From Elusimicrobiota bacterium (lineage in GTDB: Bacteria > Elusimicrobiota > Elusimicrobia > JACQPE01), in NCBI GenBank assembly GCA_016180815.1, contig JACPAN010000020.1, positions 1 to 64,000 of the forward strand: a stretch of 64,000 nt of DNA, given 5' to 3'. Of this stretch, positions 1 through 64,000 are shown in pieces (position 1 is the first letter of the stretch; every line of letters starts with the position of its first letter). The position numbers and the translations under genes were made by a program. Under the pieces are notes generated by a model, which saw nothing but the letters and a program-made list of their open reading frames with translations, was not told where the DNA came from and searched no databases.

Positions 1-1
1 C

Positions 2-3000
2 AATGACTCGGGCGTGGGCGTGGCCACGGTGACGGTGTCGATCGGGAAGAATTCGGCGTTGACCGGCTCGTTGTGCTACAACCCGTCGGCGTCGAATTTT
101 ACGGCGGCTTGTCCCAATTACTTCCCGGCGGGCTCCTCGGTGGACAATTGGACGGTTGCGGGCGTCAATTGGGAGACGGGATTCCGCTACTACATCATCG
201 CGCGGTCTTCGGATAATGCCAATAACTTCCAACAGGCGGCGGACTTCGCGGTGGGGGTGTCCTCCTTGTCGTTTACCTTCGACAATAACCCCCCTACTTC
301 TCTGGTGACTTCGATTTCAAGCGGCAGCTTTTATCGATTTGCGGATTCCATCAACGGCACGTTCGCGGATACCGGCAATGTTTCCTTCGTTGATTTAGTG
401 GAAATCGAAATCCGAGATTTCGGCGCCAATTTGATTGAAGACGGGGGGGATACCTTTTGGGGGGGGTCGAGTTTTCTGGGCTCCTCCTCTTGGGTTGCGG
501 TCAACTTTACCCCGGCCATATCGGGTTCCTGGTCGTATTCCTCCGTGCCCAATTGGGATTCCGCCAGAAAATACCGCGTCAGCGTCCGGGCCATCGACCG
601 CGCCGGCAATCAGGAAGCCTTTAACGCGGGTCCCATTTTCACCATGGACCGGTCGTCGCCGACCGCCGAACTGACTCAGCCGACCGCCGGTTCCGGCTGG
701 CGCTATTTCCCGTCCCTTCAAGGCACGGCTTCGGACGGTTTGGCCTCGACGGATGCCGGGATTATTTATTCGACCAACGTTCAAGTCGCGATCCAGCGCC
801 AGGATAACTTAAATTGCTGGAACAACGCGGCTTGGGATTCGACACCCGGTTGCCATCCTCTGTGGAGAAGCGCCAGCTTCGTGGGCGGTTCTTCAGGCAC
901 CTGGAGCTATGCCTCGGTGCCTACGGGCGCTGATGCGCCGACCGGCGTGCGCTACCTTTTTCAGACGCGCGCCATCGACAATACTTTGCCTGCGCCGGGC
1001 AATGTCCAGGCTGTTTTCGGCGTCGGCGTTTCCTCGGGTATTTTCTACATTGACAATGCTTCGGGGACGGCCACCGTCGGTTTCCCGGCGAACGGTAGCC
1101 AACGCAATGCCTTGACCTTAACCTCCGGCACCATCACGGATGATTTTTCAGGAGTTTTTGAGGCCGTCCTGCGCATCAGCACCATGACCGGAACCGGACC
1201 ATCCTCTTATTGGACCGGCTCGCAATGGATCGCCACCAGCTCCGAGGTATTCCAGCAAGCCGCGTCAACCGGCGTTCTTTCCTCCACCTGGGGCTATACC
1301 AATTTGCCCGGCGCCTGGGGCGTTCCCGGAACTACCGTGACCATCGACGTGCGCGCCAAGGACATGGCCGGCAACACGGAAAACACGGCTTATCAATCCC
1401 GATGGATTTACGACACTCAGGCACCTGCGTCTGCGGTGGCAACGCCTGATCAAGACAATAAATATTATTCGCCCGCCGTCTTCTTGAACAATATTTTAGG
1501 CACGGCCAACGAACAACCGTCACACGCCTATGCCAAAGTCGGTGAAGTACAATTGCGCATCCAGCGTTCCGAGGACAGTTTCTGTTGGACCGGATCGAGC
1601 TGGACCCAGACATCGGGCGATTGCGCGTCAACCTGGATTTCCTCTTCAGGCTGGAACGCGGGTTCCGTCAATTGGTCTTTCGGCAAAGCCACCTCCTGCG
1701 GCGGGGATTGGTGCGACAATTTCCGTTATGACCTGCATGTTCGGGCCCAGGATAAAACCGCGCCTAATGCCAATTTGGCCCAACAAACCACGCGTTATTT
1801 CACCTACGATTCTTCTTTGCCTACGGCCGATTTGGCCGAACCCAATTCAACCTTCGAGGACGCTGGAACATTCCCCGGGAACATCACCGGCACGGCCTCC
1901 GACGGCAATAATGCCCGCCGTTCAAAGGTGTACAGCGTGGAGGTGGCGATCAGGAATCCGGCTACGGGACCTGACGGTTGGTGGAACGGCGCCGGCGCTT
2001 TCGATGTGACCGACGGCAACTGCGATCCGGATGATGTGGGCGGCTGCTGGATTGCGGCTTCGACCTCGGCGGAAGCGGGTTGCCCGACTTGCCGCGTGGA
2101 TTGGACATTCACCTCGACACCGACCTGGACCAGCGGGCAATCGTACCGGGTCAAAATACGGGTGAAAGATGTAGCGGGAAATACGGCTTCGATTATCACC
2201 AGGGATTTCACCTATGACGTTTCCGGAGTGCCGGGCGTGGGGGTGACGCTGCCTGTTAATGACGGCAAGTATAAATCAGGGGTCATCGCCAATATTTCGG
2301 GAACAGCTTCGGATGCATTTCAGGTCGTTACCGCCTCCATTTCCATTCGTGAACACGTGGATGTCAACCCCGGGAAATATTGCTGGAGCGTCGGCGCTTC
2401 CACGTTCAACGTGGCGAGCGTCGCCGACGACGGCATGGGCGTGGAAGGCTGCCCGCTGTCCGCGTGGTACCCGGCCACGCTTTCAGGCAGCGCTCCCAAC
2501 TATACATGGACTTATCCCATGGTGGCTTTGCAGGATCATTATAAGTACGAAGTCAAAGCCCGAGTCATCGATCAAGAGGGCAAACGGAATCAAACGTCGT
2601 TCATCTTGATGACCTACGATATCACGGCCCCGACCTCCACCGTGCGCTCGCCGGTCAGCGGGTCTTTCTTGTCCACGTTGACGCAAATCACGGGCACGGC
2701 CTCCGATTTTGGGCCGTTTGAGTCCGGCATCGCGGGCGGCGGCGGCGCGCAAATCGCGATTTTCGGGCCGGATGAGAACGGCATTGCGGATAAATGGTGG
2801 CAAACGGACAATACCTGGTCAGCGTCTCATGCCGCTCCTGCTCAGGAGCAGGATTGGCTGCCGGCAACATGGAACGGCACGGATTGGACAAAATCCAGCA
2901 ATTTGCCGCCCGCCAACAAGCTGTATCAGGGCGGCGTGTACACGGTTTATGCCCGCGGTTTTGACGTGGCGCGCAACACGCAGACGGCATTGGCCAACCC

Positions 3001-4640
3001 CATCACCTTCACCTGGGATGCCGCCGGCCCGAACATCAATATCACGACGCCGACGTCGGCCTCGGAAAAAGTTTACAGCTCGATCCCTGAAATCGGCGGC
3101 ACGGCCCAGGACACGAAAAATATCAGCCAGGTGCAATACCGCATCAAACGTCCCGGCGCCAATTATTGGGTCTCGGGCGGCGATTTCACCGGCGGGCCAA
3201 ATACCTGGCATGTAGCCAGCGGTACCATCAACTCAGGCGCTTTGTTGAATTGGTCCACGGGGTATTTGCCGGCTTGGGCGGAGTTAAGCAACAATGCTTG
3301 GGAAATCAACGCCCGGGCGCGCGACGATGCCGGCAATTATTCGGCAACTTATACCACCACCACGTTCCGTTTCGACACCACGCCGCCGGTGTCCGTGACG
3401 ACCAACGTCGTGGAAGGCTCCACCGTGGCTTCCTATACGATTTTGCGCGGCACGGGCACCGAAGCCAACGGCTTGGCGACTACCGAGGGCGATTTCTTTA
3501 AAATTCGCATTTTTGATTTGACGGCGAATTCCTGTTTCGACGGTTTGGGCGGCTGGTCGGGAGGCTGCCCCGGCGGCGGATTCATCGACGTGCCGGTGAG
3601 TTCCGTCGCGGTCTTCACCTCAAGTTACGCCTGGCAATACGGCCATGCCACGATCAGCAATAATACGGCTTGGACCAGCGGCAACACGTATAAGATCAAT
3701 ATCAAAGCCCGCGACACGGCCACACCGGCCAATTATGAGAACGTTTTCGCCACCAGGACGTTTATTTTCGACGCCGCGCTGCCGACCTCGGCGTCCACCA
3801 GGCCGCTGGCCGCAAGTTACTGGAAAGCGGCGAATTTGGGCTCGATCAAGGGCACGGCTTCCGACGCCACGGCCGGCGTGGATGAAACCGATCCTGCCGG
3901 ACCCAACCCCACGACCTGGGGCGTGCAATTTTCGATTTTGGAAACGGAGTCGAATAATTGGTTCAGCGGTTCGACCTTTACCTCGGCTAGCCAGGTTTTA
4001 GTGGGCGTGGATACGTACACGTATTTCGGGAACAACCTCGAGTGGAGCTACACGATTCTAAATCCTGACCAGAAATTCAAAAACGGGTATCACTACAATA
4101 TCAGGGTCATCGCCCGCGACCGGGCCAATAACGCCCAGAGCACGAACACCGTTTCCGTCGCCGGGTTTTTGGTGGACGACACCAAACCCACGACCAGCCT
4201 AACCGATCCGGACAATCCGGATTTGACGAAATTCGACAATTTCGTCATGGCCGGCCAAGCCAGCGATCCCGAACCCACGCCTGATCCCGACGGCGGCGCG
4301 ACCAACGCCTCGGGCTTGACTGGCGCCGCAGCCATTGAAGTTTTGATTTTAAGAGATGAGGATGACAACGGCACTGCGGACGCCGGGGATTATTATTGGG
4401 ATCAAGCCGCCACCACTTGGACGCTGACCGGGGGCGGTGAAAAGTGGAATCAGGTGACGACTTACAACAGCGGCACCCAGGAGTGGACGTTCTCCGGTAC
4501 GGTTTGCGACAATGACACGGAACGCTTAAACAACACCTGCTGGGTGCGCGGCAAATGGTATCGCTTGAAAACCCGCGCCACGGACAGGGCCGTTAACCAG
4601 GAAACCCCGGCTTCCACGGGCTTGCGCATGCGCGTGGCCG
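2..4640 (+). repeat. Array 1: about 12 Ig/cadherin-like protein repeats
   Basis: Protein-level tandem repeats of about 100-140 residues. Each ends with a strand such as YRVSVRAIDRAGN, then a linker like FTYDxxxPTxxxxxP, and begins with a GTASD-type motif. Most carry Trp/Tyr-rich segments (WSYxxVP). They have diverged, so this is an old array rather than a recent expansion. Confidence 0.8.
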
Positions 4641-7600
4641 CCAACGCGGATCACTTTGTGATCAAAACCGACACGGGCCCTTATACGGCCGGAACAGCGC
4701 AGACTGTTGAAGTGCGCGCCCATGACTCGTTACACGCGATCGCCGCGGCTTATACCGGACAAATTCGTTTTGAAACTAATGACCCCAACAGCCCGGAGGT
4801 CTCAGGCGGGGATTTGCCGGCCAATGTTACTTTTGACGCCAGCGACAACGGCGTTAAATCGGGCATTACGGGTTTGCGATTGACGATGGCCGGCACACGC
4901 AATATCCGCGTTGAGGACACGCAGACCTCCACCATTAACTCAGACGCCGGCGCCTTTGAGAGTGACCTGCCCATTATGGTCACCTCGGGTACGGCCAACA
5001 AGATTTTGGTCCTTGTTGTTCCGGACATGACATACCGTCCGGGTTGCGTTACGGTCAACACCAAGTGTACGACGGCTAACGGCCGCACGGAATCAGTCTC
5101 CGCCAAAACAGCCGGGGTGGGATTTAATGTCCGAGTGATCGCTACGGACGCTTTTTTCAACAAAGCTTCCTCCGAGCCCGTGGTTAATTTGACGAGTTCT
5201 GATCCCAATGATACGGATACCGGCAATACCACGATTACCAACGGCGACCGGACTTATTCCATCACATTGGAAAGCAAGGGCGGTTCAGTCTCGCAGCCCA
5301 GTCCGCCGCCTGCGGCGCGCACTGTTTCCGCTACCGGCGCAGGCACGGCGGGGGCTTATAACACGACGCCCGGCATAACGGTCAGGGCTAATCCCAGCAG
5401 CGCGACAAAGAAGATTTTAATGCTGATGCCCGGTGAGAATCCAAGCCCGGGGAGCAATTCAGGCAAAACAAGCGATGCGCCCACGGCCTGGACCGCGGGT
5501 TCCACGCGAACGGTCACGGTTTTCGCGGCTGATGAGTTTTTCAACCCTTATGATCCGGCGGACTTGGGCTCTTACCCGAGCGTTTGGATTGAGACGAGGG
5601 ATGATATCTATGACACCGAGCCTGCGACCAATACGCTTACCAACGGGACGACGACCTACGATGTGACCTTGTTTATCGCTTCAACGCAGTATTTGACGGT
5701 GACGGATGGGGCCGCCGGTTACCAGGATTATGATTTCAGCATCACGGGCTCGACCTATGTCACGGTCAATCCTGCGGCCGCCAAAAAGCTTCAAATTTTA
5801 ATGCCCGGAGAAACGGTCAAGCCCGGCAAGCCGCCTTATGATGAAAATCCGAGCACCGGCGGCAAAGACAATAGCCCCTCTCTCATGACCGCAGGCACAA
5901 CCGTTCAAGCAACCATCAATTGCGTGGACCGTTTCTTCAACCGCGTGACCTCATGCAACCCCACGGTTAATGTGGAGTTCGCCGGAGCCAATACCTCGGA
6001 AGACGATGATAATGGCGAATTCGCCAATAAAGCCTTGGTCAACGGAACTAACAGTTTTTCCATCCGTTTCCTGGCTTCCGGTTGGCAGGGAGGCGGCTCC
6101 ATGGGTTCGTCAAGAACCGTAACCGCCTCGGAAATCGGCACAAGCTGCGCCGGCGTGGCTTGCGTCCAGGATATCCGTCGCCCCGCCGCCAAACCCGGCG
6201 CCGCCAATAGGCTTCAAGTCGTCGTTCGGCCGGGCACGGTGAGCTGCCCATCGGCCGGTACCATCGATCAATTGGAACGGCCGGGCACGGGCACGGGTTT
6301 TGAGCCGGGCTGTGACGTTAATGCCGGCGGCAATAAGACGGCGGGCGGTGGATTCACGGTCAGGATCAACGGCACGGATGAATTTTTCAACCGAAGGAAT
6401 TATCCGGGCGAAGAAGACAGCCGCAATATCAGAATTATCACCACTGATCCGCACGACACGGAGAACGACGGCTCTTCCTGGTCGTCCATTCCTTTAGGCA
6501 GCCGCGGCGTGCCCGCTTCCTTGGATATCACGGTGACGCCCAAGCAGTCCACGACCTCGTTGAAAATTGAGGCCCAGGACATCAGCGGCATCAATCCGCA
6601 ATTGAGCACGGCGGCGGCCGCCGGCGTGCTCGTCGATCCGGGCAACGCGACCAAGCTGCACATTGTCATGGATTGCGGCTCCGGCTGCGGCGAAAAATTA
6701 GAACAAGGCTCAGGTGTTTCCGGAACCCCGCCGGCGGTGACCGCCGGCACGCGCATGGGGCTTAAAGTGTATGTGGTCGACAATGATTTCAACAAAGTTA
6801 ATGTGAGCACATCAGCCGTTCTGGTGGAATCTGCGGACGGCACGGATTTTGACGTGGCCGCAGCCACCAAAGCGATCGCTTCGGGCCAGGCGGTTTGGAA
6901 TCCGGACGTGGACGGCCCCATTATTTTCAACGCCAGGTCCGGCGCCGAATTAAAGGCTACCTTGGTCGATCCCTCGACCTTGGTGCCGCTGCCCGGCGCT
7001 TACAGCAGCGATCCGGAAAGCTCGCCGTTTACGGTCGGGGCCGCGGCCTTCGCTAAATTGATCGCCCGTTTTGCTGAGCAGGGGCACAAGCCCGGACAAC
7101 CCGATGACCCGTCGAACCCCTTGGGAGCGAACGGCTTTAATTGTCTTTTTAATGTGAATCGCTGCGGCAAGAACCAGGCGGACACCATCGGTGCCAAATT
7201 CGCCGGCGTTTCTTATCAAATCGAAGTGTTGGCCACGGACAGTTATTACAACATCGTTTCAACCAACCCATCCGTTGATTTGACTCCCAGCGATGCGCCC
7301 TCCGTGGTCAATGAAGTAATTGAAGATTTTCCCGTTCAAGCGCTGGAAAACGGCGCAACCATGTATAACGTCATTTTCAAAGTCGCGGATTCCGGGCGCT
7401 TCGTGACGCCGAGCCATACGGGCGGCGACATCGCGGGGTATCGTTCGGGAGACGTCTCGATCAATCCCGAATCAACGCCCAAAAAACTCGTGCTGTTGCT
7501 GCCGGGCGAATGTTTGGCGCCGGGTTCGGGCGCGGGCAAGGTGGGTGCCCCCGATGAAAACGGCATCCCGGACGACGGCACGGACGGCTGCACCACCGGC

Positions 7601-10600
7601 AACGGCGATGGGGACCAGAATTTCATCACCAGTAAGGACGTCCGTTATAAAGTCCGGCTGACCGATACTTTCTTCAATCCCAAGGCCGCGGATGCGGGGG
7701 ATTTGATGCTGCGCATTACCTCCACTGATCCTAACGACACCTCGGATGATCCCAAAGTAGGCGCAAGCATTAAAATCACCAACGGCCAAAGCACTTTTGA
7801 TTCAAATACCAACCCCTCGTCGTTCCATTGGAATTTTATGACTTCTTCCGGGACCCCGCCATCCGGAGGTTGGACGCTAAGCGCGCAAAAAGAATCGGGA
7901 ACCACTTGCCCGACTTGCGTCACCAACACATCGCCCAAGTTGGCCGTGGATCCTGATTTAAATTGCGTAACCGGTTCCTGCAGCCTTCTGATGCAAATCA
8001 CGCCGCAAACATTCACCGAAGGCGTGGGTTTGGTCGGTTCCCCGGGCGCGCAGCGCGCGGGCACGCAATTCCAGGCGACGATCCGCGCCGTGGACCCCAG
8101 CTACAACACCTTGACGTCCGGGGCTAATTCGGCGCCGACCGTTCGTTTCGAGGTTTTGGAAGGCGCGGGCGCGGCTCAGGAATCCGATCCGGCCAATATC
8201 GCGTTGACCAACGGCTTGGGCGTTCAGGACTTCACTCTTTATTTTGCGACGGACACGGTGCGATTGTCCGTCGACAACGTGGGCGGCTATGATTTTGTGG
8301 GCGGAACGACCCCGGTGTTGACCGTCAATGCCTCGGACTTTTTCAGATTCCATGTTGTTCTGCCCGGGGAAACCTATCAAGCCGCCAAAACGCCTTTTGA
8401 CGGAACCGGCGGAAAAACAGGGAATCCGTCGACCCGGGTCGCCGGCAACACGTTCCCGATCGAGGTGAGGGCCACGGACCGCTATTACAATAGGGTATCG
8501 ACCAATGCCAGCGTCACGGTGATTACGGATGATCTCTATGACACCGCTTCTTACGGACCCCAAACCCTCTCCCAAGGCTTAAGCGTATTTAATATCACCC
8601 CGAAAACCTCGACTGAAACCGCGCCGAGTCCAAACCGGGCCATTGCCCGTTGCGCTAATCAGGCTGATTGCGTGACTTACAGCATCACCTACGGTTCCTC
8701 CAGTCATATCCCGGTCAATTCTTCGGCGCCGGTGGCGTTATTGGCCCGGGTGCCCGGGGAATCCTTTGTTCCCGGTGATGTGGGTTCAGGCGGCAAAACA
8801 GGCCCGCAGGATCCGCAAACGGTCGGTTCTTCTTTCACCGTCACGGTTCGGCTTGTCGACCAATTCTTCAACCGTGTGCCCAGCCCATCGCCCGCGCCCA
8901 CGGTGCAATTGTCCGCGGATGATCCCTATGCCATTATTCCGGGCAATCAGGTTTTATCCACGGGTGAAGGCCTGTTCAACAATTTCTATTTTCGAAAGGC
9001 CGATGCCGTTGGATGGAAGATTTACGCCTCGACCGCGTCCGGCAGCGCGCTGACGACGGTTTCTTCGTCCACGGTCAACCCGGTCGTGTCCAATGCCACG
9101 ACCACCGCAAGGCTGCTGGTGGTGATGCCCGGAGAAAATTACGACCCCGGCAATGAATCGGGCGGCGGCAAAGCAAATCCGCCGCAAAGCCCCAACGCGG
9201 CTTCGATCTATCAGGTGACGGTGCGCGCCGTGGACCGTTTCTATAACCCGAAATCCACGGATACCGCGGTTTTCGTGGAAACAACCGATCCCTATGACGT
9301 TCATCCCGCAACCGTCAATCTTTCCGGCGGTACCACCACCTTCGACGTGATTTTCCAGTCGGCTACGGATGACCCGGATGCGCCGCGCGGCCCCTGGACC
9401 ATCCGCTCGGCCACGGCTTCGGCCTCGGATATGACGGCCTATGTTTCGGGCAATATCAACGTCGGCGCCGGATCGCCGGTGAAGCTTCTGGTTCTGCCGC
9501 CGGGCGTTGTCCATGAACCGGGAACCACGTCCGGATTCATTCAGAGCGCCTCGACGCAAATCGCCGGAGCCACGTTTAATTTGACGGTCAAAGTCGTCGA
9601 CCAATTCAACAACAGAAAAATCAACGCTCCGGCTACGATCAAAATCGTTTCAAACGATCCTCATGACGAGATGGCGGCATTGTCGCCCTTGGCGACCACC
9701 ACGGGCACAGCCACGTTTTCCAATGCCGTTCTTCGCACGGGCAACAGGAAATCCGACGGCGTGCCCGCGGCCTCGCCCGACGGCTGGTTGATCACGGCAT
9801 CGACCTCCGGCGGCACATTTTATGCCAACGGTATTTCTACCGCCGTGCCGGTCAGCGGCGCGCCGGCGACGCGCTTGATGGTGCTGATGCCGGGCGAAGT
9901 TTTAGACGAGGGCAATGTGGCCACCGGCGGCAAAAATTCCTCCAACCCGCCTGATCAACTCAGGGCCGGCTCGACCTACACGATCACGGCTTACGGGGTG
10001 GATAATTCCTATAACGTCGACGCCGCCACGTCGGCTTTCATCCAAATCGATTTTAACCCGGCCGGGTGGGCCTATGATGACGCCTTTGCCACGGCCACGG
10101 CCGTTAATCGCGAGCTTATTTCCGGCACCACCAATTTCGATCTCTCCTTCCGGGTCGGGGAATCCACGACCACAGGCGGATTCAAGGATTCGCGCGTCGT
10201 CGTTTTGTCCACGTCCAATGCCTTGACTCAGGTGGAGTCCTCTTCGGTGAGCGTCGCTTTTAAATCCGCGGCCAAGCTCCAAATTCTTGTTCCTTCAAAC
10301 GAGACAATTTTGCCCGGCAAACCTCCTTACGATTCAGGGCTTTCCGGCGGAGGCAACGGGCTTTCCGCGGGCGGCAAGTCGCAGAATCCTCCGGGCTCGC
10401 CGCCGAATGTCATCGCCACCAAGAATGCGGGCGTGGAGTTTGATGTGGCGGTTCGCGTGGTTGATGAATATTGGAATAAAGTCTCCACCCACGCGGTTAA
10501 TCTCGAGATGACCAGTCAAGACCCGGTGGACGGCCCTGATCCCAAGAATTTCGCGTTCACCGGTTCGACGACGACCAAATGGACGTTCCAGCGGGCCAAG

Positions 10601-13600
10601 TCCACGGGCTGGAAAATTTCCGCCAGAGATATCACGGACGTGTTGTTTATCGCCACGTCGCCGGCGATTTCGGTGCCGGCCGGCGCCGCCACGAAACTTC
10701 AAGTGCTGCTCCCCGGTGAAACGTGGAACGAGGATAGTCCAACCGGCAAAATCGGCTCGCCGCTGCCGTGGACCGCAGGCGTCACCAGCCAGGTCGTGGT
10801 CAATGCGGTCGACGATTTCTGGAATATCGCCAGCGTGGACTCCAGCATCATACGCTTGACCCCCAACGACCCCTATGCCCAAGGCATCGGTTTGGGTTCA
10901 AGCGGAAATTTCCAGACTCGCACGCTCCAGTCGGGCACCACCACTTACGAATTCATTTTAAAACGGGCCACAAGCACGGCCGGCGGCGGCGGGGCGCGTT
11001 TTTCGGTTGACGAGCAGGCGGACGGCAATCCCTTGAGCAATCCCTCCACCACCTCGGCTTATTTCCAGGTGGATCCGTCATCGGCCGTCAAACTCCAAGT
11101 GTTGCCGCCCAACCTCGTTGTTGATGAGGGCAGCCCGACCGGTTATTCGGGTACGGTATCGACTCAAACGGCCGGCGGCGGGTTCCCGGTCATCGTGCGC
11201 GCGGTGGATAATTTTTTCAATTTGGTCAACGCCGAGTCCCGTCAGGTTTTTGTCGAAACCGCCGATCCCTATGACATTCACCCATCCACGCTTCAATTGC
11301 TTTCCGGCACGACGGGTTTTACGGTGGCCATGATCAGCGAGTCCACGTGGACATTGACGGCGCGCGACACCATGCCTGTGTCCACGCAATTGCTCGCGGC
11401 TTCGACTCAAGTCTATGTCGGTCCCGGCACGCCGGCGAAGTTCTTGGTCGTTTTGCCCGGCGAAAGCCTTGAACAGGGCAAATGTGATATCAGCGGCCTT
11501 TGCCAGGTTATCGTCGGCACCGTCGGGCGGACGGGAATCGTGGATTTTGACGCCGTTGGAAACGGCGTCCAAAGCGCCACGGCGTCGGTTACCGGCGGCG
11601 ATGTCAACGGCAATTGGGATTTTCAGACCAAAGTGTATTTAACCGACATCTTCAACAACAGGGTCAAATCTCATCCGGGTGCTGTTGTGCGTCTGCGTTC
11701 CCCGAACGATCCTTATGATACCGAGGAGGGCGCCGGCGAACCCTCGCCGAACAATCCCCAGGGTTTGACTCAAGGGTTGGCGACATTCACCTTGTCTTTG
11801 CGCACCGCGGCCACGGGTCAGTATTTGCGCGCCGAAGAAGAATCCACATCCAACGGCTATGCCACTCACAATTCTTCGACCTTTACCGTGATCGCCAATC
11901 AACCGGCCAGCATGGTCGTGGTTTTGCCTAACGAGGCGCAAACCAACGGTAAGGGGACGGCTCCGGTGGGCAAGAGCACGGCCACCGCTCCTGTGTTTAT
12001 TTCCACGGTGGGCAATTGTTATACCGCCGGTCTTTATGTGACCGATTCTTATTACAACTGGGTTGCGGCGTTCAGCGGCGCCACCATCACCATGACCACC
12101 CCGGATGACGCCTTCGACGTCAATCCCGGCACTTTTGCGGTCCAGGGAGGCTCGGCGACGGTTTCCGGCATTTGCCCCAGGCGCGCCAGGAACACGGATG
12201 ATTCCTTGTTGACCACGGCCAGGGTTTTGGCCGAAGATTTAGATGGTTCCGCCCCGGCTTTAACCTGCACCGGAAACTGTTATTCGTCGAATTTTACGGT
12301 TAAGCCCGGCCCGGCTTCCCGTTTGGAAGCCAGGGATTTTGCGCAGACGCCCGGCCCCGGTTCCTCCAGCGGCAAAACAGGCAATCCCGGCTCAAAAACA
12401 GCCGGAACTCCCTTTAACGTCGAGGCGCGCGTGACCGACGCTTATTGGAATCTGGTTGAAAACTCCAACGGCATCCGCGTGCGTATTCAAACCTCCGATC
12501 CCAATGACGTGGAGCCCGCCACCCAAACCGTGACCACGACGCTGAATTTTGCGTTGAACTTGAAGCGCGCGGCCACGGATCACGTGATCAGCATTTTGGA
12601 CGAGGACAATAACCCCGGCATCGAGGATGCGAACACCGGCCCTGCGCCGATTCAAAGTTATGTCAAAGTTACTTCCTTGACCGTCAACGCCGGGTCCGCG
12701 GACCGGATCATCCTGATTCATTACCCCAATCAAACCTTGAATCAAGGCGCCACAAACTACGCCACCGCGCGTTCCGGGGCCGCGCCCGCGAGAACCGCAG
12801 GAGCGTCGTTTGGCGTGCGTGTGTATTTGACGGACGTCAACTTCAATATCGTCAAAGGCGTCAGGGACGGCGACCCGGTCACGGTCACGGCGCCGAACGA
12901 TCCTTACGGCGCTTCCCCCGGGTTCACCGGAACGCTTGACGCCAGCCAGGGATTCGCCACGGTATCGAGCGTGGAATTGAGAAAATCCACGGCCCAGTAC
13001 CTGGAAGCCGCGATTTCACCGGCGACTTTGCCAGGATTCAACTCAGATTCGCTGGCGTCCGGCACCAATCCTTCTAATTTTACGGTTAATGCCGGCGCCC
13101 GTCAGGGCTTGCAGGCTTTAATGCCTTGGGAAACAGAGGATCCCGGCCGGGGCAATTATCCTGCGGGCGGCAAAATCGTGGGTTCCACGTCCACGCTCGC
13201 CAGCCCCAGCCTGTTTGCGGGCGTACCCTTTACGGTTAAAACGCGCGCCGTGGATCAATATTTCAACACCGTGGATAATACGGCCGGCGGTTGGGTTTGC
13301 CCGGGTAGCGAGCCTTGCCCCGACGTTTATTTGGAAACGTCCGATCCTTACGATGTCCAGCCCGCCACCATCAGCTTGAACGCGGACGGCACGCGCAATG
13401 TGACCGTAACCTTGGTTTCACGGCGCGCCGATCACACGATTTTTGCCAGCGTGGCGGATAATCCCGGCGGCGCGCCCTTCCCGGGCGGCAACCTGACGCC
13501 CAATCTAGCGAATCAAACGACCAACTTTTTCGTCGAGTCTTCGGCCCCGGCGCGTTTGATGGTGTTGCTGCCGGGCGAGTTCGAGGTGGAGGGAAAATGC

Positions 13601-16600
13601 GATACGGGCGGCATTTGTCAGGCGGCTTCATTGCCCGGAAAAACAGGGGCGCCCAATAATTTTACGGCCGGGGCTTCGACTCAGGTTCGCGTCCATATGG
13701 TGGACGCCTATTACAATCGTGTTCGCGAGGCCGGCTCCCAGCCGACGGTGAGGCTGGAAACCCCGAATGATCCGCTTGATTTGACGGAGTCATTGACGCC
13801 GCAGGTGATGGCCGGCGGCCAGGCGTTCTTTACCATGTCCCCGCGCAAGGCTGATCTGGCTTATACGGTCGGTTCAACGATGACGGTCACGCCGGTGAAC
13901 ATTTCTTCGGCGGTCAGCGCGGCTTGGAAAGTTTACTCGGGTCAAATCCATCACCTTCATTTTGATACCGATACCAACCCCGTCTCAACCGGAACAGTCG
14001 GCGCCATGGCCGCTTGGAGCCCGTCGATGACCGCCGGCGCCAATTTGGCCGCGCGCATAACGGCTCATGACAGTTTCCATAACATAACCTCCACAGGCCC
14101 CAATATTTATCTGGGCACGGTCACGATTACGGCCGAGACATTCACCAATTCCATCCAGAATCCGGAATTTCCTTGCTGCGGTGAAATCGTGCCCGGAATC
14201 AGCGACGATTTAAACTTCTTGGCTTCGGACGCCGGCTCAAAATACGTAGCCGATCTCGTGCGGTTGAAGAAAGCGGGGACGCGCTGGGTCAAAGTCGAGG
14301 ATCAAGGCGATTCCTCCGTTCATACCCAGTTGGCCACGTATTCCAATCAGCCGGCCATCACTGTCAGCCCCGGGGTGCCCAGCGCGGTTCAGGTGACCAC
14401 GCAATCGGCTTCAGGCTCCACGATCGTGGCTCCCGACGGGCATACCCCGGACACCTTGGACATTGAAATCGGCGCCGGCAACAATACCAGTCCGCCGGGC
14501 AGCTTGGGGCGCGGCAATTTAAAGGGTCAGATGGTGGATCAGTTCTTAAATGCCGCCACTCTTGCGGGCACGACCATCTACATCCAGTTGGTCGCGATCA
14601 CCAGCCAAACGAGTTCAACCGGCGGCGAAATCCGCTTCGATCAAAGCGGCGCGTTTTTGAACGCGGGCCTGTCGACCACCGCGGTGACGGATGCCACGGG
14701 CCAAGTCGGGGTCTCTACGCCCATTTGGTATTTCTCCTACCGCAAGGTCAATGATGCGGCCCGCGTATGGATGGGCACCATGACCGCGCCGAGCGATTTG
14801 AGCACGTATATTTCTAATGAAACCAATATCAGCCGTAAATTTTCTTCCATCGGCGGCACCCCGACCAAATTTATTTTTACGTCCACGCCTTCGGCTGCCG
14901 TCGAGGTCGATGGGGCGGCCAATTACACGGTGCAGCGCCGTGATGATTTCGACAATGCCACGACCAACGGGATAACCACGGTTAATCTGGATATCCCGGC
15001 CGCGGAAATCACCGTGCACACCAACAACGGTTTCACCAAAGCCACCTCCGGCAACCCGGCCGGCAATTATTACGGTTTCCGCGACGAGGGCAATAATAAT
15101 TTCATCAACTCGCGCACCATCCCTCTTTATCAAACCACGGTCAATTTCATTTACCGGGATAAAATGAGCGCCACCCCGACGGGCGAAGACGGGCGCGGCG
15201 GCTTCTGGACCATCGAGGCCAAGCAATCGGGTATTTTAACCGCGAGCCATCAGCTTGTGGTCAATCCCAAACCCGTCACCAAGCTGGCTTTTGACACGGC
15301 CAAACGCACGCTCAAGGCCGGCACGCCCAGGGACTTTCAAACGGATACGGCTCAGGTGCTCGAAGTTGAGTTGCGCGACACATTCGAAAACCCAACGCCC
15401 GCCACTTATACGGTCGTGGCTCAGCTGACCTCCGTGCGCAATCCTTCGGGCGCTCTGGATGCGTACAGCTTCTCGCGTTCCTCGGCCTTGGTCAGCGAAT
15501 CGTATCCTCCGGCTCAGGCCCCGGCCTTCGCCCAGAGCGTGACGACGCTGACCTTCAATGCCACCGAACATTACGCCACGTTTTATTATTTGGACACCAA
15601 CGCGTCGTTTGCTTACGGCGCCTCATCCACGACGCGGCCCGAAATTCGGGTTTCCGTCGCAGATCAGCCGACCTGGACCACCGGCGCTCAATCCGTGGAA
15701 ATCCGTTCGGCGCCCACGACGAAGATTAATTTATTGAATCCGACCAGGACGTTGTTAGCCGGCGCCACCAGCCAGAGTTTCGACGTGGGGTTGACCGACG
15801 CTTACAATAACATCACGCCGAATCCCAATGCCGGCGATATTATTATCGACGCCAAGACGAATTCCACCGGAACGGTTTATTTTTCTTGGCCCACGCCGGG
15901 CGCCAATCCCAAACAGATGACGGTTCCGGACACATTCGTCCCGGACGTGGCCCGTATCGCGCCCAATCAATCGAGCACGACGCTCTACCTCTATGACACA
16001 ATCGTGCGCGTATCCACCTTGAGCGTGGATTCCGCGGGCTCGGGTTGGCAGGTCGCGGTTCAAACCTATAGCGTGACGCCCGGACCGCCGACTCAATTGG
16101 TGTACACGACGCCGGCGAGGCGCTTGGTGGCCGGCACCACGACTCAATATCAGGTCTTAAACGACAATGGGACGCCCGGAAATCCCGCGGATGACCCGCG
16201 CGCCTCCGTTGCCGCGCCCGTGACCGTGATTTTGAAAGACGCCTTCGGCAATATCACCTCGGGCACGGGCGCGGTCAACGTGGATTTCTTCTCGACCAAT
16301 TCGTCGAATTTGCGCGCGGGGGTTGACCCCACGAAAACCGTTCAAGACAGCGCGGATTGGACTCAAATCGGGGTGGGGCAGAATATTTTAACCGTGGTCA
16401 TCCCCGCGGCCCAGAGCCAGGCCACGGTTTATCTCTGGGACACCCAGTCCGGCACCACGACATTGCGCACCCGGGCCATCCGTTGGGACAATGCCCAACT
16501 GCCGTTCGCGGATCAGAATCAATACATCACGCCCAATAAGGCGCATCACTTCACTTTGCATCATAACTTTACCCTGTCCAATCCGTTGAAGGTCGGCCCG

Positions 16601-19600
16601 CCGGGGGGCTTTTTGGAGGGGGCGGGTTCCATCGACTGCGGTTTGTGCGTGCGCGACGTGTTCGGCAATATCGCCGCGGGCGACGTCACCAACGGCCAAT
16701 ATTACACGGGAAGCGTGACGTTTTCCCATTCCGGCACCACGAGCACGGTGACCTTGGTCGATAACACTTCCAACAACACCTATTACGCGTTCGTGCCCGG
16801 CGACGGCGGCAAATACAATTTGTTGAAGGTGAAGGATGATATTCAAGAGAACTTGAAAGTGTTCGCCAGCGATTACGCCACCATTACCTTGCCGGACACC
16901 GATCCCAATAAGATTTTCGGCTACACCAGCGACGCGCTGCGCGATATCGCCGCGCCGAAGTCAGCCGGGGATGTGATTACCGCGGGCATTGTGGTCGTCC
17001 CCACCGACTGGACGCCGGAGGCCGATGATCCCAACAGCCAGACGGTCAACGAATTCAAACAGAACTCGACTTACCTGGGTTCCCAAATTCAGGGGCGCAC
17101 GAAAATTTTCCAAGGCGACGGCAATATCGAATCCGTGCCGTTTCCGATTCCCATGCTGGGAATGTCGCTGGCCGTTCAGCCGGCCGGTTCCAGCTTGAAC
17201 GCCGTGTGGCGAACGCTTAAAGTCAAGAAAGTGGGCACGATCTCGGCCCAGGACGTGACCATGCTCGGGCTTTACGTCGACGACGGCAACAGCATTTTCC
17301 GCGGGGAATCGTCGTTGGGCGGCACCCCGGAGGATACCTACATCACCTCAGGCACTTGGTCCGACGCCGAAGGCGCTTGGACCTTCAACAATATCAACAT
17401 CATTGCGCCGAGCGCGGCCAATTTAACCACCGTGGGCAAAACATTTTTCTTGGCGGCGCGCATTTCCACCACGGCCGTCACGCCGGTGACCATGGGCCTT
17501 CAAATCGATAGTCCGTCCTCGGTGATTTTAACCACGGATTCCGCGGCCGGCGTTTCCGCCAATAATTTCACCATCAGAACCGCGACCACGACGGTCGACC
17601 GCGCGCCGGCCGTCATTTTCGTCACCTATGACCAAACCAATTCCAGCGACAATATCGCGGGCTTTTATCAAGGCACGGGCGATCCCTTCGCCCTCCGGCA
17701 TTCGACCGCGCCTCAAGGCGAGCCCAGAGTGGGCATGGTCAGAATCGGCATGTTCACCAAGGAACTGTCCGCGCTGCTCAACAATATCAAGGTTACCAGA
17801 ATCGGCTCCGGCGCGGATTCCCACATCACCTCCGTGCGCCTGTTCTTGGACCAGGATAATCAGGGCAATCCGTTAGCCGGTAATAAAAAATTCGACCAGG
17901 GCATCGACCGGGAAATCACCAGTTTCTCAAGCCCCGTCACCTTTGCGGGCGGCTCAGCGATTTTGGATATCATCAATAAACAAACCAACGCTTTGATCGA
18001 CACGAATACGCGTTATTTCTTCATCTCTTTTGAGATCAATCAATCCGCCCTGCCCAATTTTTCCAACGGCCTGACCATCGGCCCTGCGGATATCCGGCCT
18101 TTGGAAGGCAGCATGTCGCCTTACGCCACGATCGAGTCCTCGGAGGTGGTTACGGTCCCCACCACGGACGAGCTGCGCGTCAGAGACGTCAACGTCATTC
18201 CCGGCGGCGCCACGGAAGTCGTGCCGTCGACGGCCACGCAAGGCGATTTGAACGTGCCGGTGATGAAATTGACGTTCGGCACCCAGCAGCGGACCGCAGT
18301 GTGGCAGGGCTTGAAAATCGACCGTTGGTCTGCGATTTCGATCGGCGGTTTGAAGGCCAATAAAGTCGACGATGTGTCCAAAATCAAGATTTACTGGGAC
18401 AAGGACAATAACGGGCTGTTCTCCTCGACCACGGACCAGTTGATCCTGGATTCAGCCAAGACTTATAAATTCCCGCAAGCCAAAATAGCCGGCACCACGC
18501 TGTTTGCCGCGGATACCTCGATTATCGTGGACAATATCACGAGCTTTTTCCCATCGGACGATATATTCCCGCAGGCGCCCGGCCGGCTGGTCATCGGCGA
18601 CGACACGGGCACCGGTCCCAAGGAAGTGGTTACTTACACAGGGGTCGACCTTAACAATAATGTCTTTTTCGGCGTGTCCCGCTCCCAGGAAGGCACCACC
18701 GCGCCCGCCAACTGGTCCACGGGCACGGTCATTTCCGGCCAGGCCCGCGTCAGGATTAAGGGTGTGACCGAGGGCTTGGGCGGCGAGGAAATCGGCACCG
18801 CTGACAAGCATTATTTCATCGTCTATGACGTGGATTATTTGGCCAATGTGCATTCGCAAGCGCGCTTGGGCGCTGAAATGCGCGACCCTAATTACTTTTC
18901 ATTGATTTCTCCGGATTTTATGGGCACGTTAAATATCGGATTGCCCCCGCCCGACGGCGCCGGGAAAACTGTTTCTTATGTGACGACGATTGGCGAGTTC
19001 TCCGACAAAATAACCGTTGTTTCGACGGGGACGCCGTTAACCATCGAACCGGTGCAGGGTACCCTGAACAACCCGGTGGGCGTGCTCCAAATCTCGGTGG
19101 ACAAAGCCGATGCCTTGTGGCGCGGGTTGATCGTTAAGGCTACGGGCACGGCTTCGGCCAACGGCGTATTCAGCGAAGAAGTGACCATGGTCAAAATTTG
19201 GCGCGACAATACCACAGCCGGGAATCCTGGACAGCTCGATGCGGCCGTTGATGTGATGATCGGCACCGGAACATTCGGCTCCGCCGGCCAGCAGTTGGAA
19301 GCGCCGGTTCGATTTACCACGGCCGAGCGCCTGAGCGTGTCCCCCGCCATTTATTTCATCAGCTATGACATCTCGGATAATGCCGCGCCCCTGGACCCGG
19401 CCACTAAAGCGGCCCGGACCGTGGGCGTTGTCTTGGATGCGGCTTCCTATCCCCAAAATGTCAACGGCGTTGATGACCCGGCCACGGATTTGATCTCGGA
19501 GCCTAATATTTTGGCTTCGACGCAGCCTTTTACCGGCAATCTTCATAAATTGAAGGCTTCTCCGAGAAACGTTACCGTGATCCCCGCGCCGCTGTTTACC

Positions 19601-22600
19601 TCGGCTTCAGCCCGGTTCAATCCCAATAAACAATTGACCGCGGCCATCGGCGGTTCCAATGACACGATTTCGCTGGCCAATACCAATGATTTGCCGAGCT
19701 GCGGCATTTTAAAAATCGAAAGCGAAATCATCGCGTATTCCGGGATTACGCCCACCACGATCAACAATGTCGAGCGCGGACTTTACGGTTCGGAGGGCGT
19801 GACCCATGCGTCCACCACCGTGGTCGAACCTTACAGCGCCGTGTTCGAGGCGCCGACATTGACCCAGGCCATCACCGACCCAACCGATTCGGTTGTGCGC
19901 CTCAGCGACGCCCGAGGGTTCGCGCCTTGCGGCTATGCCACGATTTCCAAGGACGACACCACGGAAATGATTTATTACTCGAGCGTTTCCTTGGCCGCGA
20001 ACATGCTTTCCGGCGTGATCCGGGGCCAATTCAGCAAGGCGGCGTCCAACCATGAGGTCGGCGAGCGCGTCGCTCCGGCCGTGACTCAAGGCGACGCCAA
20101 AATGGCGGTGCTGAAATTCACGGCCGTGTCTTCGGGCTTTGAAGTGCCGTGGAGCCAGGCTGTGATCGGGCGCACGGATATCGCGGGCGCTAATGACGCG
20201 GATTCGGATGTTTCCGAGGTTGCCATTTACAAGGATAACGGCGACGGGGTTTTAAACAGAAATCCCGACGGCACCATCGCTCCGTTTACAGACACGGTGC
20301 TGGGAACGGCCGAATTCGGCACGCTGTTATCCGGCCAGGCGACGGTGAATTTATCCGAGGGCGGCCAGGCATTCACCGTGATCGGCACCAATATATCCAC
20401 GTATTTCATGGTTCTTTCCATCGATCCCGCGTCCCAATTTTCACACGACTCCGCGCTCAATAAAAACGAAGTCATCGGCGCCGAATTAAAAGACATGATT
20501 TTCGACGGCGATCACGGCGAAACCCTCGTTGTCCGGCCGATTACCCCCAATTACGTGATCCGCCCGACCGTGGACGAATTAATCGTCGATGATGCGGCGT
20601 TGAATCCCGCGGAAGAAGTGCAAACCAAGAAAAACGTCCCCATGATGAGGCTGACCGTCAACGCCAATCACAATACCGTAATTCTGGACTCGTTGACGCT
20701 GGACCTGCTTTCCGAAGCCGGAGGCGTGGGCTCGGATGTGTTCGCGGTCAAGATTTGGCAGAACGTGGGCGCGGACGCTTTCGACGCCGAAGACACCACG
20801 CAAACCGCTCAAGGTATTTTCCCCAATTTATTATCCCAGGGCGGCGACACGTTTATCGAAGGCCGTTCCTTGGTCAAATTCAAAACGCCGCTGGTAGTCG
20901 GGGTGACGCCGGTGAAGCTGGTCATCACCTACGATGTTTCGGAATTCGCTTCGCCCGGGCATCGCATCGGCGTTCAATTGTCATCGGCCGCCATGGCGGG
21001 CGCCCAAATTCCCGACGCGGTCAAGGCCGCCCCCAATCGCAGCTTCCCTATGAAAAGCGGATTTATGACCATCAAGGACGTGGCCAGCAAGGTGACGTTG
21101 GGCGTTTTTGACCAAACCAACGAGCTCTTGGCCCTAGGAGGCGTGTTCCAGGCTCAAACCATGGCCTCGGTGTTGCGCTTCAACATGAAAACGGATATCG
21201 CCAATGCCACTTGGCAGACCTTGGTCGTGGAGCGCACCGGCTCCTCATCCGATCCCCTAAGGCCGTTCGGCTCCAATCGCGATGTGCGCTTTGTCAAGAT
21301 TTATAAAGACATCAACGTCAACGATGTCCTGGATACCAACGATATCGTGGTTTCCTCAAGCAAAACCACCGGCTTGGCGAGCGTTTCCTCGTTCACGGCC
21401 GTGCCCTTTAACCTGCCCGTCTCTTCAACGCAGAATTGGCCCACCAGCGGCTTGGTCATGGTCAGCGATTCCGAGTTGATGAAGTATTCCGACATTATTG
21501 TCGATATCGGGGCTTCGACCGGATCGCTGAGGATTATCGAGCGCGCCATGCGCTTAGGCGATGCCAATACCCCGTCCATTGCGCATTCCACGGGCACGTC
21601 GGTGGAAAAAGTGGACACGTTCGATCAATTAAATGAGAATGACCGGGTCCGGCAAGTGACGCTCACATTCCCGCAACTGCTGTCCCCTGTGCCGCAAGTA
21701 TATTTCCTGGCTTATGATATCGGCGAAGCCGCGTACACCGGCGACAGTTTGGGCGTCAAAATCAATGCCGTGACCTCCATCGGTTTGGCCCAGCCCAATT
21801 TGGCCCAGCCAAAAACCGTGGACGCGGTGATCAACAATAATATCACCCGTTCCGCGCCTTTGGGCCAAGGAGCCACGGTTTCTTATCCTTATGAAACAGG
21901 CAAGGTTACCATCAACGCCGTGAGCATGAAAATTACCGGCTTGTCCTTGGCGCCGGCCGGAGCCAAACCCGGCCTGACCTCCGTGCCTTTGCTGCAATTG
22001 AACCTTTCCGTGTCCAAGAATTATATGGATATCGGCGCGATTCGCATCAATCAGACAGGCACCGTGGATGAGCCCGGCAGAAGCGTCAACCCTGGCCTGG
22101 ATCAAGTCGAAGGCCGCGGCGATTTTTCTCAAATCGCGGTTTATCTGGACACGGACGGCAATCAAACCTTCACCACATCCGGCGATTTATTGATCGGCAA
22201 GGTCAAATATTGGGCCGATGCCTCCAGCACCACCGCCAATCCTGATTTCACCAATGGTTTGGCGGTGATCGATTTCAATGTTGAAGGCAAACCCAGGCTG
22301 CGGGTCACGCCGATTGCCAGCACGATTTTCTTGGTCGGCGATATCGGGGCCTTTGACAGCGCGGGCTGCCCTACCATCGGCGCTCAGGCCGCCGGCGGCG
22401 CGCCGGGCAGTTGCAAAGCATCAGGGCATCAGGTCGGCGTCCGGATCGATTCCATCGCCGATCTTTTGGTGCCCGGCCGTTCCGGCAATATTTCGGTGGT
22501 AGAAGACCCGTTCGAGAAACTGCCTTACAATTCAGGGTTGACCTTGATCAGCCCTGAAGTGATCCCGCCCGTCAACCTGATCCCGGCTATTCTCATCGCG

Positions 22601-24142
22601 TCGGATGGGTACCCGGCCTACGCCAAACTCGATTCTTCGGGGACCGTTATTCTCGACAGCCAAGGATTTCCGGAGCCGGATTTATCCCGCCGCGTTGTTG
22701 ACGGCGGCGAACCCTTGATTGATTTGGACACGGATAACAAAGGCGACAACTTTGATTTCAACCGTGACGGTAAAAGGCAAGAACTTGATTTAGACGGCGA
22801 CGGCTTGCCGGACACGGATATTGACGGCGACACCCTATTGGATGTGGATTACAACGATGACGGCGTGCCCGATACCGCGGAAAGCGTGGGCGGCACGCCG
22901 CAGATATTCTTAAGGCGCTTGGACGGGTCCAAAGTGCCCATGCTCGATCAAGGCTTCGCCAAAACCGCTTGGGCCGGGAAAACAACCGAGGTGTATGGGT
23001 CTTGGCCGAAGGTCAGCAATGTGACTCAGTACCAGGCGGCCTTGGGCCGGGATTACAAGAATCCCAATTTGTTGCGCACGTGGGACTCGGCGCAGACGGA
23101 CAATAAGAAAACCTTGACCGGCATTACCTTGGCCGTGCCCAAGGTGACTCGTTTATTGGAGGAAATCAATCAATCAGCCAGCACCATTACCGTGGTGTCC
23201 ACGGACGGTTTCTTGGAGAACGGACGTCTTTATATCGGCAGCGAAATCATTGAAATATCCAAGAAACTGGGCAACGATCAATTCGCGGTTAAAACGCGCG
23301 GCGTGGGCGGCTCCATTGCCCAGAATCATTTGCCGGGAGAATTAGTCAGCGATCAAGCGTTCCTTTATTCCGTGCGCGCCGAGTCCACCCAGGGAGGCGC
23401 GTTCATTCCTTCCTTAGCCGGGCGCCCGTTGTTGATGCTGAGAACCGATCCCACGGCGCCGACTGTTCCCGGATCTCCTAAAGCCGAATTGGCTTCAGGC
23501 CAAAGCGCTTCTTCATTCCCCTTATCGTGGGAGGCCAGCGATGATCCCGAGAGCCGCGCCTTCTATTACGAAATCCAGGAGCGCATGGACACTAATCCCG
23601 TTTGGAAAACCATCGCTTTGATCCCCGCGCGGCGCACCGGTGGCGCCATCAATAATCGCATAACCGTCGGGGATCCGAGTTCAAAGACTTTGGGCTATGC
23701 CGCGGCCGACGCGCCGCGCGAATCCGGCCACTTTTACACCTATCGCGTCAGGGCTTACAACACCGCGGGCGTGGCCTCGTCTTGGTCGGGCGAATCTGCG
23801 GCCGCTTCATCGGGGCAGATCAGCGAAGTGGTCAAAAACGTGTCCAATTACCCCAACCCGGTGGACACCCGCCAAGGCGGATTCACCACCGTCACTTATA
23901 TGCTGGGCGCGGATTCCGACGTCACCATCACGATTTACGATCTCCTGGGCTATAAGGTGCGGGAATGGCATTTCAACCCGGGTGATGCCGCCGGCGGCCG
24001 CTCCGGCCCCAATTTCCTCAAATGGTTCGGGGACACGGACGGCGGCGAAAAAGTTTCCAAGGGCGGTTATATCGTCAAAATCGAAGTGAAATCCTCCAAG
24101 GGCTCTCAGACGATCATCAGAAAGGTGGGCATTATCCATTGA
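2..24142 (+). CDS. Giant secreted repeat protein (>8,000 aa, 5' partial), probable surface adhesin
   Basis: The frame is open to the first base of the window, so the true start lies upstream and the protein exceeds 8,040 residues. Residues are counted from GTG at 14. Residues 1-1540 hold about 12 Ig/cadherin-like units ending in YxxxxRAxDxAGN and a (F/Y)xxDxxxPT linker. Residues 1540-4690 hold about 24 units with LMPGE...TAGxxFxVxVRAVDxFFN...DPYD. Residues 4690-5650 carry related invasin-like units. Residues 5656-7515 hold about 8 longer units (VPVMKLTF...VWQGLK...DVxxVKIYxDxN). An Asp-rich segment (7566-7623), a fibronectin-III-like domain (about 7810-7935) and an FlgD/T9SS-like C-terminal domain (7940-8042; starts NYPNPV, ends KVGIIH) follow. 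No catalytic domain was recognised. Length and architecture recall SprB-type gliding adhesins. Neighbouring motor genes suggest it is the load, which is inference. The reading frame is uninterrupted over 24 kb. Confidence 0.93.
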   Translation, partial: NDSGVGVATVTVSIGKNSALTGSLCYNPSASNFTAACPNYFPAGSSVDNWTVAGVNWETGFRYYIIARSSDNANNFQQAADFAVGVSSLSFTFDNNPPTSLVTSISSGSFYRFADSINGTFADTGNVSFVDLVEIEIRDFGANLIEDGGDTFWGGSSFLGSSSWVAVNFTPAISGSWSYSSVPNWDSARKYRVSVRAIDRAGNQEAFNAGPIFTMDRSSPTAELTQPTAGSGWRYFPSLQGTASDGLASTDAGIIYSTNVQVAIQRQDNLNCWNNAAWDSTPGCHPLWRSASFVGGSSGTWSYASVPTGADAPTGVRYLFQTRAIDNTLPAPGNVQAVFGVGVSSGIFYIDNASGTATVGFPANGSQRNALTLTSGTITDDFSGVFEAVLRISTMTGTGPSSYWTGSQWIATSSEVFQQAASTGVLSSTWGYTNLPGAWGVPGTTVTIDVRAKDMAGNTENTAYQSRWIYDTQAPASAVATPDQDNKYYSPAVFLNNILGTANEQPSHAYAKVGEVQLRIQRSEDSFCWTGSSWTQTSGDCASTWISSSGWNAGSVNWSFGKATSCGGDWCDNFRYDLHVRAQDKTAPNANLAQQTTRYFTYDSSLPTADLAEPNSTFEDAGTFPGNITGTASDGNNARRSKVYSVEVAIRNPATGPDGWWNGAGAFDVTDGNCDPDDVGGCWIAASTSAEAGCPTCRVDWTFTSTPTWTSGQSYRVKIRVKDVAGNTASIITRDFTYDVSGVPGVGVTLPVNDGKYKSGVIANISGTASDAFQVVTASISIREHVDVNPGKYCWSVGASTFNVASVADDGMGVEGCPLSAWYPATLSGSAPNYTWTYPMVALQDHYKYEVKARVIDQEGKRNQTSFILMTYDITAPTSTVRSPVSGSFLSTLTQITGTASDFGPFESGIAGGGGAQIAIFGPDENGIADKWWQTDNTWSASHAAPAQEQDWLPATWNGTDWTKSSNLPPANKLYQGGVYTVYARGFDVARNTQTALANPITFTWDAAGPNINITTPTSASEKVYSSIPEIGGTAQDTKNISQVQYRIKRPGANYWVSGGDFTGGPNTWHVASGTINSGALLNWSTGYLPAWAELSNNAWEINARARDDAGNYSATYTTTTFRFDTTPPVSVTTNVVEGSTVASYTILRGTGTEANGLATTEGDFFKIRIFDLTANSCFDGLGGWSGGCPGGGFIDVPVSSVAVFTSSYAWQYGHATISNNTAWTSGNTYKINIKARDTATPANYENVFATRTFIFDAALPTSASTRPLAASYWKAANLGSIKGTASDATAGVDETDPAGPNPTTWGVQFSILETESNNWFSGSTFTSASQVLVGVDTYTYFGNNLEWSYTILNPDQKFKNGYHYNIRVIARDRANNAQSTNTVSVAGFLVDDTKPTTSLTDPDNPDLTKFDNFVMAGQASDPEPTPDPDGGATNASGLTGAAAIEVLILRDEDDNGTADAGDYYWDQAATTWTLTGGGEKWNQVTTYNSGTQEWTFSGTVCDNDTERLNNTCWVRGKWYRLKTRATDRAVNQETPASTGLRMRVAANADHFVIKTDTGPYTAGTAQTVEVRAHDSLHAIAAAYTGQIRFETNDPNSPEVSGGDLPANVTFDASDNGVKSGITGLRLTMAGTRNIRVEDTQTSTINSDAGAFESDLPIMVTSGTANKILVLVVPDMTYRPGCVTVNTKCTTANGRTESVSAKTAGVGFNVRVIATDAFFNKASSEPVVNLTSSDPNDTDTGNTTITNGDRTYSITLESKGGSVSQPSPPPAARTVSATGAGTAGAYNTTPGITVRANPSSATKKILMLMPGENPSPGSNSGKTSDAPTAWTAGSTRTVTVFAADEFFNPYDPADLGSYPSVWIETRDDIYDTEPATNTLTNGTTTYDVTLFIASTQYLTVTDGAAGYQDYDFSITGSTYVTVNPAAAKKLQILMPGETVKPGKPPYDENPSTGGKDNSPSLMTAGTTVQATINCVDRFFNRVTSCNPTVNVEFAGANTSEDDDNGEFANKALVNGTNSFSIRFLASGWQGGGSMGSSRTVTASEIGTSCAGVACVQDIRRPAAKPGAANRLQVVVRPGTVSCPSAGTIDQLERPGTGTGFEPGCDVNAGGNKTAGGGFTVRINGTDEFFNRRNYPGEEDSRNIRIITTDPHDTENDGSSWSSIPLGSRGVPASLDITVTPKQSTTSLKIEAQDISGINPQLSTAAAAGVLVDPGNATKLHIVMDCGSGCGEKLEQGSGVSGTPPAVTAGTRMGLKVYVVDNDFNKVNVSTSAVLVESADGTDFDVAAATKAIASGQAVWNPDVDGPIIFNARSGAELKATLVDPSTLVPLPGAYSSDPESSPFTVGAAAFAKLIARFAEQGHKPGQPDDPSNPLGANGFNCLFNVNRCGKNQADTIGAKFAGVSYQIEVLATDSYYNIVSTNPSVDLTPSDAPSVVNEVIEDFPVQALENGATMYNVIFKVADSGRFVTPSHTGGDIAGYRSGDVSINPESTPKKLVLLLPGECLAPGSGAGKVGAPDENGIPDDGTDGCTTGNGDGDQNFITSKDVRYKVRLTDTFFNPKAADAGDLMLRITSTDPNDTSDDPKVGASIKITNGQSTFDSNTNPSSFHWNFMTSSGTPPSGGWTLSAQKESGTTCPTCVTNTSPKLAVDPDLNCVTGSCSLLMQITPQTFTEGVGLVGSPGAQRAGTQFQATIRAVDPSYNTLTSGANSAPTVRFEVLEGAGAAQESDPANIALTNGLGVQDFTLYFATDTVRLSVDNVGGYDFVGGTTPVLTVNASDFFRFHVVLPGETYQAAKTPFDGTGGKTGNPSTRVAGNTFPIEVRATDRYYNRVSTNASVTVITDDLYDTASYGPQTLSQGLSVFNITPKTSTETAPSPNRAIARCANQADCVTYSITYGSSSHIPVNSSAPVALLARVPGESFVPGDVGSGGKTGPQDPQTVGSSFTVTVRLVDQFFNRVPSPSPAPTVQLSADDPYAIIPGNQVLSTGEGLFNNFYFRKADAVGWKIYASTASGSALTTVSSSTVNPVVSNATTTARLLVVMPGENYDPGNESGGGKANPPQSPNAASIYQVTVRAVDRFYNPKSTDTAVFVETTDPYDVHPATVNLSGGTTTFDVIFQSATDDPDAPRGPWTIRSATASASDMTAYVSGNINVGAGSPVKLLVLPPGVVHEPGTTSGFIQSASTQIAGATFNLTVKVVDQFNNRKINAPATIKIVSNDPHDEMAALSPLATTTGTATFSNAVLRTGNRKSDGVPAASPDGWLITASTSGGTFYANGISTAVPVSGAPATRLMVLMPGEVLDEGNVATGGKNSSNPPDQLRAGSTYTITAYGVDNSYNVDAATSAFIQIDFNPAGWAYDDAFATATAVNRELISGTTNFDLSFRVGESTTTGGFKDSRVVVLSTSNALTQVESSSVSVAFKSAAKLQILVPSNETILPGKPPYDSGLSGGGNGLSAGGKSQNPPGSPPNVIATKNAGVEFDVAVRVVDEYWNKVSTHAVNLEMTSQDPVDGPDPKNFAFTGSTTTKWTFQRAKSTGWKISARDITDVLFIATSPAISVPAGAATKLQVLLPGETWNEDSPTGKIGSPLPWTAGVTSQVVVNAVDDFWNIASVDSSIIRLTPNDPYAQGIGLGSSGNFQTRTLQSGTTTYEFILKRATSTAGGGGARFSVDEQADGNPLSNPSTTSAYFQVDPSSAVKLQVLPPNLVVDEGSPTGYSGTVSTQTAGGGFPVIVRAVDNFFNLVNAESRQVFVETADPYDIHPSTLQLLSGTTGFTVAMISESTWTLTARDTMPVSTQLLAASTQVYVGPGTPAKFLVVLPGESLEQGKCDISGLCQVIVGTVGRTGIVDFDAVGNGVQSATASVTGGDVNGNWDFQTKVYLTDIFNNRVKSHPGAVVRLRSPNDPYDTEEGAGEPSPNNPQGLTQGLATFTLSLRTAATGQYLRAEEESTSNGYATHNSSTFTVIANQPASMVVVLPNEAQTNGKGTAPVGKSTATAPVFISTVGNCYTAGLYVTDSYYNWVAAFSGATITMTTPDDAFDVNPGTFAVQGGSATVSGICPRRARNTDDSLLTTARVLAEDLDGSAPALTCTGNCYSSNFTVKPGPASRLEARDFAQTPGPGSSSGKTGNPGSKTAGTPFNVEARVTDAYWNLVENSNGIRVRIQTSDPNDVEPATQTVTTTLNFALNLKRAATDHVISILDEDNNPGIEDANTGPAPIQSYVKVTSLTVNAGSADRIILIHYPNQTLNQGATNYATARSGAAPARTAGASFGVRVYLTDVNFNIVKGVRDGDPVTVTAPNDPYGASPGFTGTLDASQGFATVSSVELRKSTAQYLEAAISPATLPGFNSDSLASGTNPSNFTVNAGARQGLQALMPWETEDPGRGNYPAGGKIVGSTSTLASPSLFAGVPFTVKTRAVDQYFNTVDNTAGGWVCPGSEPCPDVYLETSDPYDVQPATISLNADGTRNVTVTLVSRRADHTIFASVADNPGGAPFPGGNLTPNLANQTTNFFVESSAPARLMVLLPGEFEVEGKCDTGGICQAASLPGKTGAPNNFTAGASTQVRVHMVDAYYNRVREAGSQPTVRLETPNDPLDLTESLTPQVMAGGQAFFTMSPRKADLAYTVGSTMTVTPVNISSAVSAAWKVYSGQIHHLHFDTDTNPVSTGTVGAMAAWSPSMTAGANLAARITAHDSFHNITSTGPNIYLGTVTITAETFTNSIQNPEFPCCGEIVPGISDDLNFLASDAGSKYVADLVRLKKAGTRWVKVEDQGDSSVHTQLATYSNQPAITVSPGVPSAVQVTTQSASGSTIVAPDGHTPDTLDIEIGAGNNTSPPGSLGRGNLKGQMVDQFLNAATLAGTTIYIQLVAITSQTSSTGGEIRFDQSGAFLNAGLSTTAVTDATGQVGVSTPIWYFSYRKVNDAARVWMGTMTAPSDLSTYISNETNISRKFSSIGGTPTKFIFTSTPSAAVEVDGAANYTVQRRDDFDNATTNGITTVNLDIPAAEITVHTNNGFTKATSGNPAGNYYGFRDEGNNNFINSRTIPLYQTTVNFIYRDKMSATPTGEDGRGGFWTIEAKQSGILTASHQLVVNPKPVTKLAFDTAKRTLKAGTPRDFQTDTAQVLEVELRDTFENPTPATYTVVAQLTSVRNPSGALDAYSFSRSSALVSESYPPAQAPAFAQSVTTLTFNATEHYATFYYLDTNASFAYGASSTTRPEIRVSVADQPTWTTGAQSVEIRSAPTTKINLLNPTRTLLAGATSQSFDVGLTDAYNNITPNPNAGDIIIDAKTNSTGTVYFSWPTPGANPKQMTVPDTFVPDVARIAPNQSSTTLYLYDTIVRVSTLSVDSAGSGWQVAVQTYSVTPGPPTQLVYTTPARRLVAGTTTQYQVLNDNGTPGNPADDPRASVAAPVTVILKDAFGNITSGTGAVNVDFFSTNSSNLRAGVDPTKTVQDSADWTQIGVGQNILTVVIPAAQSQATVYLWDTQSGTTTLRTRAIRWDNAQLPFADQNQYITPNKAHHFTLHHNFTLSNPLKVGPPGGFLEGAGSIDCGLCVRDVFGNIAAGDVTNGQYYTGSVTFSHSGTTSTVTLVDNTSNNTYYAFVPGDGGKYNLLKVKDDIQENLKVFASDYATITLPDTDPNKIFGYTSDALRDIAAPKSAGDVITAGIVVVPTDWTPEADDPNSQTVNEFKQNSTYLGSQIQGRTKIFQGDGNIESVPFPIPMLGMSLAVQPAGSSLNAVWRTLKVKKVGTISAQDVTMLGLYVDDGNSIFRGESSLGGTPEDTYITSGTWSDAEGAWTFNNINIIAPSAANLTTVGKTFFLAARISTTAVTPVTMGLQIDSPSSVILTTDSAAGVSANNFTIRTATTTVDRAPAVIFVTYDQTNSSDNIAGFYQGTGDPFALRHSTAPQGEPRVGMVRIGMFTKELSALLNNIKVTRIGSGADSHITSVRLFLDQDNQGNPLAGNKKFDQGIDREITSFSSPVTFAGGSAILDIINKQTNALIDTNTRYFFISFEINQSALPNFSNGLTIGPADIRPLEGSMSPYATIESSEVVTVPTTDELRVRDVNVIPGGATEVVPSTATQGDLNVPVMKLTFGTQQRTAVWQGLKIDRWSAISIGGLKANKVDDVSKIKIYWDKDNNGLFSSTTDQLILDSAKTYKFPQAKIAGTTLFAADTSIIVDNITSFFPSDDIFPQAPGRLVIGDDTGTGPKEVVTYTGVDLNNNVFFGVSRSQEGTTAPANWSTGTVISGQARVRIKGVTEGLGGEEIGTADKHYFIVYDVDYLANVHSQARLGAEMRDPNYFSLISPDFMGTLNIGLPPPDGAGKTVSYVTTIGEFSDKITVVSTGTPLTIEPVQGTLNNPVGVLQISVDKADALWRGLIVKATGTASANGVFSEEVTMVKIWRDNTTAGNPGQLDAAVDVMIGTGTFGSAGQQLEAPVRFTTAERLSVSPAIYFISYDISDNAAPLDPATKAARTVGVVLDAASYPQNVNGVDDPATDLISEPNILASTQPFTGNLHKLKASPRNVTVIPAPLFTSASARFNPNKQLTAAIGGSNDTISLANTNDLPSCGILKIESEIIAYSGITPTTINNVERGLYGSEGVTHASTTVVEPYSAVFEAPTLTQAITDPTDSVVRLSDARGFAPCGYATISKDDTTEMIYYSSVSLAANMLSGVIRGQFSKAASNHEVGERVAPAVTQGDAKMAVLKFTAVSSGFEVPWSQAVIGRTDIAGANDADSDVSEVAIYKDNGDGVLNRNPDGTIAPFTDTVLGTAEFGTLLSGQATVNLSEGGQAFTVIGTNISTYFMVLSIDPASQFSHDSALNKNEVIGAELKDMIFDGDHGETLVVRPITPNYVIRPTVDELIVDDAALNPAEEVQTKKNVPMMRLTVNANHNTVILDSLTLDLLSEAGGVGSDVFAVKIWQNVGADAFDAEDTTQTAQGIFPNLLSQGGDTFIEGRSLVKFKTPLVVGVTPVKLVITYDVSEFASPGHRIGVQLSSAAMAGAQIPDAVKAAPNRSFPMKSGFMTIKDVASKVTLGVFDQTNELLALGGVFQAQTMASVLRFNMKTDIANATWQTLVVERTGSSSDPLRPFGSNRDVRFVKIYKDINVNDVLDTNDIVVSSSKTTGLASVSSFTAVPFNLPVSSTQNWPTSGLVMVSDSELMKYSDIIVDIGASTGSLRIIERAMRLGDANTPSIAHSTGTSVEKVDTFDQLNENDRVRQVTLTFPQLLSPVPQVYFLAYDIGEAAYTGDSLGVKINAVTSIGLAQPNLAQPKTVDAVINNNITRSAPLGQGATVSYPYETGKVTINAVSMKITGLSLAPAGAKPGLTSVPLLQLNLSVSKNYMDIGAIRINQTGTVDEPGRSVNPGLDQVEGRGDFSQIAVYLDTDGNQTFTTSGDLLIGKVKYWADASSTTANPDFTNGLAVIDFNVEGKPRLRVTPIASTIFLVGDIGAFDSAGCPTIGAQAAGGAPGSCKASGHQVGVRIDSIADLLVPGRSGNISVVEDPFEKLPYNSGLTLISPEVIPPVNLIPAILIASDGYPAYAKLDSSGTVILDSQGFPEPDLSRRVVDGGEPLIDLDTDNKGDNFDFNRDGKRQELDLDGDGLPDTDIDGDTLLDVDYNDDGVPDTAESVGGTPQIFLRRLDGSKVPMLDQGFAKTAWAGKTTEVYGSWPKVSNVTQYQAALGRDYKNPNLLRTWDSAQTDNKKTLTGITLAVPKVTRLLEEINQSASTITVVSTDGFLENGRLYIGSEIIEISKKLGNDQFAVKTRGVGGSIAQNHLPGELVSDQAFLYSVRAESTQGGAFIPSLAGRPLLMLRTDPTAPTVPGSPKAELASGQSASSFPLSWEASDDPESRAFYYEIQERMDTNPVWKTIALIPARRTGGAINNRITVGDPSSKTLGYAAADAPRESGHFYTYRVRAYNTAGVASSWSGESAAASSGQISEVVKNVSNYPNPVDTRQGGFTTVTYMLGADSDVTITIYDLLGYKVREWHFNPGDAAGGRSGPNFLKWFGDTDGGEKVSKGGYIVKIEVKSSKGSQTIIRKVGIIH
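4640..14110 (+). repeat. Array 2: about 24 LMPGE/TAGT-type protein repeats
   Basis: Units of about 130 residues run (K/R)L(L/Q)(V/I)LxPGE, a Gly/Pro/Lys stretch often containing GGKTG, then TAGxxFxVxVRAVDxFFNxV, xVxLETxDPYDxxP and LxxGxxxF. The motif order matches invasin/big-like adhesin modules. I counted 24 by eye. A few lack the PGE box (for example near 9490 and 11090). Confidence 0.8.
16975..22560 (+). repeat. Array 4: about 8 long repeats with inserted IGxExIxY modules
   Basis: Units of about 200-250 residues carry a hydrophobic strand (VPVMKLTFGT or similar), a Trp-Xaa-Xaa-Leu segment (AVWQGLKIDR, ALWRGLIVKA, ATWQTLVVER), a DVxxVKIYxDxN acidic turn and a YFISYDIS strand. Between them sit smaller modules with IGDD/ESEII/SDSEL plus RG...H. 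The region lies between the invasin-like units and the Asp-rich segment. Confidence 0.7.
22712..22880 (+). other. Asp-rich calcium-binding-like segment of the giant protein
   Basis: Codes for closely spaced DxDxDG-type loops (DLDTDNKGD, DLDGDGLPDTDIDGD, DYNDDGVPD), as in thrombospondin-type-3 or dockerin-like calcium sites. In known giant adhesins such loops rigidify the stalk in the presence of calcium. That role here is inference. Confidence 0.7.
23830..24139 (+). other. FlgD/T9SS-like C-terminal domain of the giant protein
   Basis: The last ~100 residues read NYPNPV, then a TVTYMLG strand, VTITIYDLLGYKVREW, a GxNxLKWFGDTDG turn, and a GGYIVKIEV strand before KVGIIH. The pattern fits the FlgD Ig-like family, which resembles type A C-terminal sorting domains of type IX secretion. 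A PorV-like protein encoded 5 kb downstream supports a sorting role, without proof. Confidence 0.65.
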
Positions 24143-24163
24143 TTGTTGCTGATGACTTGGGCC

Positions 24164-24192
24164 TTGCGCCGCCGAAGGAGGAGCCCTACACT
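24164..24192 (+). promoter_or_regulatory. Promoter of the first FliF-FliG fusion gene
   Basis: TTGCGC at 24164-24169 and TACACT at 24187-24192 are separated by 17 bp, in the short gap after the giant gene's stop codon. The second FliF-FliG gene has the same TTGCGC and 17-bp spacing with TAGACT. Confidence 0.55.
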
Positions 24193-24211
24193 TAGGAGGG
24201 AGAACTCATTG

Positions 24212-25933
24212 GTGAGCCGTTATTTACCGTCGGGAAATAAGTTTAAGCGGTTCGGCCGCGATATTTTTATTTTATCGATGTGCCTGGCCTCATTCGCGGC
24301 CGCGGCCGCGGCCATTGAATTAGGCGGCAGCACGATCCTCGAGGTTTCCGCCCGTCTGTCCCGTGAAATGAAAGACCGCATCCAGGTGCACCTGGATAAA
24401 ATTTTCGGCTACGGCAAAAGCGAAGTGTTCGTGCACGTGGACATCGGGTTTTCCAAGGAGGTCAAAGGCGATTTTGAGAAAACCCTCAAAGCGTATCTTT
24501 CGGGCGAGATCAATCGCGCCGCCATGCAGGGCGCCTCGCCTCAACAGTCGCAGGGAGGGGGTTACCAGTGGTTATTTCCGGGCCTTTCCGCGGAAGGCGG
24601 CTCCGCCGGCGCCGGGCAATCCCAATCTTATATTTTGCCCGGCTTCACCATGCAGGGTTTCGGCGGCGGCACGCCGCCTGCGGCCGCGCCTCAGGGGGGA
24701 GGCGGCGGGCCGCAAATGATGCCCGGGCCGGGCATGCCGTTCGCGGACCCGAATTTCCTTTATGCCATCGGTCTTGAAATCAAGCGTATTTTCGTCAAGG
24801 TGGCGCTGGATTATTCCCTGCCCAGCGACGCTGAAACCAAGGTGCAGGCGCTGTTGGGGGCTTTGCTGGAGGTCGACCCCAATCGCGGCGACCGGATCGT
24901 GATCACGCGTTTCAATATGCCGAATCCTATTTTTGAGCTGTTCAAGGATTCCAAGTTTTTAAGCCTTGTCCTGCAATGGGCCACCATCGCGGGGTTGATC
25001 CTGGCCGGGTTGATTTTGATCAGCCTGTTGGTCGTGGTGACCATGCGCAGCTTATTCAACATTCTGGGCCAGTGGGTCGAGGCGTTTTTGGCCATGCGCC
25101 ATCGGACCATGGAATTGAAATTTGACGTGCCTCCCTGGCTGCGCGAGGCCTTGCCCGCCATTCGTTTCAGGAAGGAAGAAGGTTCGCCGGATGAATTGGA
25201 CGCCCAGGGGGCTCCGAAAATGATCGAAGCCCAAACCGCCGAAGGGCCGGCGGGTGATTTGACGATCAATATTCCGCCTGAGCGGGCCACGGAGCTTTAT
25301 CATTTGATCGGCAAGGAGAATCCCCAGCATGTGGCCATGGTGGTGGCCAAGCTGGCGCCGGCGACGCGGGCCGCTTTTTTGTCGTCCTTGCCGCCGGATC
25401 GCCTGGCCCAAGTGTTTTCCGCTTTGGGTCAGCCCCAATACGTGGAGCGCGACGTGCTGCTGCGCTTGAAAGAAGAGCTTGAGCACCGCATCGTGGGCGT
25501 GGTCGGCGGAGAGACCGAGGTTGTGCGCACATTGGAAAGCATGGCGCTGGGGTTCAAAATGAAGCTGCTGAAAAATCTCGAGACGCAGAACGCGGTTTTA
25601 TTTCGCTCGGTCCGCAAAAGAATTTTGTTATTCGAAGACCTGATGCATGTCGGCGACCAGGAATTGAACGTTCTTTTATCCAAGGTGCCGATCCAGGAAT
25701 TGACCATGGCCATTGCCGACGGCTTGACGTCTCCGGCCTTGAAAGAAAAAATCATCCGGGCGCTGCCGCGAAAAACAGCCGAAACCCTGACCGAGCTCCT
25801 GAGCATGACCGCCAAACCGCCCGAGGAGAAAATTTTCGAGGCCCAGGATAAAATTTTAAGAATCGCCCAAAAAATGATCGTGGACGGAACCATGCATCAT
25901 CCCTTGGCCGAGGCCAGCCTGGAGGGGAAGTAG
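24212..25933 (+). CDS. FliF(RBM3)-FliG fusion protein, copy 1
   Basis: A membrane-anchored rotor-like protein of 573 residues from GTG 24212. TTG 24209 is equally possible; AGGAGGG at 24194-24200 lies upstream. Order: N-terminal membrane segment (about 17-38); a periplasmic domain like FliF RBM3 (IFGYGKSEVFVHVDIGF early, then RIFVKVALDYSL and DPNRGDRIVI late) split by a Gly/Pro-rich insert containing YILPG where FliF has its beta-collar; second membrane segment (252-282); and a cytoplasmic FliG part with ENPQ in place of the family's EHPQ (368-371), a GVVGG linker, and FliG-C starting RILLFEDL near 470. In an eye alignment to E. coli FliG-C, K264 is replaced by Asp, R281 by Lys and D289 by Leu. 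It is followed at once by motA- and motB-like genes, so it probably contacts that stator. Confidence 0.85.
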   Translation: MSRYLPSGNKFKRFGRDIFILSMCLASFAAAAAAIELGGSTILEVSARLSREMKDRIQVHLDKIFGYGKSEVFVHVDIGFSKEVKGDFEKTLKAYLSGEINRAAMQGASPQQSQGGGYQWLFPGLSAEGGSAGAGQSQSYILPGFTMQGFGGGTPPAAAPQGGGGGPQMMPGPGMPFADPNFLYAIGLEIKRIFVKVALDYSLPSDAETKVQALLGALLEVDPNRGDRIVITRFNMPNPIFELFKDSKFLSLVLQWATIAGLILAGLILISLLVVVTMRSLFNILGQWVEAFLAMRHRTMELKFDVPPWLREALPAIRFRKEEGSPDELDAQGAPKMIEAQTAEGPAGDLTINIPPERATELYHLIGKENPQHVAMVVAKLAPATRAAFLSSLPPDRLAQVFSALGQPQYVERDVLLRLKEELEHRIVGVVGGETEVVRTLESMALGFKMKLLKNLETQNAVLFRSVRKRILLFEDLMHVGDQELNVLLSKVPIQELTMAIADGLTSPALKEKIIRALPRKTAETLTELLSMTAKPPEEKIFEAQDKILRIAQKMIVDGTMHHPLAEASLEGK

Positions 25934-25936
25934 TTT

Positions 25937-26740
25937 ATGGATTGGACGACGTTAATCGGGCTGATATCAGGCATCGCGGTGGTGGTTTATGGGCTTCTGG
26001 AAACGCAAAGCGCCCACGCGTTCTTAAACATTCACGGTTTGATTCTGGTGGTGGGGGGAACAATAGCCGCCACCTTTATTAACACGCCGTTTTCGTTGAT
26101 CGGCGACGCCTTGCGCTCCCTGCGATTTTTATTTTTAAAACCCAAGGGCGTGGCCCCAAGCGAAGCGATCCGGACCATCGTGTCCTTGGCCGAGAAGGCG
26201 CGGAGGATGGGTAATTTGTCCATTGAAAACGATGGACAGGGCGTGGGCGACGGTTTCCTTCAGGCCTCCATCGACGTCTGCCTGGCGACGTCCGATGAGA
26301 AGCTCTCGCGGGAAATCCTTTCCCTTCGCGTGCGTCAGGCTAAATCGCGCCATACCGAGGTGGCGAATGTGTTTCGCACCATGTCCATTCTGTTCCCCAT
26401 GTTCGGCCTGGTCGGTACGCTCATCGGCATCGTGACCGTCTTGAAAAACATTTCCAATCCCAAAAACGTGGGCCCGGCCATGGCCGTGGCCTTATCCACG
26501 GCTTTTTTCGGGATTCTGCTGGCCAATATGGTTTGCGTTCCCGTGGCCGGAAAACTTAGGCTGCGCGCCATCGAAGAAGCCTTGAGCCAGGAAATTTTCA
26601 TCGAAGGCGTGCTGAAGATTTTTTTCAGCCCGATGATTCCTTCGCAGATCGGCCTTTATCTTGAATCGTATATGGCCGGGCGTTCGAAGGGGTCTGCGGC
26701 GGGAGCGCCTGCGGTCGAAGGAGCCGCAAAAACCGCATGA
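25937..26740 (+). CDS. motA: MotA-like stator subunit, copy 1
   Basis: A 267-residue MotA/PomA-family ion-channel subunit of the inner membrane. Four hydrophobic segments are visible: near the N-terminus, at NIHGLILVVGGTIAA, at FGLVGTLIGIVTVL and at AFFGILLANMVCVPVAG. The cytoplasmic loop has EKARRMGNLSIEND, which aligns with the E. coli MotA segment carrying R90 and E98, the residues that contact FliG. ATG 25937 is preceded by GGAGGGG at 25921-25927. The stop overlaps the next start (ATGA), typical of translationally coupled motA-motB. It lies 3 bp after the FliF-FliG gene in the same operon. The sequence does not reveal whether it uses protons or sodium. Confidence 0.93.
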   Translation: MDWTTLIGLISGIAVVVYGLLETQSAHAFLNIHGLILVVGGTIAATFINTPFSLIGDALRSLRFLFLKPKGVAPSEAIRTIVSLAEKARRMGNLSIENDGQGVGDGFLQASIDVCLATSDEKLSREILSLRVRQAKSRHTEVANVFRTMSILFPMFGLVGTLIGIVTVLKNISNPKNVGPAMAVALSTAFFGILLANMVCVPVAGKLRLRAIEEALSQEIFIEGVLKIFFSPMIPSQIGLYLESYMAGRSKGSAAGAPAVEGAAKTA

Positions 26741-27423
26741 TCGACGCAGAAGACGAAAACGACTTGGAGAACCAATTAAATAAAGGCGCCTTGTGGGCGG
26801 TGACCTACGGCGATTTGATGAGTTATTTGATGCTGTTTTTTTTACTGATGTTTTCTTTCAGCATGTCGGAAGAAGGCATCTCCTTCATCGAAAGTTTGTC
26901 CGAAGTGCAGAAGACCTTCGGCGGCGAAGAAAACAAGGAGCTCTTGGAGCGCAAATCCAAAATCGTCAAGGAGGAGGAGCTGGCCAAGGATCTTCAGGAA
27001 AAATTCGGCGGCAAGGCCGGGCTCGATAAATTCACCCAGGTCGAATTGTCCGAGGAGAAAATCAAGATCACGTTGAGAGAAGCCATTGTTTTTGATCCGG
27101 GGGAAATCGATTTAAAGCCGACCGCCAAGACCGTGCTTCACGAGGTCGCGGAATTCGTGGGCTCCATGCCCAACCGGATCGTCGTCGAGGGCCACACCGA
27201 CAACATCCCGGTCCCCAAAGGGAGCCGCTTTGTTTCCAATTGGGTGGTGTCCATGGCGCGGGCCTATCGCGTGCTCAAGTATTTTTCCGATGAAGAGAAA
27301 ATTCCCGCCGAGCGCCTGGCGTGCGTGGGTTACGGCGAACATCAGCCGATCGCCGATAACACGACGCCTGAAGGACGGGCCAAGAACAGGCGCATCGAAA
27401 TCACGTTGGTGAGGACCAAATAA
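26737..27423 (+). CDS. motB: MotB-like stator subunit with OmpA domain, copy 1
   Basis: A 228-residue MotB/PomB homologue. One membrane segment begins YGDLMSYLMLFF. Asp26 sits where E. coli MotB has the ion-carrying Asp32. A charged linker or plug region (about 50-110) precedes a C-terminal OmpA-like peptidoglycan-binding domain with VVEGHTDNIP and GEHQP...GRAKNRRIEI. It should pair with the upstream MotA to form an anchored, ion-driven stator. It overlaps motA by 4 bp and ends one base before the downstream coiled-coil gene, so FliF-FliG, MotA, MotB and the coiled-coil protein are probably made together. Confidence 0.93.
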   Translation: MIDAEDENDLENQLNKGALWAVTYGDLMSYLMLFFLLMFSFSMSEEGISFIESLSEVQKTFGGEENKELLERKSKIVKEEELAKDLQEKFGGKAGLDKFTQVELSEEKIKITLREAIVFDPGEIDLKPTAKTVLHEVAEFVGSMPNRIVVEGHTDNIPVPKGSRFVSNWVVSMARAYRVLKYFSDEEKIPAERLACVGYGEHQPIADNTTPEGRAKNRRIEITLVRTK

Positions 27424-28482
27424 ATGGCCGAAGGCTTCTTTTCTCAATTTTTTGAGGGCGGGGTCCCTCCGGGAGCTCAAGGAGCCGCCAAGCCGTCCGA
27501 GGGCCCCCCGCCGAAGTCCGCAACGCCTCCCCCAAAAGCCTCCGCTGGGCGGGGAGGGGGTTCCCTCGAAGCGCGTTTGGCCGATCTGGAGCGCCAATTG
27601 ATGGAAGCCAGGGAGCGCGCCCTCATGTTCGAGGTCCGGTTTAAGGAAATGCAAAACGCCCAAGGCGCGGTCGAGGAGATGTTCGAAAAGCTTTGGGCCA
27701 AGGCCAACAAGGAGCGCGTCGAGGAAGAGCTCCGTTTAATTCGGGAAAAATCTCAGGCCAGGGTTGAGACTTTGGAAAAGCGCCTGGATGAATTTCAAAA
27801 GGCGCTGCTGGAGCTGGTCAGCCTGAGGGATCAGGAAATGGTCCGGTTTGAAGCCCAGGTGAAAGAGCGCATCATCAAGCATGTCGAGGAGGCGATGTCC
27901 AAGCTCCAGGGCGCCCAACAAAGCACCGCGGCCAAGGTGGCCGAGTTGGAGCGTTTTTGGAGTTATCTGTTGTCCGATTTTAAGGAAATCTCAGCGTCGG
28001 CCGCGGCCATGAAAGGGACGATCGCCAACTTGGAATCGGTGATCGCGGGCAAATTGCGGCGGGAGTTCGCGGATGAGTTGGCAAAGGCGGCCCAGCAGTG
28101 GGCGGCTTCTTTAGCCGCGCTGGATATAAAAACCGATCAGAAAAGCCGGCAGTTGCGCCAAGAGACGGTGGCTGAATTGCGCGATCTTTGGAGCCAGATC
28201 GTGGAGCCCGCCAAAGAGGCTTTTTTGGCTGATTTGCGCGAATCCACGGAATGGAAGCAGATGCGGGGTTTGGCCGAGCGCCTGCTGGCCTTGGAGGAAT
28301 CCCTGGAAACCATGCGCCAGAACTCGGTTTCGGGGCGCCATGATTGGAGAAAGGAAATCGATGTTTTGCGCTCGGAGCTGGAAACCATGCGCCCTGATTT
28401 GCGCGGCGCCCATCAGAGCATCGGGCGCCTGGACGAAGCGCTTCAGATGATCCTCAACCTGGTCGAACGCGGGCAAAAATAG
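27424..28482 (+). CDS. Cytoplasmic coiled-coil protein of the motor operon
   Basis: 352 residues, no signal peptide or membrane segment, no family recognised. A Pro/Gly/Ala-rich N-terminus (about 12-45) precedes long amphipathic helices rich in Glu, Arg, Lys and Leu, including LEARLADLERQLMEARERAL and VETLEKRLDEFQKALLEL. The C-terminal ~60 residues also look coiled-coil (LETMRPDLRGAHQSIGRLDE). It starts directly after the motB stop. Location suggests an adaptor or scaffold for the FliG/MotAB complex, perhaps replacing a C-ring component such as FliM/FliN or FliH. That is a guess from context. The operon's probable end is the intergenic region that follows. Confidence 0.8.
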   Translation: MAEGFFSQFFEGGVPPGAQGAAKPSEGPPPKSATPPPKASAGRGGGSLEARLADLERQLMEARERALMFEVRFKEMQNAQGAVEEMFEKLWAKANKERVEEELRLIREKSQARVETLEKRLDEFQKALLELVSLRDQEMVRFEAQVKERIIKHVEEAMSKLQGAQQSTAAKVAELERFWSYLLSDFKEISASAAAMKGTIANLESVIAGKLRREFADELAKAAQQWAASLAALDIKTDQKSRQLRQETVAELRDLWSQIVEPAKEAFLADLRESTEWKQMRGLAERLLALEESLETMRQNSVSGRHDWRKEIDVLRSELETMRPDLRGAHQSIGRLDEALQMILNLVERGQK

Positions 28483-28515
28483 AGCCTACCCCCCGTTTCA
28501 ATAACCCGACTACCC

Positions 28516-28544
28516 TTGACTCCGTCTGATTTTGGGGATAAAAC
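28516..28544 (+). promoter_or_regulatory. Promoter of the riboswitch transcript
   Basis: TTGACT at 28516-28521 and TAAAAC at 28539-28544 are 17 bp apart. The predicted transcription start, about 28551, is 2 nt before the first aptamer-like element. Confidence 0.55.
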
Positions 28545-28552
28545 CAAACTAG

Positions 28553-28631
28553 AGCGACAAAGGCAATCCCGGCCGCAAGGCCGGGGGCGCAAAGCCGAGG
28601 TTCTCCGTCGGGAGAAGGCCGGGCTGCCGAA
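28553..28631 (+). ncRNA. GEMM-I (cyclic-di-GMP class I) riboswitch aptamer, copy 1
   Basis: The sequence follows the GEMM-I order: AAGGCAATCC, a stem CCGGCC/GGCCGG capped by the GNRA loop GCAA, the hallmark GGGGCGCAAAGCC, a second hairpin TTCTCC/GGGAGAA, and the closing GCCGGGCTGCCGA. These match the conserved blocks of the Vibrio Vc2 aptamer as I recall them. The base before CAATCC is G, the counterpart of Vc2 G20, which favours c-di-GMP over cGAMP; that specificity call is tentative. An intrinsic terminator lies 48 nt downstream and a possible start codon 5 nt downstream. The last 52 nt recur exactly at 28893-28944. Confidence 0.8.
28580..28631 (+). repeat. 52-bp perfect direct repeat, unit 1
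   Basis: Identical to 28893-28944. It covers the 3' part of the GEMM-like aptamer from the GGGGCGCAAAGCC block to GCTGCCGAA. Sequence outside the block differs. Confidence 0.95.
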
Positions 28632-28635
28632 GACA

Positions 28636-28779
28636 ATGAATACATTAATAGTCGCGTATTTAATCGCGTTGATTTTGGCCGTCGAGCTAAGCTCGACGGT
28701 TTATTTTTTAAGCCTAAAGAGTTTGAAAAAAGCAGATTTCGGGCATCGAGGGCCGAAAGGCCTTCTGAGCAAACGATAA
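28636..28779 (+). CDS. Possible small membrane protein (47 aa) behind riboswitch copy 1
   Basis: ATG 28636 opens a 47-codon frame. The product has one hydrophobic stretch (LIVAYLIALILAVEL) and a basic tail ending LLSKR. It begins 5 nt after the aptamer, the same geometry as the PorV-like gene behind copy 2, which is the main argument that it is real. Against it, a strong intrinsic terminator (28679-28709) lies inside the frame, there is no Shine-Dalgarno sequence, and I know no homologue. The region may simply be the riboswitch expression platform. Confidence 0.35.
   Translation: MNTLIVAYLIALILAVELSSTVYFLSLKSLKKADFGHRGPKGLLSKR
28679..28709 (+). terminator. Intrinsic terminator after riboswitch copy 1
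   Basis: A 9-bp perfect stem (CCGTCGAGC, loop TAA, GCTCGACGG) is followed directly by TTTATTTTTT. Its position 48 nt after the aptamer suits a ligand-controlled terminator. It could also end transcription from the upstream operon. Confidence 0.8.
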
Positions 28780-28839
28780 ACGACGCCCGGGGCTTCCGTG
28801 AGGAGGCCCGGGGCAAGTCCCGCGCCCAACGGGGCACGG

Positions 28840-28945
28840 GAGGCAAACTCAAGCGAAGCGAGACCCTGAGCCAAGTCGAGGGGCCTCGCCAAGCCGGGGG
28901 CGCAAAGCCGAGGTTCTCCGTCGGGAGAAGGCCGGGCTGCCGAAC
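28840..28945 (+). ncRNA. GEMM-I riboswitch-like element, copy 2, with altered 5' half
   Basis: The 3' half (28893-28944) is identical to copy 1 and carries GGGGCGCAAAGCC and GCCGGGCTGCCGA. The 5' half has GAGGCAAACTC at the expected side, but the P1b stem is replaced or enlarged by about 45 nt that include a palindrome of the CCCTGAGC...GAGGG type often seen in intergenic repeats. It abuts the PorV-like gene's ATG (28950), so ligand binding could control translation. It may instead be a decayed duplicate. Confidence 0.55.
28893..28944 (+). repeat. 52-bp perfect direct repeat, unit 2
   Basis: Exact copy of 28580-28631, ending 5 nt before the start codon of the PorV-like gene. Confidence 0.95.
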
Positions 28946-28949
28946 GCTG

Positions 28950-30524
28950 ATGAAGGCGATTATTGGAGCGCTTAGCGTCATGATGATGCTGGCGAGCCTT
29001 GGGACGCTTGAAGCGAAAAGTTCAGGCGGGGAGGCGGGCCGGTTCCTTTCCTATGGGGCCGGCGGCCGGCCCTTGGCCATGGGCGGCGCTTTCTATGGAT
29101 TGGCCGACGATGCCACGGCCGCTTACTGGAATCCCGCGGGTTTGGCCGGCTTGCAGCGAAAAGAGCTCGTCGCCATGTACGCCCAGCTCTACGCCGACAC
29201 CAATCTTGGTTTTCTCGCCTATGCCCACCCGATGGCCGCCAAGGGAACGGTCGGGTTCATGTACAACCAGTTGATTTCCGACGGATTCGAGAAGGTGACG
29301 ATTCAAACGGATAATCAGGGCAATATCACCGGGCTTCAAACCATCGGCACGTTCAGCGACGAACAGCGGGCCCTGGGCATGGCTTGGGGCAAGCCCATCG
29401 CCGAGCGTTTTGATTTGGGCGTCAGTTCCAAATTTTTGACCCGCAAGTTGGACACCAGCGTGGATTCGCATATCGGCATGGACATTACCACCATCATCCG
29501 CGCCTTCCCCCGCTATCAAATCGGCTTGGGCTTGCACAATGTTCTGGCCATGAAATCCGGCGATACCGATGACACCCTGCCCTTGACGCTTCGCGTCGGC
29601 AACAATTACAAGCTCATCAGGGATAAACTTTCCCTGGGGTTGGACTTTGAGAATTCCCAGCGCAGCGGCTTATCCTGGCGCTTCGGCGGCGAGTATTGGG
29701 TGTTGTCCTGGATCGCTTTTCGTTTCGGCATTCAAGGCGACCCCGGCTCAACCGGCGGAGCCAGGGAGATGAATTTCGGCGCCGGGCTTCATTACCAGAA
29801 TTTTTCCTTGGATTTGGCCAACGCGGTCCATGACCTGGGGCTGACCACCCGGTTTTCCGCTTCATGGCGCTTCGGCGGCTCCATCAAAGTGAGTCAGGAG
29901 TCGAAAATCCGCCGCAGCGTTCAACTCGGTTTCGACGCCTTCCGCAGCGGCAATTTCCTCATCGCCCTCCAGCGTTTAAACCAGGCCCTCGATGCCCAGC
30001 CTGGCAACAAAATGCTTCAAGGCATGGTGGAGCGCCTCCAGCAAGTGGTGGCTGTTTACCCACAGGCCCTTGGGGAGTCGGAAGTCATGACCTATGTCCG
30101 AAAGGGCGTGGCCCAATACATCAGCGGCGCCGATCAAAAAGCCTCGGTCAACGCGCTGCGATACGCCTTCAATAAAAACATCCAGGATGAGAAGGTCCTG
30201 GGCTTGCTCAACCTGGTGGAAAAAGACGCTCAAGTGCCCGAGCTCACTCGCAAAATCGAAGGCCCTCAAATTTTCACCTGGATCGATCAGAAGGTTTTCG
30301 ATGCCCGAAGCTCCTTCCACGACGGCAAATATGACATCGTGATCAGGCGCTGTCAGGATATCCTGGACTTGGAGCCCACGAACACCACGGCCCTGGAGAT
30401 CATGGGCAGCGCCTTCTTTATGATGGACCAAAAGGACAAAGCCACGGCTTTGTGGAAGCGGGTTTTGGAAGTCGATCCCAACAACAAAACAGTGCGGCCT
30501 TTCCTGGAGTCCTTGGAGAAATGA
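28950..30524 (+). CDS. PorV/UPF0164-like outer-membrane protein with C-terminal TPR-like region
   Basis: 524 residues. A signal peptide (about 1-22, MKAIIGALSVMMMLASLG) precedes a PorV/PorQ-type beta-barrel domain opening with GRPLAMGGAFYGLADDATAA and YWNPAGLAGL (about 40-75) and running to about residue 310. The rest is helical and TPR-like, including ARSSFHDGKYDIVIRRCQD and DQKDKATALWKRVLEVDPN. In Bacteroidota, PorV shuttles type IX substrates to the surface; it is not known to carry TPRs. Here it lies 5 kb from a giant protein with an FlgD/T9SS-like C-terminus. ATG 28950 is chosen because the signal peptide follows it. There is no Shine-Dalgarno sequence; riboswitch copy 2 occupies that place. 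Confidence 0.82.
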   Translation: MKAIIGALSVMMMLASLGTLEAKSSGGEAGRFLSYGAGGRPLAMGGAFYGLADDATAAYWNPAGLAGLQRKELVAMYAQLYADTNLGFLAYAHPMAAKGTVGFMYNQLISDGFEKVTIQTDNQGNITGLQTIGTFSDEQRALGMAWGKPIAERFDLGVSSKFLTRKLDTSVDSHIGMDITTIIRAFPRYQIGLGLHNVLAMKSGDTDDTLPLTLRVGNNYKLIRDKLSLGLDFENSQRSGLSWRFGGEYWVLSWIAFRFGIQGDPGSTGGAREMNFGAGLHYQNFSLDLANAVHDLGLTTRFSASWRFGGSIKVSQESKIRRSVQLGFDAFRSGNFLIALQRLNQALDAQPGNKMLQGMVERLQQVVAVYPQALGESEVMTYVRKGVAQYISGADQKASVNALRYAFNKNIQDEKVLGLLNLVEKDAQVPELTRKIEGPQIFTWIDQKVFDARSSFHDGKYDIVIRRCQDILDLEPTNTTALEIMGSAFFMMDQKDKATALWKRVLEVDPNNKTVRPFLESLEK

Positions 30525-30541
30525 TGATCGGCATTTGGGTG

Positions 30542-30570
30542 TTGCGCGTCGTGGGAAGGGGGTTTAGACT
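30542..30570 (+). promoter_or_regulatory. Promoter of the second FliF-FliG fusion gene
   Basis: TTGCGC at 30542-30547 and TAGACT at 30565-30570 with 17 bp between, in the gap after the PorV-like gene. It matches the first FliF-FliG promoter in -35 box, spacing and most of the -10 box. Predicted start of transcription is about 30577. Confidence 0.6.
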
Positions 30571-30596
30571 TAAAGGGTAGGTACGGGTCCATTGTC

Positions 30597-32654
30597 ATGA
30601 TTAGGGATACAAACGGCAGAGAGCCTGTTGAGTCTCGTCGGCCATTGCGGACCGGCGGGGCTAAACTTTTTGACCAAGTCCCAGGACCTGTCACTGGCAG
30701 GTCCTGGCCCGCGAAGCGGGTGGACGCGGAAATGGTTGGAGCAGGGCCGTGCGTAAACCATGACGGGGGCGGGTTCGCCGCTTACGGCATTTTCCCTTTG
30801 CTGCTGGGCGGCTTGATCGCCTTGGCCACGGTGTTGGCCTTCGGCCAGGAGACGGGCGGCGATTATGGGCTGCCCAATTTTTCTCTCCTGGAGAAAGAGC
30901 GCCAACTGCGCGGCGAGCTTGAGAAAAAAATACAAACGGATATTTTGGATCCGATCTTGGGCCGCGGTAAGGCCGTCGTATTCGTTTCGCTGGAGTTGGA
31001 CGTTGTGACCGTGCGCCAGAAAGCGGCTCAATCCGGATCGGGCGTGGCGTCGAAAGGCCAAACCCAGTCGCCGCTTCTTTCGGAAACGGAATATATCCTG
31101 CCGGGCATCCCGAAGCCCAAAAGTACGGATACCGGGCCGTTGGAGGGCAAATCGCAGCAAGCACGCCAGGAGCGCGAGGCTCTCCAGGAAAAAGCCGCTC
31201 AGCGGACCGTGGTTAAACGATTCGAAGCCGTGATCATGCATGATGAAACGCTCGCCGCGGATGTTCTGGATATGGTCCGCCAGCGCATCATCGACGCCCT
31301 GAAGCAGTTTGAGGTCAAGCCCGATCAGATCAGTTTCAAGCCGACCAGGATGGAGGGTCATCTGGTCGACGATTTTCGTCAGCCCATGGTTTATATCCCG
31401 TCCTTGTTCGCATTGCTTGTTTTTCTTTTCTTGATGTTTTTATTCGGCCCCTTGGCTTCGTTTATGCGCGGCTATGTCCGCCTGTTGGAACGCCGCGAGG
31501 GGACCGAGGTCAATGTCGAATCCGAATTCAAGAATCCCGAGGACGAAGGTCCCGGAGGCCCCGGCGGCGGCGCCATGGGCGCGTTGGAAGGAGAAATGGC
31601 TTCCCTGGAAAAAGAAGGGGAAGGGGGTGAGGAAGAAATGCAGAAGTTCGAGCCGTTTAGATACGTCAATGAGGAGAATATCAAAGGGCTGATTTATTTA
31701 CTCAAGCGCGAGGAACCATGGATTATTTCCGTGGTTCTGACGTACCTCAAGCCCGAATTAGCTCAGAAGGTGCTGACTTCGCTGCCTGTTGATTTGCAGG
31801 CGCGCGTGGCCATGGAAACCGCGGTCATCCGGGAGGTCACCAGGGAGCAGGTGGTGGCCATTGACCAGGAAATCAAGGAACGGGTGGATTTTGTCATCGG
31901 CGGCATCGAACCCTTGGTCAATATGCTGGAGGAAGCCAAGCCCGATGTCCGGGAAAGCATTTTGGAATACCTCAGGAACGAAAAACCCGAGGTTTATGAA
32001 AAGCTGAGGAAGCGCCTTCTGTTGTTTGAAGACCTGCCTTTGCTTCCGGACAAGGTCGTGGCTATGGCCGTGCGCGAGCTCAAGCCCTCCGAGATCGCCG
32101 TCGCCCTGAAAGAGGCGTCTCCTGAGATCGAAAACAAAATTTTCGCGAATTTGTCTTCGGGCGCCGTTAATTTGGTCAAGGAAGAACTCGAGCTTTCCGC
32201 CGAGACATCTCTCGAAGAAGTGGAGCGGGAGCGCCAAAAAATTTTGGCGGTGATCAAACGCATGGAAACCGAAGGGAAAGTCGCGTTCAGGGAAAAGCCT
32301 CAGGCGACGATCATCGACGGCATCGAAGAGGATGAGGTCAAGGCCCAGGAGCGCATGCGCGCTTGGCGCGCCCCGGCCGGCGAAGGGGCCGCCCAGCCCG
32401 GAGAGCCGCCTCCTTACGAGCGAGGCTTGGCCCTTTATAACGAAGGGCGTTATGAGGAGGCGATCGGCGCCTTCCAGGCGGCCGTCGGCGAGCGCCAGGA
32501 TTTTTGGGAAGCCTATCAGGCCTTGGGCGGGGCCTATTACGCGTTGGGGCGGTTATCGGAAGCCTTGTGGGCTTACGAGCAGGTGCTGGCCTTAAACCCT
32601 TCGCCCGAAGTCGAGGAATTCGTGCGCTCCATGCGCGTGCAGGCGGGGACATAA
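30597..32654 (+). CDS. FliF(RBM3)-FliG fusion protein, copy 2, with C-terminal TPR
   Basis: 685 residues if ATG 30597 is used. The first ~45 residues look unlike protein and overlie two perfect hairpins, so ATG 30732 (640 residues) may be the true start. Order (from 30597): membrane segment (about 62-83); FliF RBM3-like periplasmic domain (ILGRGKAVVFVSLELDV ... RTVVKRFEAVIMHDE) with a YILPG-containing insert; membrane segment (263-288); acidic Gly-rich linker; FliG middle domain (EEPW in the EHPQ position) and GG linker; FliG-C from LLLFEDL near 475; TPR-like tail (605-685). FliG-C keeps the Lys equivalent to E. coli K264 and an EE pair for D288/D289, but R281 is Gly, by eye alignment. It differs enough from copy 1 to suggest a second ring or a partner subunit. 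Confidence 0.83.
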   Translation: MIRDTNGREPVESRRPLRTGGAKLFDQVPGPVTGRSWPAKRVDAEMVGAGPCVNHDGGGFAAYGIFPLLLGGLIALATVLAFGQETGGDYGLPNFSLLEKERQLRGELEKKIQTDILDPILGRGKAVVFVSLELDVVTVRQKAAQSGSGVASKGQTQSPLLSETEYILPGIPKPKSTDTGPLEGKSQQARQEREALQEKAAQRTVVKRFEAVIMHDETLAADVLDMVRQRIIDALKQFEVKPDQISFKPTRMEGHLVDDFRQPMVYIPSLFALLVFLFLMFLFGPLASFMRGYVRLLERREGTEVNVESEFKNPEDEGPGGPGGGAMGALEGEMASLEKEGEGGEEEMQKFEPFRYVNEENIKGLIYLLKREEPWIISVVLTYLKPELAQKVLTSLPVDLQARVAMETAVIREVTREQVVAIDQEIKERVDFVIGGIEPLVNMLEEAKPDVRESILEYLRNEKPEVYEKLRKRLLLFEDLPLLPDKVVAMAVRELKPSEIAVALKEASPEIENKIFANLSSGAVNLVKEELELSAETSLEEVERERQKILAVIKRMETEGKVAFREKPQATIIDGIEEDEVKAQERMRAWRAPAGEGAAQPGEPPPYERGLALYNEGRYEEAIGAFQAAVGERQDFWEAYQALGGAYYALGRLSEALWAYEQVLALNPSPEVEEFVRSMRVQAGT
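30682..30719 (+). other. Two consecutive hairpins at the 5' end of the second fusion gene
   Basis: CCAGGACCTG pairs perfectly with CAGGTCCTGG across a 7-nt loop, followed at once by CCCGC-GAA-GCGGG. Neither is followed by a T-run. Their position between promoter and first membrane segment suggests a structured leader rather than coding sequence. Confidence 0.5.
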
Positions 32655-32657
32655 CCC

Positions 32658-33902
32658 ATGGAATTCAAAGACATCCAATCCACGATTAAATCGGGCAAGA
32701 AAGAGGACATCGCCAAAAATTGGGCCCTCTACATGGAGGAGCTTAAAAAGAAAAAAATTGAAACTCAGCCTCAGAAAGCGCCGGCGCCGCAGCAGCCGGC
32801 GGTCGCGGACAAGGAATTGAAGGACGCCCGCGATCGTCTGGAGACCTTTGAGCGGACGCTCGCTGAGGCCCAGGCCAAACTTTCCGCGCAAGAGGCGCAG
32901 ATGACGGCCCAGCAGGAGTCCTCGCAAAAAAGCGGCGCGGACCTGGCCGCGCTGCAAGCCGATCTCAAGCAAAAAATCGAGGCGTTGGCTAAAGCCGATG
33001 AGCAGTTGATCCGCCTGCGTCAGGATTTTTCCACGCGCCTGATCGAGATCGACCGCCTGAATCAGGAACGCGAGTCGTTCCTGGAGATGGAAAAAGACAT
33101 GCGCGCCAAATCCGAAATTTTGATGGAGATGGAGGCGAAACTCGCTCAAAACGCCCTGCATACCCAGGAGCTTTTGGGCCGCCTGGAAGAAAAAGACCGG
33201 GAGCTTGAGCAGGCGCGCTATCAGCTGGAGCGTTTTCAGAGGGGGGAAGTCGTCCGGCTCCTGGAGGCCAAGGTCCAGGAATTAGGGGGAAAAATCGCGG
33301 AATTGGAAGCCGCTCTGGCCGCTAAAACGACCGAGCTCGATGATTTTCGCGGATTTTTGAACCAGCGCGAAACCGAGCTGACCAAGCGCCGCGAAGAGGA
33401 AGCGGGGCTCTTCGCCCGGGAGCGGTCCGCTCTTGAGGAAAAAATCAATCAGGGTCAAACGCGTTTGAAAGAATTGGAAGCCGAGTTGGCCGGTCTGCGG
33501 CGCATTTTGATCAAAGAAGAGGAGCGTTCCCGTCAATTGGAAATCGTCGCTTCGGCCGCGGACGCCGACCGTCGCAGCCTGCAAGAACGCCTTGAGCTGT
33601 TGACCGGGGAGATGAAGGAACATCAAGCGAAGCTGTCCCGTTATTTGACGCCGGCAGCCCTCGGTCCCTCATCGTCCGCCGGCCCTGCGGCCGGCGTCCC
33701 TTCTGCGCGGCCGTTGTTCGCTCCGGAACGGCCGGCGGGGGAAGGTTGGGGCGTTTCTGCGTTGCCCATGGATTGGGGTTTGCCGGCTTTTCCCGAACCC
33801 GATTTTGAAGCCATGGAATGGGATGATCCTCTATTACACGCGCCCGAGCCCATCGAACCGGACGCTTTTGATTGGCCGCCAGACGAGGGAAAAGGAGTTT
33901 AG
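32658..33902 (+). CDS. Coiled-coil protein of the second motor operon
   Basis: 414 residues, no signal peptide or membrane segment, no family recognised. A short N-terminal region (MEFKDIQSTIKSGKKEDIAK) is followed by a Pro/Ala-rich hinge (about 36-50), then about 270 residues of heptad-like coiled coil (for example LERFQRGEVVRLLEAKVQEL). The C-terminal ~90 residues are Pro/Gly/Trp/Asp-rich and disordered-looking (MDWGLPAFPEPDFEAMEWDD). The acidic-aromatic tail could be a docking peptide, which is inference. It starts 3 bp after the FliF-FliG gene and ends directly before the next coiled-coil gene. Confidence 0.82.
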   Translation: MEFKDIQSTIKSGKKEDIAKNWALYMEELKKKKIETQPQKAPAPQQPAVADKELKDARDRLETFERTLAEAQAKLSAQEAQMTAQQESSQKSGADLAALQADLKQKIEALAKADEQLIRLRQDFSTRLIEIDRLNQERESFLEMEKDMRAKSEILMEMEAKLAQNALHTQELLGRLEEKDRELEQARYQLERFQRGEVVRLLEAKVQELGGKIAELEAALAAKTTELDDFRGFLNQRETELTKRREEEAGLFARERSALEEKINQGQTRLKELEAELAGLRRILIKEEERSRQLEIVASAADADRRSLQERLELLTGEMKEHQAKLSRYLTPAALGPSSSAGPAAGVPSARPLFAPERPAGEGWGVSALPMDWGLPAFPEPDFEAMEWDDPLLHAPEPIEPDAFDWPPDEGKGV

Positions 33903-36900
33903 GTGGACGAACTCGACAAGCTCGAGAAAGAAAAAGACGAGGAACTGCTGAATTTGGCGGCTCGCATCGAACAGATTTCAAAGCTGGCCGAAGCCAGAAA
34001 AACGTTGTTTCAACGTGAGGCCGAGCAGTTAAAAGAGCTGTTCAACCGTTCGGTCGACAACCTCGAAACCACGCTCAAGCTTTCCCAAACCAAGCTGGCC
34101 GCGGAAATTGAAAACGCCAATAAAAATTTGACCGCTCTTGAGGCCCGTCTTCAGGAAATCGAGCAGGAAGCCAGCCCTGCGGTCGTCGAGAAGAAGCTCA
34201 AGGCGCTGGAGGATGACATCGTCCGCCAGGGCGCCGGCCATCCCTCGGCGAGTTTGGAATCGGCCGACGACTCCCTGAGCGGGCTCCATCGGCAAATCGA
34301 GGAGAGTATCCGCCAGAAAAGCGGACAAATCGGACGCCTTAAGGAGAATTTAAGCCTCAAGGAAAAAGAACTCGGCCAATTGACGTCGCGCGTGGAGGCC
34401 GAGAAGTCGGCCTTGGTGGCCAAATATAAAACAGCCCTGGATAAAAAGGAGCGCGCGGCGCGGGAAGCCATCCGGTTGCTCCAAGCGGAATTCTCCCGCC
34501 GACGCCTGCGCATGCAAGAGGTCACGAAAGTGGTGGAAGCCAGGGAGGTCTGGCTGGAAGAGGAAAAATCCCGGCGCCTGGAGGCTTTAAAAGGGCTGAT
34601 GGGTGAGATGGAAAGCAGGGGCCAGGCCCTTCAGCAGAAGATGTTCGAGGAAAAAACGTTTTGGGAAGGCCAGATTAAAGCCGCGGAACAAGAAATCAAC
34701 GCCTTGAGCATGCGTCTGGTGACCGGGCAGGCGGAATTCGCCGCGATTAAAACGAAAGGGGAGGAGGAACTCAAAAAACTCGAGTTCGAATTAAACGCCG
34801 AGTACACGCAGCGCGCCGAGGCCGTGGGGGCCGAGGTCAAATCCTTGCGCGGGGAGCTCGACGAAGCGAATACGCGCATCACCCAGCTGATCGGCAAGCT
34901 TCGCCGTTACGAGGAGGCCAATAAAAAGGAAGTCGCGGACCTGGAGGCGTTGGCTGCTAAGCGCCATGGCGACACCGCTCAGGAGATCAAGCGCCGCGAG
35001 GGCCGCTTGGCTGTCCTACGCGAAGAGCATCAAAAGCTGCTGGAAGCCAAAACGAAGGAGCTCGACGTCTTGCGCTCTGAATACGAAGCCAAGGTGTTGA
35101 CGCCCACGCTTCTGGCCAAGAAAAAAGGCGTCGAGGAAATCGAAGCCAGAAAGAAAGAGTGGGAAAAGAAGCTTTTTGACCTGGAAGAGAGCCATCGGGC
35201 CGAACGTCTGCAAATGGATACGGCCATCCGCAACTGCCATGATCAAATCCGCGCGATTGAAGAGAAGTTGAGCCTTGAGGCGCGGTCCCATCAAGAGCGG
35301 ATGAAAGAGTTGGCCGCCAAAAAAGACGAAATGCTCGCTCCTCGCGCGGCCCGGTTGGGAGAGCTGGAGAAAACCATCGAGCTGACCGCCGTAAAGTTTA
35401 AGGATGAAATCGCGGCTTTGGACGAGCGAAAGGCGAATATCCATCTGGAAGCGGATCATATGCGCGCGGCGTTTGAAGCCACCACCGAGGAGCACCGCCG
35501 GGAGCTTCTTTTCGCTATCGAGAATTTAAGGGCTCAGCTTGAGGCCCAGCAATCCCGCAGCGTCAAGGAAAAGGGCCAGTGGACCGACGCGCTGGAGACC
35601 AGCCGCAGCCAAGTGCGGCGGCTTGAAAAAGACCTCGAGGCGATATCCACCGCCCATGCCCAGGAGCTTCGGTCCCGCGAAGATGAAATCAGCGCCTCGC
35701 GCGCCACCGACGAGGAAAAAATCCGCTCGTTGGAATCGCTGTTGACGCAAATGGTCGCTAAATCCAAAGAGGAGATTAAAAATAAGGAGACGGAAATAGT
35801 CCGGGCCGAAGGCGCCGGCCGGCGGCTGATGGAAAACCTCCGCAGGAAGCGCGAGGCCGAGGAGTCGCGGCTGGAGGCCCGCCGGGTGGAGCTGTTGTCC
35901 GCGATCAACGAGCATGCCGAGTCCTTTGCCAAGGAGCGCAGCCAATTAACACAGGAAGCCGACGAGGTCCAGCAAAAGCTGTTGAAAGTTGAAAAAGTGC
36001 TCGAGGAGCAGACGCAGCGCTGGCAGGCCGTGTTCACCCAGTTGGAGGAAAAGCGCAGCCGGGAAATCGGTCCTCTGGAGGCGCGTTTGAGGGAATTGGA
36101 ATCGCAACGAAGCGATTTCGAAGCGGCTTCGACAAACAGCCACGACCTCTGGGCCTCCAGGATCAAAGAGATGCGCGATGATTTATCCCGGCGCCAATCC
36201 GAGTGGACGGAGGCTTGGCAAACGCGCAAAAAAGAGCTGACGGATGAAACCTCGCGGCTGGAGGCGCGGCTGGCGGCTTTGCGCAGCCAGCACCGCAGCC
36301 AGCTCGATACTTTGGGCGCGGAGCGCGCCAGGAAGGAAACCGATCTTCAAGAAAAGGAGCGGTCCTTGGAGGAGCTTTCCGGAACGCTCGCCGCCAAGCG
36401 TCAAGCGGCTGAAACGGGATTGAAGGAAGAACAGGTTCGCTATACGCAAGCCGTTGAGAAAGCCAAGGCCGAAATCGAGCAGCTTCAAATGCAGATCGCG
36501 GCCGTCGACGCGGCCAAGGAAAAGGAGCTGGCTGCGTTGTCGAATGAATTGATCGGATTCGAGCAGACCCACCGCCGCCAAATCGAAACGTTACAGGAGC
36601 GTTTCACCCGCGACCGCCAAACGTTGGAATCTTCGCTCAAATCCCAGACTCAGACCGGTGAAGACGAAATCGCGCAGATGGAATCCCATATTGAAAATTT
36701 AACAGTCCAAATTAAGGATCGTTCCATGGAGCTGGAGGTGTTGAGGAGCCAGCAGGAAATCGAATCCGCGGAGATCAGCCGCCGCAAGAGAAAAGTCGTG
36801 GCTGATTTGCGCACCCACCGCGCGGAATTGGCTCAGGAGTTAAAGCAGGTCCGGCGCTCTTATCAGGAGAGGGTCAAGGAGAAGGATCATGAAATTTATT

Positions 36901-37427
36901 TGGCGCGTCTGAAAGTCGAGCTGCGTTCCAAGCGCCTGGAGGAGATTCTATCGGCGAAGCGCCAGGAGCTCGAGCGCATGCGCGCAGGCTGGGCCGGCCG
37001 CGCCGAACAAACGCTTGATCACCTGAAGACGAAAATCGACGAATTGTCCGCGGCCCGCCGGGCGAGGGAGGAGGAACTTAAATCGTTCGACGCTAAAAGC
37101 GGCCAACTGCGCGAGAATCTTTCCGAGCTGCGCGCCGGCGCGCAGCGTCCGGGAGCGTCTACTTCTTGGGAGGAAAAGGAGATCGAGCGCATGCGCGTCC
37201 GCGCCAAACAACAGATCGAGTATTTCCGGGTGCGCATGGAGGAGCTTTTGAAAACACGGGAGAATGAGAAGGCCCGGTTATTGGAGGCCGCGGAAAAAGT
37301 GGAGCCTATCAGCCGGGAGGCGTCCATGACGTTGACGGATTTTATTCTTGTTTGGGAGCGGGAAGTGCGCCGGATGGCCACGCTCATAAAAGGCCTTGAA
37401 GAATCTTCGTTTTGGAGACAACATTAA
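33903..37427 (+). CDS. Very long coiled-coil protein (1,174 aa)
   Basis: GTG start adjacent to the upstream stop, with AAGGAG a few bases before. Nearly the whole protein is predicted by eye to be coiled coil: charged heptads rich in Glu, Lys, Arg, Ala and Leu without breaks beyond short linkers. No Walker motif or SMC head is present, so it is not SMC/Rad50. No signal peptide or membrane segment. The C-terminus (EASMTLTDFILVWEREVRRM, then AT LIKGLEESSFW) is less charged and may be globular. A fully extended coiled coil of this length would be of order 150 nm, suggesting a scaffold, spacer or filament in the cytoplasm attached to the motor. That role is inferred from the operon only. Confidence 0.85.
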   Translation: MDELDKLEKEKDEELLNLAARIEQISKLAEARKTLFQREAEQLKELFNRSVDNLETTLKLSQTKLAAEIENANKNLTALEARLQEIEQEASPAVVEKKLKALEDDIVRQGAGHPSASLESADDSLSGLHRQIEESIRQKSGQIGRLKENLSLKEKELGQLTSRVEAEKSALVAKYKTALDKKERAAREAIRLLQAEFSRRRLRMQEVTKVVEAREVWLEEEKSRRLEALKGLMGEMESRGQALQQKMFEEKTFWEGQIKAAEQEINALSMRLVTGQAEFAAIKTKGEEELKKLEFELNAEYTQRAEAVGAEVKSLRGELDEANTRITQLIGKLRRYEEANKKEVADLEALAAKRHGDTAQEIKRREGRLAVLREEHQKLLEAKTKELDVLRSEYEAKVLTPTLLAKKKGVEEIEARKKEWEKKLFDLEESHRAERLQMDTAIRNCHDQIRAIEEKLSLEARSHQERMKELAAKKDEMLAPRAARLGELEKTIELTAVKFKDEIAALDERKANIHLEADHMRAAFEATTEEHRRELLFAIENLRAQLEAQQSRSVKEKGQWTDALETSRSQVRRLEKDLEAISTAHAQELRSREDEISASRATDEEKIRSLESLLTQMVAKSKEEIKNKETEIVRAEGAGRRLMENLRRKREAEESRLEARRVELLSAINEHAESFAKERSQLTQEADEVQQKLLKVEKVLEEQTQRWQAVFTQLEEKRSREIGPLEARLRELESQRSDFEAASTNSHDLWASRIKEMRDDLSRRQSEWTEAWQTRKKELTDETSRLEARLAALRSQHRSQLDTLGAERARKETDLQEKERSLEELSGTLAAKRQAAETGLKEEQVRYTQAVEKAKAEIEQLQMQIAAVDAAKEKELAALSNELIGFEQTHRRQIETLQERFTRDRQTLESSLKSQTQTGEDEIAQMESHIENLTVQIKDRSMELEVLRSQQEIESAEISRRKRKVVADLRTHRAELAQELKQVRRSYQERVKEKDHEIYLARLKVELRSKRLEEILSAKRQELERMRAGWAGRAEQTLDHLKTKIDELSAARRAREEELKSFDAKSGQLRENLSELRAGAQRPGASTSWEEKEIERMRVRAKQQIEYFRVRMEELLKTRENEKARLLEAAEKVEPISREASMTLTDFILVWEREVRRMATLIKGLEESSFWRQH

Positions 37428-37431
37428 AGGT

Positions 37432-39645
37432 ATGGCTGAACAAACGCCGCCGTCTTTGCCGCCGAAGCCCCCGGTCGGGGGTCCCGGGCGCCCGCCTGCG
37501 CCGCCTCCGGGCAATCTGCGCCCGCCTGCGCCGCCGGCGTCTGCGCCCAAGGGGCCTCCTCCCCCGTCCCGTTCGTTCGGCCCGGGGATCGGCCGCCCCA
37601 ATCCTCCCGCCTCAAGCCCCGCGACACCGGGGCCTGCGGATCTCCAGTCTCAGGACTTGTTGCGCAAGAATGAAGATTTGGAGCGCGCGAAATCCGCCAT
37701 GGAGGAGAGAGTCGCCAAACTTGAAAAAGCTTTGCTCGAGGAGCGGGAGAAGTCCATGACCGCCAACTTAAAGAGCCACGAGGAGCGTTCGGTCGGCTTA
37801 AGAGTGGAGGCCAGCCTTCGCGAGATTCAGGAGAAGTTGAAGCGCGATCAGCGGGAGCGCGAGCTGGAAATGACCAAAGCCAAGCTGGAGGCCCAAATCA
37901 AGGATCTTGAAAAGAAGGTCGTCCATGAGCGCGAGACGTGGGTTGAGGCGCTGAAATCCCAGATGTCCAAGCGCGACCTGGAAGACCGCGCCGTGGAGGA
38001 GCGTTTCAACGCGAAATTAAAGGAGATCGAACAGCGTTACGCCCAGGAGCGTTCCCGCATCGCCAGCAAGCTGGAGGAGAAAAACCGCGAGATCGAAGAT
38101 TTGAAAAAACAGGTCTTGGTTAAAGAAGAGACGGCCAAGGGCGCGTCTCAAAAAGCCGAGACCCAGGTTCAGGCCATGGAGGAATTAAGGCGGCGTTTTG
38201 AAAAAGCCGAGGACGATTACGAGCGGACTCAACGGCGAGCCGTTGAAATGGACAGCAAGCTGCGGCGCGCCGAAGATATGGAACGGGAAGTGGGCATCGT
38301 GCGCGACGAGTTGCGTTCGGCGCGCGATCGCTTGGCCCAGGCGCAGCGCATGATCGAGCAAAGAAACGCGCTCTTGGGCCGCGCCAAGGCCGCGCTTTCC
38401 GGATTGGCCCGCGACCGGGCCGAGGCCCAGCGCCTCAAAGAAGAATTTAGAACAGCCAAGAGCCGCCTGGCCTCGGTTGTGGAAGCGTACCGGCGCCTTC
38501 AAGCCGGCAAGCAGGCCCTAGAACGCGCGGCCCAAGAGCAGCTGCGTCAAAAGGAGGCCGATCTGACGCGGCTGGAGGAGGCCCGCCGGCAGGAATTCGA
38601 ACGCCGCAGCCGGTTTGAGCTCGATTTAGCCCGGGCGGAAATGGAAAAGAGCCAACTGCTGCGCGAACGCTCTCAGCTTGAAGCGGATGTCATCAGGCTT
38701 AAGGCTGAGCTTAACAATGTCGGCCGCGCGCATTTGGAATTACCGGGGGTTCTCCATCAGTTGAACGCCGCCAGGAAGGAAGCCGATGCCAAGGCCGCCG
38801 GCGTCATCAACATGGAAGAGGAAATCCGCATGCTCAAAGCCTCCCAAGCCGAGATGGCGGCCCAGCGTGATCAATCGCTGAAGGACCTGGAGGCCGCCAA
38901 AAGAGAAGCCGAGTCCGCGCGCGCGGAGCTGCGCCGCTTAAGCGCCGCGGTCGGTGAAGCCAAACATTCTTCTCAGACCGAATTTGTTTTGGCTAAAAAA
39001 GATTTGGAAGCCGCCCAACGGGAATTGGTAAAAACCGCGGCCGAGCTGACGCAAACCAGAAGGGAGCTTGACGAAGCGCGTTCGCTCGGCAGCCGCCATA
39101 TCGAGAGCAATGCCCAGATTTCCGGCCGCTACGAGGAGGCCATGAGCGTGGTTGAGTCCGCTCGCAGGGAATTAGCCGCGGCCCGGGAGGCTCAGGCCAA
39201 GGCCTTGGAAGAGGCTAAAAATGCCCAAGCGCAAGCCCGCGTGTTTGAGGCTGAGTTGTTGGACTTGAGGGTGAAGTCGCAGCGCTTGGAACAGGATTTG
39301 GTCCGGACGCACCAGGATGAGCCTCAGCGCGTGCTCACGCTGGAGGCGGAATTAAAAAGCCTGCAGAAGGCGGCGGATCAAATCAAGCAGACTTACGAGG
39401 AAGAGATGCGGCGGGTGCAGAAGATTTTCGAAAGCCAATGCGCGGCTTATGAGAATAAAATTCGCGCCCTGGCCGCGCAGTTGACCCCGGATCAGGTCCG
39501 GCAAGCCACGCTCGAAGCCCGCACCGGTTCGACGATGGAACTTCCGGTCAAGCCCGTTGATCCGAGCAAGACCCAGCAGCTCAAAAGCACGGGCAAGGAA
39601 GGCGTGCTTGAGCGCACCATGAAATGGCTGTCCAAACCCGTATGA
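37432..39645 (+). CDS. Coiled-coil protein with Pro-rich N-terminus (737 aa)
   Basis: ATG 37432 (MAEQTPPSLPPKPP) fits better than an in-frame TTG at 37396, which would overlap the previous gene by 32 bp. Residues 1-70 are Pro/Ala/Gly-rich with PPxPP runs, as in flexible tethers. Residues 75-700 are almost continuous coiled coil (LKRDQRERELEMTKAKLEAQ is typical). The last ~40 residues are short and basic (LERTMKWLSKPV). No enzyme or membrane motif was found. It is the fourth coiled-coil protein of this locus and lies directly before flbD, motA and motB, so it is probably part of the same machine. Function unknown. Confidence 0.83.
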   Translation: MAEQTPPSLPPKPPVGGPGRPPAPPPGNLRPPAPPASAPKGPPPPSRSFGPGIGRPNPPASSPATPGPADLQSQDLLRKNEDLERAKSAMEERVAKLEKALLEEREKSMTANLKSHEERSVGLRVEASLREIQEKLKRDQRERELEMTKAKLEAQIKDLEKKVVHERETWVEALKSQMSKRDLEDRAVEERFNAKLKEIEQRYAQERSRIASKLEEKNREIEDLKKQVLVKEETAKGASQKAETQVQAMEELRRRFEKAEDDYERTQRRAVEMDSKLRRAEDMEREVGIVRDELRSARDRLAQAQRMIEQRNALLGRAKAALSGLARDRAEAQRLKEEFRTAKSRLASVVEAYRRLQAGKQALERAAQEQLRQKEADLTRLEEARRQEFERRSRFELDLARAEMEKSQLLRERSQLEADVIRLKAELNNVGRAHLELPGVLHQLNAARKEADAKAAGVINMEEEIRMLKASQAEMAAQRDQSLKDLEAAKREAESARAELRRLSAAVGEAKHSSQTEFVLAKKDLEAAQRELVKTAAELTQTRRELDEARSLGSRHIESNAQISGRYEEAMSVVESARRELAAAREAQAKALEEAKNAQAQARVFEAELLDLRVKSQRLEQDLVRTHQDEPQRVLTLEAELKSLQKAADQIKQTYEEEMRRVQKIFESQCAAYENKIRALAAQLTPDQVRQATLEARTGSTMELPVKPVDPSKTQQLKSTGKEGVLERTMKWLSKPV

Positions 39646-39661
39646 GCGCGCCGAGGATTTG

Positions 39662-39889
39662 GTGATTATTTTGCACAAACTAAACGGCAAGGAGGTTTCG
39701 ATCAACGCCGAATTGATCGAATCCATCGAAGCTTCGCCGGACACCGTGGTGACGCTGGTGACGGGCAATCGCTACATGGTCAGAGACAGCGTGGAAGAGG
39801 TGGTGGCTAAGGTCGTGGAGTTCAAGCGCCGCATCGTCGGCGCAACCGGCCGCGCGCCGCAGGACTGGCAGAATTTAAAGAAAGAGTAG
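39662..39889 (+). CDS. flbD: FlbD-family flagellar-associated protein
   Basis: 75 residues from GTG 39662, giving MIILHKLNGKEV, which matches the FlbD family start. TTG 39659 is an alternative. The body fits the family: NAELIESIEASPDTVVTLVT, then GNRYMVRDSVEEVVAKVVEF. FlbD is a small protein usually encoded next to motA/motB in flagellar operons of Firmicutes and spirochaetes; its molecular role is poorly known. Here the next two genes are again motA- and motB-like, so the flbD-motA-motB order is conserved although no flagellar filament gene is nearby. This supports descent of the cluster from flagellar genes. Confidence 0.88.
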   Translation: MIILHKLNGKEVSINAELIESIEASPDTVVTLVTGNRYMVRDSVEEVVAKVVEFKRRIVGATGRAPQDWQNLKKE

Positions 39890-39927
39890 AGGGAAATTCC
39901 GTGACGGAGGGAGGGGGATAAGGCGCC

Positions 39928-40734
39928 GTGGATATCGCGACAATTCTGGGCATCACCGTTTTTGCGGGCATGGTGATCGTAACCGTGCTGATCGCCGAGG
40001 GCGTGGCCGGGTTCAAGCCGTTCTTAAACGTCGAGGCGCTGTTCGTGGTGATGGGGGGAACGTTCTGCGCCTTGCTGGTCAATTATTCCATGAATCAGGT
40101 CTTGGGCGTGGGCCGCGTGTTGAAGAAAGTCTTGACCAGCACCGAAGACGAGGAGACCAGCGGGGAGGTGATTTCGACGTTCGTGCAGCTTTCTAGCAAA
40201 GCGAAAAAAGAGGGATTTCTTTCATTGGAAAACGATATTAAAAAGCTGACCAACGATTTCATGAAGCGCGGGCTGCAATTGGTCATCGACGGCGCGGACC
40301 AGGATTTTATCCGCAATATGCTGGAAACGGAATTGGGCTTCATCCGCGAGCGCCATAAGGTCGGGCAGGAGATTTTCAACGCCCTGGGCACGTATGCGCC
40401 GGCCTTCGGCATTATCGGGACGGTGCTGGGCATGATTTTGATGCTGAACTCCATCAGCGACGTGGAGGAGGTGCCCCGGCGCATGGCGTTGGCTTTGGCT
40501 GCGGCTTTTTTCGGCTTGGGCGCGGGGTACCTGATTTTTTTGCCCATGGCCGGCAAACTGCGGCGGCGTTCGGAAGCGGAGCTTTTGGCCAAGGAAATCA
40601 TTATCCGAGGGGTGCTTCTTTTGCAATCGGGCGTGGCTCCGAGCGTCATTGAGGCGAACTTGAAAGCTTACTTGGAACCGGCCCAGCGCATGTTGATTCG
40701 TTCAGCCGTGGCCAAGGGGGAGGCCCCCAAATAA
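39928..40734 (+). CDS. motA: MotA-like stator subunit, copy 2
   Basis: 268 residues from GTG 39928, behind a long purine-rich ribosome binding site (GGAGGGAGGGGGATAAG). Four membrane segments are visible: residues about 5-25, 33-52 (FVVMGGTFCALLV), 150-172 (FGIIGTVLGMILML) and 185-205 (AAFFGLGAGYLIFLPMAG). The cytoplasmic loop holds AKKEGFLSLENDI, aligning with the FliG-contacting R90/E98 stretch of E. coli MotA, with Lys for Arg90. It clearly differs from copy 1, so the two are not a recent duplication. The next gene starts after one spacer base. Confidence 0.94.
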   Translation: MDIATILGITVFAGMVIVTVLIAEGVAGFKPFLNVEALFVVMGGTFCALLVNYSMNQVLGVGRVLKKVLTSTEDEETSGEVISTFVQLSSKAKKEGFLSLENDIKKLTNDFMKRGLQLVIDGADQDFIRNMLETELGFIRERHKVGQEIFNALGTYAPAFGIIGTVLGMILMLNSISDVEEVPRRMALALAAAFFGLGAGYLIFLPMAGKLRRRSEAELLAKEIIIRGVLLLQSGVAPSVIEANLKAYLEPAQRMLIRSAVAKGEAPK

Positions 40735-40735
40735 A

Positions 40736-41386
40736 ATGCCTTTGAAACCCAGGAACCTCATCGATGAGAGCGACCCCAGGGTGTCTCAAATCGGCCACCC
40801 GGCGCCTCCCTGGCTGATCAATTATGCGGATTTGATGACGGAGATGGTTTGTTTTTTCGTCATCCTGTACGCTCTTTCAGCCGCTTTGAATAAAAATGTG
40901 CAGCAAGCCAAAACCCAGTTGGAAGAGATGATGAAGAAAAGCGAAATTTCGGGCGAAGTGAAAATGACCAAAGACGGCTTGCATATCACGTTCGAAGAGA
41001 AGGGGGAGATGTCGTTTTTCCAGTCCGGAAAAGCGGAACTGACACCCGGAATGACCAAATTGTTGACCCAGGTGTCTCCGTCCGTCCGGGAACTCGCGCA
41101 GAAATTCGATATTTTAGTGGAGGGGCACACGGACAATGTGCCTATTCACACCGGCCGCTACAGTTCCAATTGGGAACTCTCCACCGCGCGCGCCACAGAG
41201 GTCGTCAGGTATTTAATCGCCAGCCAGCAGTTTCCGCCCGAACGCTTGGCGGCCGTGGGCTACGGGGAGTATAAACCGGTGGCTCTGAATGATCGGCCTG
41301 AGAATCGCGCCCGCAACCGCCGCGTGGTCTTTTTTGTGAAAACCGTGCCCACAAAATTCGAAGATCAAGGAGCGCAGGAACAATGA
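40736..41386 (+). CDS. motB: MotB-like stator subunit with OmpA domain, copy 2
   Basis: 216 residues. A single membrane segment follows APPWLINYADLMTEMVCFFV; Asp32 is in the position of the essential Asp32 of E. coli MotB. The C-terminal OmpA-like domain has LVEGHTDNVPIHTG and GEYKPVALNDRPENRARNRR, as expected for peptidoglycan anchoring. It pairs with the upstream motA and overlaps the next gene by 4 bp (ATGA). The linker between membrane segment and OmpA domain is shorter than in copy 1. Confidence 0.94.
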   Translation: MPLKPRNLIDESDPRVSQIGHPAPPWLINYADLMTEMVCFFVILYALSAALNKNVQQAKTQLEEMMKKSEISGEVKMTKDGLHITFEEKGEMSFFQSGKAELTPGMTKLLTQVSPSVRELAQKFDILVEGHTDNVPIHTGRYSSNWELSTARATEVVRYLIASQQFPPERLAAVGYGEYKPVALNDRPENRARNRRVVFFVKTVPTKFEDQGAQEQ

Positions 41387-42165
41387 ATCGGGCCGTGATA
41401 TTAATTGTTGCGGTTATTGGCGCTTTACCAGCGGTGTCCGCCGCCGAGGAAGTTATCATAAAGGAAAATTTAGCCGAGGAACGCGTGACGGACGTCATGC
41501 GCGCCAGAAAGCTGGTGGCTTCACGGAGTTTTATTTTGTTTAAAAGGCCCAAGTACGGTCATTTTCTTGAAGGCTATCTCACCGGTTTCGTCACCGATTA
41601 TGACGATCGTCCCATCGAGGGCGTGGTGGTCCGGGCCTTGGTGACGGCCACGGAATCGGGTAAAAAGAAAGGCGAGGAAGATCTTTTGTTATCGGGCGAG
41701 TCGCTGGAGGAAGGGGGCGGGGAAAAAGTGCATGAATTTACCCCGCATTTTGAAGCCGGCATTTCGGACGCGGACGGCGTCTACCGCATCCATTTTTCCG
41801 TTCCCATCATCAAGCGCAAGGTCGATATCCGGGGCAAAATCATATACAACCCGGGTTGGAACCAGCAGCATGATGTTTTGGGCCAATCCTACGAGCCCCA
41901 GATGAAGGAGTCGCCGTTTAGGTTCTACTATGATGAAAAAACGAAGGTGTTGGCCTTTGCCGAAGGCAGCCGCAAGGTGATCGTGCGCCCGGTCCGAAAC
42001 GTCGCGGGTCCGGTTTCGCCGATCAAGCTCAAGGGTTCGGAAAAGCCGGAAACCGCCGAGCCTAAAGGCGGCAAGGCCGCGGAAAGATCCGCGCCCGGCG
42101 GCGCCAAACCCGTGGAACAGAAAGAAGAGGACGATTTTTTTAAGACGTTCAACTTCGGCCCGTAA
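41383..42165 (+). CDS. Secreted protein with carboxypeptidase-regulatory-like domain
   Basis: 260 residues with a clear signal peptide (MNRAVILIVAVIGALPAVSA). The middle part (about 65-150) fits the carboxypeptidase regulatory-like fold: a strand GYLTGFVTDYDDRPIEGVVV and later ISDADGVYRIHFSVP, split by an acidic, Gly-rich insert. The C-terminal ~60 residues are low-complexity Lys/Glu/Pro/Gly and end DDFFKTFNFGP. It is translationally coupled to motB copy 2, so it probably acts with that stator on the periplasmic or outer-membrane side, perhaps linking the motor to the surface protein. No known gene name applies. Confidence 0.8.
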   Translation: MNRAVILIVAVIGALPAVSAAEEVIIKENLAEERVTDVMRARKLVASRSFILFKRPKYGHFLEGYLTGFVTDYDDRPIEGVVVRALVTATESGKKKGEEDLLLSGESLEEGGGEKVHEFTPHFEAGISDADGVYRIHFSVPIIKRKVDIRGKIIYNPGWNQQHDVLGQSYEPQMKESPFRFYYDEKTKVLAFAEGSRKVIVRPVRNVAGPVSPIKLKGSEKPETAEPKGGKAAERSAPGGAKPVEQKEEDDFFKTFNFGP

Positions 42166-42171
42166 GGGCCC

Positions 42172-42350
42172 GTACCGCTCGGAGTCTGTCCAAGTATTCG
42201 CTTTCATGGCGAAATGTTGGATTTTGAGCCGAGACGAAGCCAAATTTTCCGAGCATACCCGCAGTGGTATGTAAGGAAAATTTGGCAAAGTCGCAGGCCA
42301 AAATCCAACATTGCAGCCGAAATGGAATGCTTGGACAGACTCCTCGGTAT
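42172..42350. repeat. Near-perfect long inverted repeat (core 42181-42343)
   Basis: Arms of about 80 nt start GGAGTCTGTCCAAG at 42181 and end with its complement at 42343. They match at most positions, including blocks ATGTTGGATTTTG and CCAAATTTTCC, around a loop near GCATACCCGCAGTGGTATG. The outer TACCG also pairs. No ORF is inside. It looks like a MITE-like or other palindromic mobile element, or a very strong RNA hairpin between two genes. Confidence 0.8.
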
Positions 42351-42355
42351 ATAAT
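42350..42355 (+). promoter_or_regulatory. -10 box (TATAAT) before the cysteine desulfurase
   Basis: Perfect TATAAT 9 bp before ATG 42365; no convincing -35 box, although TTGGAC occurs at 42331 with a short spacer. It sits directly after the inverted repeat. Confidence 0.45.
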
Positions 42356-42364
42356 CTTAAGGCC

Positions 42365-43410
42365 ATGCTTTCTGAGCGAAGAATTTATCTTGATCATAAC
42401 GCCACAACCCCTGTTCGTCCGGAGGTTGTCGAGGCCATGGCCCCGTTCTGGGGCCGCGTGTTCGGCAATCCCTCCAGCATCCATCAATGGGGCCAGGAGG
42501 CCAAAACAGCTCTGGAAACCGCTCGCCGGCAGGTCGCCGGGCTTTTTGGGGCTTCCGGAACCGATGGGATTATTTTTACTTCAGGCGGATCGGAAGCGAA
42601 TGTCTTAGGCATTCGGGGGAAGCCAGAGTCGATACGGAAGAATTGCGCCGCCGGATCAGGGCCGAAACCGGTTTGATCGTGGTCATGGCCGCCAATAACG
42701 AGACGGGAACGATTCAGGATATTGAGGCCATCGGGCGCCTGGCCCGGGAGGCGGGCATTCCTTTTCACGTGGATGCCGTTCAGGCCATGGGCAAAATACC
42801 GGTTCAAACCGAATCCTGGGGCGCGACAACCATTTCTTTATCCGGGCATAAAATCAACGCCCCTAAGGGCATCGGCGCGCTTTGGGCGGCCCTGAACCAT
42901 AACATTCGTCCGATTTTTCCCGGCCAACACGAAGGCGGACGCCGGGCCGGCACTCAGAACGTGCCTTATGCCGCGGGCTTGGGCCTGGCCGCGGCCTTGG
43001 CATCAGCCGATTTGCCGGGTTATGCGCAAAGAATCGGCGCCTTGCGCGATCGATTTGAGGGCATGATCCTTCGGGAAATCCCGGAGGTCCGCATCAACGG
43101 CTTGGGAGCGCCCCGTTTGCCAAATACCAGCCATTGTTCGTTCGCCGGAGTTGATGCCGCCCGCCTGGCGGTTGCTCTTGACCTTCAGGGGGTCGGCGCC
43201 TCAACCGGAAGCGCTTGCGCCTCCGGGGCCGCCCGCCCGTCGCATGTGCTTTCCGCCATGGCTCTTGACGAGCGTTGGCTCAAGGGCGGCGTTCGTTTTT
43301 CCTTTGGCAGGGGAACGACTCAGGAAGAGCTTGATATCGCGCTGGCGGCCGTTAAAAAAGCCGTGGACGCCCAGAGGCGAATGAACCTCGTGGCGAAAAG
43401 CCGTTTTTAG
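42365..43410 (+). pseudogene. nifS: Cysteine desulfurase (NifS/IscS family), disrupted by deletion and frameshift
   Basis: The 5' part (42365 to about 42625) encodes the PLP-enzyme start RRIYLDHNATTPVRPEVVEA ... FTSGGSEANVLGI. The frame then shifts. The rest, to 43410, encodes TEELRRRIRAETGLIVVMA, ANNETGTIQ, FHVDAVQAMGK, the PLP lysine in SGHKINAPKG, and the active-site cysteine in GSACASGAARPSHVL. Between the two parts a functional enzyme has about 45 residues, including the EH histidine (His104 of IscS) that stacks on PLP; here only 1-3 remain. About 130 bp, not a multiple of three, therefore appears deleted. The gene should be inactive unless this is an assembly error. The enzyme normally supplies sulfur for Fe-S clusters or tRNA thiolation. 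Confidence 0.87.
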
Positions 43411-43446
43411 GGCGTTATTACCTTAATTTAGTACAATTAACTTAAT

Positions 43447-43473
43447 AAGGTGCCTAAGGGCACCTTTTCTTTT
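43447..43473 (+). terminator. Intrinsic terminator between nifS and rimP
   Basis: AAGGTGCC, loop TAAG, GGCACCTT form an 8-bp stem followed by TTCTTTT. It ends transcription of the desulfurase gene, or attenuates the rimP operon if the TACAAT at 43432-43437 is a -10 box. Confidence 0.75.
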
Positions 43474-43506
43474 ACCTGTGTCCACGAATACGCAGGGCAG
43501 GTCTTT

Positions 43507-43983
43507 ATGTCGTGTATGGAACTTAAAGAAAAACTTGAGGAAATCTTAAGCCCGGTCATCAGCCAAGAAGGTCTGGAATTGCTTGATATCGAGTGGCGTT
43601 CCGAACAGAACGGCTGGGTGCTGAGGCTGATTTTGGACAGCGAGGCTAAGCCCGTGACCTTGCATGATTGCGAGCGCGTCAGCCATAAGGTCGGGCCGCA
43701 TCTGGACAATTTGGACATCATTACGCATGGTTATCACCTGGAAGTTTCCTCCCCCGGCCTTAGGCGTCCGTTGAAGAAAGAAAAGGATTATTTGCGATTT
43801 TTGGGCGAACGCGTTCACTTGACGTTGAAGGAGCCCCTTGAAGGGACGAATCAGCGCGTATTGACCGCTTATTTGGCGGGCTTCCAGGAAGGCAGGGTTC
43901 TCTTGGTCGAAGGCTCGAGGCGTTGGTCCTTGGCTCTGGCCAATGTGGAAAAAGCCCATTTAGATCCGGAGATTAATCCGTAA
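43507..43983 (+). CDS. rimP: Ribosome maturation factor RimP
   Basis: Cytoplasmic factor needed for 30S subunit assembly. From ATG 43507 the product is 158 residues, usual for RimP; an upstream in-frame GTG (43450) lies inside the terminator stem and is rejected, and ATG 43516 is an alternative. Family features: an N-terminal domain with LEEILSPVISQEGLELLDIE, then VTLHDCERVSHKVGPHLD and YHLEVSSPGLRRPLKKEKDY, and a C-terminal Sm-like domain. It ends one base before nusA, giving the widespread rimP-nusA-infB order. Confidence 0.93.
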   Translation: MSCMELKEKLEEILSPVISQEGLELLDIEWRSEQNGWVLRLILDSEAKPVTLHDCERVSHKVGPHLDNLDIITHGYHLEVSSPGLRRPLKKEKDYLRFLGERVHLTLKEPLEGTNQRVLTAYLAGFQEGRVLLVEGSRRWSLALANVEKAHLDPEINP

Positions 43984-45105
43984 ATGAGTCAATCGAAAAG
44001 CGAATTCATCCTCCTCTTGGAGACCATCGAGAAGGACAAGGGCATCCCTCGTCAGGAGATTTTGCGCCTGATCGAAGGGGCGCTGGTATCCGCGCTCCAC
44101 AAACATTTAGGCCGCGAGGTCCCGGTTCAGGCGACCATGGACGCTGAGACCGGTGAAATGCGCGCGGCCGTGGTTAAAAAAGTCGTCAAGCAGGTGAGCG
44201 ATCCTGTGGCTGAGATTTCCGCGGAACAGGCGAAAAAACTCGGCCTCACCGCCGAGCTTGAGGCCGAATGCCCGGTTTTAGTGGACACGACGGAGTTTTC
44301 CCGGATTGCGGCCCAAACAGCCAAACAGGTCATCCTTCAGAAGCTCAGGGAAGTGGAAAAAGAGAACCTATTCAAAGATTTCAAGAAAAAAGAAAGCCTG
44401 GTGGTCACAGGTTCGGTTTATCGCTACGGGCAGGATAAAACGGTGTACGTCAGCCTGGGCAAAATCGAGGCGATTTTGAAAAAAGAGGATCAGATCCCCG
44501 GCGAGCGTTTCGCCATCGGCTATACCATCAAGGCTTTGGTCCGGGCCGTGGAATTAAGCGTCAAGGGGCCGCAGGTTTATTTATCGCGTTCCTCTGCGGA
44601 ATTCGTTAAAAGCCTGCTGCGTCTTGAGGTGCCGGAAGTGCATGACGGCACGGTCGAGGTGCTCAAAGTCGCGCGCGAACCCGGTTTTCGGTCCAAAGTT
44701 TTGGTGAAATCATCCAACCCCAGGGTCGATCCCGTGGGCGCTTGCGTGGGCATCAAGGGCACACGCATCAAACCCGTGATCAATGAATTGCACGGTGAAA
44801 AAATCGATTTAATACCGTTCTCGGACAAGGTGGGGGAGATGTTGGCCGCCTCGTTGGCGCCGGCTAAAGTAGTTAAAATAGAGCTTGAGGATCATGATAA
44901 GAAAACAGCCCACATTTACGCGGCCCAGGACCAAGTGGCCGGCGCCATCGGCAAGGATGGGCTGAATTTGAAGCTGGCCATCGAACTTTCAGGGTGGAAT
45001 ATGACCATTGAACAAGCCGCGACGGAACCTGTTCAACCGGTCGCGCCGCCTGCCGCCGAGCCGATTCCGTCGCCGTCGAGCGCTACAGAGGGTTCTGAGC
45101 AATAA
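43984..45105 (+). CDS. nusA: Transcription termination/antitermination factor NusA
   Basis: 373 residues. RNA polymerase-binding NusA N-terminal domain (about 1-130), S1 domain (about 137-205: LVVTGSVYRYGQDKTVYVSL) and two KH domains (about 205-350) with VGACVGIKGTRIKPVINEL and GAIGKDGLNLKLAIELSGW. There is no C-terminal acidic repeat domain of the E. coli type, as in most non-proteobacteria. The last 25 residues are Pro/Ala-rich. It modulates pausing, termination and rRNA antitermination. Immediately follows rimP; infB starts 2 bp after the stop. Confidence 0.96.
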   Translation: MSQSKSEFILLLETIEKDKGIPRQEILRLIEGALVSALHKHLGREVPVQATMDAETGEMRAAVVKKVVKQVSDPVAEISAEQAKKLGLTAELEAECPVLVDTTEFSRIAAQTAKQVILQKLREVEKENLFKDFKKKESLVVTGSVYRYGQDKTVYVSLGKIEAILKKEDQIPGERFAIGYTIKALVRAVELSVKGPQVYLSRSSAEFVKSLLRLEVPEVHDGTVEVLKVAREPGFRSKVLVKSSNPRVDPVGACVGIKGTRIKPVINELHGEKIDLIPFSDKVGEMLAASLAPAKVVKIELEDHDKKTAHIYAAQDQVAGAIGKDGLNLKLAIELSGWNMTIEQAATEPVQPVAPPAAEPIPSPSSATEGSEQ

Positions 45106-45107
45106 TT

Positions 45108-47381
45108 ATGGCCAAAAAAGAAATCGAAAAAAAACCGCGCGCCGCGTCGAGAGAGAAGGCCGCCGCCAAAAGCGAAACCCGGCCGAAAGCGGATCAAGAA
45201 CCCGGTAAACGCGTCGAGAAAACGTCCGTTAAATCAGCGGCTAAAACCGTCGCAAAACCGGCGCGCTCAAAGCCCCCGAAAAAGGCCCATCTCGATGAGG
45301 GCCATCTCACGGCTGATCAAGCCCCCGTTGAAACGGCTAAACCTTTGACCGTCAAGACCAGACGTTCCTCCGCTAAAACAAAGAAAGAGGTTGTTGAGGC
45401 CGCGCCGCGCGAAGCAACCGCCACGGTTGTTCCCGAGGCCGTCCCGGTCGAGACGAAACCGCACCCCGCGCAGCCTGTCGAAATCCCGCAGCCGTCCAAA
45501 CCGCCGCCTGTTTCGGTCGTTGCGGCTTTGACGCCGACGTCCGCGCCCGTTGCGCCCGCTCCGGCGCTCCCTAAAGTCACGCCGGCCCCGGTGGAACCTT
45601 TGAAAAAGAAAATCGTTTTAACGCCGCAGGCCACGGTCAAAGAATTGGCCGGGCTTTTAGGGGTCGGCATTTCGGATGTGATCAAACGATTGATGGGTTT
45701 TGGGGTTTGGGCCACGATCAATCAGCGCCTTGAGCCTGATATGGCCAAATTGGTGGCCGGTGAAATGGGTTTTGAGGTTGAAGTGCCCAAGGTGTTCGAG
45801 CAAGAGGAGGCGTCGTTGGTTCCCCGGGCAGCCGAGGGCGCCGAACATTTGCAGCCGCGCGCTCCCATCGTGACTATTATGGGGCATGTCGATCACGGTA
45901 AAACCACGCTGTTGGACGCGATCCGCCAGACCAGGGTCGCGGAACAAGAGGCGGGCGGCATCACGCAACATATCGGCGCCTATAAGGTCAAAACATCCAA
46001 AGGCGAAATCGTTTTTTTGGACACACCGGGTCATGAGGCCTTCACCGCCATGCGCGCGCGCGGCGCCAAGGTGACGGACATGGTCGTTCTCGTCGTGGCC
46101 GCCGACGACCGCGTCATGCCGCAGACCATCGAGGCCATCGATCATGCCAAAGCCGGCGGCGTAAAAATCGTGGTGGCGATCAATAAAGTAGACAAGCCTG
46201 AGGCCAATGTCAACCGCGTTAAGCAGGAGTTGGGCGACTTGGGCTTGGTGCCCGAAGAATGGGGCGGGAAAACGGTCATGGTGGAAGTTTCCGCCAAGAA
46301 AAAGATCAATATCGATAAATTGTTGGAAATGATTTTGCTTGAGGCCGAATTGATGGAGTTGAAGGCCAACCCCGACCGCCCGGCCGCGGCCGCGATTTTG
46401 GAAGCGCGCAAGGACCCGAAAAAAGGCAATGTCGCTTCCGTCCTGGTGTCCGACGGAACGCTGCGCGTGGGGGACCCTTTTCTTTGCGGCATCACTTGGG
46501 GCAAAGTGCGCGCCATGGTGGATGAGCATAACGTTAAGCTGACCCAGGCGCCGCCGGCGACCCCGGTCATGGTGCTGGGTTTTGAGGAGGTGGCTCAAGC
46601 GGGCGACCGTTTGTTGGTCGCCAAGGATGAGCGCCAAGCCCGCGAAATTGCCGGCCGGCGTAAAATTGAATTCGAGACCATCCACGGCAAGAAAGCGACC
46701 AAGCACCTGATGTTGGAAGATTTGCACGAGAAAATCGAACAAGGTTTGGTCAAGGAATTCCGCATCGTCTTGCGGGCGGACATGCAGGGATCGCTGGAAG
46801 CCATCGTGGGCGAGCTGTCCAAGCTTCATCATGAAGAAGTCGTGATCAAGGTTCTTCACGCGGGGGTGGGCTCCATCAGCCTTTCCGACGTGCTTCTGGC
46901 CGCGGCCAGCGACGCCGTTGTCCTGGGCTTTCATGTTCTTACGGACAATCGCGCCGAGGAGGAAGCCAAACGCGAATCCGTGGAGTTGCGCATTTATTCG
47001 GTCATTTATGAGTTGATTGATGATGCGCGAGCCGCTTTGGAAGGCCTCTTGACGCCGATCATCAAAGAGAATGTGTTGGGTTCGGCCGAGGTCAGAAAGT
47101 CGTTTAAAGTGACCGGCGTCGGCCATGTGGCCGGATGCATGGTGCTTCAAGGGAAGATGACCCGGGGCATGCGCGGGCGCGTTTGGCGCAAAGACGCCAA
47201 GCTGCTGGAGGGAAAAGTGACCAGCTTAAAGCGCGTCAAAGACGACGTTGCGGAAGTGGCGCACGGCTATGAATGCGGCGTGGTGATCAGCGGTTACAAT
47301 GATCCGCGTCCGGGCGACCGCATCGAATGTTTCGAAGAGGTCAAGGAGCTCAAAAAGCTCGCCTCAAAAACAGCCAAATAA
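45108..47381 (+). CDS. infB: Translation initiation factor IF-2
   Basis: 757 residues. GTPase that brings initiator tRNA to the 30S subunit. A long Lys/Ala/Pro-rich N-terminal region (1-165) precedes an IF2-N domain ([20 protein letters not shown]) and the G domain with [10 protein letters not shown] (about 258), DTPGHEAF and NKVDKP. Domains II, III and C2 follow ([23 protein letters not shown]). The variable N-terminus lacks complex repeats. Part of the rimP-nusA-infB-rbfA operon. A long open frame on the opposite strand here is a composition artefact. Confidence 0.97.
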
Positions 47382-47394
47382 CAAGCAAGGCCAG

Positions 47395-47832
47395 ATGTTT
47401 CCCGATCGCATCAGCCGCGTTGAAAGCATGATTCAAGAAGAGGTGACGCGTCTGCTTGAGATTCATCGCGAAGAGATTCGCAATGCGGTTAAGGACGACG
47501 CGTTATTGACCGTCACGCGGGTTTCCGTGGCGCGGAATTTGGAATCGGCGTTGATCCGCTACTCCTGGACAGGGACGCCGGCCGAACCTGAGGCGTTTGC
47601 GCAAAAACTGCGCGATACATTGTCCGATCTTGAACCCGTGCTGGGCCGGGAACTGGCCCGGAGGGTCCGATTAAAGCGTATGCCCAAGCTGACATTTATG
47701 TACGATGGTTCGTTTGAAGCCGCGGATCGGGTTTATCAGATTTTAAAAGGGCTTGAGGCCGAAACCGTAACCCCGGCTCAAGAGCCCGGAAAAAAAGGCG
47801 TTCAACGTGAATCACGCAGACACCGCCGCTAA
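47395..47832 (+). CDS. rbfA: Ribosome-binding factor A
   Basis: 145 residues from ATG 47395 (MFPDRISRVESM). An upstream in-frame start would sit inside infB and is rejected. RbfA KH-type fold: RISRVESMIQEEVTRLL near the N-terminus, LLTVTRVSVARNLESA in the middle, and RLKRMPKLTFMYDGS near the C-terminus, the characteristic end of the domain. Needed for late 16S rRNA 5' maturation and cold adaptation. A basic tail (ESRRHRR) closes the protein. The next gene overlaps by 26 bp. Confidence 0.92.
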   Translation: MFPDRISRVESMIQEEVTRLLEIHREEIRNAVKDDALLTVTRVSVARNLESALIRYSWTGTPAEPEAFAQKLRDTLSDLEPVLGRELARRVRLKRMPKLTFMYDGSFEAADRVYQILKGLEAETVTPAQEPGKKGVQRESRRHRR

Positions 47833-48826
47833 AGCTCCAGCACCTTTGCTGCGCGCTTTGCGCGAGGCCAAAAGCTTCGGCATCGTCGGCCATGTCAAAC
47901 CCGACGCGGATACCTTGGGTTCGTCATTGGCCATCGCCAGCCTTTTGCGGCGCATCAAACCCGGACGAAAAATAGTGCTCGGCAACGCCAACCCCATCCC
48001 GGAGCAGTTGTGTTTTCTGCCTAAATGGAAGACGGTGATCGCTCCCGCTCAACGCAGCAATCTCAAAGGGCTCGATTGCGCTATTTACCTGGAGTGCTCC
48101 AACCCGGAGCGTTCCGGCGGCATCGCGGTGCCCGAGGATTTTCGGTTGACCATCAATATCGATCACCATAAAACAGGCCGGGGGTTCGCGGACGTCAATT
48201 GGATCAATCCGCGGGCCTCGTCGAACGCCGAGCAGGTCTTCATTCTTTTTAGGGCTTTCGGCTTGGCCCCGACCAAGGAAGATGCCGTCTGTCTTTATGC
48301 GGGCATGGTTTCGGACACCGGCCGTTTTCAATATTCGTTGACCAGCCCCTTCACGCATCGTGTGGCCGCTGAGCTTCTTGAAGTCGGCATCCCCCATACC
48401 CGGATCGCGGAACGGCTCTTCAGCACCAAAACGGTGGAGCATTTGCGCCTATTGGCCAGGGCCGTGGGCACCATGCAGTTTCCGGCCAACGGAAAACTGG
48501 CGGTGCTGAGGCTTTCAGCCAAGGATTTCGGCGAATTCGACCAGCATGCGACTCAGACGGAGGATATCGTCAATTACGGTCTTTTCCCCGAGCATGTGGA
48601 AGTGGCTTTTTTCTTGAAGGAAGAGCCGTTTCGAGGCAAGGGCGTGATTTCCGTTTCCTTTCGCTCGAGGGGGAAGGTGGATGTCTCGGTGCTGGCGGCC
48701 AGTTTCGGCGGCGGCGGGCATCGCAATGCGGCCGGCTGCGAAATACGGGGGCTTGCCTTGGAGCAGGCGGAAAAGATTTTGACCGAGCGCGCCGCGGCGC
48801 TGTTATCCCAAGCCAAGCTGTCGTAA
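47807..48826 (+). CDS. nrnA: DHH/DHHA1 phosphoesterase, NrnA family (nano-RNase/pAp phosphatase)
   Basis: 339 residues from GTG 47807. Degrades nanoRNAs and dephosphorylates pAp in related bacteria. DHH-domain motifs: GHVKPDADTLGS (about 28-39), the DHH triad in NIDHHKTGRGF, and GMVSDTGRFQYS. The DHHA1 domain ends with FGGGGHRNAAGCE, the substrate-binding motif. All metal ligands expected for the family seem present. Position between rbfA and truB is common in many phyla. Related pGpG/c-di-AMP phosphodiesterases share these motifs, so exact substrate is unsure; a role in c-di-GMP turnover (pGpG) is possible. Confidence 0.92.
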   Translation: MNHADTAAKAPAPLLRALREAKSFGIVGHVKPDADTLGSSLAIASLLRRIKPGRKIVLGNANPIPEQLCFLPKWKTVIAPAQRSNLKGLDCAIYLECSNPERSGGIAVPEDFRLTINIDHHKTGRGFADVNWINPRASSNAEQVFILFRAFGLAPTKEDAVCLYAGMVSDTGRFQYSLTSPFTHRVAAELLEVGIPHTRIAERLFSTKTVEHLRLLARAVGTMQFPANGKLAVLRLSAKDFGEFDQHATQTEDIVNYGLFPEHVEVAFFLKEEPFRGKGVISVSFRSRGKVDVSVLAASFGGGGHRNAAGCEIRGLALEQAEKILTERAAALLSQAKLS

Positions 48827-48851
48827 ATCCTGATTTTTGCAACCGATTGGC

Positions 48852-49598
48852 ATGCACGGTTTATTAAATCTTTACAAGCCCGCCGGCCCGACGTCTTACG
48901 ATATGATCCGGCGCATCAAAAAAATCATCAATCAGGGCAAGTCCATCAAAATCGGTCATTCCGGAACATTGGACCCGTTCGCCGAAGGGGTGCTGCTGGT
49001 TTTATTCGGGAAAGCGACCAAGCTCGCCGAGCGGCTCATGGCTTGCCCTAAAGTCTATGCCGGCTCCATCCGCCTGGGGCGATCCACGGACACGGATGAT
49101 CGAACGGGCCGCTTCATAGGCAGCGCTCCCGCGGAGGCCCTGGCCGCCTTGGATCCGCAAGCCGTCCGCGCGGCAGCCGGGCGTTTGACCGGCGAGCTCG
49201 ATCAAGCGCCTCCTGTTTTTTCGGCTCTGCATTTAAACGGCCGCCGCCTCTATGATTTGGCCAGAAGCGGCCAAGCGGTTTCGCTGCCGCCGCGGCGGGT
49301 CAAAATTCATGAATTCACGGTTACGCAAGTCGATTTATCCGACCGTTCGTCGCCGATCGCGGCTTTCCGCGCTTGCGTCGGGCGCGGCGCTTATATCAGA
49401 AGCTTGGCTCGGGATTTAGGGACCGCCCTCGGCGTGGGCGGCTACCTGGAGAGCCTGGAACGTTCGGCAGTCGGCCCTTTTTTATCCAGCCGGTCTCTGC
49501 GGCTCGCGGATGACGCGAATGCCGGTTTAATCGCCGGCCAAATGTTAAATTATGAGCAAACACTGACATGCCTGGATCAAGCAGAAAGCGCATCTTAG
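48852..49598 (+). CDS. truB: tRNA pseudouridine-55 synthase TruB
   Basis: 248 residues from ATG 48852; TTG 48837 is a weaker choice. Converts U55 of the tRNA T-loop to pseudouridine. Motifs: LLNLYKPAGPTSYDMIRRIK, then HSGTLDPFAEGVLLVL with the catalytic Asp in GTLDP, and CGRGAYIRSLARDLGT-type C-terminal motif (here CVGRGAYIRSLARDLG). A short C-terminal region follows instead of a full PUA domain. No Shine-Dalgarno sequence is evident. It overlaps ribF by 31 bp. Confidence 0.95.
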   Translation: MHGLLNLYKPAGPTSYDMIRRIKKIINQGKSIKIGHSGTLDPFAEGVLLVLFGKATKLAERLMACPKVYAGSIRLGRSTDTDDRTGRFIGSAPAEALAALDPQAVRAAAGRLTGELDQAPPVFSALHLNGRRLYDLARSGQAVSLPPRRVKIHEFTVTQVDLSDRSSPIAAFRACVGRGAYIRSLARDLGTALGVGGYLESLERSAVGPFLSSRSLRLADDANAGLIAGQMLNYEQTLTCLDQAESAS

Positions 49599-50473
49599 CC
49601 CTGGGCACGTTCGACGGCGTGCATTTGGGCCATCGCCGCCTGATCGAAATCATGCTCAAAGCAGCCGAGCGCCGACATTTAGAGCCCATAGTCGTCTTGT
49701 TCCCGTATTCACCCCGCATTTTTCTTCATTCCCCTCAACGCGTTGTCCGGCTTCTGAGCACGGTGCAGGAACGGATCGCTATTCTTAAAAACGAGTTTGG
49801 AGTGGAGCAGGTTAAAGCCCTGACCATGCGCAAGGCGTTGTTTAACCTTCCGGCGAGCCGGTTCCTGGCCGATTACGCCGGACGCCGTTGGGGAGCGAAG
49901 GCCATGGTGTTCGGAGAGAATTTCGCTCTGGGCAACCGGCGCCTCTGCCATGCGGCCAATTTTTTGCGTTACGCGGGGCCGTTGGGCATCGAGGGCATCC
50001 GGGTGAGTTTGAGGCACGGGCACATGGCCCCGATTTCCTCTTCCCGCATCCGCGGCCTGCTGGCCGAGGGCCATTTGCCCGAGGCTAATCGTCTGCTGGG
50101 GCGGCCTTATCAAATGTCGGGGCCGGTGGTGCGCGGCCAGGGCATCGGCCGGCGCCTGTTGGGTTATCCGACCGCTAATTTAAGGATTCCCGCGCAAAAG
50201 ATACTGCCCCTGGGCGTTTACCAGGCGCATATTCCGGAGCTTGATCGCACGGCCATGGTCAATATCGGCCATCGGCCCACGGTGCGGGTTTTTTCCAGCG
50301 CCCGAGTTCCCTGGGTAGAGGCCCATGTGCTTCATTTTGCCGGCGTTCTTTACGGGCGCCGTTTGACCCTGCAACTCGTCAAGAAGCTGCGCGGAGAGCG
50401 GAAATTCGAATCGCTGGATGATCTTCGGTTTCAGATTGCGCGGGACATTCGTGCGGTGTTAAAGCGAGTCTGA
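49568..50473 (+). CDS. ribF: Bifunctional riboflavin kinase / FAD synthetase
   Basis: 301 residues. Makes FMN and then FAD. The N-terminal nucleotidyltransferase domain has LGTFDGVHLGHRRLI (HxGH-type motif) and ISSSRIRGLLAEG. The C-terminal kinase domain has GQGIGRRLLGYPTANL, then VNIGHRPTV and, near the end, LVKKLRGERKFESLDDLRFQ. Length is normal for RibF. It is the last gene of the tightly packed operon; rpsO follows with its own promoter. Confidence 0.95.
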   Translation: MPGSSRKRILALGTFDGVHLGHRRLIEIMLKAAERRHLEPIVVLFPYSPRIFLHSPQRVVRLLSTVQERIAILKNEFGVEQVKALTMRKALFNLPASRFLADYAGRRWGAKAMVFGENFALGNRRLCHAANFLRYAGPLGIEGIRVSLRHGHMAPISSSRIRGLLAEGHLPEANRLLGRPYQMSGPVVRGQGIGRRLLGYPTANLRIPAQKILPLGVYQAHIPELDRTAMVNIGHRPTVRVFSSARVPWVEAHVLHFAGVLYGRRLTLQLVKKLRGERKFESLDDLRFQIARDIRAVLKRV

Positions 50474-50475
50474 CC

Positions 50476-50484
50476 TGCTATAAT
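50476..50484 (+). promoter_or_regulatory. Extended -10 promoter of rpsO
   Basis: TGCTATAAT is a perfect extended -10 element directly after the ribF stop. The predicted RNA start (about 50491) is 4 nt before the rpsO ATG, and no Shine-Dalgarno sequence is seen. Confidence 0.6.
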
Positions 50485-50494
50485 AACAACGAAA

Positions 50495-50758
50495 ATGTTG
50501 ACAAAGGAACAAAAAGCGGACATTGTGAGGCGCTACGCCTCGAATCCCAAAGATACGGGAACCACGGTCGTCCAAATCGCGTTTTTGGCCAAGCGGATCC
50601 AAAATATTTCCGCGCATTTAAAAGCGAGAAAGAACGATCATTCTTCCGAGCGGGGGCTGTTGAGGCTCGTGGGCCAACGCCGATCGCTGTTTCGCTATCT
50701 TGATCGGCGGGACCCTGAGGCTGCAAAAAAACTCCGTTCGGATCTTGACGTCGGTTAA
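50495..50758 (+). CDS. rpsO: 30S ribosomal protein S15
   Basis: 87 residues, standard S15 length. Binds the three-way junction of helices 20-22 in 16S rRNA. Family motifs: HLKARKNDHSSERGLLRLVG and RRSLFRYLDRRDPEAA. The central DTGTTVVQIAFLAKRI is the usual S15 DTGSxEVQIAxLTxRI in slightly changed form. The rpsO-pnp pair is conserved across bacteria. Probably translated from a nearly leaderless mRNA. Confidence 0.97.
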   Translation: MLTKEQKADIVRRYASNPKDTGTTVVQIAFLAKRIQNISAHLKARKNDHSSERGLLRLVGQRRSLFRYLDRRDPEAAKKLRSDLDVG

Positions 50759-50875
50759 ATCGGTTTTTAACCACGCCTACCCGGGGAGTCTGAATTTGCG
50801 CCGGCCTGCCATGCCCGACCTATTGTCCATAAAAAAACATTTAATATTTGAAACCATTAAATAAAAGGAGCACTT

Positions 50876-53161
50876 ATGCATAATCCAGTTGAATTCGCCA
50901 TTGAAATCGGCGGGAAAACCATTCTATTCCAAGCCGGTCATGTGGCCCAGCAAGCCAACGGCGCCGTGATGGTCACCATGGGGGGAACCGTTGTTCTCTC
51001 TTCCGTCTGCGCTTCGCCTAATCCTAAAGAAGGAGCCAGCTTTTTTCCCTTGACCGTTGATTACCGGGAAAGAAATTACGCCATGGGCCGTATCCCCGGC
51101 GGTTTTTTCCGCAGGGAAGGCCGTCCGAAGGAGTCCGAAATTTTGGCTTCGCGCCTGACCGACCGGTCCTTGCGGCCGCTGTTTCCGGAAGGTTTTTACC
51201 ATGAGGTTACCGTTCAGAGCCTGGTGCTTTCCTCAGACGGCGAAAACGACGCGGATATTCTGACGCTCTTAGCGTCTTCCGCGGCGTTGACCATGTCCGA
51301 CATTCCCTTCAGCGGCCCCGTGGCCTGCGTGCGCGTGGCCAGAATCGGCGGGGAATTCGTGTTCAATCCGACTTTCGCCGAGTTGGAGACCAGCGATATC
51401 GAGGTCGTGGTTTCCGCGACGAAAGACGCTTATATTATGGTGGAGGGCGGAGCCAAAATCGTTCCCGAAGAAGTGATTTTGCAAGCCCTGCGCACGGCGC
51501 AGAAGCCGCTGGAACGGCTTTGCGAAATTCAGGATGAAATCAGGAAAAAAATCGGCAAGGCCAAGTTTTCTTGGACGCCGTTTTCTTGGAACGCGGAATT
51601 GAAAGCCGCCGTCACCCCTGAAGCTACGCCGAAGGTTCAGGCGATGCTCAAGAAGTTTTTGGATAAGAAGAGCCAGGATCTTGAATTAGGGTCCATCACC
51701 AAGGCGTTTAAAGCAAAGCTTGAGGCTAAATTTCCGGACCATGTCGGCCAGGTGGGCGGCGTCGTTCATGATATTTATTACGCCGAAGCCAGGGCCATGC
51801 TCGTCAACGACGGCGTGCGCGCCGACGGCAGAAAACCCGATGAAATCAGAAACATCACCTGTATGACTTCGGTTCTGCCCCGCACCCACGGGTCCGCCAT
51901 CTTCAAGCGCGGACAAACCCAGGCGCTGGTGACCGTCACGTTGGGCACGCCCAAAGACACTCAGCAAATGGAAGATTTGGAAGGCGATTATCGAGAACGC
52001 TTCCTGTTCCATTACAATTTCCCCGCTTTTTCGGTCGGGGAGATCAGGCCTGATCGCGGCCCAGGACGGCGGGAAATCGGGCACGGGTCCTTGGCCCGGC
52101 GCTCTCTTTTGCCGTTGGTGCCCAAAGAAGAGGATTTTCCTTACACGGTCAGGGTCGTCTCCGATATTCTCGAATCAAACGGCTCGACTTCCATGGCCTC
52201 TGTTTGCGGAGGCTCATTAGCCATGTTCGACGCCGGCGTTCCGATGGAAGATCATGTCGCGGGCATCGCCATGGGGCTGATCCTGGAAAACGGCCGCCCG
52301 ATCGTGTTGACGGACATTATGGGGCTTGAAGATCACTTGGGCGACATGGACTTCAAGCTCGCCGGAACAAGAAACGGCGTGACCGGTTTCCAGATGGACG
52401 TTAAAGTGCCGGGCTTGACCTTCGATATTCTCAATCAAGCGGTCGAACAGGCGCGCCACGCGCGTTTGGCGATTTTGGACAAAATGATCCAGGCGCTGAC
52501 GCACCCGCGCTCCTCGCTTTCTTTATACGCGCCTAAGATGGTCGTCGTTTCCATCCCCGTTGAAAAAATCGGCGCGTTGATCGGCCCGGGCGGCAAAAAT
52601 ATCCGGCGCATGTCCGAGACTTATTCCGTTGAGATTGAAGTCGAGGACGACGGCCGGGTTTTCCTCCACGCCAAGGAGTGGGAATCCGTCGAACAGGCGA
52701 AGCGGGAAATTGAAGCCATGACCCAGGAGCCTGAGATCGGCAAAATTTACAAGGGCAAGGTGGTTTCGATCACCGACTTCGGCGCTTTCGTGGAGATTAT
52801 GCCGGGCCGAGACGGCTTGCTCCATGTTTCCCAGATGGCGGAGCATCCCGTCAATCATCCCTCGGATCTCTATAAAGAAGGCGATGAGGTCGAGGTTAAA
52901 ATCGTGGACATCGATTCCATGGGCAAAATCCGGCTTTCCAGAAAAGCCATTCTTGTTCCCGGCAGCGAATTTGAAGACACTCGCGCCCGGCGTCCCGACG
53001 GCGGCGGCGATGCGCCTCGCCGGCATGATGGGCCGCGCGGTTTCGGGTTAAGGCCCCCTCGGTTCGGGGGCGGTCATCCTCGAGGCGGCGGCGGGCATCG
53101 CGGAGGCCACGGCGGCGGACCCCGGGGAGGCCACGGCGGCGGCGGGCATCGCGGGCGGTGA
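50876..53161 (+). CDS. pnp: Polynucleotide phosphorylase
   Basis: 761 residues. Phosphorolytic 3'-5' exoribonuclease of RNA turnover. Two RNase PH domains: the first with VVLSSVCASPNPKEG and YAMGRIPGGFFRREGRP, the second with FKRGQTQALVTVTLGTPKD and DILESNGSTSMASVCGGSLA. A KH domain (GALIGPGGKNIRRMSETYSV) and an S1 domain (GKVVSITDFGAFVEIMPGRD) follow. The C-terminal ~50 residues are an unusual Gly/His/Arg-rich tail made of GGHGGG-like repeats. AAGGAG at 50865-50870 is the ribosome binding site; ATG 50876. The 117-bp spacer after rpsO is AT-rich near the start. Confidence 0.97.
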   Translation: MHNPVEFAIEIGGKTILFQAGHVAQQANGAVMVTMGGTVVLSSVCASPNPKEGASFFPLTVDYRERNYAMGRIPGGFFRREGRPKESEILASRLTDRSLRPLFPEGFYHEVTVQSLVLSSDGENDADILTLLASSAALTMSDIPFSGPVACVRVARIGGEFVFNPTFAELETSDIEVVVSATKDAYIMVEGGAKIVPEEVILQALRTAQKPLERLCEIQDEIRKKIGKAKFSWTPFSWNAELKAAVTPEATPKVQAMLKKFLDKKSQDLELGSITKAFKAKLEAKFPDHVGQVGGVVHDIYYAEARAMLVNDGVRADGRKPDEIRNITCMTSVLPRTHGSAIFKRGQTQALVTVTLGTPKDTQQMEDLEGDYRERFLFHYNFPAFSVGEIRPDRGPGRREIGHGSLARRSLLPLVPKEEDFPYTVRVVSDILESNGSTSMASVCGGSLAMFDAGVPMEDHVAGIAMGLILENGRPIVLTDIMGLEDHLGDMDFKLAGTRNGVTGFQMDVKVPGLTFDILNQAVEQARHARLAILDKMIQALTHPRSSLSLYAPKMVVVSIPVEKIGALIGPGGKNIRRMSETYSVEIEVEDDGRVFLHAKEWESVEQAKREIEAMTQEPEIGKIYKGKVVSITDFGAFVEIMPGRDGLLHVSQMAEHPVNHPSDLYKEGDEVEVKIVDIDSMGKIRLSRKAILVPGSEFEDTRARRPDGGGDAPRRHDGPRGFGLRPPRFGGGHPRGGGGHRGGHGGGPRGGHGGGGHRGR

Positions 53162-53204
53162 CGGAGTCCGGCATTGATTCATTTGAATTCGCGAGGGAGC
53201 ACGG

Positions 53205-53630
53205 GTGGGTTCTTTTTTAACCCAGCTTGAGCTTCTTTATCGCCGCATGATCGAAGCGGGGGTATCCAAGCTTGAGCTTGAGATCGGCCCCCAAGAAAAA
53301 CTTCGCTTGACGCGCAAAGGCGCTCAAGCGCCTTCCGCGAGTCCGGCGCAGGCCGCTTCAGCGTTCTCTGCCGCGCCGGCTTCGGAGATCCCGGGCATGA
53401 AAATCACCGCGCCTTTATCAGGCGTTTTTTACCGGGCGCCTTCGCCATCATCCCCGATGTTCGTTGAAGAAGGGTCCGGGGTGCGCCCCGGGGACGTCCT
53501 TTGCATCATCGAGGCGATGAAGGTGATGAATGAGATTAAAGCCGCAAAAGCCGGCCGGGTGCTCAAAATCTCCGGCGTCAACGGCAAGCACGTTAAAAAA
53601 GGCGATGTTCTATTCATTCTAGGAGAGTAG
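53205..53630 (+). CDS. accB: Biotin carboxyl carrier protein of acetyl-CoA carboxylase
   Basis: 141 residues from GTG 53205. Carries biotin between carboxylase and carboxyltransferase in fatty acid synthesis. N-terminal helix region, an Ala/Pro/Ser-rich hinge (about 39-62), and a biotinyl domain with APLSGVFYRAPSP and EAMKVMNEI; Lys106 is the biotinylation site. Ends DVLFILGE as in the family. No accC is adjacent in this window. The next gene begins 1 bp after the stop. Confidence 0.93.
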   Translation: MGSFLTQLELLYRRMIEAGVSKLELEIGPQEKLRLTRKGAQAPSASPAQAASAFSAAPASEIPGMKITAPLSGVFYRAPSPSSPMFVEEGSGVRPGDVLCIIEAMKVMNEIKAAKAGRVLKISGVNGKHVKKGDVLFILGE

Positions 53631-53631
53631 C

Positions 53632-53856
53632 ATGAACAAAGAAATTCAAGAATTGACATGGCGCATCGAAGAATTGCTGGGCGAAAATCAAGCCGTCGAA
53701 GTGATGCACTTGAAGCTTAAGCTTGAAGTGGCGGCCAGCCGGTTGTTTTTAGCTTTAGGTTGGATGCTTTCCGAAAGTCGCGTCGAGTTGCTGCCCTCCG
53801 ACTACGGCTATCAGGTCCGCCGCATCACTCAACCGGCGACGGTCGGCGATTCGTAA
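53632..53856 (+). CDS. Small winged-helix protein, DUF2582-like
   Basis: 74 residues. The pattern LTWRIEELLGENQAVEVMHL, then ALGWMLSESRVELL with a final beta strand YGYQVRRI, resembles the winged-helix DUF2582 family (PF10771), whose signature is AxGWLxREgKI. No known partner or ligand. Coupled to accB (1-bp gap), so it may act in the same transcription unit; a role in fatty acid synthesis control is only a guess. Confidence 0.75.
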   Translation: MNKEIQELTWRIEELLGENQAVEVMHLKLKLEVAASRLFLALGWMLSESRVELLPSDYGYQVRRITQPATVGDS

Positions 53857-53863
53857 CAGCCCC

Positions 53864-53892
53864 TTTACATTCCTCCCTTGACGTTTTAGACT
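53864..53892 (+). promoter_or_regulatory. Promoter of ftsK (predicted leaderless transcript)
   Basis: TTTACA at 53864-53869, 17-bp spacer, TAGACT at 53887-53892. The predicted transcription start (about 53899) coincides with the ftsK ATG at 53900, and there is no Shine-Dalgarno sequence. Confidence 0.65.
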
Positions 53893-53899
53893 CTAGTCG

Positions 53900-56116
53900 A
53901 TGCCCAAGCCCCCAAAGCGTCGACGGAAAACCTGGCGGTTTATTTTTTCTTTTTTCACGCTGGCCTCGGCCGGCGTTTCGGCCGGCGCGCTGTATTGGAC
54001 GCAGGGGCTGGGACCCTTCGGCCGTTGGCTGGCCGACGGTATGCTTGGTTTATTGGGATGGCCCGCTTATTGTTGGCCGCCTTTTTTCTTTTGGATCGGC
54101 CTCAGGGCTTGGAGGGGCAGGACTTCGACCGGCAGCGATTTGGCTTTTACCGTGGAACATCTGGGCGTGCCTTTGGCCGGGGGTTTTTTGGGCGAGCTCA
54201 CCTGGGGGCTGTTGATCGCGGGGCAGCAGGATATCGCCGGGCATTTGGCTTTGAGCTTAGCCGGCGGGCTCATCAGCCGCATCGGTTTTTTAGGAGCCTG
54301 GGGCATGACCGTTTTGGCTTGGGCCGCCTGGCTTTGGTTTATTTTTGAAATCCCATGGGTGTCGCTGTTGAAAAAAGGGATGCAGGCGCTTTACGCGGAT
54401 TGGAAGTCCTGGAGAAAAGAACTGCTCGAGCGCCGGCGTTTGGCCGCGAGCCTTGAACCTAAATTAAAAACAGTCAACGGCGGCGAAACCGCGGTGATAA
54501 AAGTCCGGGTTCCGGAAGCGGATGAACCCAAGGGTCAGGAAACGCCGGTAGCGGCCGTCGCGATCAGCGCGCCCGCGCCCTTGCGCAAAACGGCCAAGGA
54601 AAAGCCGGCCGTCGTTGCTGCGCCCGCGCCTGCCGTCGGCGTTGCCGGCGATTTATCATGGACCCGTCCGCCGCTTGAATTATTGGCCGCCTCGGAACAT
54701 CGGTCAGGCTCCTGGGCCAAAGAGGACGAATTGGTGCGCCGGGGACAGGATTTGGTTTCGGCCTTGGGCAATTTCGAGGTGGCCGTTGAGTTGGACGGCA
54801 TTGTCCCCGGCCCGGTGGTCACCCGTTACGACGTCATCCCCAAGCCGGGCGTCAAGGTCGGGGAAATCGTCAACTTGACCTCGGATATCGCTTTGGCTCT
54901 TAAAGTGGGCGGGGTGCGCATCCTGGGACCCATCGCCGGCCGCGGGGCCATCGGCATCGAGGTGCCCAACCCGCGCCCGACATTGGTGCGCCTGCGCGAA
55001 GTCCTGGAGGATCCCGCCATGAACGCGTCCGGGAGGCTGCCGTTCGCACTGGGACGTTCTGCCTCAGGCGAACCCGTGACCGCGGACTTGACGGACATGC
55101 CTCATTTGCTGATCGCCGGAGCCACTAACTCGGGCAAAAGCGTTTTAATTCATACCCTCGTCGTTTCATTTTTATACAGGCTCACGCCCGATGAATTGAA
55201 GTTGGTGCTCATCGATCCCAAGCGTCTGGAGTTGCCGTTTTATGACCGCATCCCCCATCTATTCAATCCGCGGGTGACGGCGGCCGAAGTCAAAGTGATC
55301 ACCGATTCCAAAGAGGCCGCCAAAACTTTGGCCGCGATGGTGGATTTGATGGAGGCGCGCTATGAGCGCCTGGCTCAAAAAAGCGCCAGGAATATCGACG
55401 CCTACAACCGGATGGCTAAATCCGACGGATTTGCGCCGGAGCCTTATGTGGCGGTGATTATCGACGAATTGGCGGATTTAATGCTAGTGGCCGGTAAAGA
55501 GGTGGAAAATTCGATTCAGCGTCTGGCGCAAATGGCCAGAGCCGTGGGCATTCATCTGGTCTTGGCGACTCAGCGGCCCAGCGTGGACGTCATCACCGGC
55601 GTGATCAAGGCGAATCTCCCCGCGCGCATCGCGCTTCAGGTGGTTTCGAAAATCGACTCCCGCGTCATTTTAGACACCCAGGGCGCGGAGAATCTTCTGG
55701 GCGCCGGGGATATGCTGTATCTGGCGTCGGGCGCTCAACGGCCCGTGCGCATCCAAGGCGCTTACGTGTCGGACGCGGAGATCAACCGCGTGGTGGAGAG
55801 ATGGGCCAAGCAAGGCCCTCCAAATTATCCCGAACCGGCCGCGCTTATGGGTCTGCCCGCCAAAGAGGGCCAGGAGGGTCCGGCCTCGAGGGAAGACGCC
55901 GAAAACCTTTCCCGCGCGCTTAAACTCGTTTTGGAGCGCCGCCGCGTGTCTCAAGATTTGCTCAAAGCCCATTTCGGTTCCTCCGCCCGTGCCACGGATA
56001 TTTTGTCGCGCCTTGAAATCGGCGGCTTCATCATGAAGCCTGAGGGAACCAACCGCTGGGAAATTCGATATGATCGGATCGAGGATTATCTTGCCAACAA
56101 CAAAGTCGACAGCTGA
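53900..56116 (+). CDS. ftsK: DNA translocase FtsK/SpoIIIE
   Basis: 738 residues. Pumps chromosome-terminus DNA at the division septum. N-terminal membrane region of about four segments (residues 10-155), a short charged/Ala-Pro linker (155-250), then the motor: GATNSGKSVLIHTL (Walker A, about 407), VIIDELADLM (Walker B, about 520) and ATQRPSVDVITGVIKANLPA. The C-terminal gamma winged helix (LVLERRRVSQDLLKAHFGSS and ATDILSRLEIGGFI) should read KOPS-like DNA sites. The linker is much shorter than in E. coli FtsK, more like SpoIIIE. The following gene overlaps its 3' end by 47 bp. Confidence 0.96.
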   Translation: MPKPPKRRRKTWRFIFSFFTLASAGVSAGALYWTQGLGPFGRWLADGMLGLLGWPAYCWPPFFFWIGLRAWRGRTSTGSDLAFTVEHLGVPLAGGFLGELTWGLLIAGQQDIAGHLALSLAGGLISRIGFLGAWGMTVLAWAAWLWFIFEIPWVSLLKKGMQALYADWKSWRKELLERRRLAASLEPKLKTVNGGETAVIKVRVPEADEPKGQETPVAAVAISAPAPLRKTAKEKPAVVAAPAPAVGVAGDLSWTRPPLELLAASEHRSGSWAKEDELVRRGQDLVSALGNFEVAVELDGIVPGPVVTRYDVIPKPGVKVGEIVNLTSDIALALKVGGVRILGPIAGRGAIGIEVPNPRPTLVRLREVLEDPAMNASGRLPFALGRSASGEPVTADLTDMPHLLIAGATNSGKSVLIHTLVVSFLYRLTPDELKLVLIDPKRLELPFYDRIPHLFNPRVTAAEVKVITDSKEAAKTLAAMVDLMEARYERLAQKSARNIDAYNRMAKSDGFAPEPYVAVIIDELADLMLVAGKEVENSIQRLAQMARAVGIHLVLATQRPSVDVITGVIKANLPARIALQVVSKIDSRVILDTQGAENLLGAGDMLYLASGAQRPVRIQGAYVSDAEINRVVERWAKQGPPNYPEPAALMGLPAKEGQEGPASREDAENLSRALKLVLERRRVSQDLLKAHFGSSARATDILSRLEIGGFIMKPEGTNRWEIRYDRIEDYLANNKVDS

Positions 56117-56855
56117 GCGTCCGGCTATTGTTTTTTGTTTTTGCGCTTTCCTTCTTCTGCCCGCTTTGGGCATCGCGGCCAGCACGGCGACGGCCAATAT
56201 CGAGCTGAGCACCGGCGCTGTTTTGGCGAAGATTCAGCAGTTCGATAACTCCATCGAACGCGCGATATTTCGTTTCAACGAGCGGTTTTATCTGGCGCCC
56301 ACGGGAGAGGAGTCCAAGCTCGACGGCCGGGTTTATTTCGACCGGATGAACAAGCGCGTTCGCATGGATTACTCCGGCAAGGGCGTCAAGTATAAAGTTT
56401 GGTTGGACAAGGGGTTGGTTTTTCTTTACGACGAATCGCTCAAGCAACTGGCCATCCGGCGTTGGGATGATTTCACCAAGGTTCATTTCCAGGCGTTCAT
56501 GAACATCCCGGTATTTTTCGACGTGGGGCGTTTTATGGATCGCTATGATTTTTCCAGCGTTTCGGCGGAAAAATCTTCGCCCAGGGCCGAGGAGCTGAAG
56601 AAAAACAAAACAATGCCCGCGCTTGTGTATGTGCGCGCCGATCCAAAAATGAAGGCCGCTCCCTATTATTTGGTTCTGGGCGTCGACGTTGAAACCGGGC
56701 AGACCCGGACATTGGATTTGGTGATGCCCAATTATGAGGCGAATCTCACCATCTCCGAGATTAAGCCCAAGGCTAAATTCTCTGATAAAATGTTCGATCG
56801 CAATTTGCCGTCGGATGTCGCTATTTTGGATTTGACGAAAGGAAACGATTTATGA
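56070..56855 (+). CDS. lolA: LolA-like outer-membrane lipoprotein carrier
   Basis: 261 residues from ATG 56070, which overlaps ftsK; the hydrophobic part of the signal (FCFCAFLLLPALGIAAS) begins near residue 22. A LolA-type convex barrel is suggested by VLAKIQQFDNSIERAIFRFN, GRVYFDRMNKRVRMDYS and VWLDKGLVFLYDES. The long insert near residues 150-190 is unusual. It would carry lipoproteins through the periplasm. The ftsK-lolA order is common in Gram-negative bacteria, which supports the call. The next gene overlaps by 4 bp. Confidence 0.82.
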   Translation: MIGSRIILPTTKSTAERPAIVFCFCAFLLLPALGIAASTATANIELSTGAVLAKIQQFDNSIERAIFRFNERFYLAPTGEESKLDGRVYFDRMNKRVRMDYSGKGVKYKVWLDKGLVFLYDESLKQLAIRRWDDFTKVHFQAFMNIPVFFDVGRFMDRYDFSSVSAEKSSPRAEELKKNKTMPALVYVRADPKMKAAPYYLVLGVDVETGQTRTLDLVMPNYEANLTISEIKPKAKFSDKMFDRNLPSDVAILDLTKGNDL

Positions 56856-57766
56856 CCAAAGAAGAAAAAATTCCGATTCAAACTCCGGCCGTCCCGGCTC
56901 CCCTGGCCGTCCACGAGCTGTTGCGCGCCCGCCGCACGGAGCGCGGCCTGACCATCGAAAAAGTCCGCGACGATACGAAAATCCCCACCAAGTTTTTAAA
57001 CGCCTTGGAGGAGGCTCGCTACGACGCCTTCCCCGCCAGGGTGTATTGCCGCGGTTTCTTTTTAAATTACGCCAAGTACCTGGCCCTGGCCAATCCGCCT
57101 GAGCTTTGGGAAAAAGTCGAGGGCACTCTTGAATCGGACCGCCATTCCGTTCCCGTCGAGAAACGAGAGACTAAGCGCCGCCCCCAGGAGCGTATTCAGT
57201 CCGCGCCCGGTGAGAATCGAGTCAGGCCCGACGGCCCGTGGGAATCGTTCGTTTTATGGGCTCTGGAAGGACAGAATTGGATTTTTGCTTTTTTGGTGCT
57301 GCCGGCCTTGCTGGTGGGCTGTTTTTACGGGGTTTACTCCTATGTTCAGCGTCAGAGCTATCATAGCCAGCCCAGGAGAACCGTCGATGTCAATAAAATC
57401 ATCGGGCAGACCCCGCCTGCCGGCCGGGAACGGCCCGCTCTAGACGGCCCGGGCGGCGGCCATTCGGTGGCCGCTTTGTTTACCCAGGAATTTCAAATGG
57501 AATTGGCCACTAAATCCGAACCCACCTGGCTGCGCGTCGACGTTGATGAGCGCAGGGCCTTTGAGGGGGTTCTTCCCGCTCTTCAAAAACGCTCCTTTCG
57601 CGTGAAGGGCGTTTCCAGAATCCGCGTCGGCAATCCTAAGAGCATGGAAGTGCGCATTAACGGAACGCCGTGGCCTTTCTCCGTCGATGAGCTTGAGCGC
57701 ACGCCGCTTGAGGCGGAATTCAATCAAAGCGTGATCGAAGCCAAGCTGGGCACTAAAAAGCCTTAG
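56852..57766 (+). CDS. rodZ: RodZ-like HTH membrane protein
   Basis: 304 residues. HTH_25 domain near the N-terminus (LLRARRTERGLTIEKVRDDT, then KIPTKFLNALEEARYDAFPA and YCRGFFLNYAKYLAL), a basic linker, one membrane segment (about 148-168: FLVLPALLVGCFYGVYSYV) and a periplasmic DUF4115-type beta domain (TWLRVDVDERRAFEGVLPA). RodZ links MreB to the cell-elongation machinery. No mreB gene is seen in the window. Cotranscribed with lolA and pgsA. Confidence 0.88.
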   Translation: MTKEEKIPIQTPAVPAPLAVHELLRARRTERGLTIEKVRDDTKIPTKFLNALEEARYDAFPARVYCRGFFLNYAKYLALANPPELWEKVEGTLESDRHSVPVEKRETKRRPQERIQSAPGENRVRPDGPWESFVLWALEGQNWIFAFLVLPALLVGCFYGVYSYVQRQSYHSQPRRTVDVNKIIGQTPPAGRERPALDGPGGGHSVAALFTQEFQMELATKSEPTWLRVDVDERRAFEGVLPALQKRSFRVKGVSRIRVGNPKSMEVRINGTPWPFSVDELERTPLEAEFNQSVIEAKLGTKKP

Positions 57767-57780
57767 GTCCGGTTTTGTCC

Positions 57781-58365
57781 ATGAGGGCGAACCTGCCCAA
57801 TCAGCTCACCCTAAGCCGCGTTTTTTTAGGCCTCTTGTTTTGTTTTTTTGTGTTGCAAGGCGGGCTTGTCTATCTGTCGCTGGCCGCCTTGACCGTGGTG
57901 GCTGCTTTCATTTCCGATTTGCTCGATGGGCATCTCGCGCGGCGCTGGAGAGTCGTGTCTCATTTCGGGATTTGTTTCGATCCGGTTGTGGATAAAGTGT
58001 TCGTCTTATCGGCCTTTGCGGCTTTGGTGGCGTTGCCTAAATCGAATTTGCCTGTTTTTCCATTGATTTTGATCATGATGCGGGAGCTGTTGGTTTTGGG
58101 GTTGAGGGTGATTCTGTTGGTGTCTTCGAGCGGATTGCTGCCGGCGGAGCGTTTCGGAAAAATAAAGGCCGCGATTCAATTCAGCCTGATTCTGGCGGTG
58201 AACCTGGCTTTGCTGGGCGGCGCGCCGCCCAAGACGCACGAGCATTTGGGGACGGCCTTTTGGTTGGTCGGTTTTTTGACGGTGATCAGCGGCATCCCTT
58301 ACTTTTGGAAAAATCGCGAGGCGCTTCGGCGCGCCTGGGCCTCGTCAACAAAAAAACAAAATTGA
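57781..58365 (+). CDS. pgsA: CDP-diacylglycerol-glycerol-3-phosphate phosphatidyltransferase
   Basis: 194 residues from ATG 57781. Integral membrane enzyme making phosphatidylglycerol-phosphate. The CDP-alcohol phosphotransferase motif is complete: DLLDGHLARRWRVVSHFG followed by FDPVVDK, giving D..DG..AR........G...D...D. About five to six hydrophobic segments. Facing it on the other strand is pgpA, the next enzyme of the same pathway; the two genes overlap at their 3' ends by 21 bp. Confidence 0.92.
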   Translation: MRANLPNQLTLSRVFLGLLFCFFVLQGGLVYLSLAALTVVAAFISDLLDGHLARRWRVVSHFGICFDPVVDKVFVLSAFAALVALPKSNLPVFPLILIMMRELLVLGLRVILLVSSSGLLPAERFGKIKAAIQFSLILAVNLALLGGAPPKTHEHLGTAFWLVGFLTVISGIPYFWKNREALRRAWASSTKKQN

Positions 58366-58860
58366 CGCCAGGATCAGCGCCGTCAGCCATCCTGCGGCGA
58401 CATCGTCCATCATGCAGCCCAAGCCTCCCGGCAGCTCTTCGAGACGCCGGATGCCCAGCGGCTTGAACACGTCAAGCAACCGAAAGCCGATGAAGGCCGC
58501 AATCAAAACCCAGGCCTGTTTCGGCAGGAAAACAACGGACCAAAGATACCCGGCGAACTCATCAATGACCACACGGGGGTCATCTTCCTGGCCGTAGTAC
58601 GCTTGAGCTCCTTGAGCCGCGGCCACGCCCGCCAGGGTGACGGCCGCAGCCAAAAGCGCGGCCGCCCAGGCGCCAAGGGGCGGCATCGCTATCCAGGCGG
58701 CCAGGGCCAAGGCGCTGCCGATTAAGCCGCAGCCCTTGCCCAGTTTAAAGCGGATATTGCGGGTGTGCCGGTAAAGCAGATGACTTAAAAAGAAGCCGCT
58801 GGCCAAAAAAGCCGCCAGCATGACCGCTGCGCCGTGCGTTCGGGGAGCCGGGTTTTTCAA
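58345..58860 (-). CDS. pgpA: Phosphatidylglycerophosphatase A
   Basis: 171 residues from TTG 58860, chosen because AGGAG lies just upstream; TTG 58884 would add 8 residues. Removes phosphate from PGP to yield phosphatidylglycerol. PgpA motifs: GQEDDPRVVIDEFAGYLWSV, then GFRLLDVFKPLGIRRLEELP and GCMMDDVAAGW. Hydrophobic segments at both ends. Convergent with pgsA, so PG synthesis is encoded on both strands here. Confidence 0.9.
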   Translation of the reverse strand: MKNPAPRTHGAAVMLAAFLASGFFLSHLLYRHTRNIRFKLGKGCGLIGSALALAAWIAMPPLGAWAAALLAAAVTLAGVAAAQGAQAYYGQEDDPRVVIDEFAGYLWSVVFLPKQAWVLIAAFIGFRLLDVFKPLGIRRLEELPGGLGCMMDDVAAGWLTALILASILFFC

Positions 58861-58891
58861 AAAACTCCTACCACCGGCTTTCAAGGGCTGT

Positions 58892-58897
58892 TAGAAT
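58892..58897 (+). promoter_or_regulatory. -10 box before the secreted barrel-like protein
   Basis: TAGAAT, 13 bp upstream of ATG 58911; no clear -35 box. Confidence 0.35.
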
Positions 58898-58910
58898 TAG
58901 GTGAGACTTC

Positions 58911-59885
58911 ATGAATAAACAAGGCATGGCTTCGATAGCCATTCTATCCCTTGTGGTTTTGGGCCAGGCGGCTGCGGCCTCCACCTCAACGGACACAGCC
59001 CATCCGCTTGATTATTACCACGATTGGTACAAAGACTATTTCTATCAGGCAGACATGGGCAGGACCTTTGCCTTTAAAGTGTTGGCGTTTCGGCCGGACA
59101 ATACGGTATTGGCCGTTTCCTTCCCGGAATGGCTGTTCTGGAAGCCCATGCAGCCGCCGCCTTCCGGTCTGATGCTGACGCCTGCGGCTTATCGCCGGAT
59201 TCCTTTGTACGACTCCGACGCCAGCGCCTCAAGCAAGCTGTTGCCGGTCAATGTCGATATTTTGGCGAGCTACTATATCGGCCGGCTCTACAGTTACAAT
59301 CGTTTAGAAGAGCTGACCAGTACGAGAAGAAGTTTGTTTTCGCGCATCGGCGTCATGTTTTGGCAGGTTGACGCCAAGGTCATTTTGGAGCGGGAGGGTC
59401 CCTTGCTGCCCGAACTGGCCGTGGGAATGGAAAGTTCCATGATGCTTAACAACGCGCCCGCGCCCAGCGTTTCCGCCGCTCCGGGCGTCACGCTGACCAC
59501 CAAAGAAAAGAACAGGACGTTCAACGGCTTGTTTCTGGTGGCCAGCAAAAATTTTGGATGGTTTAATCCGTCATTAGGATGGGTGCAAGGCGACTCGCCG
59601 TCGAAGCTTATTTATTTGAGCGAGTTTTTGACCAGGGATTCCGACGCGAAGTCCGGGTACTTCGGCGGCGTTGTGTTAAAGCTGGGCCGCCGCTTTGCGC
59701 TTAAGGGAGAGCTTATTCGTCCCGTTGGAGTCAAAGCTGCGCCCTACTTGATTAATCTTCAGGTGGGCCAGGCGCTGCATGCCAATTTTGATTTGGCCTA
59801 TTTGGCTTATGAAAGGGGCTATGAAGTCATGGCCCATATTAATTTCCGTTATACGTTCTACCCGGCTACCGCCGGGAAGAAGTGA
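58911..59885 (+). CDS. Secreted, probably outer-membrane barrel-like protein of unknown function
   Basis: 324 residues with a signal peptide (MNKQGMASIAILSLVVLGQA). I do not recognise the family. The C-terminal half has alternating strand-like segments (FGGVVLKLGRRFALKGELIR; YEVMAHINFRYTFYP) and ends with an aromatic-rich strand, as in outer-membrane barrels. The N-terminal half has DYYHDWYKDYFYQADMGRTF. It is transcribed away from pgpA and converges on nth, whose end overlaps it by 20 bp. Not obviously linked to the motor cluster. Confidence 0.75.
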   Translation: MNKQGMASIAILSLVVLGQAAAASTSTDTAHPLDYYHDWYKDYFYQADMGRTFAFKVLAFRPDNTVLAVSFPEWLFWKPMQPPPSGLMLTPAAYRRIPLYDSDASASSKLLPVNVDILASYYIGRLYSYNRLEELTSTRRSLFSRIGVMFWQVDAKVILEREGPLLPELAVGMESSMMLNNAPAPSVSAAPGVTLTTKEKNRTFNGLFLVASKNFGWFNPSLGWVQGDSPSKLIYLSEFLTRDSDAKSGYFGGVVLKLGRRFALKGELIRPVGVKAAPYLINLQVGQALHANFDLAYLAYERGYEVMAHINFRYTFYPATAGKK

Positions 59886-60525
59886 CGCCGACTTTCGGGC
59901 ACAAATCCGCCAGCCGGCATTGACCGCATAGCGCTTTGGGCGCGCGGCAGACGGCGCGGCCGTGCTCCTTCATGAAATAGGTGATTTTAACCCAGTAGTT
60001 TTTTGGCAGGATGTTCATTAAGTCCTGTTCGATTTTTTTGGGGTCCGTGTTTTTGGAAAAGCCCAGGCGATTGGCCAGCCGGATCACATGCGTGTCCACC
60101 ACAACCCCGATGACTTTGTTGAAGGCATTGATCAAGACGGCGTTGGCGCTTTTTCTGCCGATGCCGGGCAGTTCGATCAGCGCTTCCATGGTCTGCGGCA
60201 CCCGTCCGTTATGTTTTTGCGCAATGATCGCGCAGGCTTTGTGAATATTTTTGGATTTTGTGTTTGAGAAATTAATGCCGGCGATATAGCGTTGAATTTC
60301 TTCGGGCGTCGAACGCGCGTAGTCTTGGGCGGTTTTAAACCGGGCGAAGAGCTTAGGGGTGGCCGCATTGACCGCCTGGTCGCGGGTTTGCGCCGACAGA
60401 ACCACCGCAACCAACAGCTCAAGCGGATTTGAAAAATTCAGATAATAATGGGCGCCGGGGTAAAGCTTGTCGAAGCGCTTGAGGATGGCGCGTGTTTGTC
60501 GATTCGAAATCGCCGCTTTCGCCAT
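59866..60525 (-). CDS. nth: Endonuclease III
   Basis: 219 residues from ATG at 60525. DNA glycosylase/AP lyase for oxidised pyrimidines. Helix-hairpin-helix ELPGIGRKSANAVL with catalytic Lys, the Asp in VVDTHVIRLANRLG, and the [4Fe-4S] motif CRAPKALCGQCRLADLC (C-x6-C-x2-C-x5-C). All catalytic parts are present. Its start codon directly abuts the start codon of the divergent SDR gene. Confidence 0.95.
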   Translation of the reverse strand: MAKAAISNRQTRAILKRFDKLYPGAHYYLNFSNPLELLVAVVLSAQTRDQAVNAATPKLFARFKTAQDYARSTPEEIQRYIAGINFSNTKSKNIHKACAIIAQKHNGRVPQTMEALIELPGIGRKSANAVLINAFNKVIGVVVDTHVIRLANRLGFSKNTDPKKIEQDLMNILPKNYWVKITYFMKEHGRAVCRAPKALCGQCRLADLCPKVGVTSSRR

Positions 60526-61254
60526 ATGAAAATTGAAAATTCGGTTATAGCAATTACCGGCGCGGGCCGAGGCATGGGCCGCGCTTATGCTTCCTGCTTC
60601 GCCAAGGCGGGCGCGCGGCTTAGCCTTTGCGCCAGAACCGCCGCCGACCTTGAGTCCGCGGCTCAAGAAGCCGTCAAGCGTTCTTCCCTTGGCCGCGACG
60701 CTGTTTTAACCCAAATCCTTGATATCACCGATCGCCAAGGCGCCGTCCAATGGATTCGCGAAACCGTCCGCCGCTTTGGGCGCATCGATGTTTTGATCAA
60801 TAACGCCGGGCTCTTGGGCGCGCGCGCCCCGCTTTACGATTACCCGGAGGATGTTTGGAAAAGCGTGATGGACGCCAATGTGAACGGCCTTTTTTGGGTG
60901 ACCAAAGCCTGTTTAAAAGAAACCATGCTCAAGCAAGGATCCGGTTTAATCGTCAATATTTCAAGCGGGGTCGGCCGCGTTGGTAAGCCCAATTGGGGCG
61001 CTTATGCCGCGAGTAAATTCGCTTTGGAAGGCATAAATCAGGTATTGGCCAATGAACTTCGGGAGAAAGGCATTATTTCCATCGCGTTTAATCCCGAAGG
61101 AACGCGCACGAAAATGCGCGCCGACGCTTACCCGCAGGAAGACCCTGAAACCTTGAAGACGCCGGAACAATTGGCCGAGGTTCTGGCCAAATTCATCCCG
61201 CGCCTTACCATCAATGATTCGGGAAAATCCTTTGACTACAAAGATATTCAGTAG
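60526..61254 (+). CDS. Short-chain dehydrogenase/reductase
   Basis: 242 residues from ATG 60526. NAD(P)-dependent Rossmann-fold enzyme: VIAITGAGRGMGRAYA (TGxxxGxG), INNAGLLGAR (NNAG), catalytic Ser in NISSGVGRVG and Tyr/Lys in YAASKFALEG. Resembles 3-oxoacyl-ACP reductases of the FabG type, but the substrate cannot be told. No intergenic space separates it from divergent nth, so its promoter must lie within nth or it may start elsewhere. The last 41 bp overlap the next gene. Confidence 0.9.
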   Translation: MKIENSVIAITGAGRGMGRAYASCFAKAGARLSLCARTAADLESAAQEAVKRSSLGRDAVLTQILDITDRQGAVQWIRETVRRFGRIDVLINNAGLLGARAPLYDYPEDVWKSVMDANVNGLFWVTKACLKETMLKQGSGLIVNISSGVGRVGKPNWGAYAASKFALEGINQVLANELREKGIISIAFNPEGTRTKMRADAYPQEDPETLKTPEQLAEVLAKFIPRLTINDSGKSFDYKDIQ

Positions 61255-61828
61255 GCTCGGGGCCGCGGTTTTTTTAGGCGCGCTCGGTTTCTCGGCCCTG
61301 ATCGCCTTCTCCAAGGAACCGGATCGCTTGGACCAAATCGAAGCCAAAGTGGTGTCCGTGATGCCGGATGCCGAAGGCAAGGGTTGGCTGGTGATTTTAG
61401 CCCCTAAAACCTTGGATATTTCAAATATGGCGCCCCGCCGTAAGAAAAAATACAAATACCCTCAGAAAGTGCTGGTCATCGGCGTGGGCATGTCCGAAGG
61501 GACGTCGATTTTTTACGCCGTCGCCAAAAAAACATCGATCCGTCCCTTGACGCATGAACTCTTTTCCAAGTTCATGAATCAGGCCGGCGTCCGGCTTCTT
61601 TCTTGCCTGATTCATACGGTTTCCGGCAATACTTTTTTCGCCAGGCTCGATTGGACGCTGGGGGATAAAAAATACTCCACCGATGCCCGCCCTTCGGATG
61701 CCATGGCTCTGGCCTTAAGGTCAAAAGCCAAAATCTACGTTCTCAGGAAGGTCTTCGAGGAAAACGGCTTGGATTGGCCGCCGGATAAGGATAAATTCAA
61801 GGACGCGCCCCGCGAAGGGCCTCTTTAA
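61214..61828 (+). CDS. Membrane-anchored BFN/DUF151 protein
   Basis: 204 residues. An N-terminal hydrophobic segment (AAVFLGALGFSALIAF) acts as signal or anchor; such an anchor is not typical for this family. The DUF151 (bifunctional nuclease) domain covers about 60-185: GVGMSEGTSIFYAVAKKTSI and then YSTDARPSDAMALALRSKAK. Some plant and bacterial members are reported nucleases; the function here is unproven. ATG 61214 lies inside the end of the SDR gene. Confidence 0.82.
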   Translation: MIRENPLTTKIFSRLGAAVFLGALGFSALIAFSKEPDRLDQIEAKVVSVMPDAEGKGWLVILAPKTLDISNMAPRRKKKYKYPQKVLVIGVGMSEGTSIFYAVAKKTSIRPLTHELFSKFMNQAGVRLLSCLIHTVSGNTFFARLDWTLGDKKYSTDARPSDAMALALRSKAKIYVLRKVFEENGLDWPPDKDKFKDAPREGPL

Positions 61829-61853
61829 CCCCTAAATCCTTATCCTGTATACT
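61825..61853 (+). promoter_or_regulatory. Promoter of the ferredoxin gene (predicted leaderless)
   Basis: TTAACC, 17-bp spacer, TATACT at 61848-61853. The predicted RNA start is the ATG itself (61860). Confidence 0.6.
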
Positions 61854-61859
61854 TAGGTT

Positions 61860-62309
61860 ATGCCGGCTCAAATGAACCCCCAGCGCCGCGCCGCTCTCGT
61901 TAAAGGGGCGTCCAAGGCGAAGATTAAAGCCCTGGTCAATCTCAACGCCTGCACCGGCTGCGAGGTCTGCATCGCGGTCTGCCCGGTGCCCACCTGCATC
62001 GAAAAATTCGGCGAATCACCGGAAAACTGGGGCGTTTATGTCAACTACGACATCTGTATTGGGTGCATGCTCTGCGTCAAAGACTGCCCGTGGGACACGA
62101 TACGTATGGTTCCGACCGATTCAATCAAGGAACACAAAACAAGTTTAGACAGCCAACTCACCCACGATCACGCCATTTTCAGCAACCCCCAAGTTGTCGA
62201 GGGAGAACTGCGAACCTTCGTCGGGAAACCCCCATTTAACAACCCCCAGGTTGAGCAACTTTTCCAGAAACAAAACCCCCAAGTGCCCAACTTGATGGGG
62301 CCCAAGTAG
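61860..62309 (+). CDS. 2[4Fe-4S] ferredoxin-type protein
   Basis: 149 residues. Two cluster motifs, CTGCEVCIAVCPVPTC (about 32-47) and CIGCMLCVKDCP, spaced about 20 residues apart, as in 2[4Fe-4S] ferredoxins and electron-transfer subunits. A basic N-terminal extension and a ~55-residue Pro/Gln/Asn-rich tail with FNNPQVEQLFQKQNPQVPNL are unusual. Partner enzymes are not in the window. The gene ends near the shift to AT-richer DNA, so it is the last core-like gene. Confidence 0.87.
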   Translation: MPAQMNPQRRAALVKGASKAKIKALVNLNACTGCEVCIAVCPVPTCIEKFGESPENWGVYVNYDICIGCMLCVKDCPWDTIRMVPTDSIKEHKTSLDSQLTHDHAIFSNPQVVEGELRTFVGKPPFNNPQVEQLFQKQNPQVPNLMGPK

Positions 62310-62496
62310 ACCTGGCCGATATTGCGGAATGTTGCCGAATGTTGCTCAAATGGGCAGCAAAGCGGGCAGCAAAAGTGCTACCCAAAAGGGCACATGGAAA
62401 GGGGGTGGGTAGCAGGGTTTTTGCGCTCTTCCTGAGGTCAACGCAAAAATCTGTGATCTCTTGAGGGTTAAGCCTTAAACCAAAAGAGCAAGGCTT

Positions 62497-62525
62497 TTGG
62501 CTTACATTTTACAGACCTGTAAAAA
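62497..62525 (+). promoter_or_regulatory. Promoter with palindromic operator before the HTH gene
   Basis: TTGGCT and TAAAAA are 17 bp apart. A palindrome TTTTACAG-AC-CTGTAAAA (62507-62524) covers the spacer and -10 region, as expected for autoregulation by the downstream HTH protein. The ACAG/CTGT core also recalls LexA half-sites, but the spacing is wrong for LexA. Confidence 0.45.
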
Positions 62526-62542
62526 TTTTATTAAATGAAGCA

Positions 62543-62764
62543 ATGTCGATAAAAGTTGCCGTAACCCCCAACGATATCTTGAGTACCACCGAGGTGTGTG
62601 AACTTTTGGGGATTACAAGACAAACCCTGTATTCTTGGATGGACCAAAATAGGATTAAACCCTGGAAGCGAACCGGCGGAGGAGCCACTTGGATTTTTTT
62701 ACGTTGGGACGCAGAAAAACTAAAGGGAAAAAAATATAAGCTGGAACCACAGCCCAACAACTAA
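62543..62764 (+). CDS. HTH_17/excisionase-type DNA-binding protein
   Basis: 73 residues. MerR-like winged helix: ILSTTEVCELLGITRQTLYS, then WMDQNRIKPWKRTGG and FLRWDAEKL, the hallmark of HTH_17/Xis-type proteins. Such proteins act in excision of mobile elements or as small repressors. It is the first gene after the composition change and has its own palindromic site upstream. No integrase is seen in the window. Confidence 0.82.
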   Translation: MSIKVAVTPNDILSTTEVCELLGITRQTLYSWMDQNRIKPWKRTGGGATWIFLRWDAEKLKGKKYKLEPQPNN

Positions 62765-62800
62765 AAAGCTTAAGTCTTCGTTGACGTTTTATTAATATTT

Positions 62801-63388
62801 ATGGAAATTAATGAATGTATTCAGCGATTAAAGGATCAACTTGGTCAAATTGAATCCTTAAAAAAAGGACCTGCCTTCAATCCGCAGTATCAGCTTTGGG
62901 AGAATGCAACAACTAGGTTACTGAAAAGCGCTTTTGATGAAGCGACGGTTGCTGTTTTTGAAGATTCGTCTGAAATGCGATGGTCTTTAAGCGATGAGGA
63001 TCATTGCGCAAAGTTTTTGGGGACTCTCGAAAAGAAAAGGTCGGCACTTGAAGCAATAATTCGACAATACGAAACGGCGTTGCATCCGATAGTCAACGGG
63101 ACTGCGGCAGATGTCCTACAAAATCACGCATTGCATACAAAAATTGAGGCGGTAGCCGGAAGCCTTTTCCGTGATGGGCATTATGCCCAGGCGGTTGAGG
63201 AAGCATTGAAGAGGGTTATTTCTGAAGTAAAAAATCGAATGCAGGCTCTTGGGAAAAATACGCATGACGGGGGAGATTCATTGATGAATCATGCTTTTGG
63301 ATGCGATAATCGAGCGCCATTTATCAAATTTAACCAACTGGGATCTCAGGAAGAGAGAGATGAGCAGAGGGGTATTATGTTCTTATGA
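62801..63388 (+). CDS. TIGR02391-like protein, C-terminally shortened
   Basis: 195 residues. Residues 1-105 are helical with no known domain. Residues 110-190 match the TIGR02391/Ymh family: HTKIEAVAGSLFRDGHYAQA, VEEALKRVISEVKNR, GGDSLMNHAFG and EERDEQRGIMFL. Family members normally continue with an RNPxAH motif right after this; here a stop codon comes first, so the last ~40 residues are missing. The family is common in defence and abortive-infection islands. AT-richer codon use than the housekeeping genes suggests transfer. May be non-functional or a variant. Confidence 0.75.
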   Translation: MEINECIQRLKDQLGQIESLKKGPAFNPQYQLWENATTRLLKSAFDEATVAVFEDSSEMRWSLSDEDHCAKFLGTLEKKRSALEAIIRQYETALHPIVNGTAADVLQNHALHTKIEAVAGSLFRDGHYAQAVEEALKRVISEVKNRMQALGKNTHDGGDSLMNHAFGCDNRAPFIKFNQLGSQEERDEQRGIMFL

Positions 63389-63461
63389 TCCAGATGAGTT
63401 AGTTCGAAAAAATGCAAATTGGGTAATCAGCAAGATTAGCGAAAAGATGAAGGGGGCATAA
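63360..63461 (+). CDS. Possible short ORF overlapping the TIGR02391-like gene (33 aa)
   Basis: ATG 63360 in another frame, after a purine-rich stretch (AGGAAGAGAG). Product MSRGVLCSYDPDELVRKNAN then a helix WVISKISEKMKGA. It overlaps the end of the previous gene by 29 bp and lies 49 bp before the DarT gene. It could be a small partner, or leftover sequence from a deletion that cut the upstream gene. Confidence 0.3.
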   Translation: MSRGVLCSYDPDELVRKNANWVISKISEKMKGA

Positions 63462-63510
63462 TCCCAACAACGTCAGTTGAAATTCAGACGGTCAGTTTTG
63501 GCGGATTTTA

Positions 63511-64000
63511 ATGGCTTTTCAAATTAGAGAGCTTTATTACATTACTCATATTGATAATCTTCCCAGCATTGTGGCGGAGGGGATTTTGTCTCATGAGTTA
63601 GTGCTATCTAAAGGCCTTCGATATACACCGGTCTATGACGAACAAATTATCGCCGGACGACGGGAGCGGACTGCGGGTGGCCGTAATCTTCTGAGCTTTG
63701 CGAATCTTTATTTTCAAGCAAGAAACGCCATGCTGTACCGGGTTCTTTATGAAAAATCGCCCAATGATATTGTGGTTTTAGGAATTAGCAGGGATATCTT
63801 AAGGCGACCTGATATTTTCATTTCAGACGGGGGGTTAGGAAGTCCGCAATCAAGCGTTCTGCCTCCTCAAGAAGGGTTGAAAAATATTGATTCATTGCGC
63901 AAAGAACTTGACAGCGAGTATTGGAAACCTGAGGACGGCTCTAAAAGAAAGATGATGGCCGAGTGTCTGGTGCCAGACCTCGTGCCACCCGATCTGATCA
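63511..64000 (+). CDS. darT: DarT-type DNA ADP-ribosyltransferase (DUF4433), 3' partial
   Basis: The frame is open to the last base; 163 residues are visible. Known family members ADP-ribosylate thymidine in single-stranded DNA and are toxins in DarTG toxin-antitoxin and phage-defence systems. Matching segments: YYITHIDNLPSIVAEGILSH, an Arg-rich AGRRERTAGGRN, NLYFQARNAMLYRVLY, and KRKMMAECLVPDLVP, whose Glu should be the catalytic residue. The usual antitoxin DarG (macrodomain) would lie downstream, outside the window. No Shine-Dalgarno sequence is evident at ATG 63511. Confidence 0.87.
   Translation, partial: MAFQIRELYYITHIDNLPSIVAEGILSHELVLSKGLRYTPVYDEQIIAGRRERTAGGRNLLSFANLYFQARNAMLYRVLYEKSPNDIVVLGISRDILRRPDIFISDGGLGSPQSSVLPPQEGLKNIDSLRKELDSEYWKPEDGSKRKMMAECLVPDLVPPDLI

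Follow-up and report, generated by a model that had tools for sequence, protein, structure and literature searches.

The window, i.e. the whole stretch of 64,000 nucleotides that was analysed, corresponds to positions 1-64000 of the 82,730-bp contig C20 of the Elusimicrobiota genome G000 (2.85 Mb). The rest of C20 is covered by locus L002, in which the contig position equals the L002 position plus 62,730. G000, G003 and G015 joined a named Elusimicrobia genome with a support of 1.000 in a tree built from rpoB of 11 genomes, in some of which the gene was incomplete. Towards its end the window contains a ferredoxin gene, and the features at and behind this gene are as follows (contig positions unless L002 is given).

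61860-62309, + strand: intact ferredoxin gene, 149 aa, two 4Fe-4S motifs (Fer4 families)
62082-62098, + strand: core of 17 bp, common to the live gene and the far copy, at which the identity between the copies starts; putative attL of unit 1
62082-62309, + strand: ferredoxin 3' tail, presumably brought in by the element; 83.8% identity to the copy at 69853-70080
62352-62373, + strand: P'-type arm with two copies of the 10-mer GGGCAGCAAA at a spacing of 12 nt; arm pattern expected 0.00 times in the window
62543-62764, + strand: HTH_17/excisionase-domain protein, 73 aa, candidate Xis or regulator (PF12728 E 1e-10; TIGR01764 excise 31.0 bits against a cut-off of 28.8)
62801-63388, + strand: TIGR02391/Hypoth_Ymh gene, truncated (PF09509 E 2.5e-12, profile positions 2-80 of 119)
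63511-64000, + strand: 5' part of a gene for a DarT-macrodomain fusion (in full 63511-64671, encoding 386 aa; DarT E 6.2e-33 from 63511)
65103-65894 and 65891-66808: adjacent AbiEi-AbiEii pair (PADLOC E 2.4e-85 and 4.5e-115)
L002 5014-7024, - strand: NTP_transf_8 and AbiEi_2-like pair, GC 0.541

The GC content is 0.570 across positions 1-62081 and falls past the ferredoxin gene to 0.45 across 62310-67669, whereas the lowest value among 567 windows of 5.36 kb each before 62,000 was 0.545. The island edge that the sequence-only reading had placed behind the ferredoxin gene is therefore real; its position has to be moved from 62,310 to about 62,082, where the unit begins within the ferredoxin gene.

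The 3'-terminal 75 codons of the ferredoxin gene are present again at contig positions 69,853-70,080. Both tail copies open with the same 17 bases (62,082-62,098 and 69,853-69,869), and the sequences upstream of each differ. A pair of direct repeats with a period of 12 nt starts at 62,352, soon after the live gene, and the far copy has a second such pair upstream of its core. The target gene is thus kept open as a frame of 149 aa with its 3' end duplicated at the far boundary. Given the tail copy, the core and the arms, this layout is the one expected for a tyrosine-integrase element that carries a replacement 3' end. A tRNA gene as attB was ruled out, as none is found in the window or in L002. 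The accessory island with DarT proposed earlier is supported, and the att sites for which a search past 64,000 had been suggested are clear in their anatomy at both ends of the unit. An integrase was sought there as well: no match to a PF00589 or PF00239 recombinase was obtained on C20, and no relic of an integrase gene of the G003 types (int1/int2) was found between C20 50001 and 82730 (best E 0.20). Unit 1 thus possesses attL and attR without integration genes, as do CIMEs and decayed elements, and being devoid of an integrase it would be either a decayed or a trans-dependent element, the mobility of which is deduced. Judged from these sequence features, the 7.8 kb between about 62,082 and 69,869 very probably represent an integrated, non-autonomous mobile unit at a ferredoxin-gene hotspot in an Elusimicrobiota family.

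Unit 1 is followed by a second unit of about 1.1 kb that encodes a HigB/HigA-like pair (Gp49 and HTH families). Arms of this unit are located at 70,137 and 71,214, and no ferredoxin tail comes after it. From the second unit to the contig end the GC content is 0.516. The region C20 71241-82730 (L002 8511-20000) carries genes resembling merR, merTP, crcB and those for a CopZ chaperone of the iron-sulfur type, a MerA-like FAD oxidoreductase, thioredoxin-type proteins and an arsenate reductase; these assignments come from ten scanned proteins, two of which had no match, and most best matches were below the curated cut-offs. The accessory region extends past both units, up to the end of the contig.

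Arm repeats, tails and integrases in related genomes

The arm pattern was counted in the locus and in the relatives. It occurs once in the window (0.00 expected) and three times in L002 (0.01 expected), a number that was reached in 0 of 200 shuffles. Across G000 there are six matches, four at the C20 array and two away from any tail found; G001 likewise has six, four at tails and two away from any tail found. All three matches of G003 lie within its array and the single one of G009 follows the live ferredoxin gene, whereas those of G002 (four) and G013 (one) are at no tail found and G037 has none, though an arm is visible there. The reversed pattern, which served as control, gave 0 to 2 matches per genome in seven genomes, with two in G000. 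Of the 17 live ferredoxin genes that have downstream sequence, 6 (G000, G001, G003, G009, G013 and G253) are followed within 200 nt by an 8-mer that recurs with a period of 12 nt, compared with such a repeat in 412 of 20,000 background segments. Six other repeat periods were tried on the live genes, and period 10 alone gave matches (two). The element-side arm is found upstream of four of ten tail copies and, in the three of these for which coordinates are given, lies at a distance of 44 or 45 nt from the core; the exact upstream repeat is missing in six of the ten and the exact downstream repeat in four. After the arm pair a palindrome of arm units is seen in places (GGACCGTAGCACTGCTACGGTCC in G009), for example in L106 after 4179 and in L104 near the end of the stretch. 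Located past several P' arms, it is a candidate third binding site or terminator.

A search with the complete ferredoxin gave matches at E 0.001 in 44 of 60 genomes (G000 among them), in many cases just around the Fe-S motifs. When the tail was used by itself, 30 of 235 class genomes matched, again including G000. The tails start at residues 74-76 in G000 C20, G001 C199 (two copies), G001 C54, G003 C65 (at 21.8k and 7.1k) and G037; the start is at residue 77 in the copy at 88k of G003 and further on in that of G013. All tails that share a contig with the live gene have one orientation. A decayed tail comprising residues 74-126, without arms, was noted at G000 C12 7546-7704 (L103). Calculated from 228 nt, the tree of the tails has good support at some nodes only.

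Further units bounded by such tails are present in two genomes of the same family, and in one of these arrays integrases and a prophage are found. The array of G003 extends over 85 kb and includes the live gene and three tails, all in one direction. The tyrosine integrases at C65 91092-92138 and 87092-88120 face the live gene and the first tail, respectively, in convergent orientation and are 50% identical to each other; G003 has nine PF00589 matches, three of them on C65. Between the tails at 88k and 21.8k lies a prophage with terminase, portal, head protease and tape measure genes. Of ten prophage proteins that were scanned, two gave no match; the others also comprised an integrase, a weakly matched tail protein, a DNA methyltransferase and a Sak4-like protein. 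An extra core copy at G003 C65 4671 (L095) is preceded by GTTAGC and not followed by a ferredoxin tail; perhaps it is the outer end of the array. The 5' part of the G003 gene is 82-83% identical to those of G000 and G001 and its tail just 71-72%, while the displaced tails at 88k and 21k are 88-90% identical to the G000 and G001 tails. This pattern of identities would fit replacement of the tail by the newest element. In G001 two tails lie on one contig, 2.4 kb apart, with a small unrelated cargo between them.

Outside the family, G037 has a ferredoxin tail about 4 kb from an integrase of the same clade. At L117 (G015 C10, around 174.7k) a ferredoxin gene is situated 1.3 kb from a same-clade integrase; it encodes 83 aa from the ATG in an open frame of 104 codons and ends shortly past the core motif CPWDAITMV. 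An integrase adjacent to the att site is absent from the unit of the window, present in G003 and 1.3 kb off in G015. When 1.7 kb on the 3' side of ten clade integrases was scanned (1.3 kb in the case of G001 C69), a ferredoxin gene or tail was found next to three of them, two in G003 and one in G015. The core was not found in the stretches around six other clade integrases (G001, G253, G024 and three in G015). No close empty site was found, the same-family genome G002 giving no tail match. Three of the eleven live ferredoxin genes without the 12-nt-period repeat (G057, G059 and G246), after which the start of an RNA-binding-protein gene was read by eye, were taken for empty sites. Compared with viral contigs, neither the ferredoxin tail nor int2 gave a match, and neither a free circular form nor an attP-bearing phage was found. 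One of three phage records related by terminase had an integrase match, of 24%, and the ferredoxin tail was not detected in the pieces of these three records that were examined.

The resemblance between unit 1 and the prophage unit of G003 allows a narrower reading that is compatible with a hotspot, namely that unit 1 is the fixed remnant of a G003-like, prophage-type element and can no longer move. Its left end matches the G003 prophage unit at 81% over 349 nt and its right end at 84% over 286 nt; the metallophosphoesterase gene after the AbiE pair is 88% identical in DNA to that of G003 over 850 nt. The lack of an integrase, the cut TIGR02391 gene and the low identity (36%) of the nearest int2 relative in G000 also speak for such a remnant. 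However, both ends share an identical 17-bp core and have an intact arm pair each, so that mobilisation of unit 1 in trans would be possible. We regard this question as evenly poised.

An ordinary duplication or unequal recombination of the ferredoxin gene, with no site-specific integration, would agree with an integrase-free unit in the window and with the upstream arms that are missing from six tail copies. It is very improbable, as the better-kept junctions begin no more than three codons apart and have arms on both sides, the G003 array holds integrases and a prophage, and the two tails of G001 enclose unrelated DNA. Site-specific integration at the ferredoxin gene is the reading that we prefer. 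Against it count the integrase-free unit of the window, the tail copies without exact repeats, the arm matches away from tails, the clade integrases with no core around them, and the failure to find a close empty site, a circular form or an attP-bearing phage.

Cargo of unit 1

The three genes that the sequence-only reading had named in the island, HTH_17, TIGR02391 and DarT, were all detected, the second one as Hypoth_Ymh/PF09509; the TIGR02391 model itself gave 35.8 bits, below its cut-off of 39.45, and the gene is cut short. It stops before the C-terminal RNxxxH stretch seen in a longer relative (G060). A plain frameshift was rejected, since the missing motif is in none of the three forward frames of 63301-63510. 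No match to this gene was found among plasmid sequences. The AbiEi gene stands next to AbiEii, the arrangement by which AbiE is recognized. The GC content of the NTP_transf_8/AbiEi_2-like pair is nearer to that of the host than is the remainder of unit 1.

In the 386-aa protein encoded from 63511, the DarT domain occupies residues 9-181 (E 9.6e-38) and a PADLOC DarG macrodomain residues 211-376 (E 2.5e-42). The PDB entry 7omu, which we take to be Thermosipho DarTG, aligns over residues 4-385 of 386 with 451 bits; the fusion architecture of DarT and macrodomain is hence already in the PDB. E151 of the window protein corresponds to an Ala in 7omu, which was taken for an inactivated mutant of the putative catalytic Glu. 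K301 aligns with Lys 90 of chain 5m31. By our own reading this residue is K80 of Thermus aquaticus DarG in the numbering of a tagged chain, and K80 is given as the catalytic Lys of that protein in PMC11543638. The fusion is in a single frame in 51 of 62 related loci, and these single-frame relatives retain E151 in 50 and K301 in all 51 cases. With a DarT domain that has the catalytic Glu and a macrodomain that has the catalytic Lys, the protein shares two characteristics of DarTG2, and it resembles 7omu in joining DarT to a DarG macrodomain.

A separate antitoxin with the C-terminal DarT-binding domain of DarG is absent: the protein ends at residue 386 after the macrodomain, and the match to the DarG profile covers 5-152 of 329. 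The darG looked for beyond 64,000 thus exists as a DarG-type macrodomain, although fused to darT in a frame that runs to 64,671 and not as a gene of its own. According to PMC11543638, DarG of two-gene DarTG frees thymidine of ADP-ribose and uses its C-terminal region to bind DarT; the window protein differs from this system in being one polypeptide without that region. A passage on fusions in PMC11543638 concerns plant NADAR proteins. As the C-terminal region of DarG is missing, the restraint of DarT probably rests on the tethered hydrolase, and infection might tip the balance between toxin and antidote. Among 235 genomes of the class a long match in one frame was obtained in G000 alone, five others showing a macrodomain or a broken frame, and for this reason the fusion looks acquired. 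Viral contigs gave three partial matches to the DarT fusion, and phage records one weak match to DarT.

The earlier proposal that TIGR02391 and DarT form a two-gene defence module is hardly credible, because for all that the genes adjoin (122 bp apart, on one strand) the TIGR02391 gene is truncated and without its C-terminal part, the DarT protein already has its own antitoxin domain and, among 34 genomes drawn from the 62 DarT-macrodomain loci, PF09509 was found in just two, once cut by a contig end (profile 1-40) and once about 23 kb from the DarT relative on what was taken, by its length of 48,297, as the same contig.

Ferredoxin genes as putative integration targets

Since tails, integrases and a prophage are also present at same-family sites, the ferredoxin gene appears to be an integration hotspot in Elusimicrobiota. 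An integrase would recombine a circular element at the core, around codons 75-79 of the ferredoxin gene. The element would bring its own copy of the last 75 codons; the gene would thereby remain whole, its tail being exchanged, and the tail so displaced would mark the far end. Repeated rounds of integration would stack the units in tandem. The unit of the window may have lost its integrase or never have had one, and it would depend on the integrase of another element. The cargo of the unit would act in defence and as toxin-antitoxin, through the AbiE pair and through DarT, the DNA ADP-ribosylation of which may be checked by the macrodomain hydrolase in the same polypeptide. The anatomy of the unit, the geometry of the repeats and the presence of integrases and a prophage at the G003 site are seen directly in the sequence; core recombination, gene restoration, mobilisation in trans and the defensive role of the cargo are what we infer from it.

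Mobile DNA in a ferredoxin gene is known from the fdxN element of Anabaena, which uses a serine recombinase, interrupts the gene and excises during development. The ferredoxin gene of Elusimicrobiota stays open, unlike fdxN. A ferredoxin gene as integration target was in no paper listed by a search of an open-access library. Elements that restore the gene and accrete in tandem at gene 3' ends are already known, at bacA and ssrA. At the bacA 3' end of Streptomyces, PAISt-type islands have a tyrosine integrase and a duplicated 3' end of 141 bp at the far end; an internal third copy splits the island into modules, and related islands keep an integrase remnant (PMC4057263). The target described there is bacA with an 8-bp palindrome, that described here a ferredoxin gene with a 228-bp tail and several arm types; unlike PAISt (PMC4057263), the ferredoxin site has a unit as short as 1.1 kb and, in G003, a prophage in the array. 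The tandem ssrA islands of Dehalococcoides are bounded by repeats of the 3' end of one gene, and the published account describes sixteen islands with an integration module and discusses cis-mobilizable elements (PMC3146451). They differ from the ferredoxin site in their serine recombinase DsiB and in a 20-bp repeat from an RNA gene (PMC3146451). Unit 1 is like CIMEs in having attL and attR, in the absence of integration genes and in its tandem position with other units; unlike the CIME/ICE/IME accretion described in PMC5704250, the integrase-bearing neighbour in G003 is a prophage.

A wider picture, which we put forward tentatively and consider rather unlikely, is that the ferredoxin genes of Elusimicrobiota are cassette platforms. 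Diverged tyrosine integrases with different arm repeats would share one target within the gene. Resident phages would act in trans on cassettes of 1-15 kb that lack an integrase and carry genes for toxin-antitoxin systems, defence or the envelope; they would capture and reshuffle these cassettes, and the C-terminal half of the ferredoxin would be exchanged every time.

In a phylum that has been little studied, the finding points to an integration hotspot in a protein-coding gene that would be used by a prophage as well as by small defence cassettes. The predicted core and arm sites are directly testable. In the DarT fusion, toxin and antidote domains would travel as one protein inside a cassette, and the C-terminal half of the ferredoxin itself appears to be exchanged by mobile elements.
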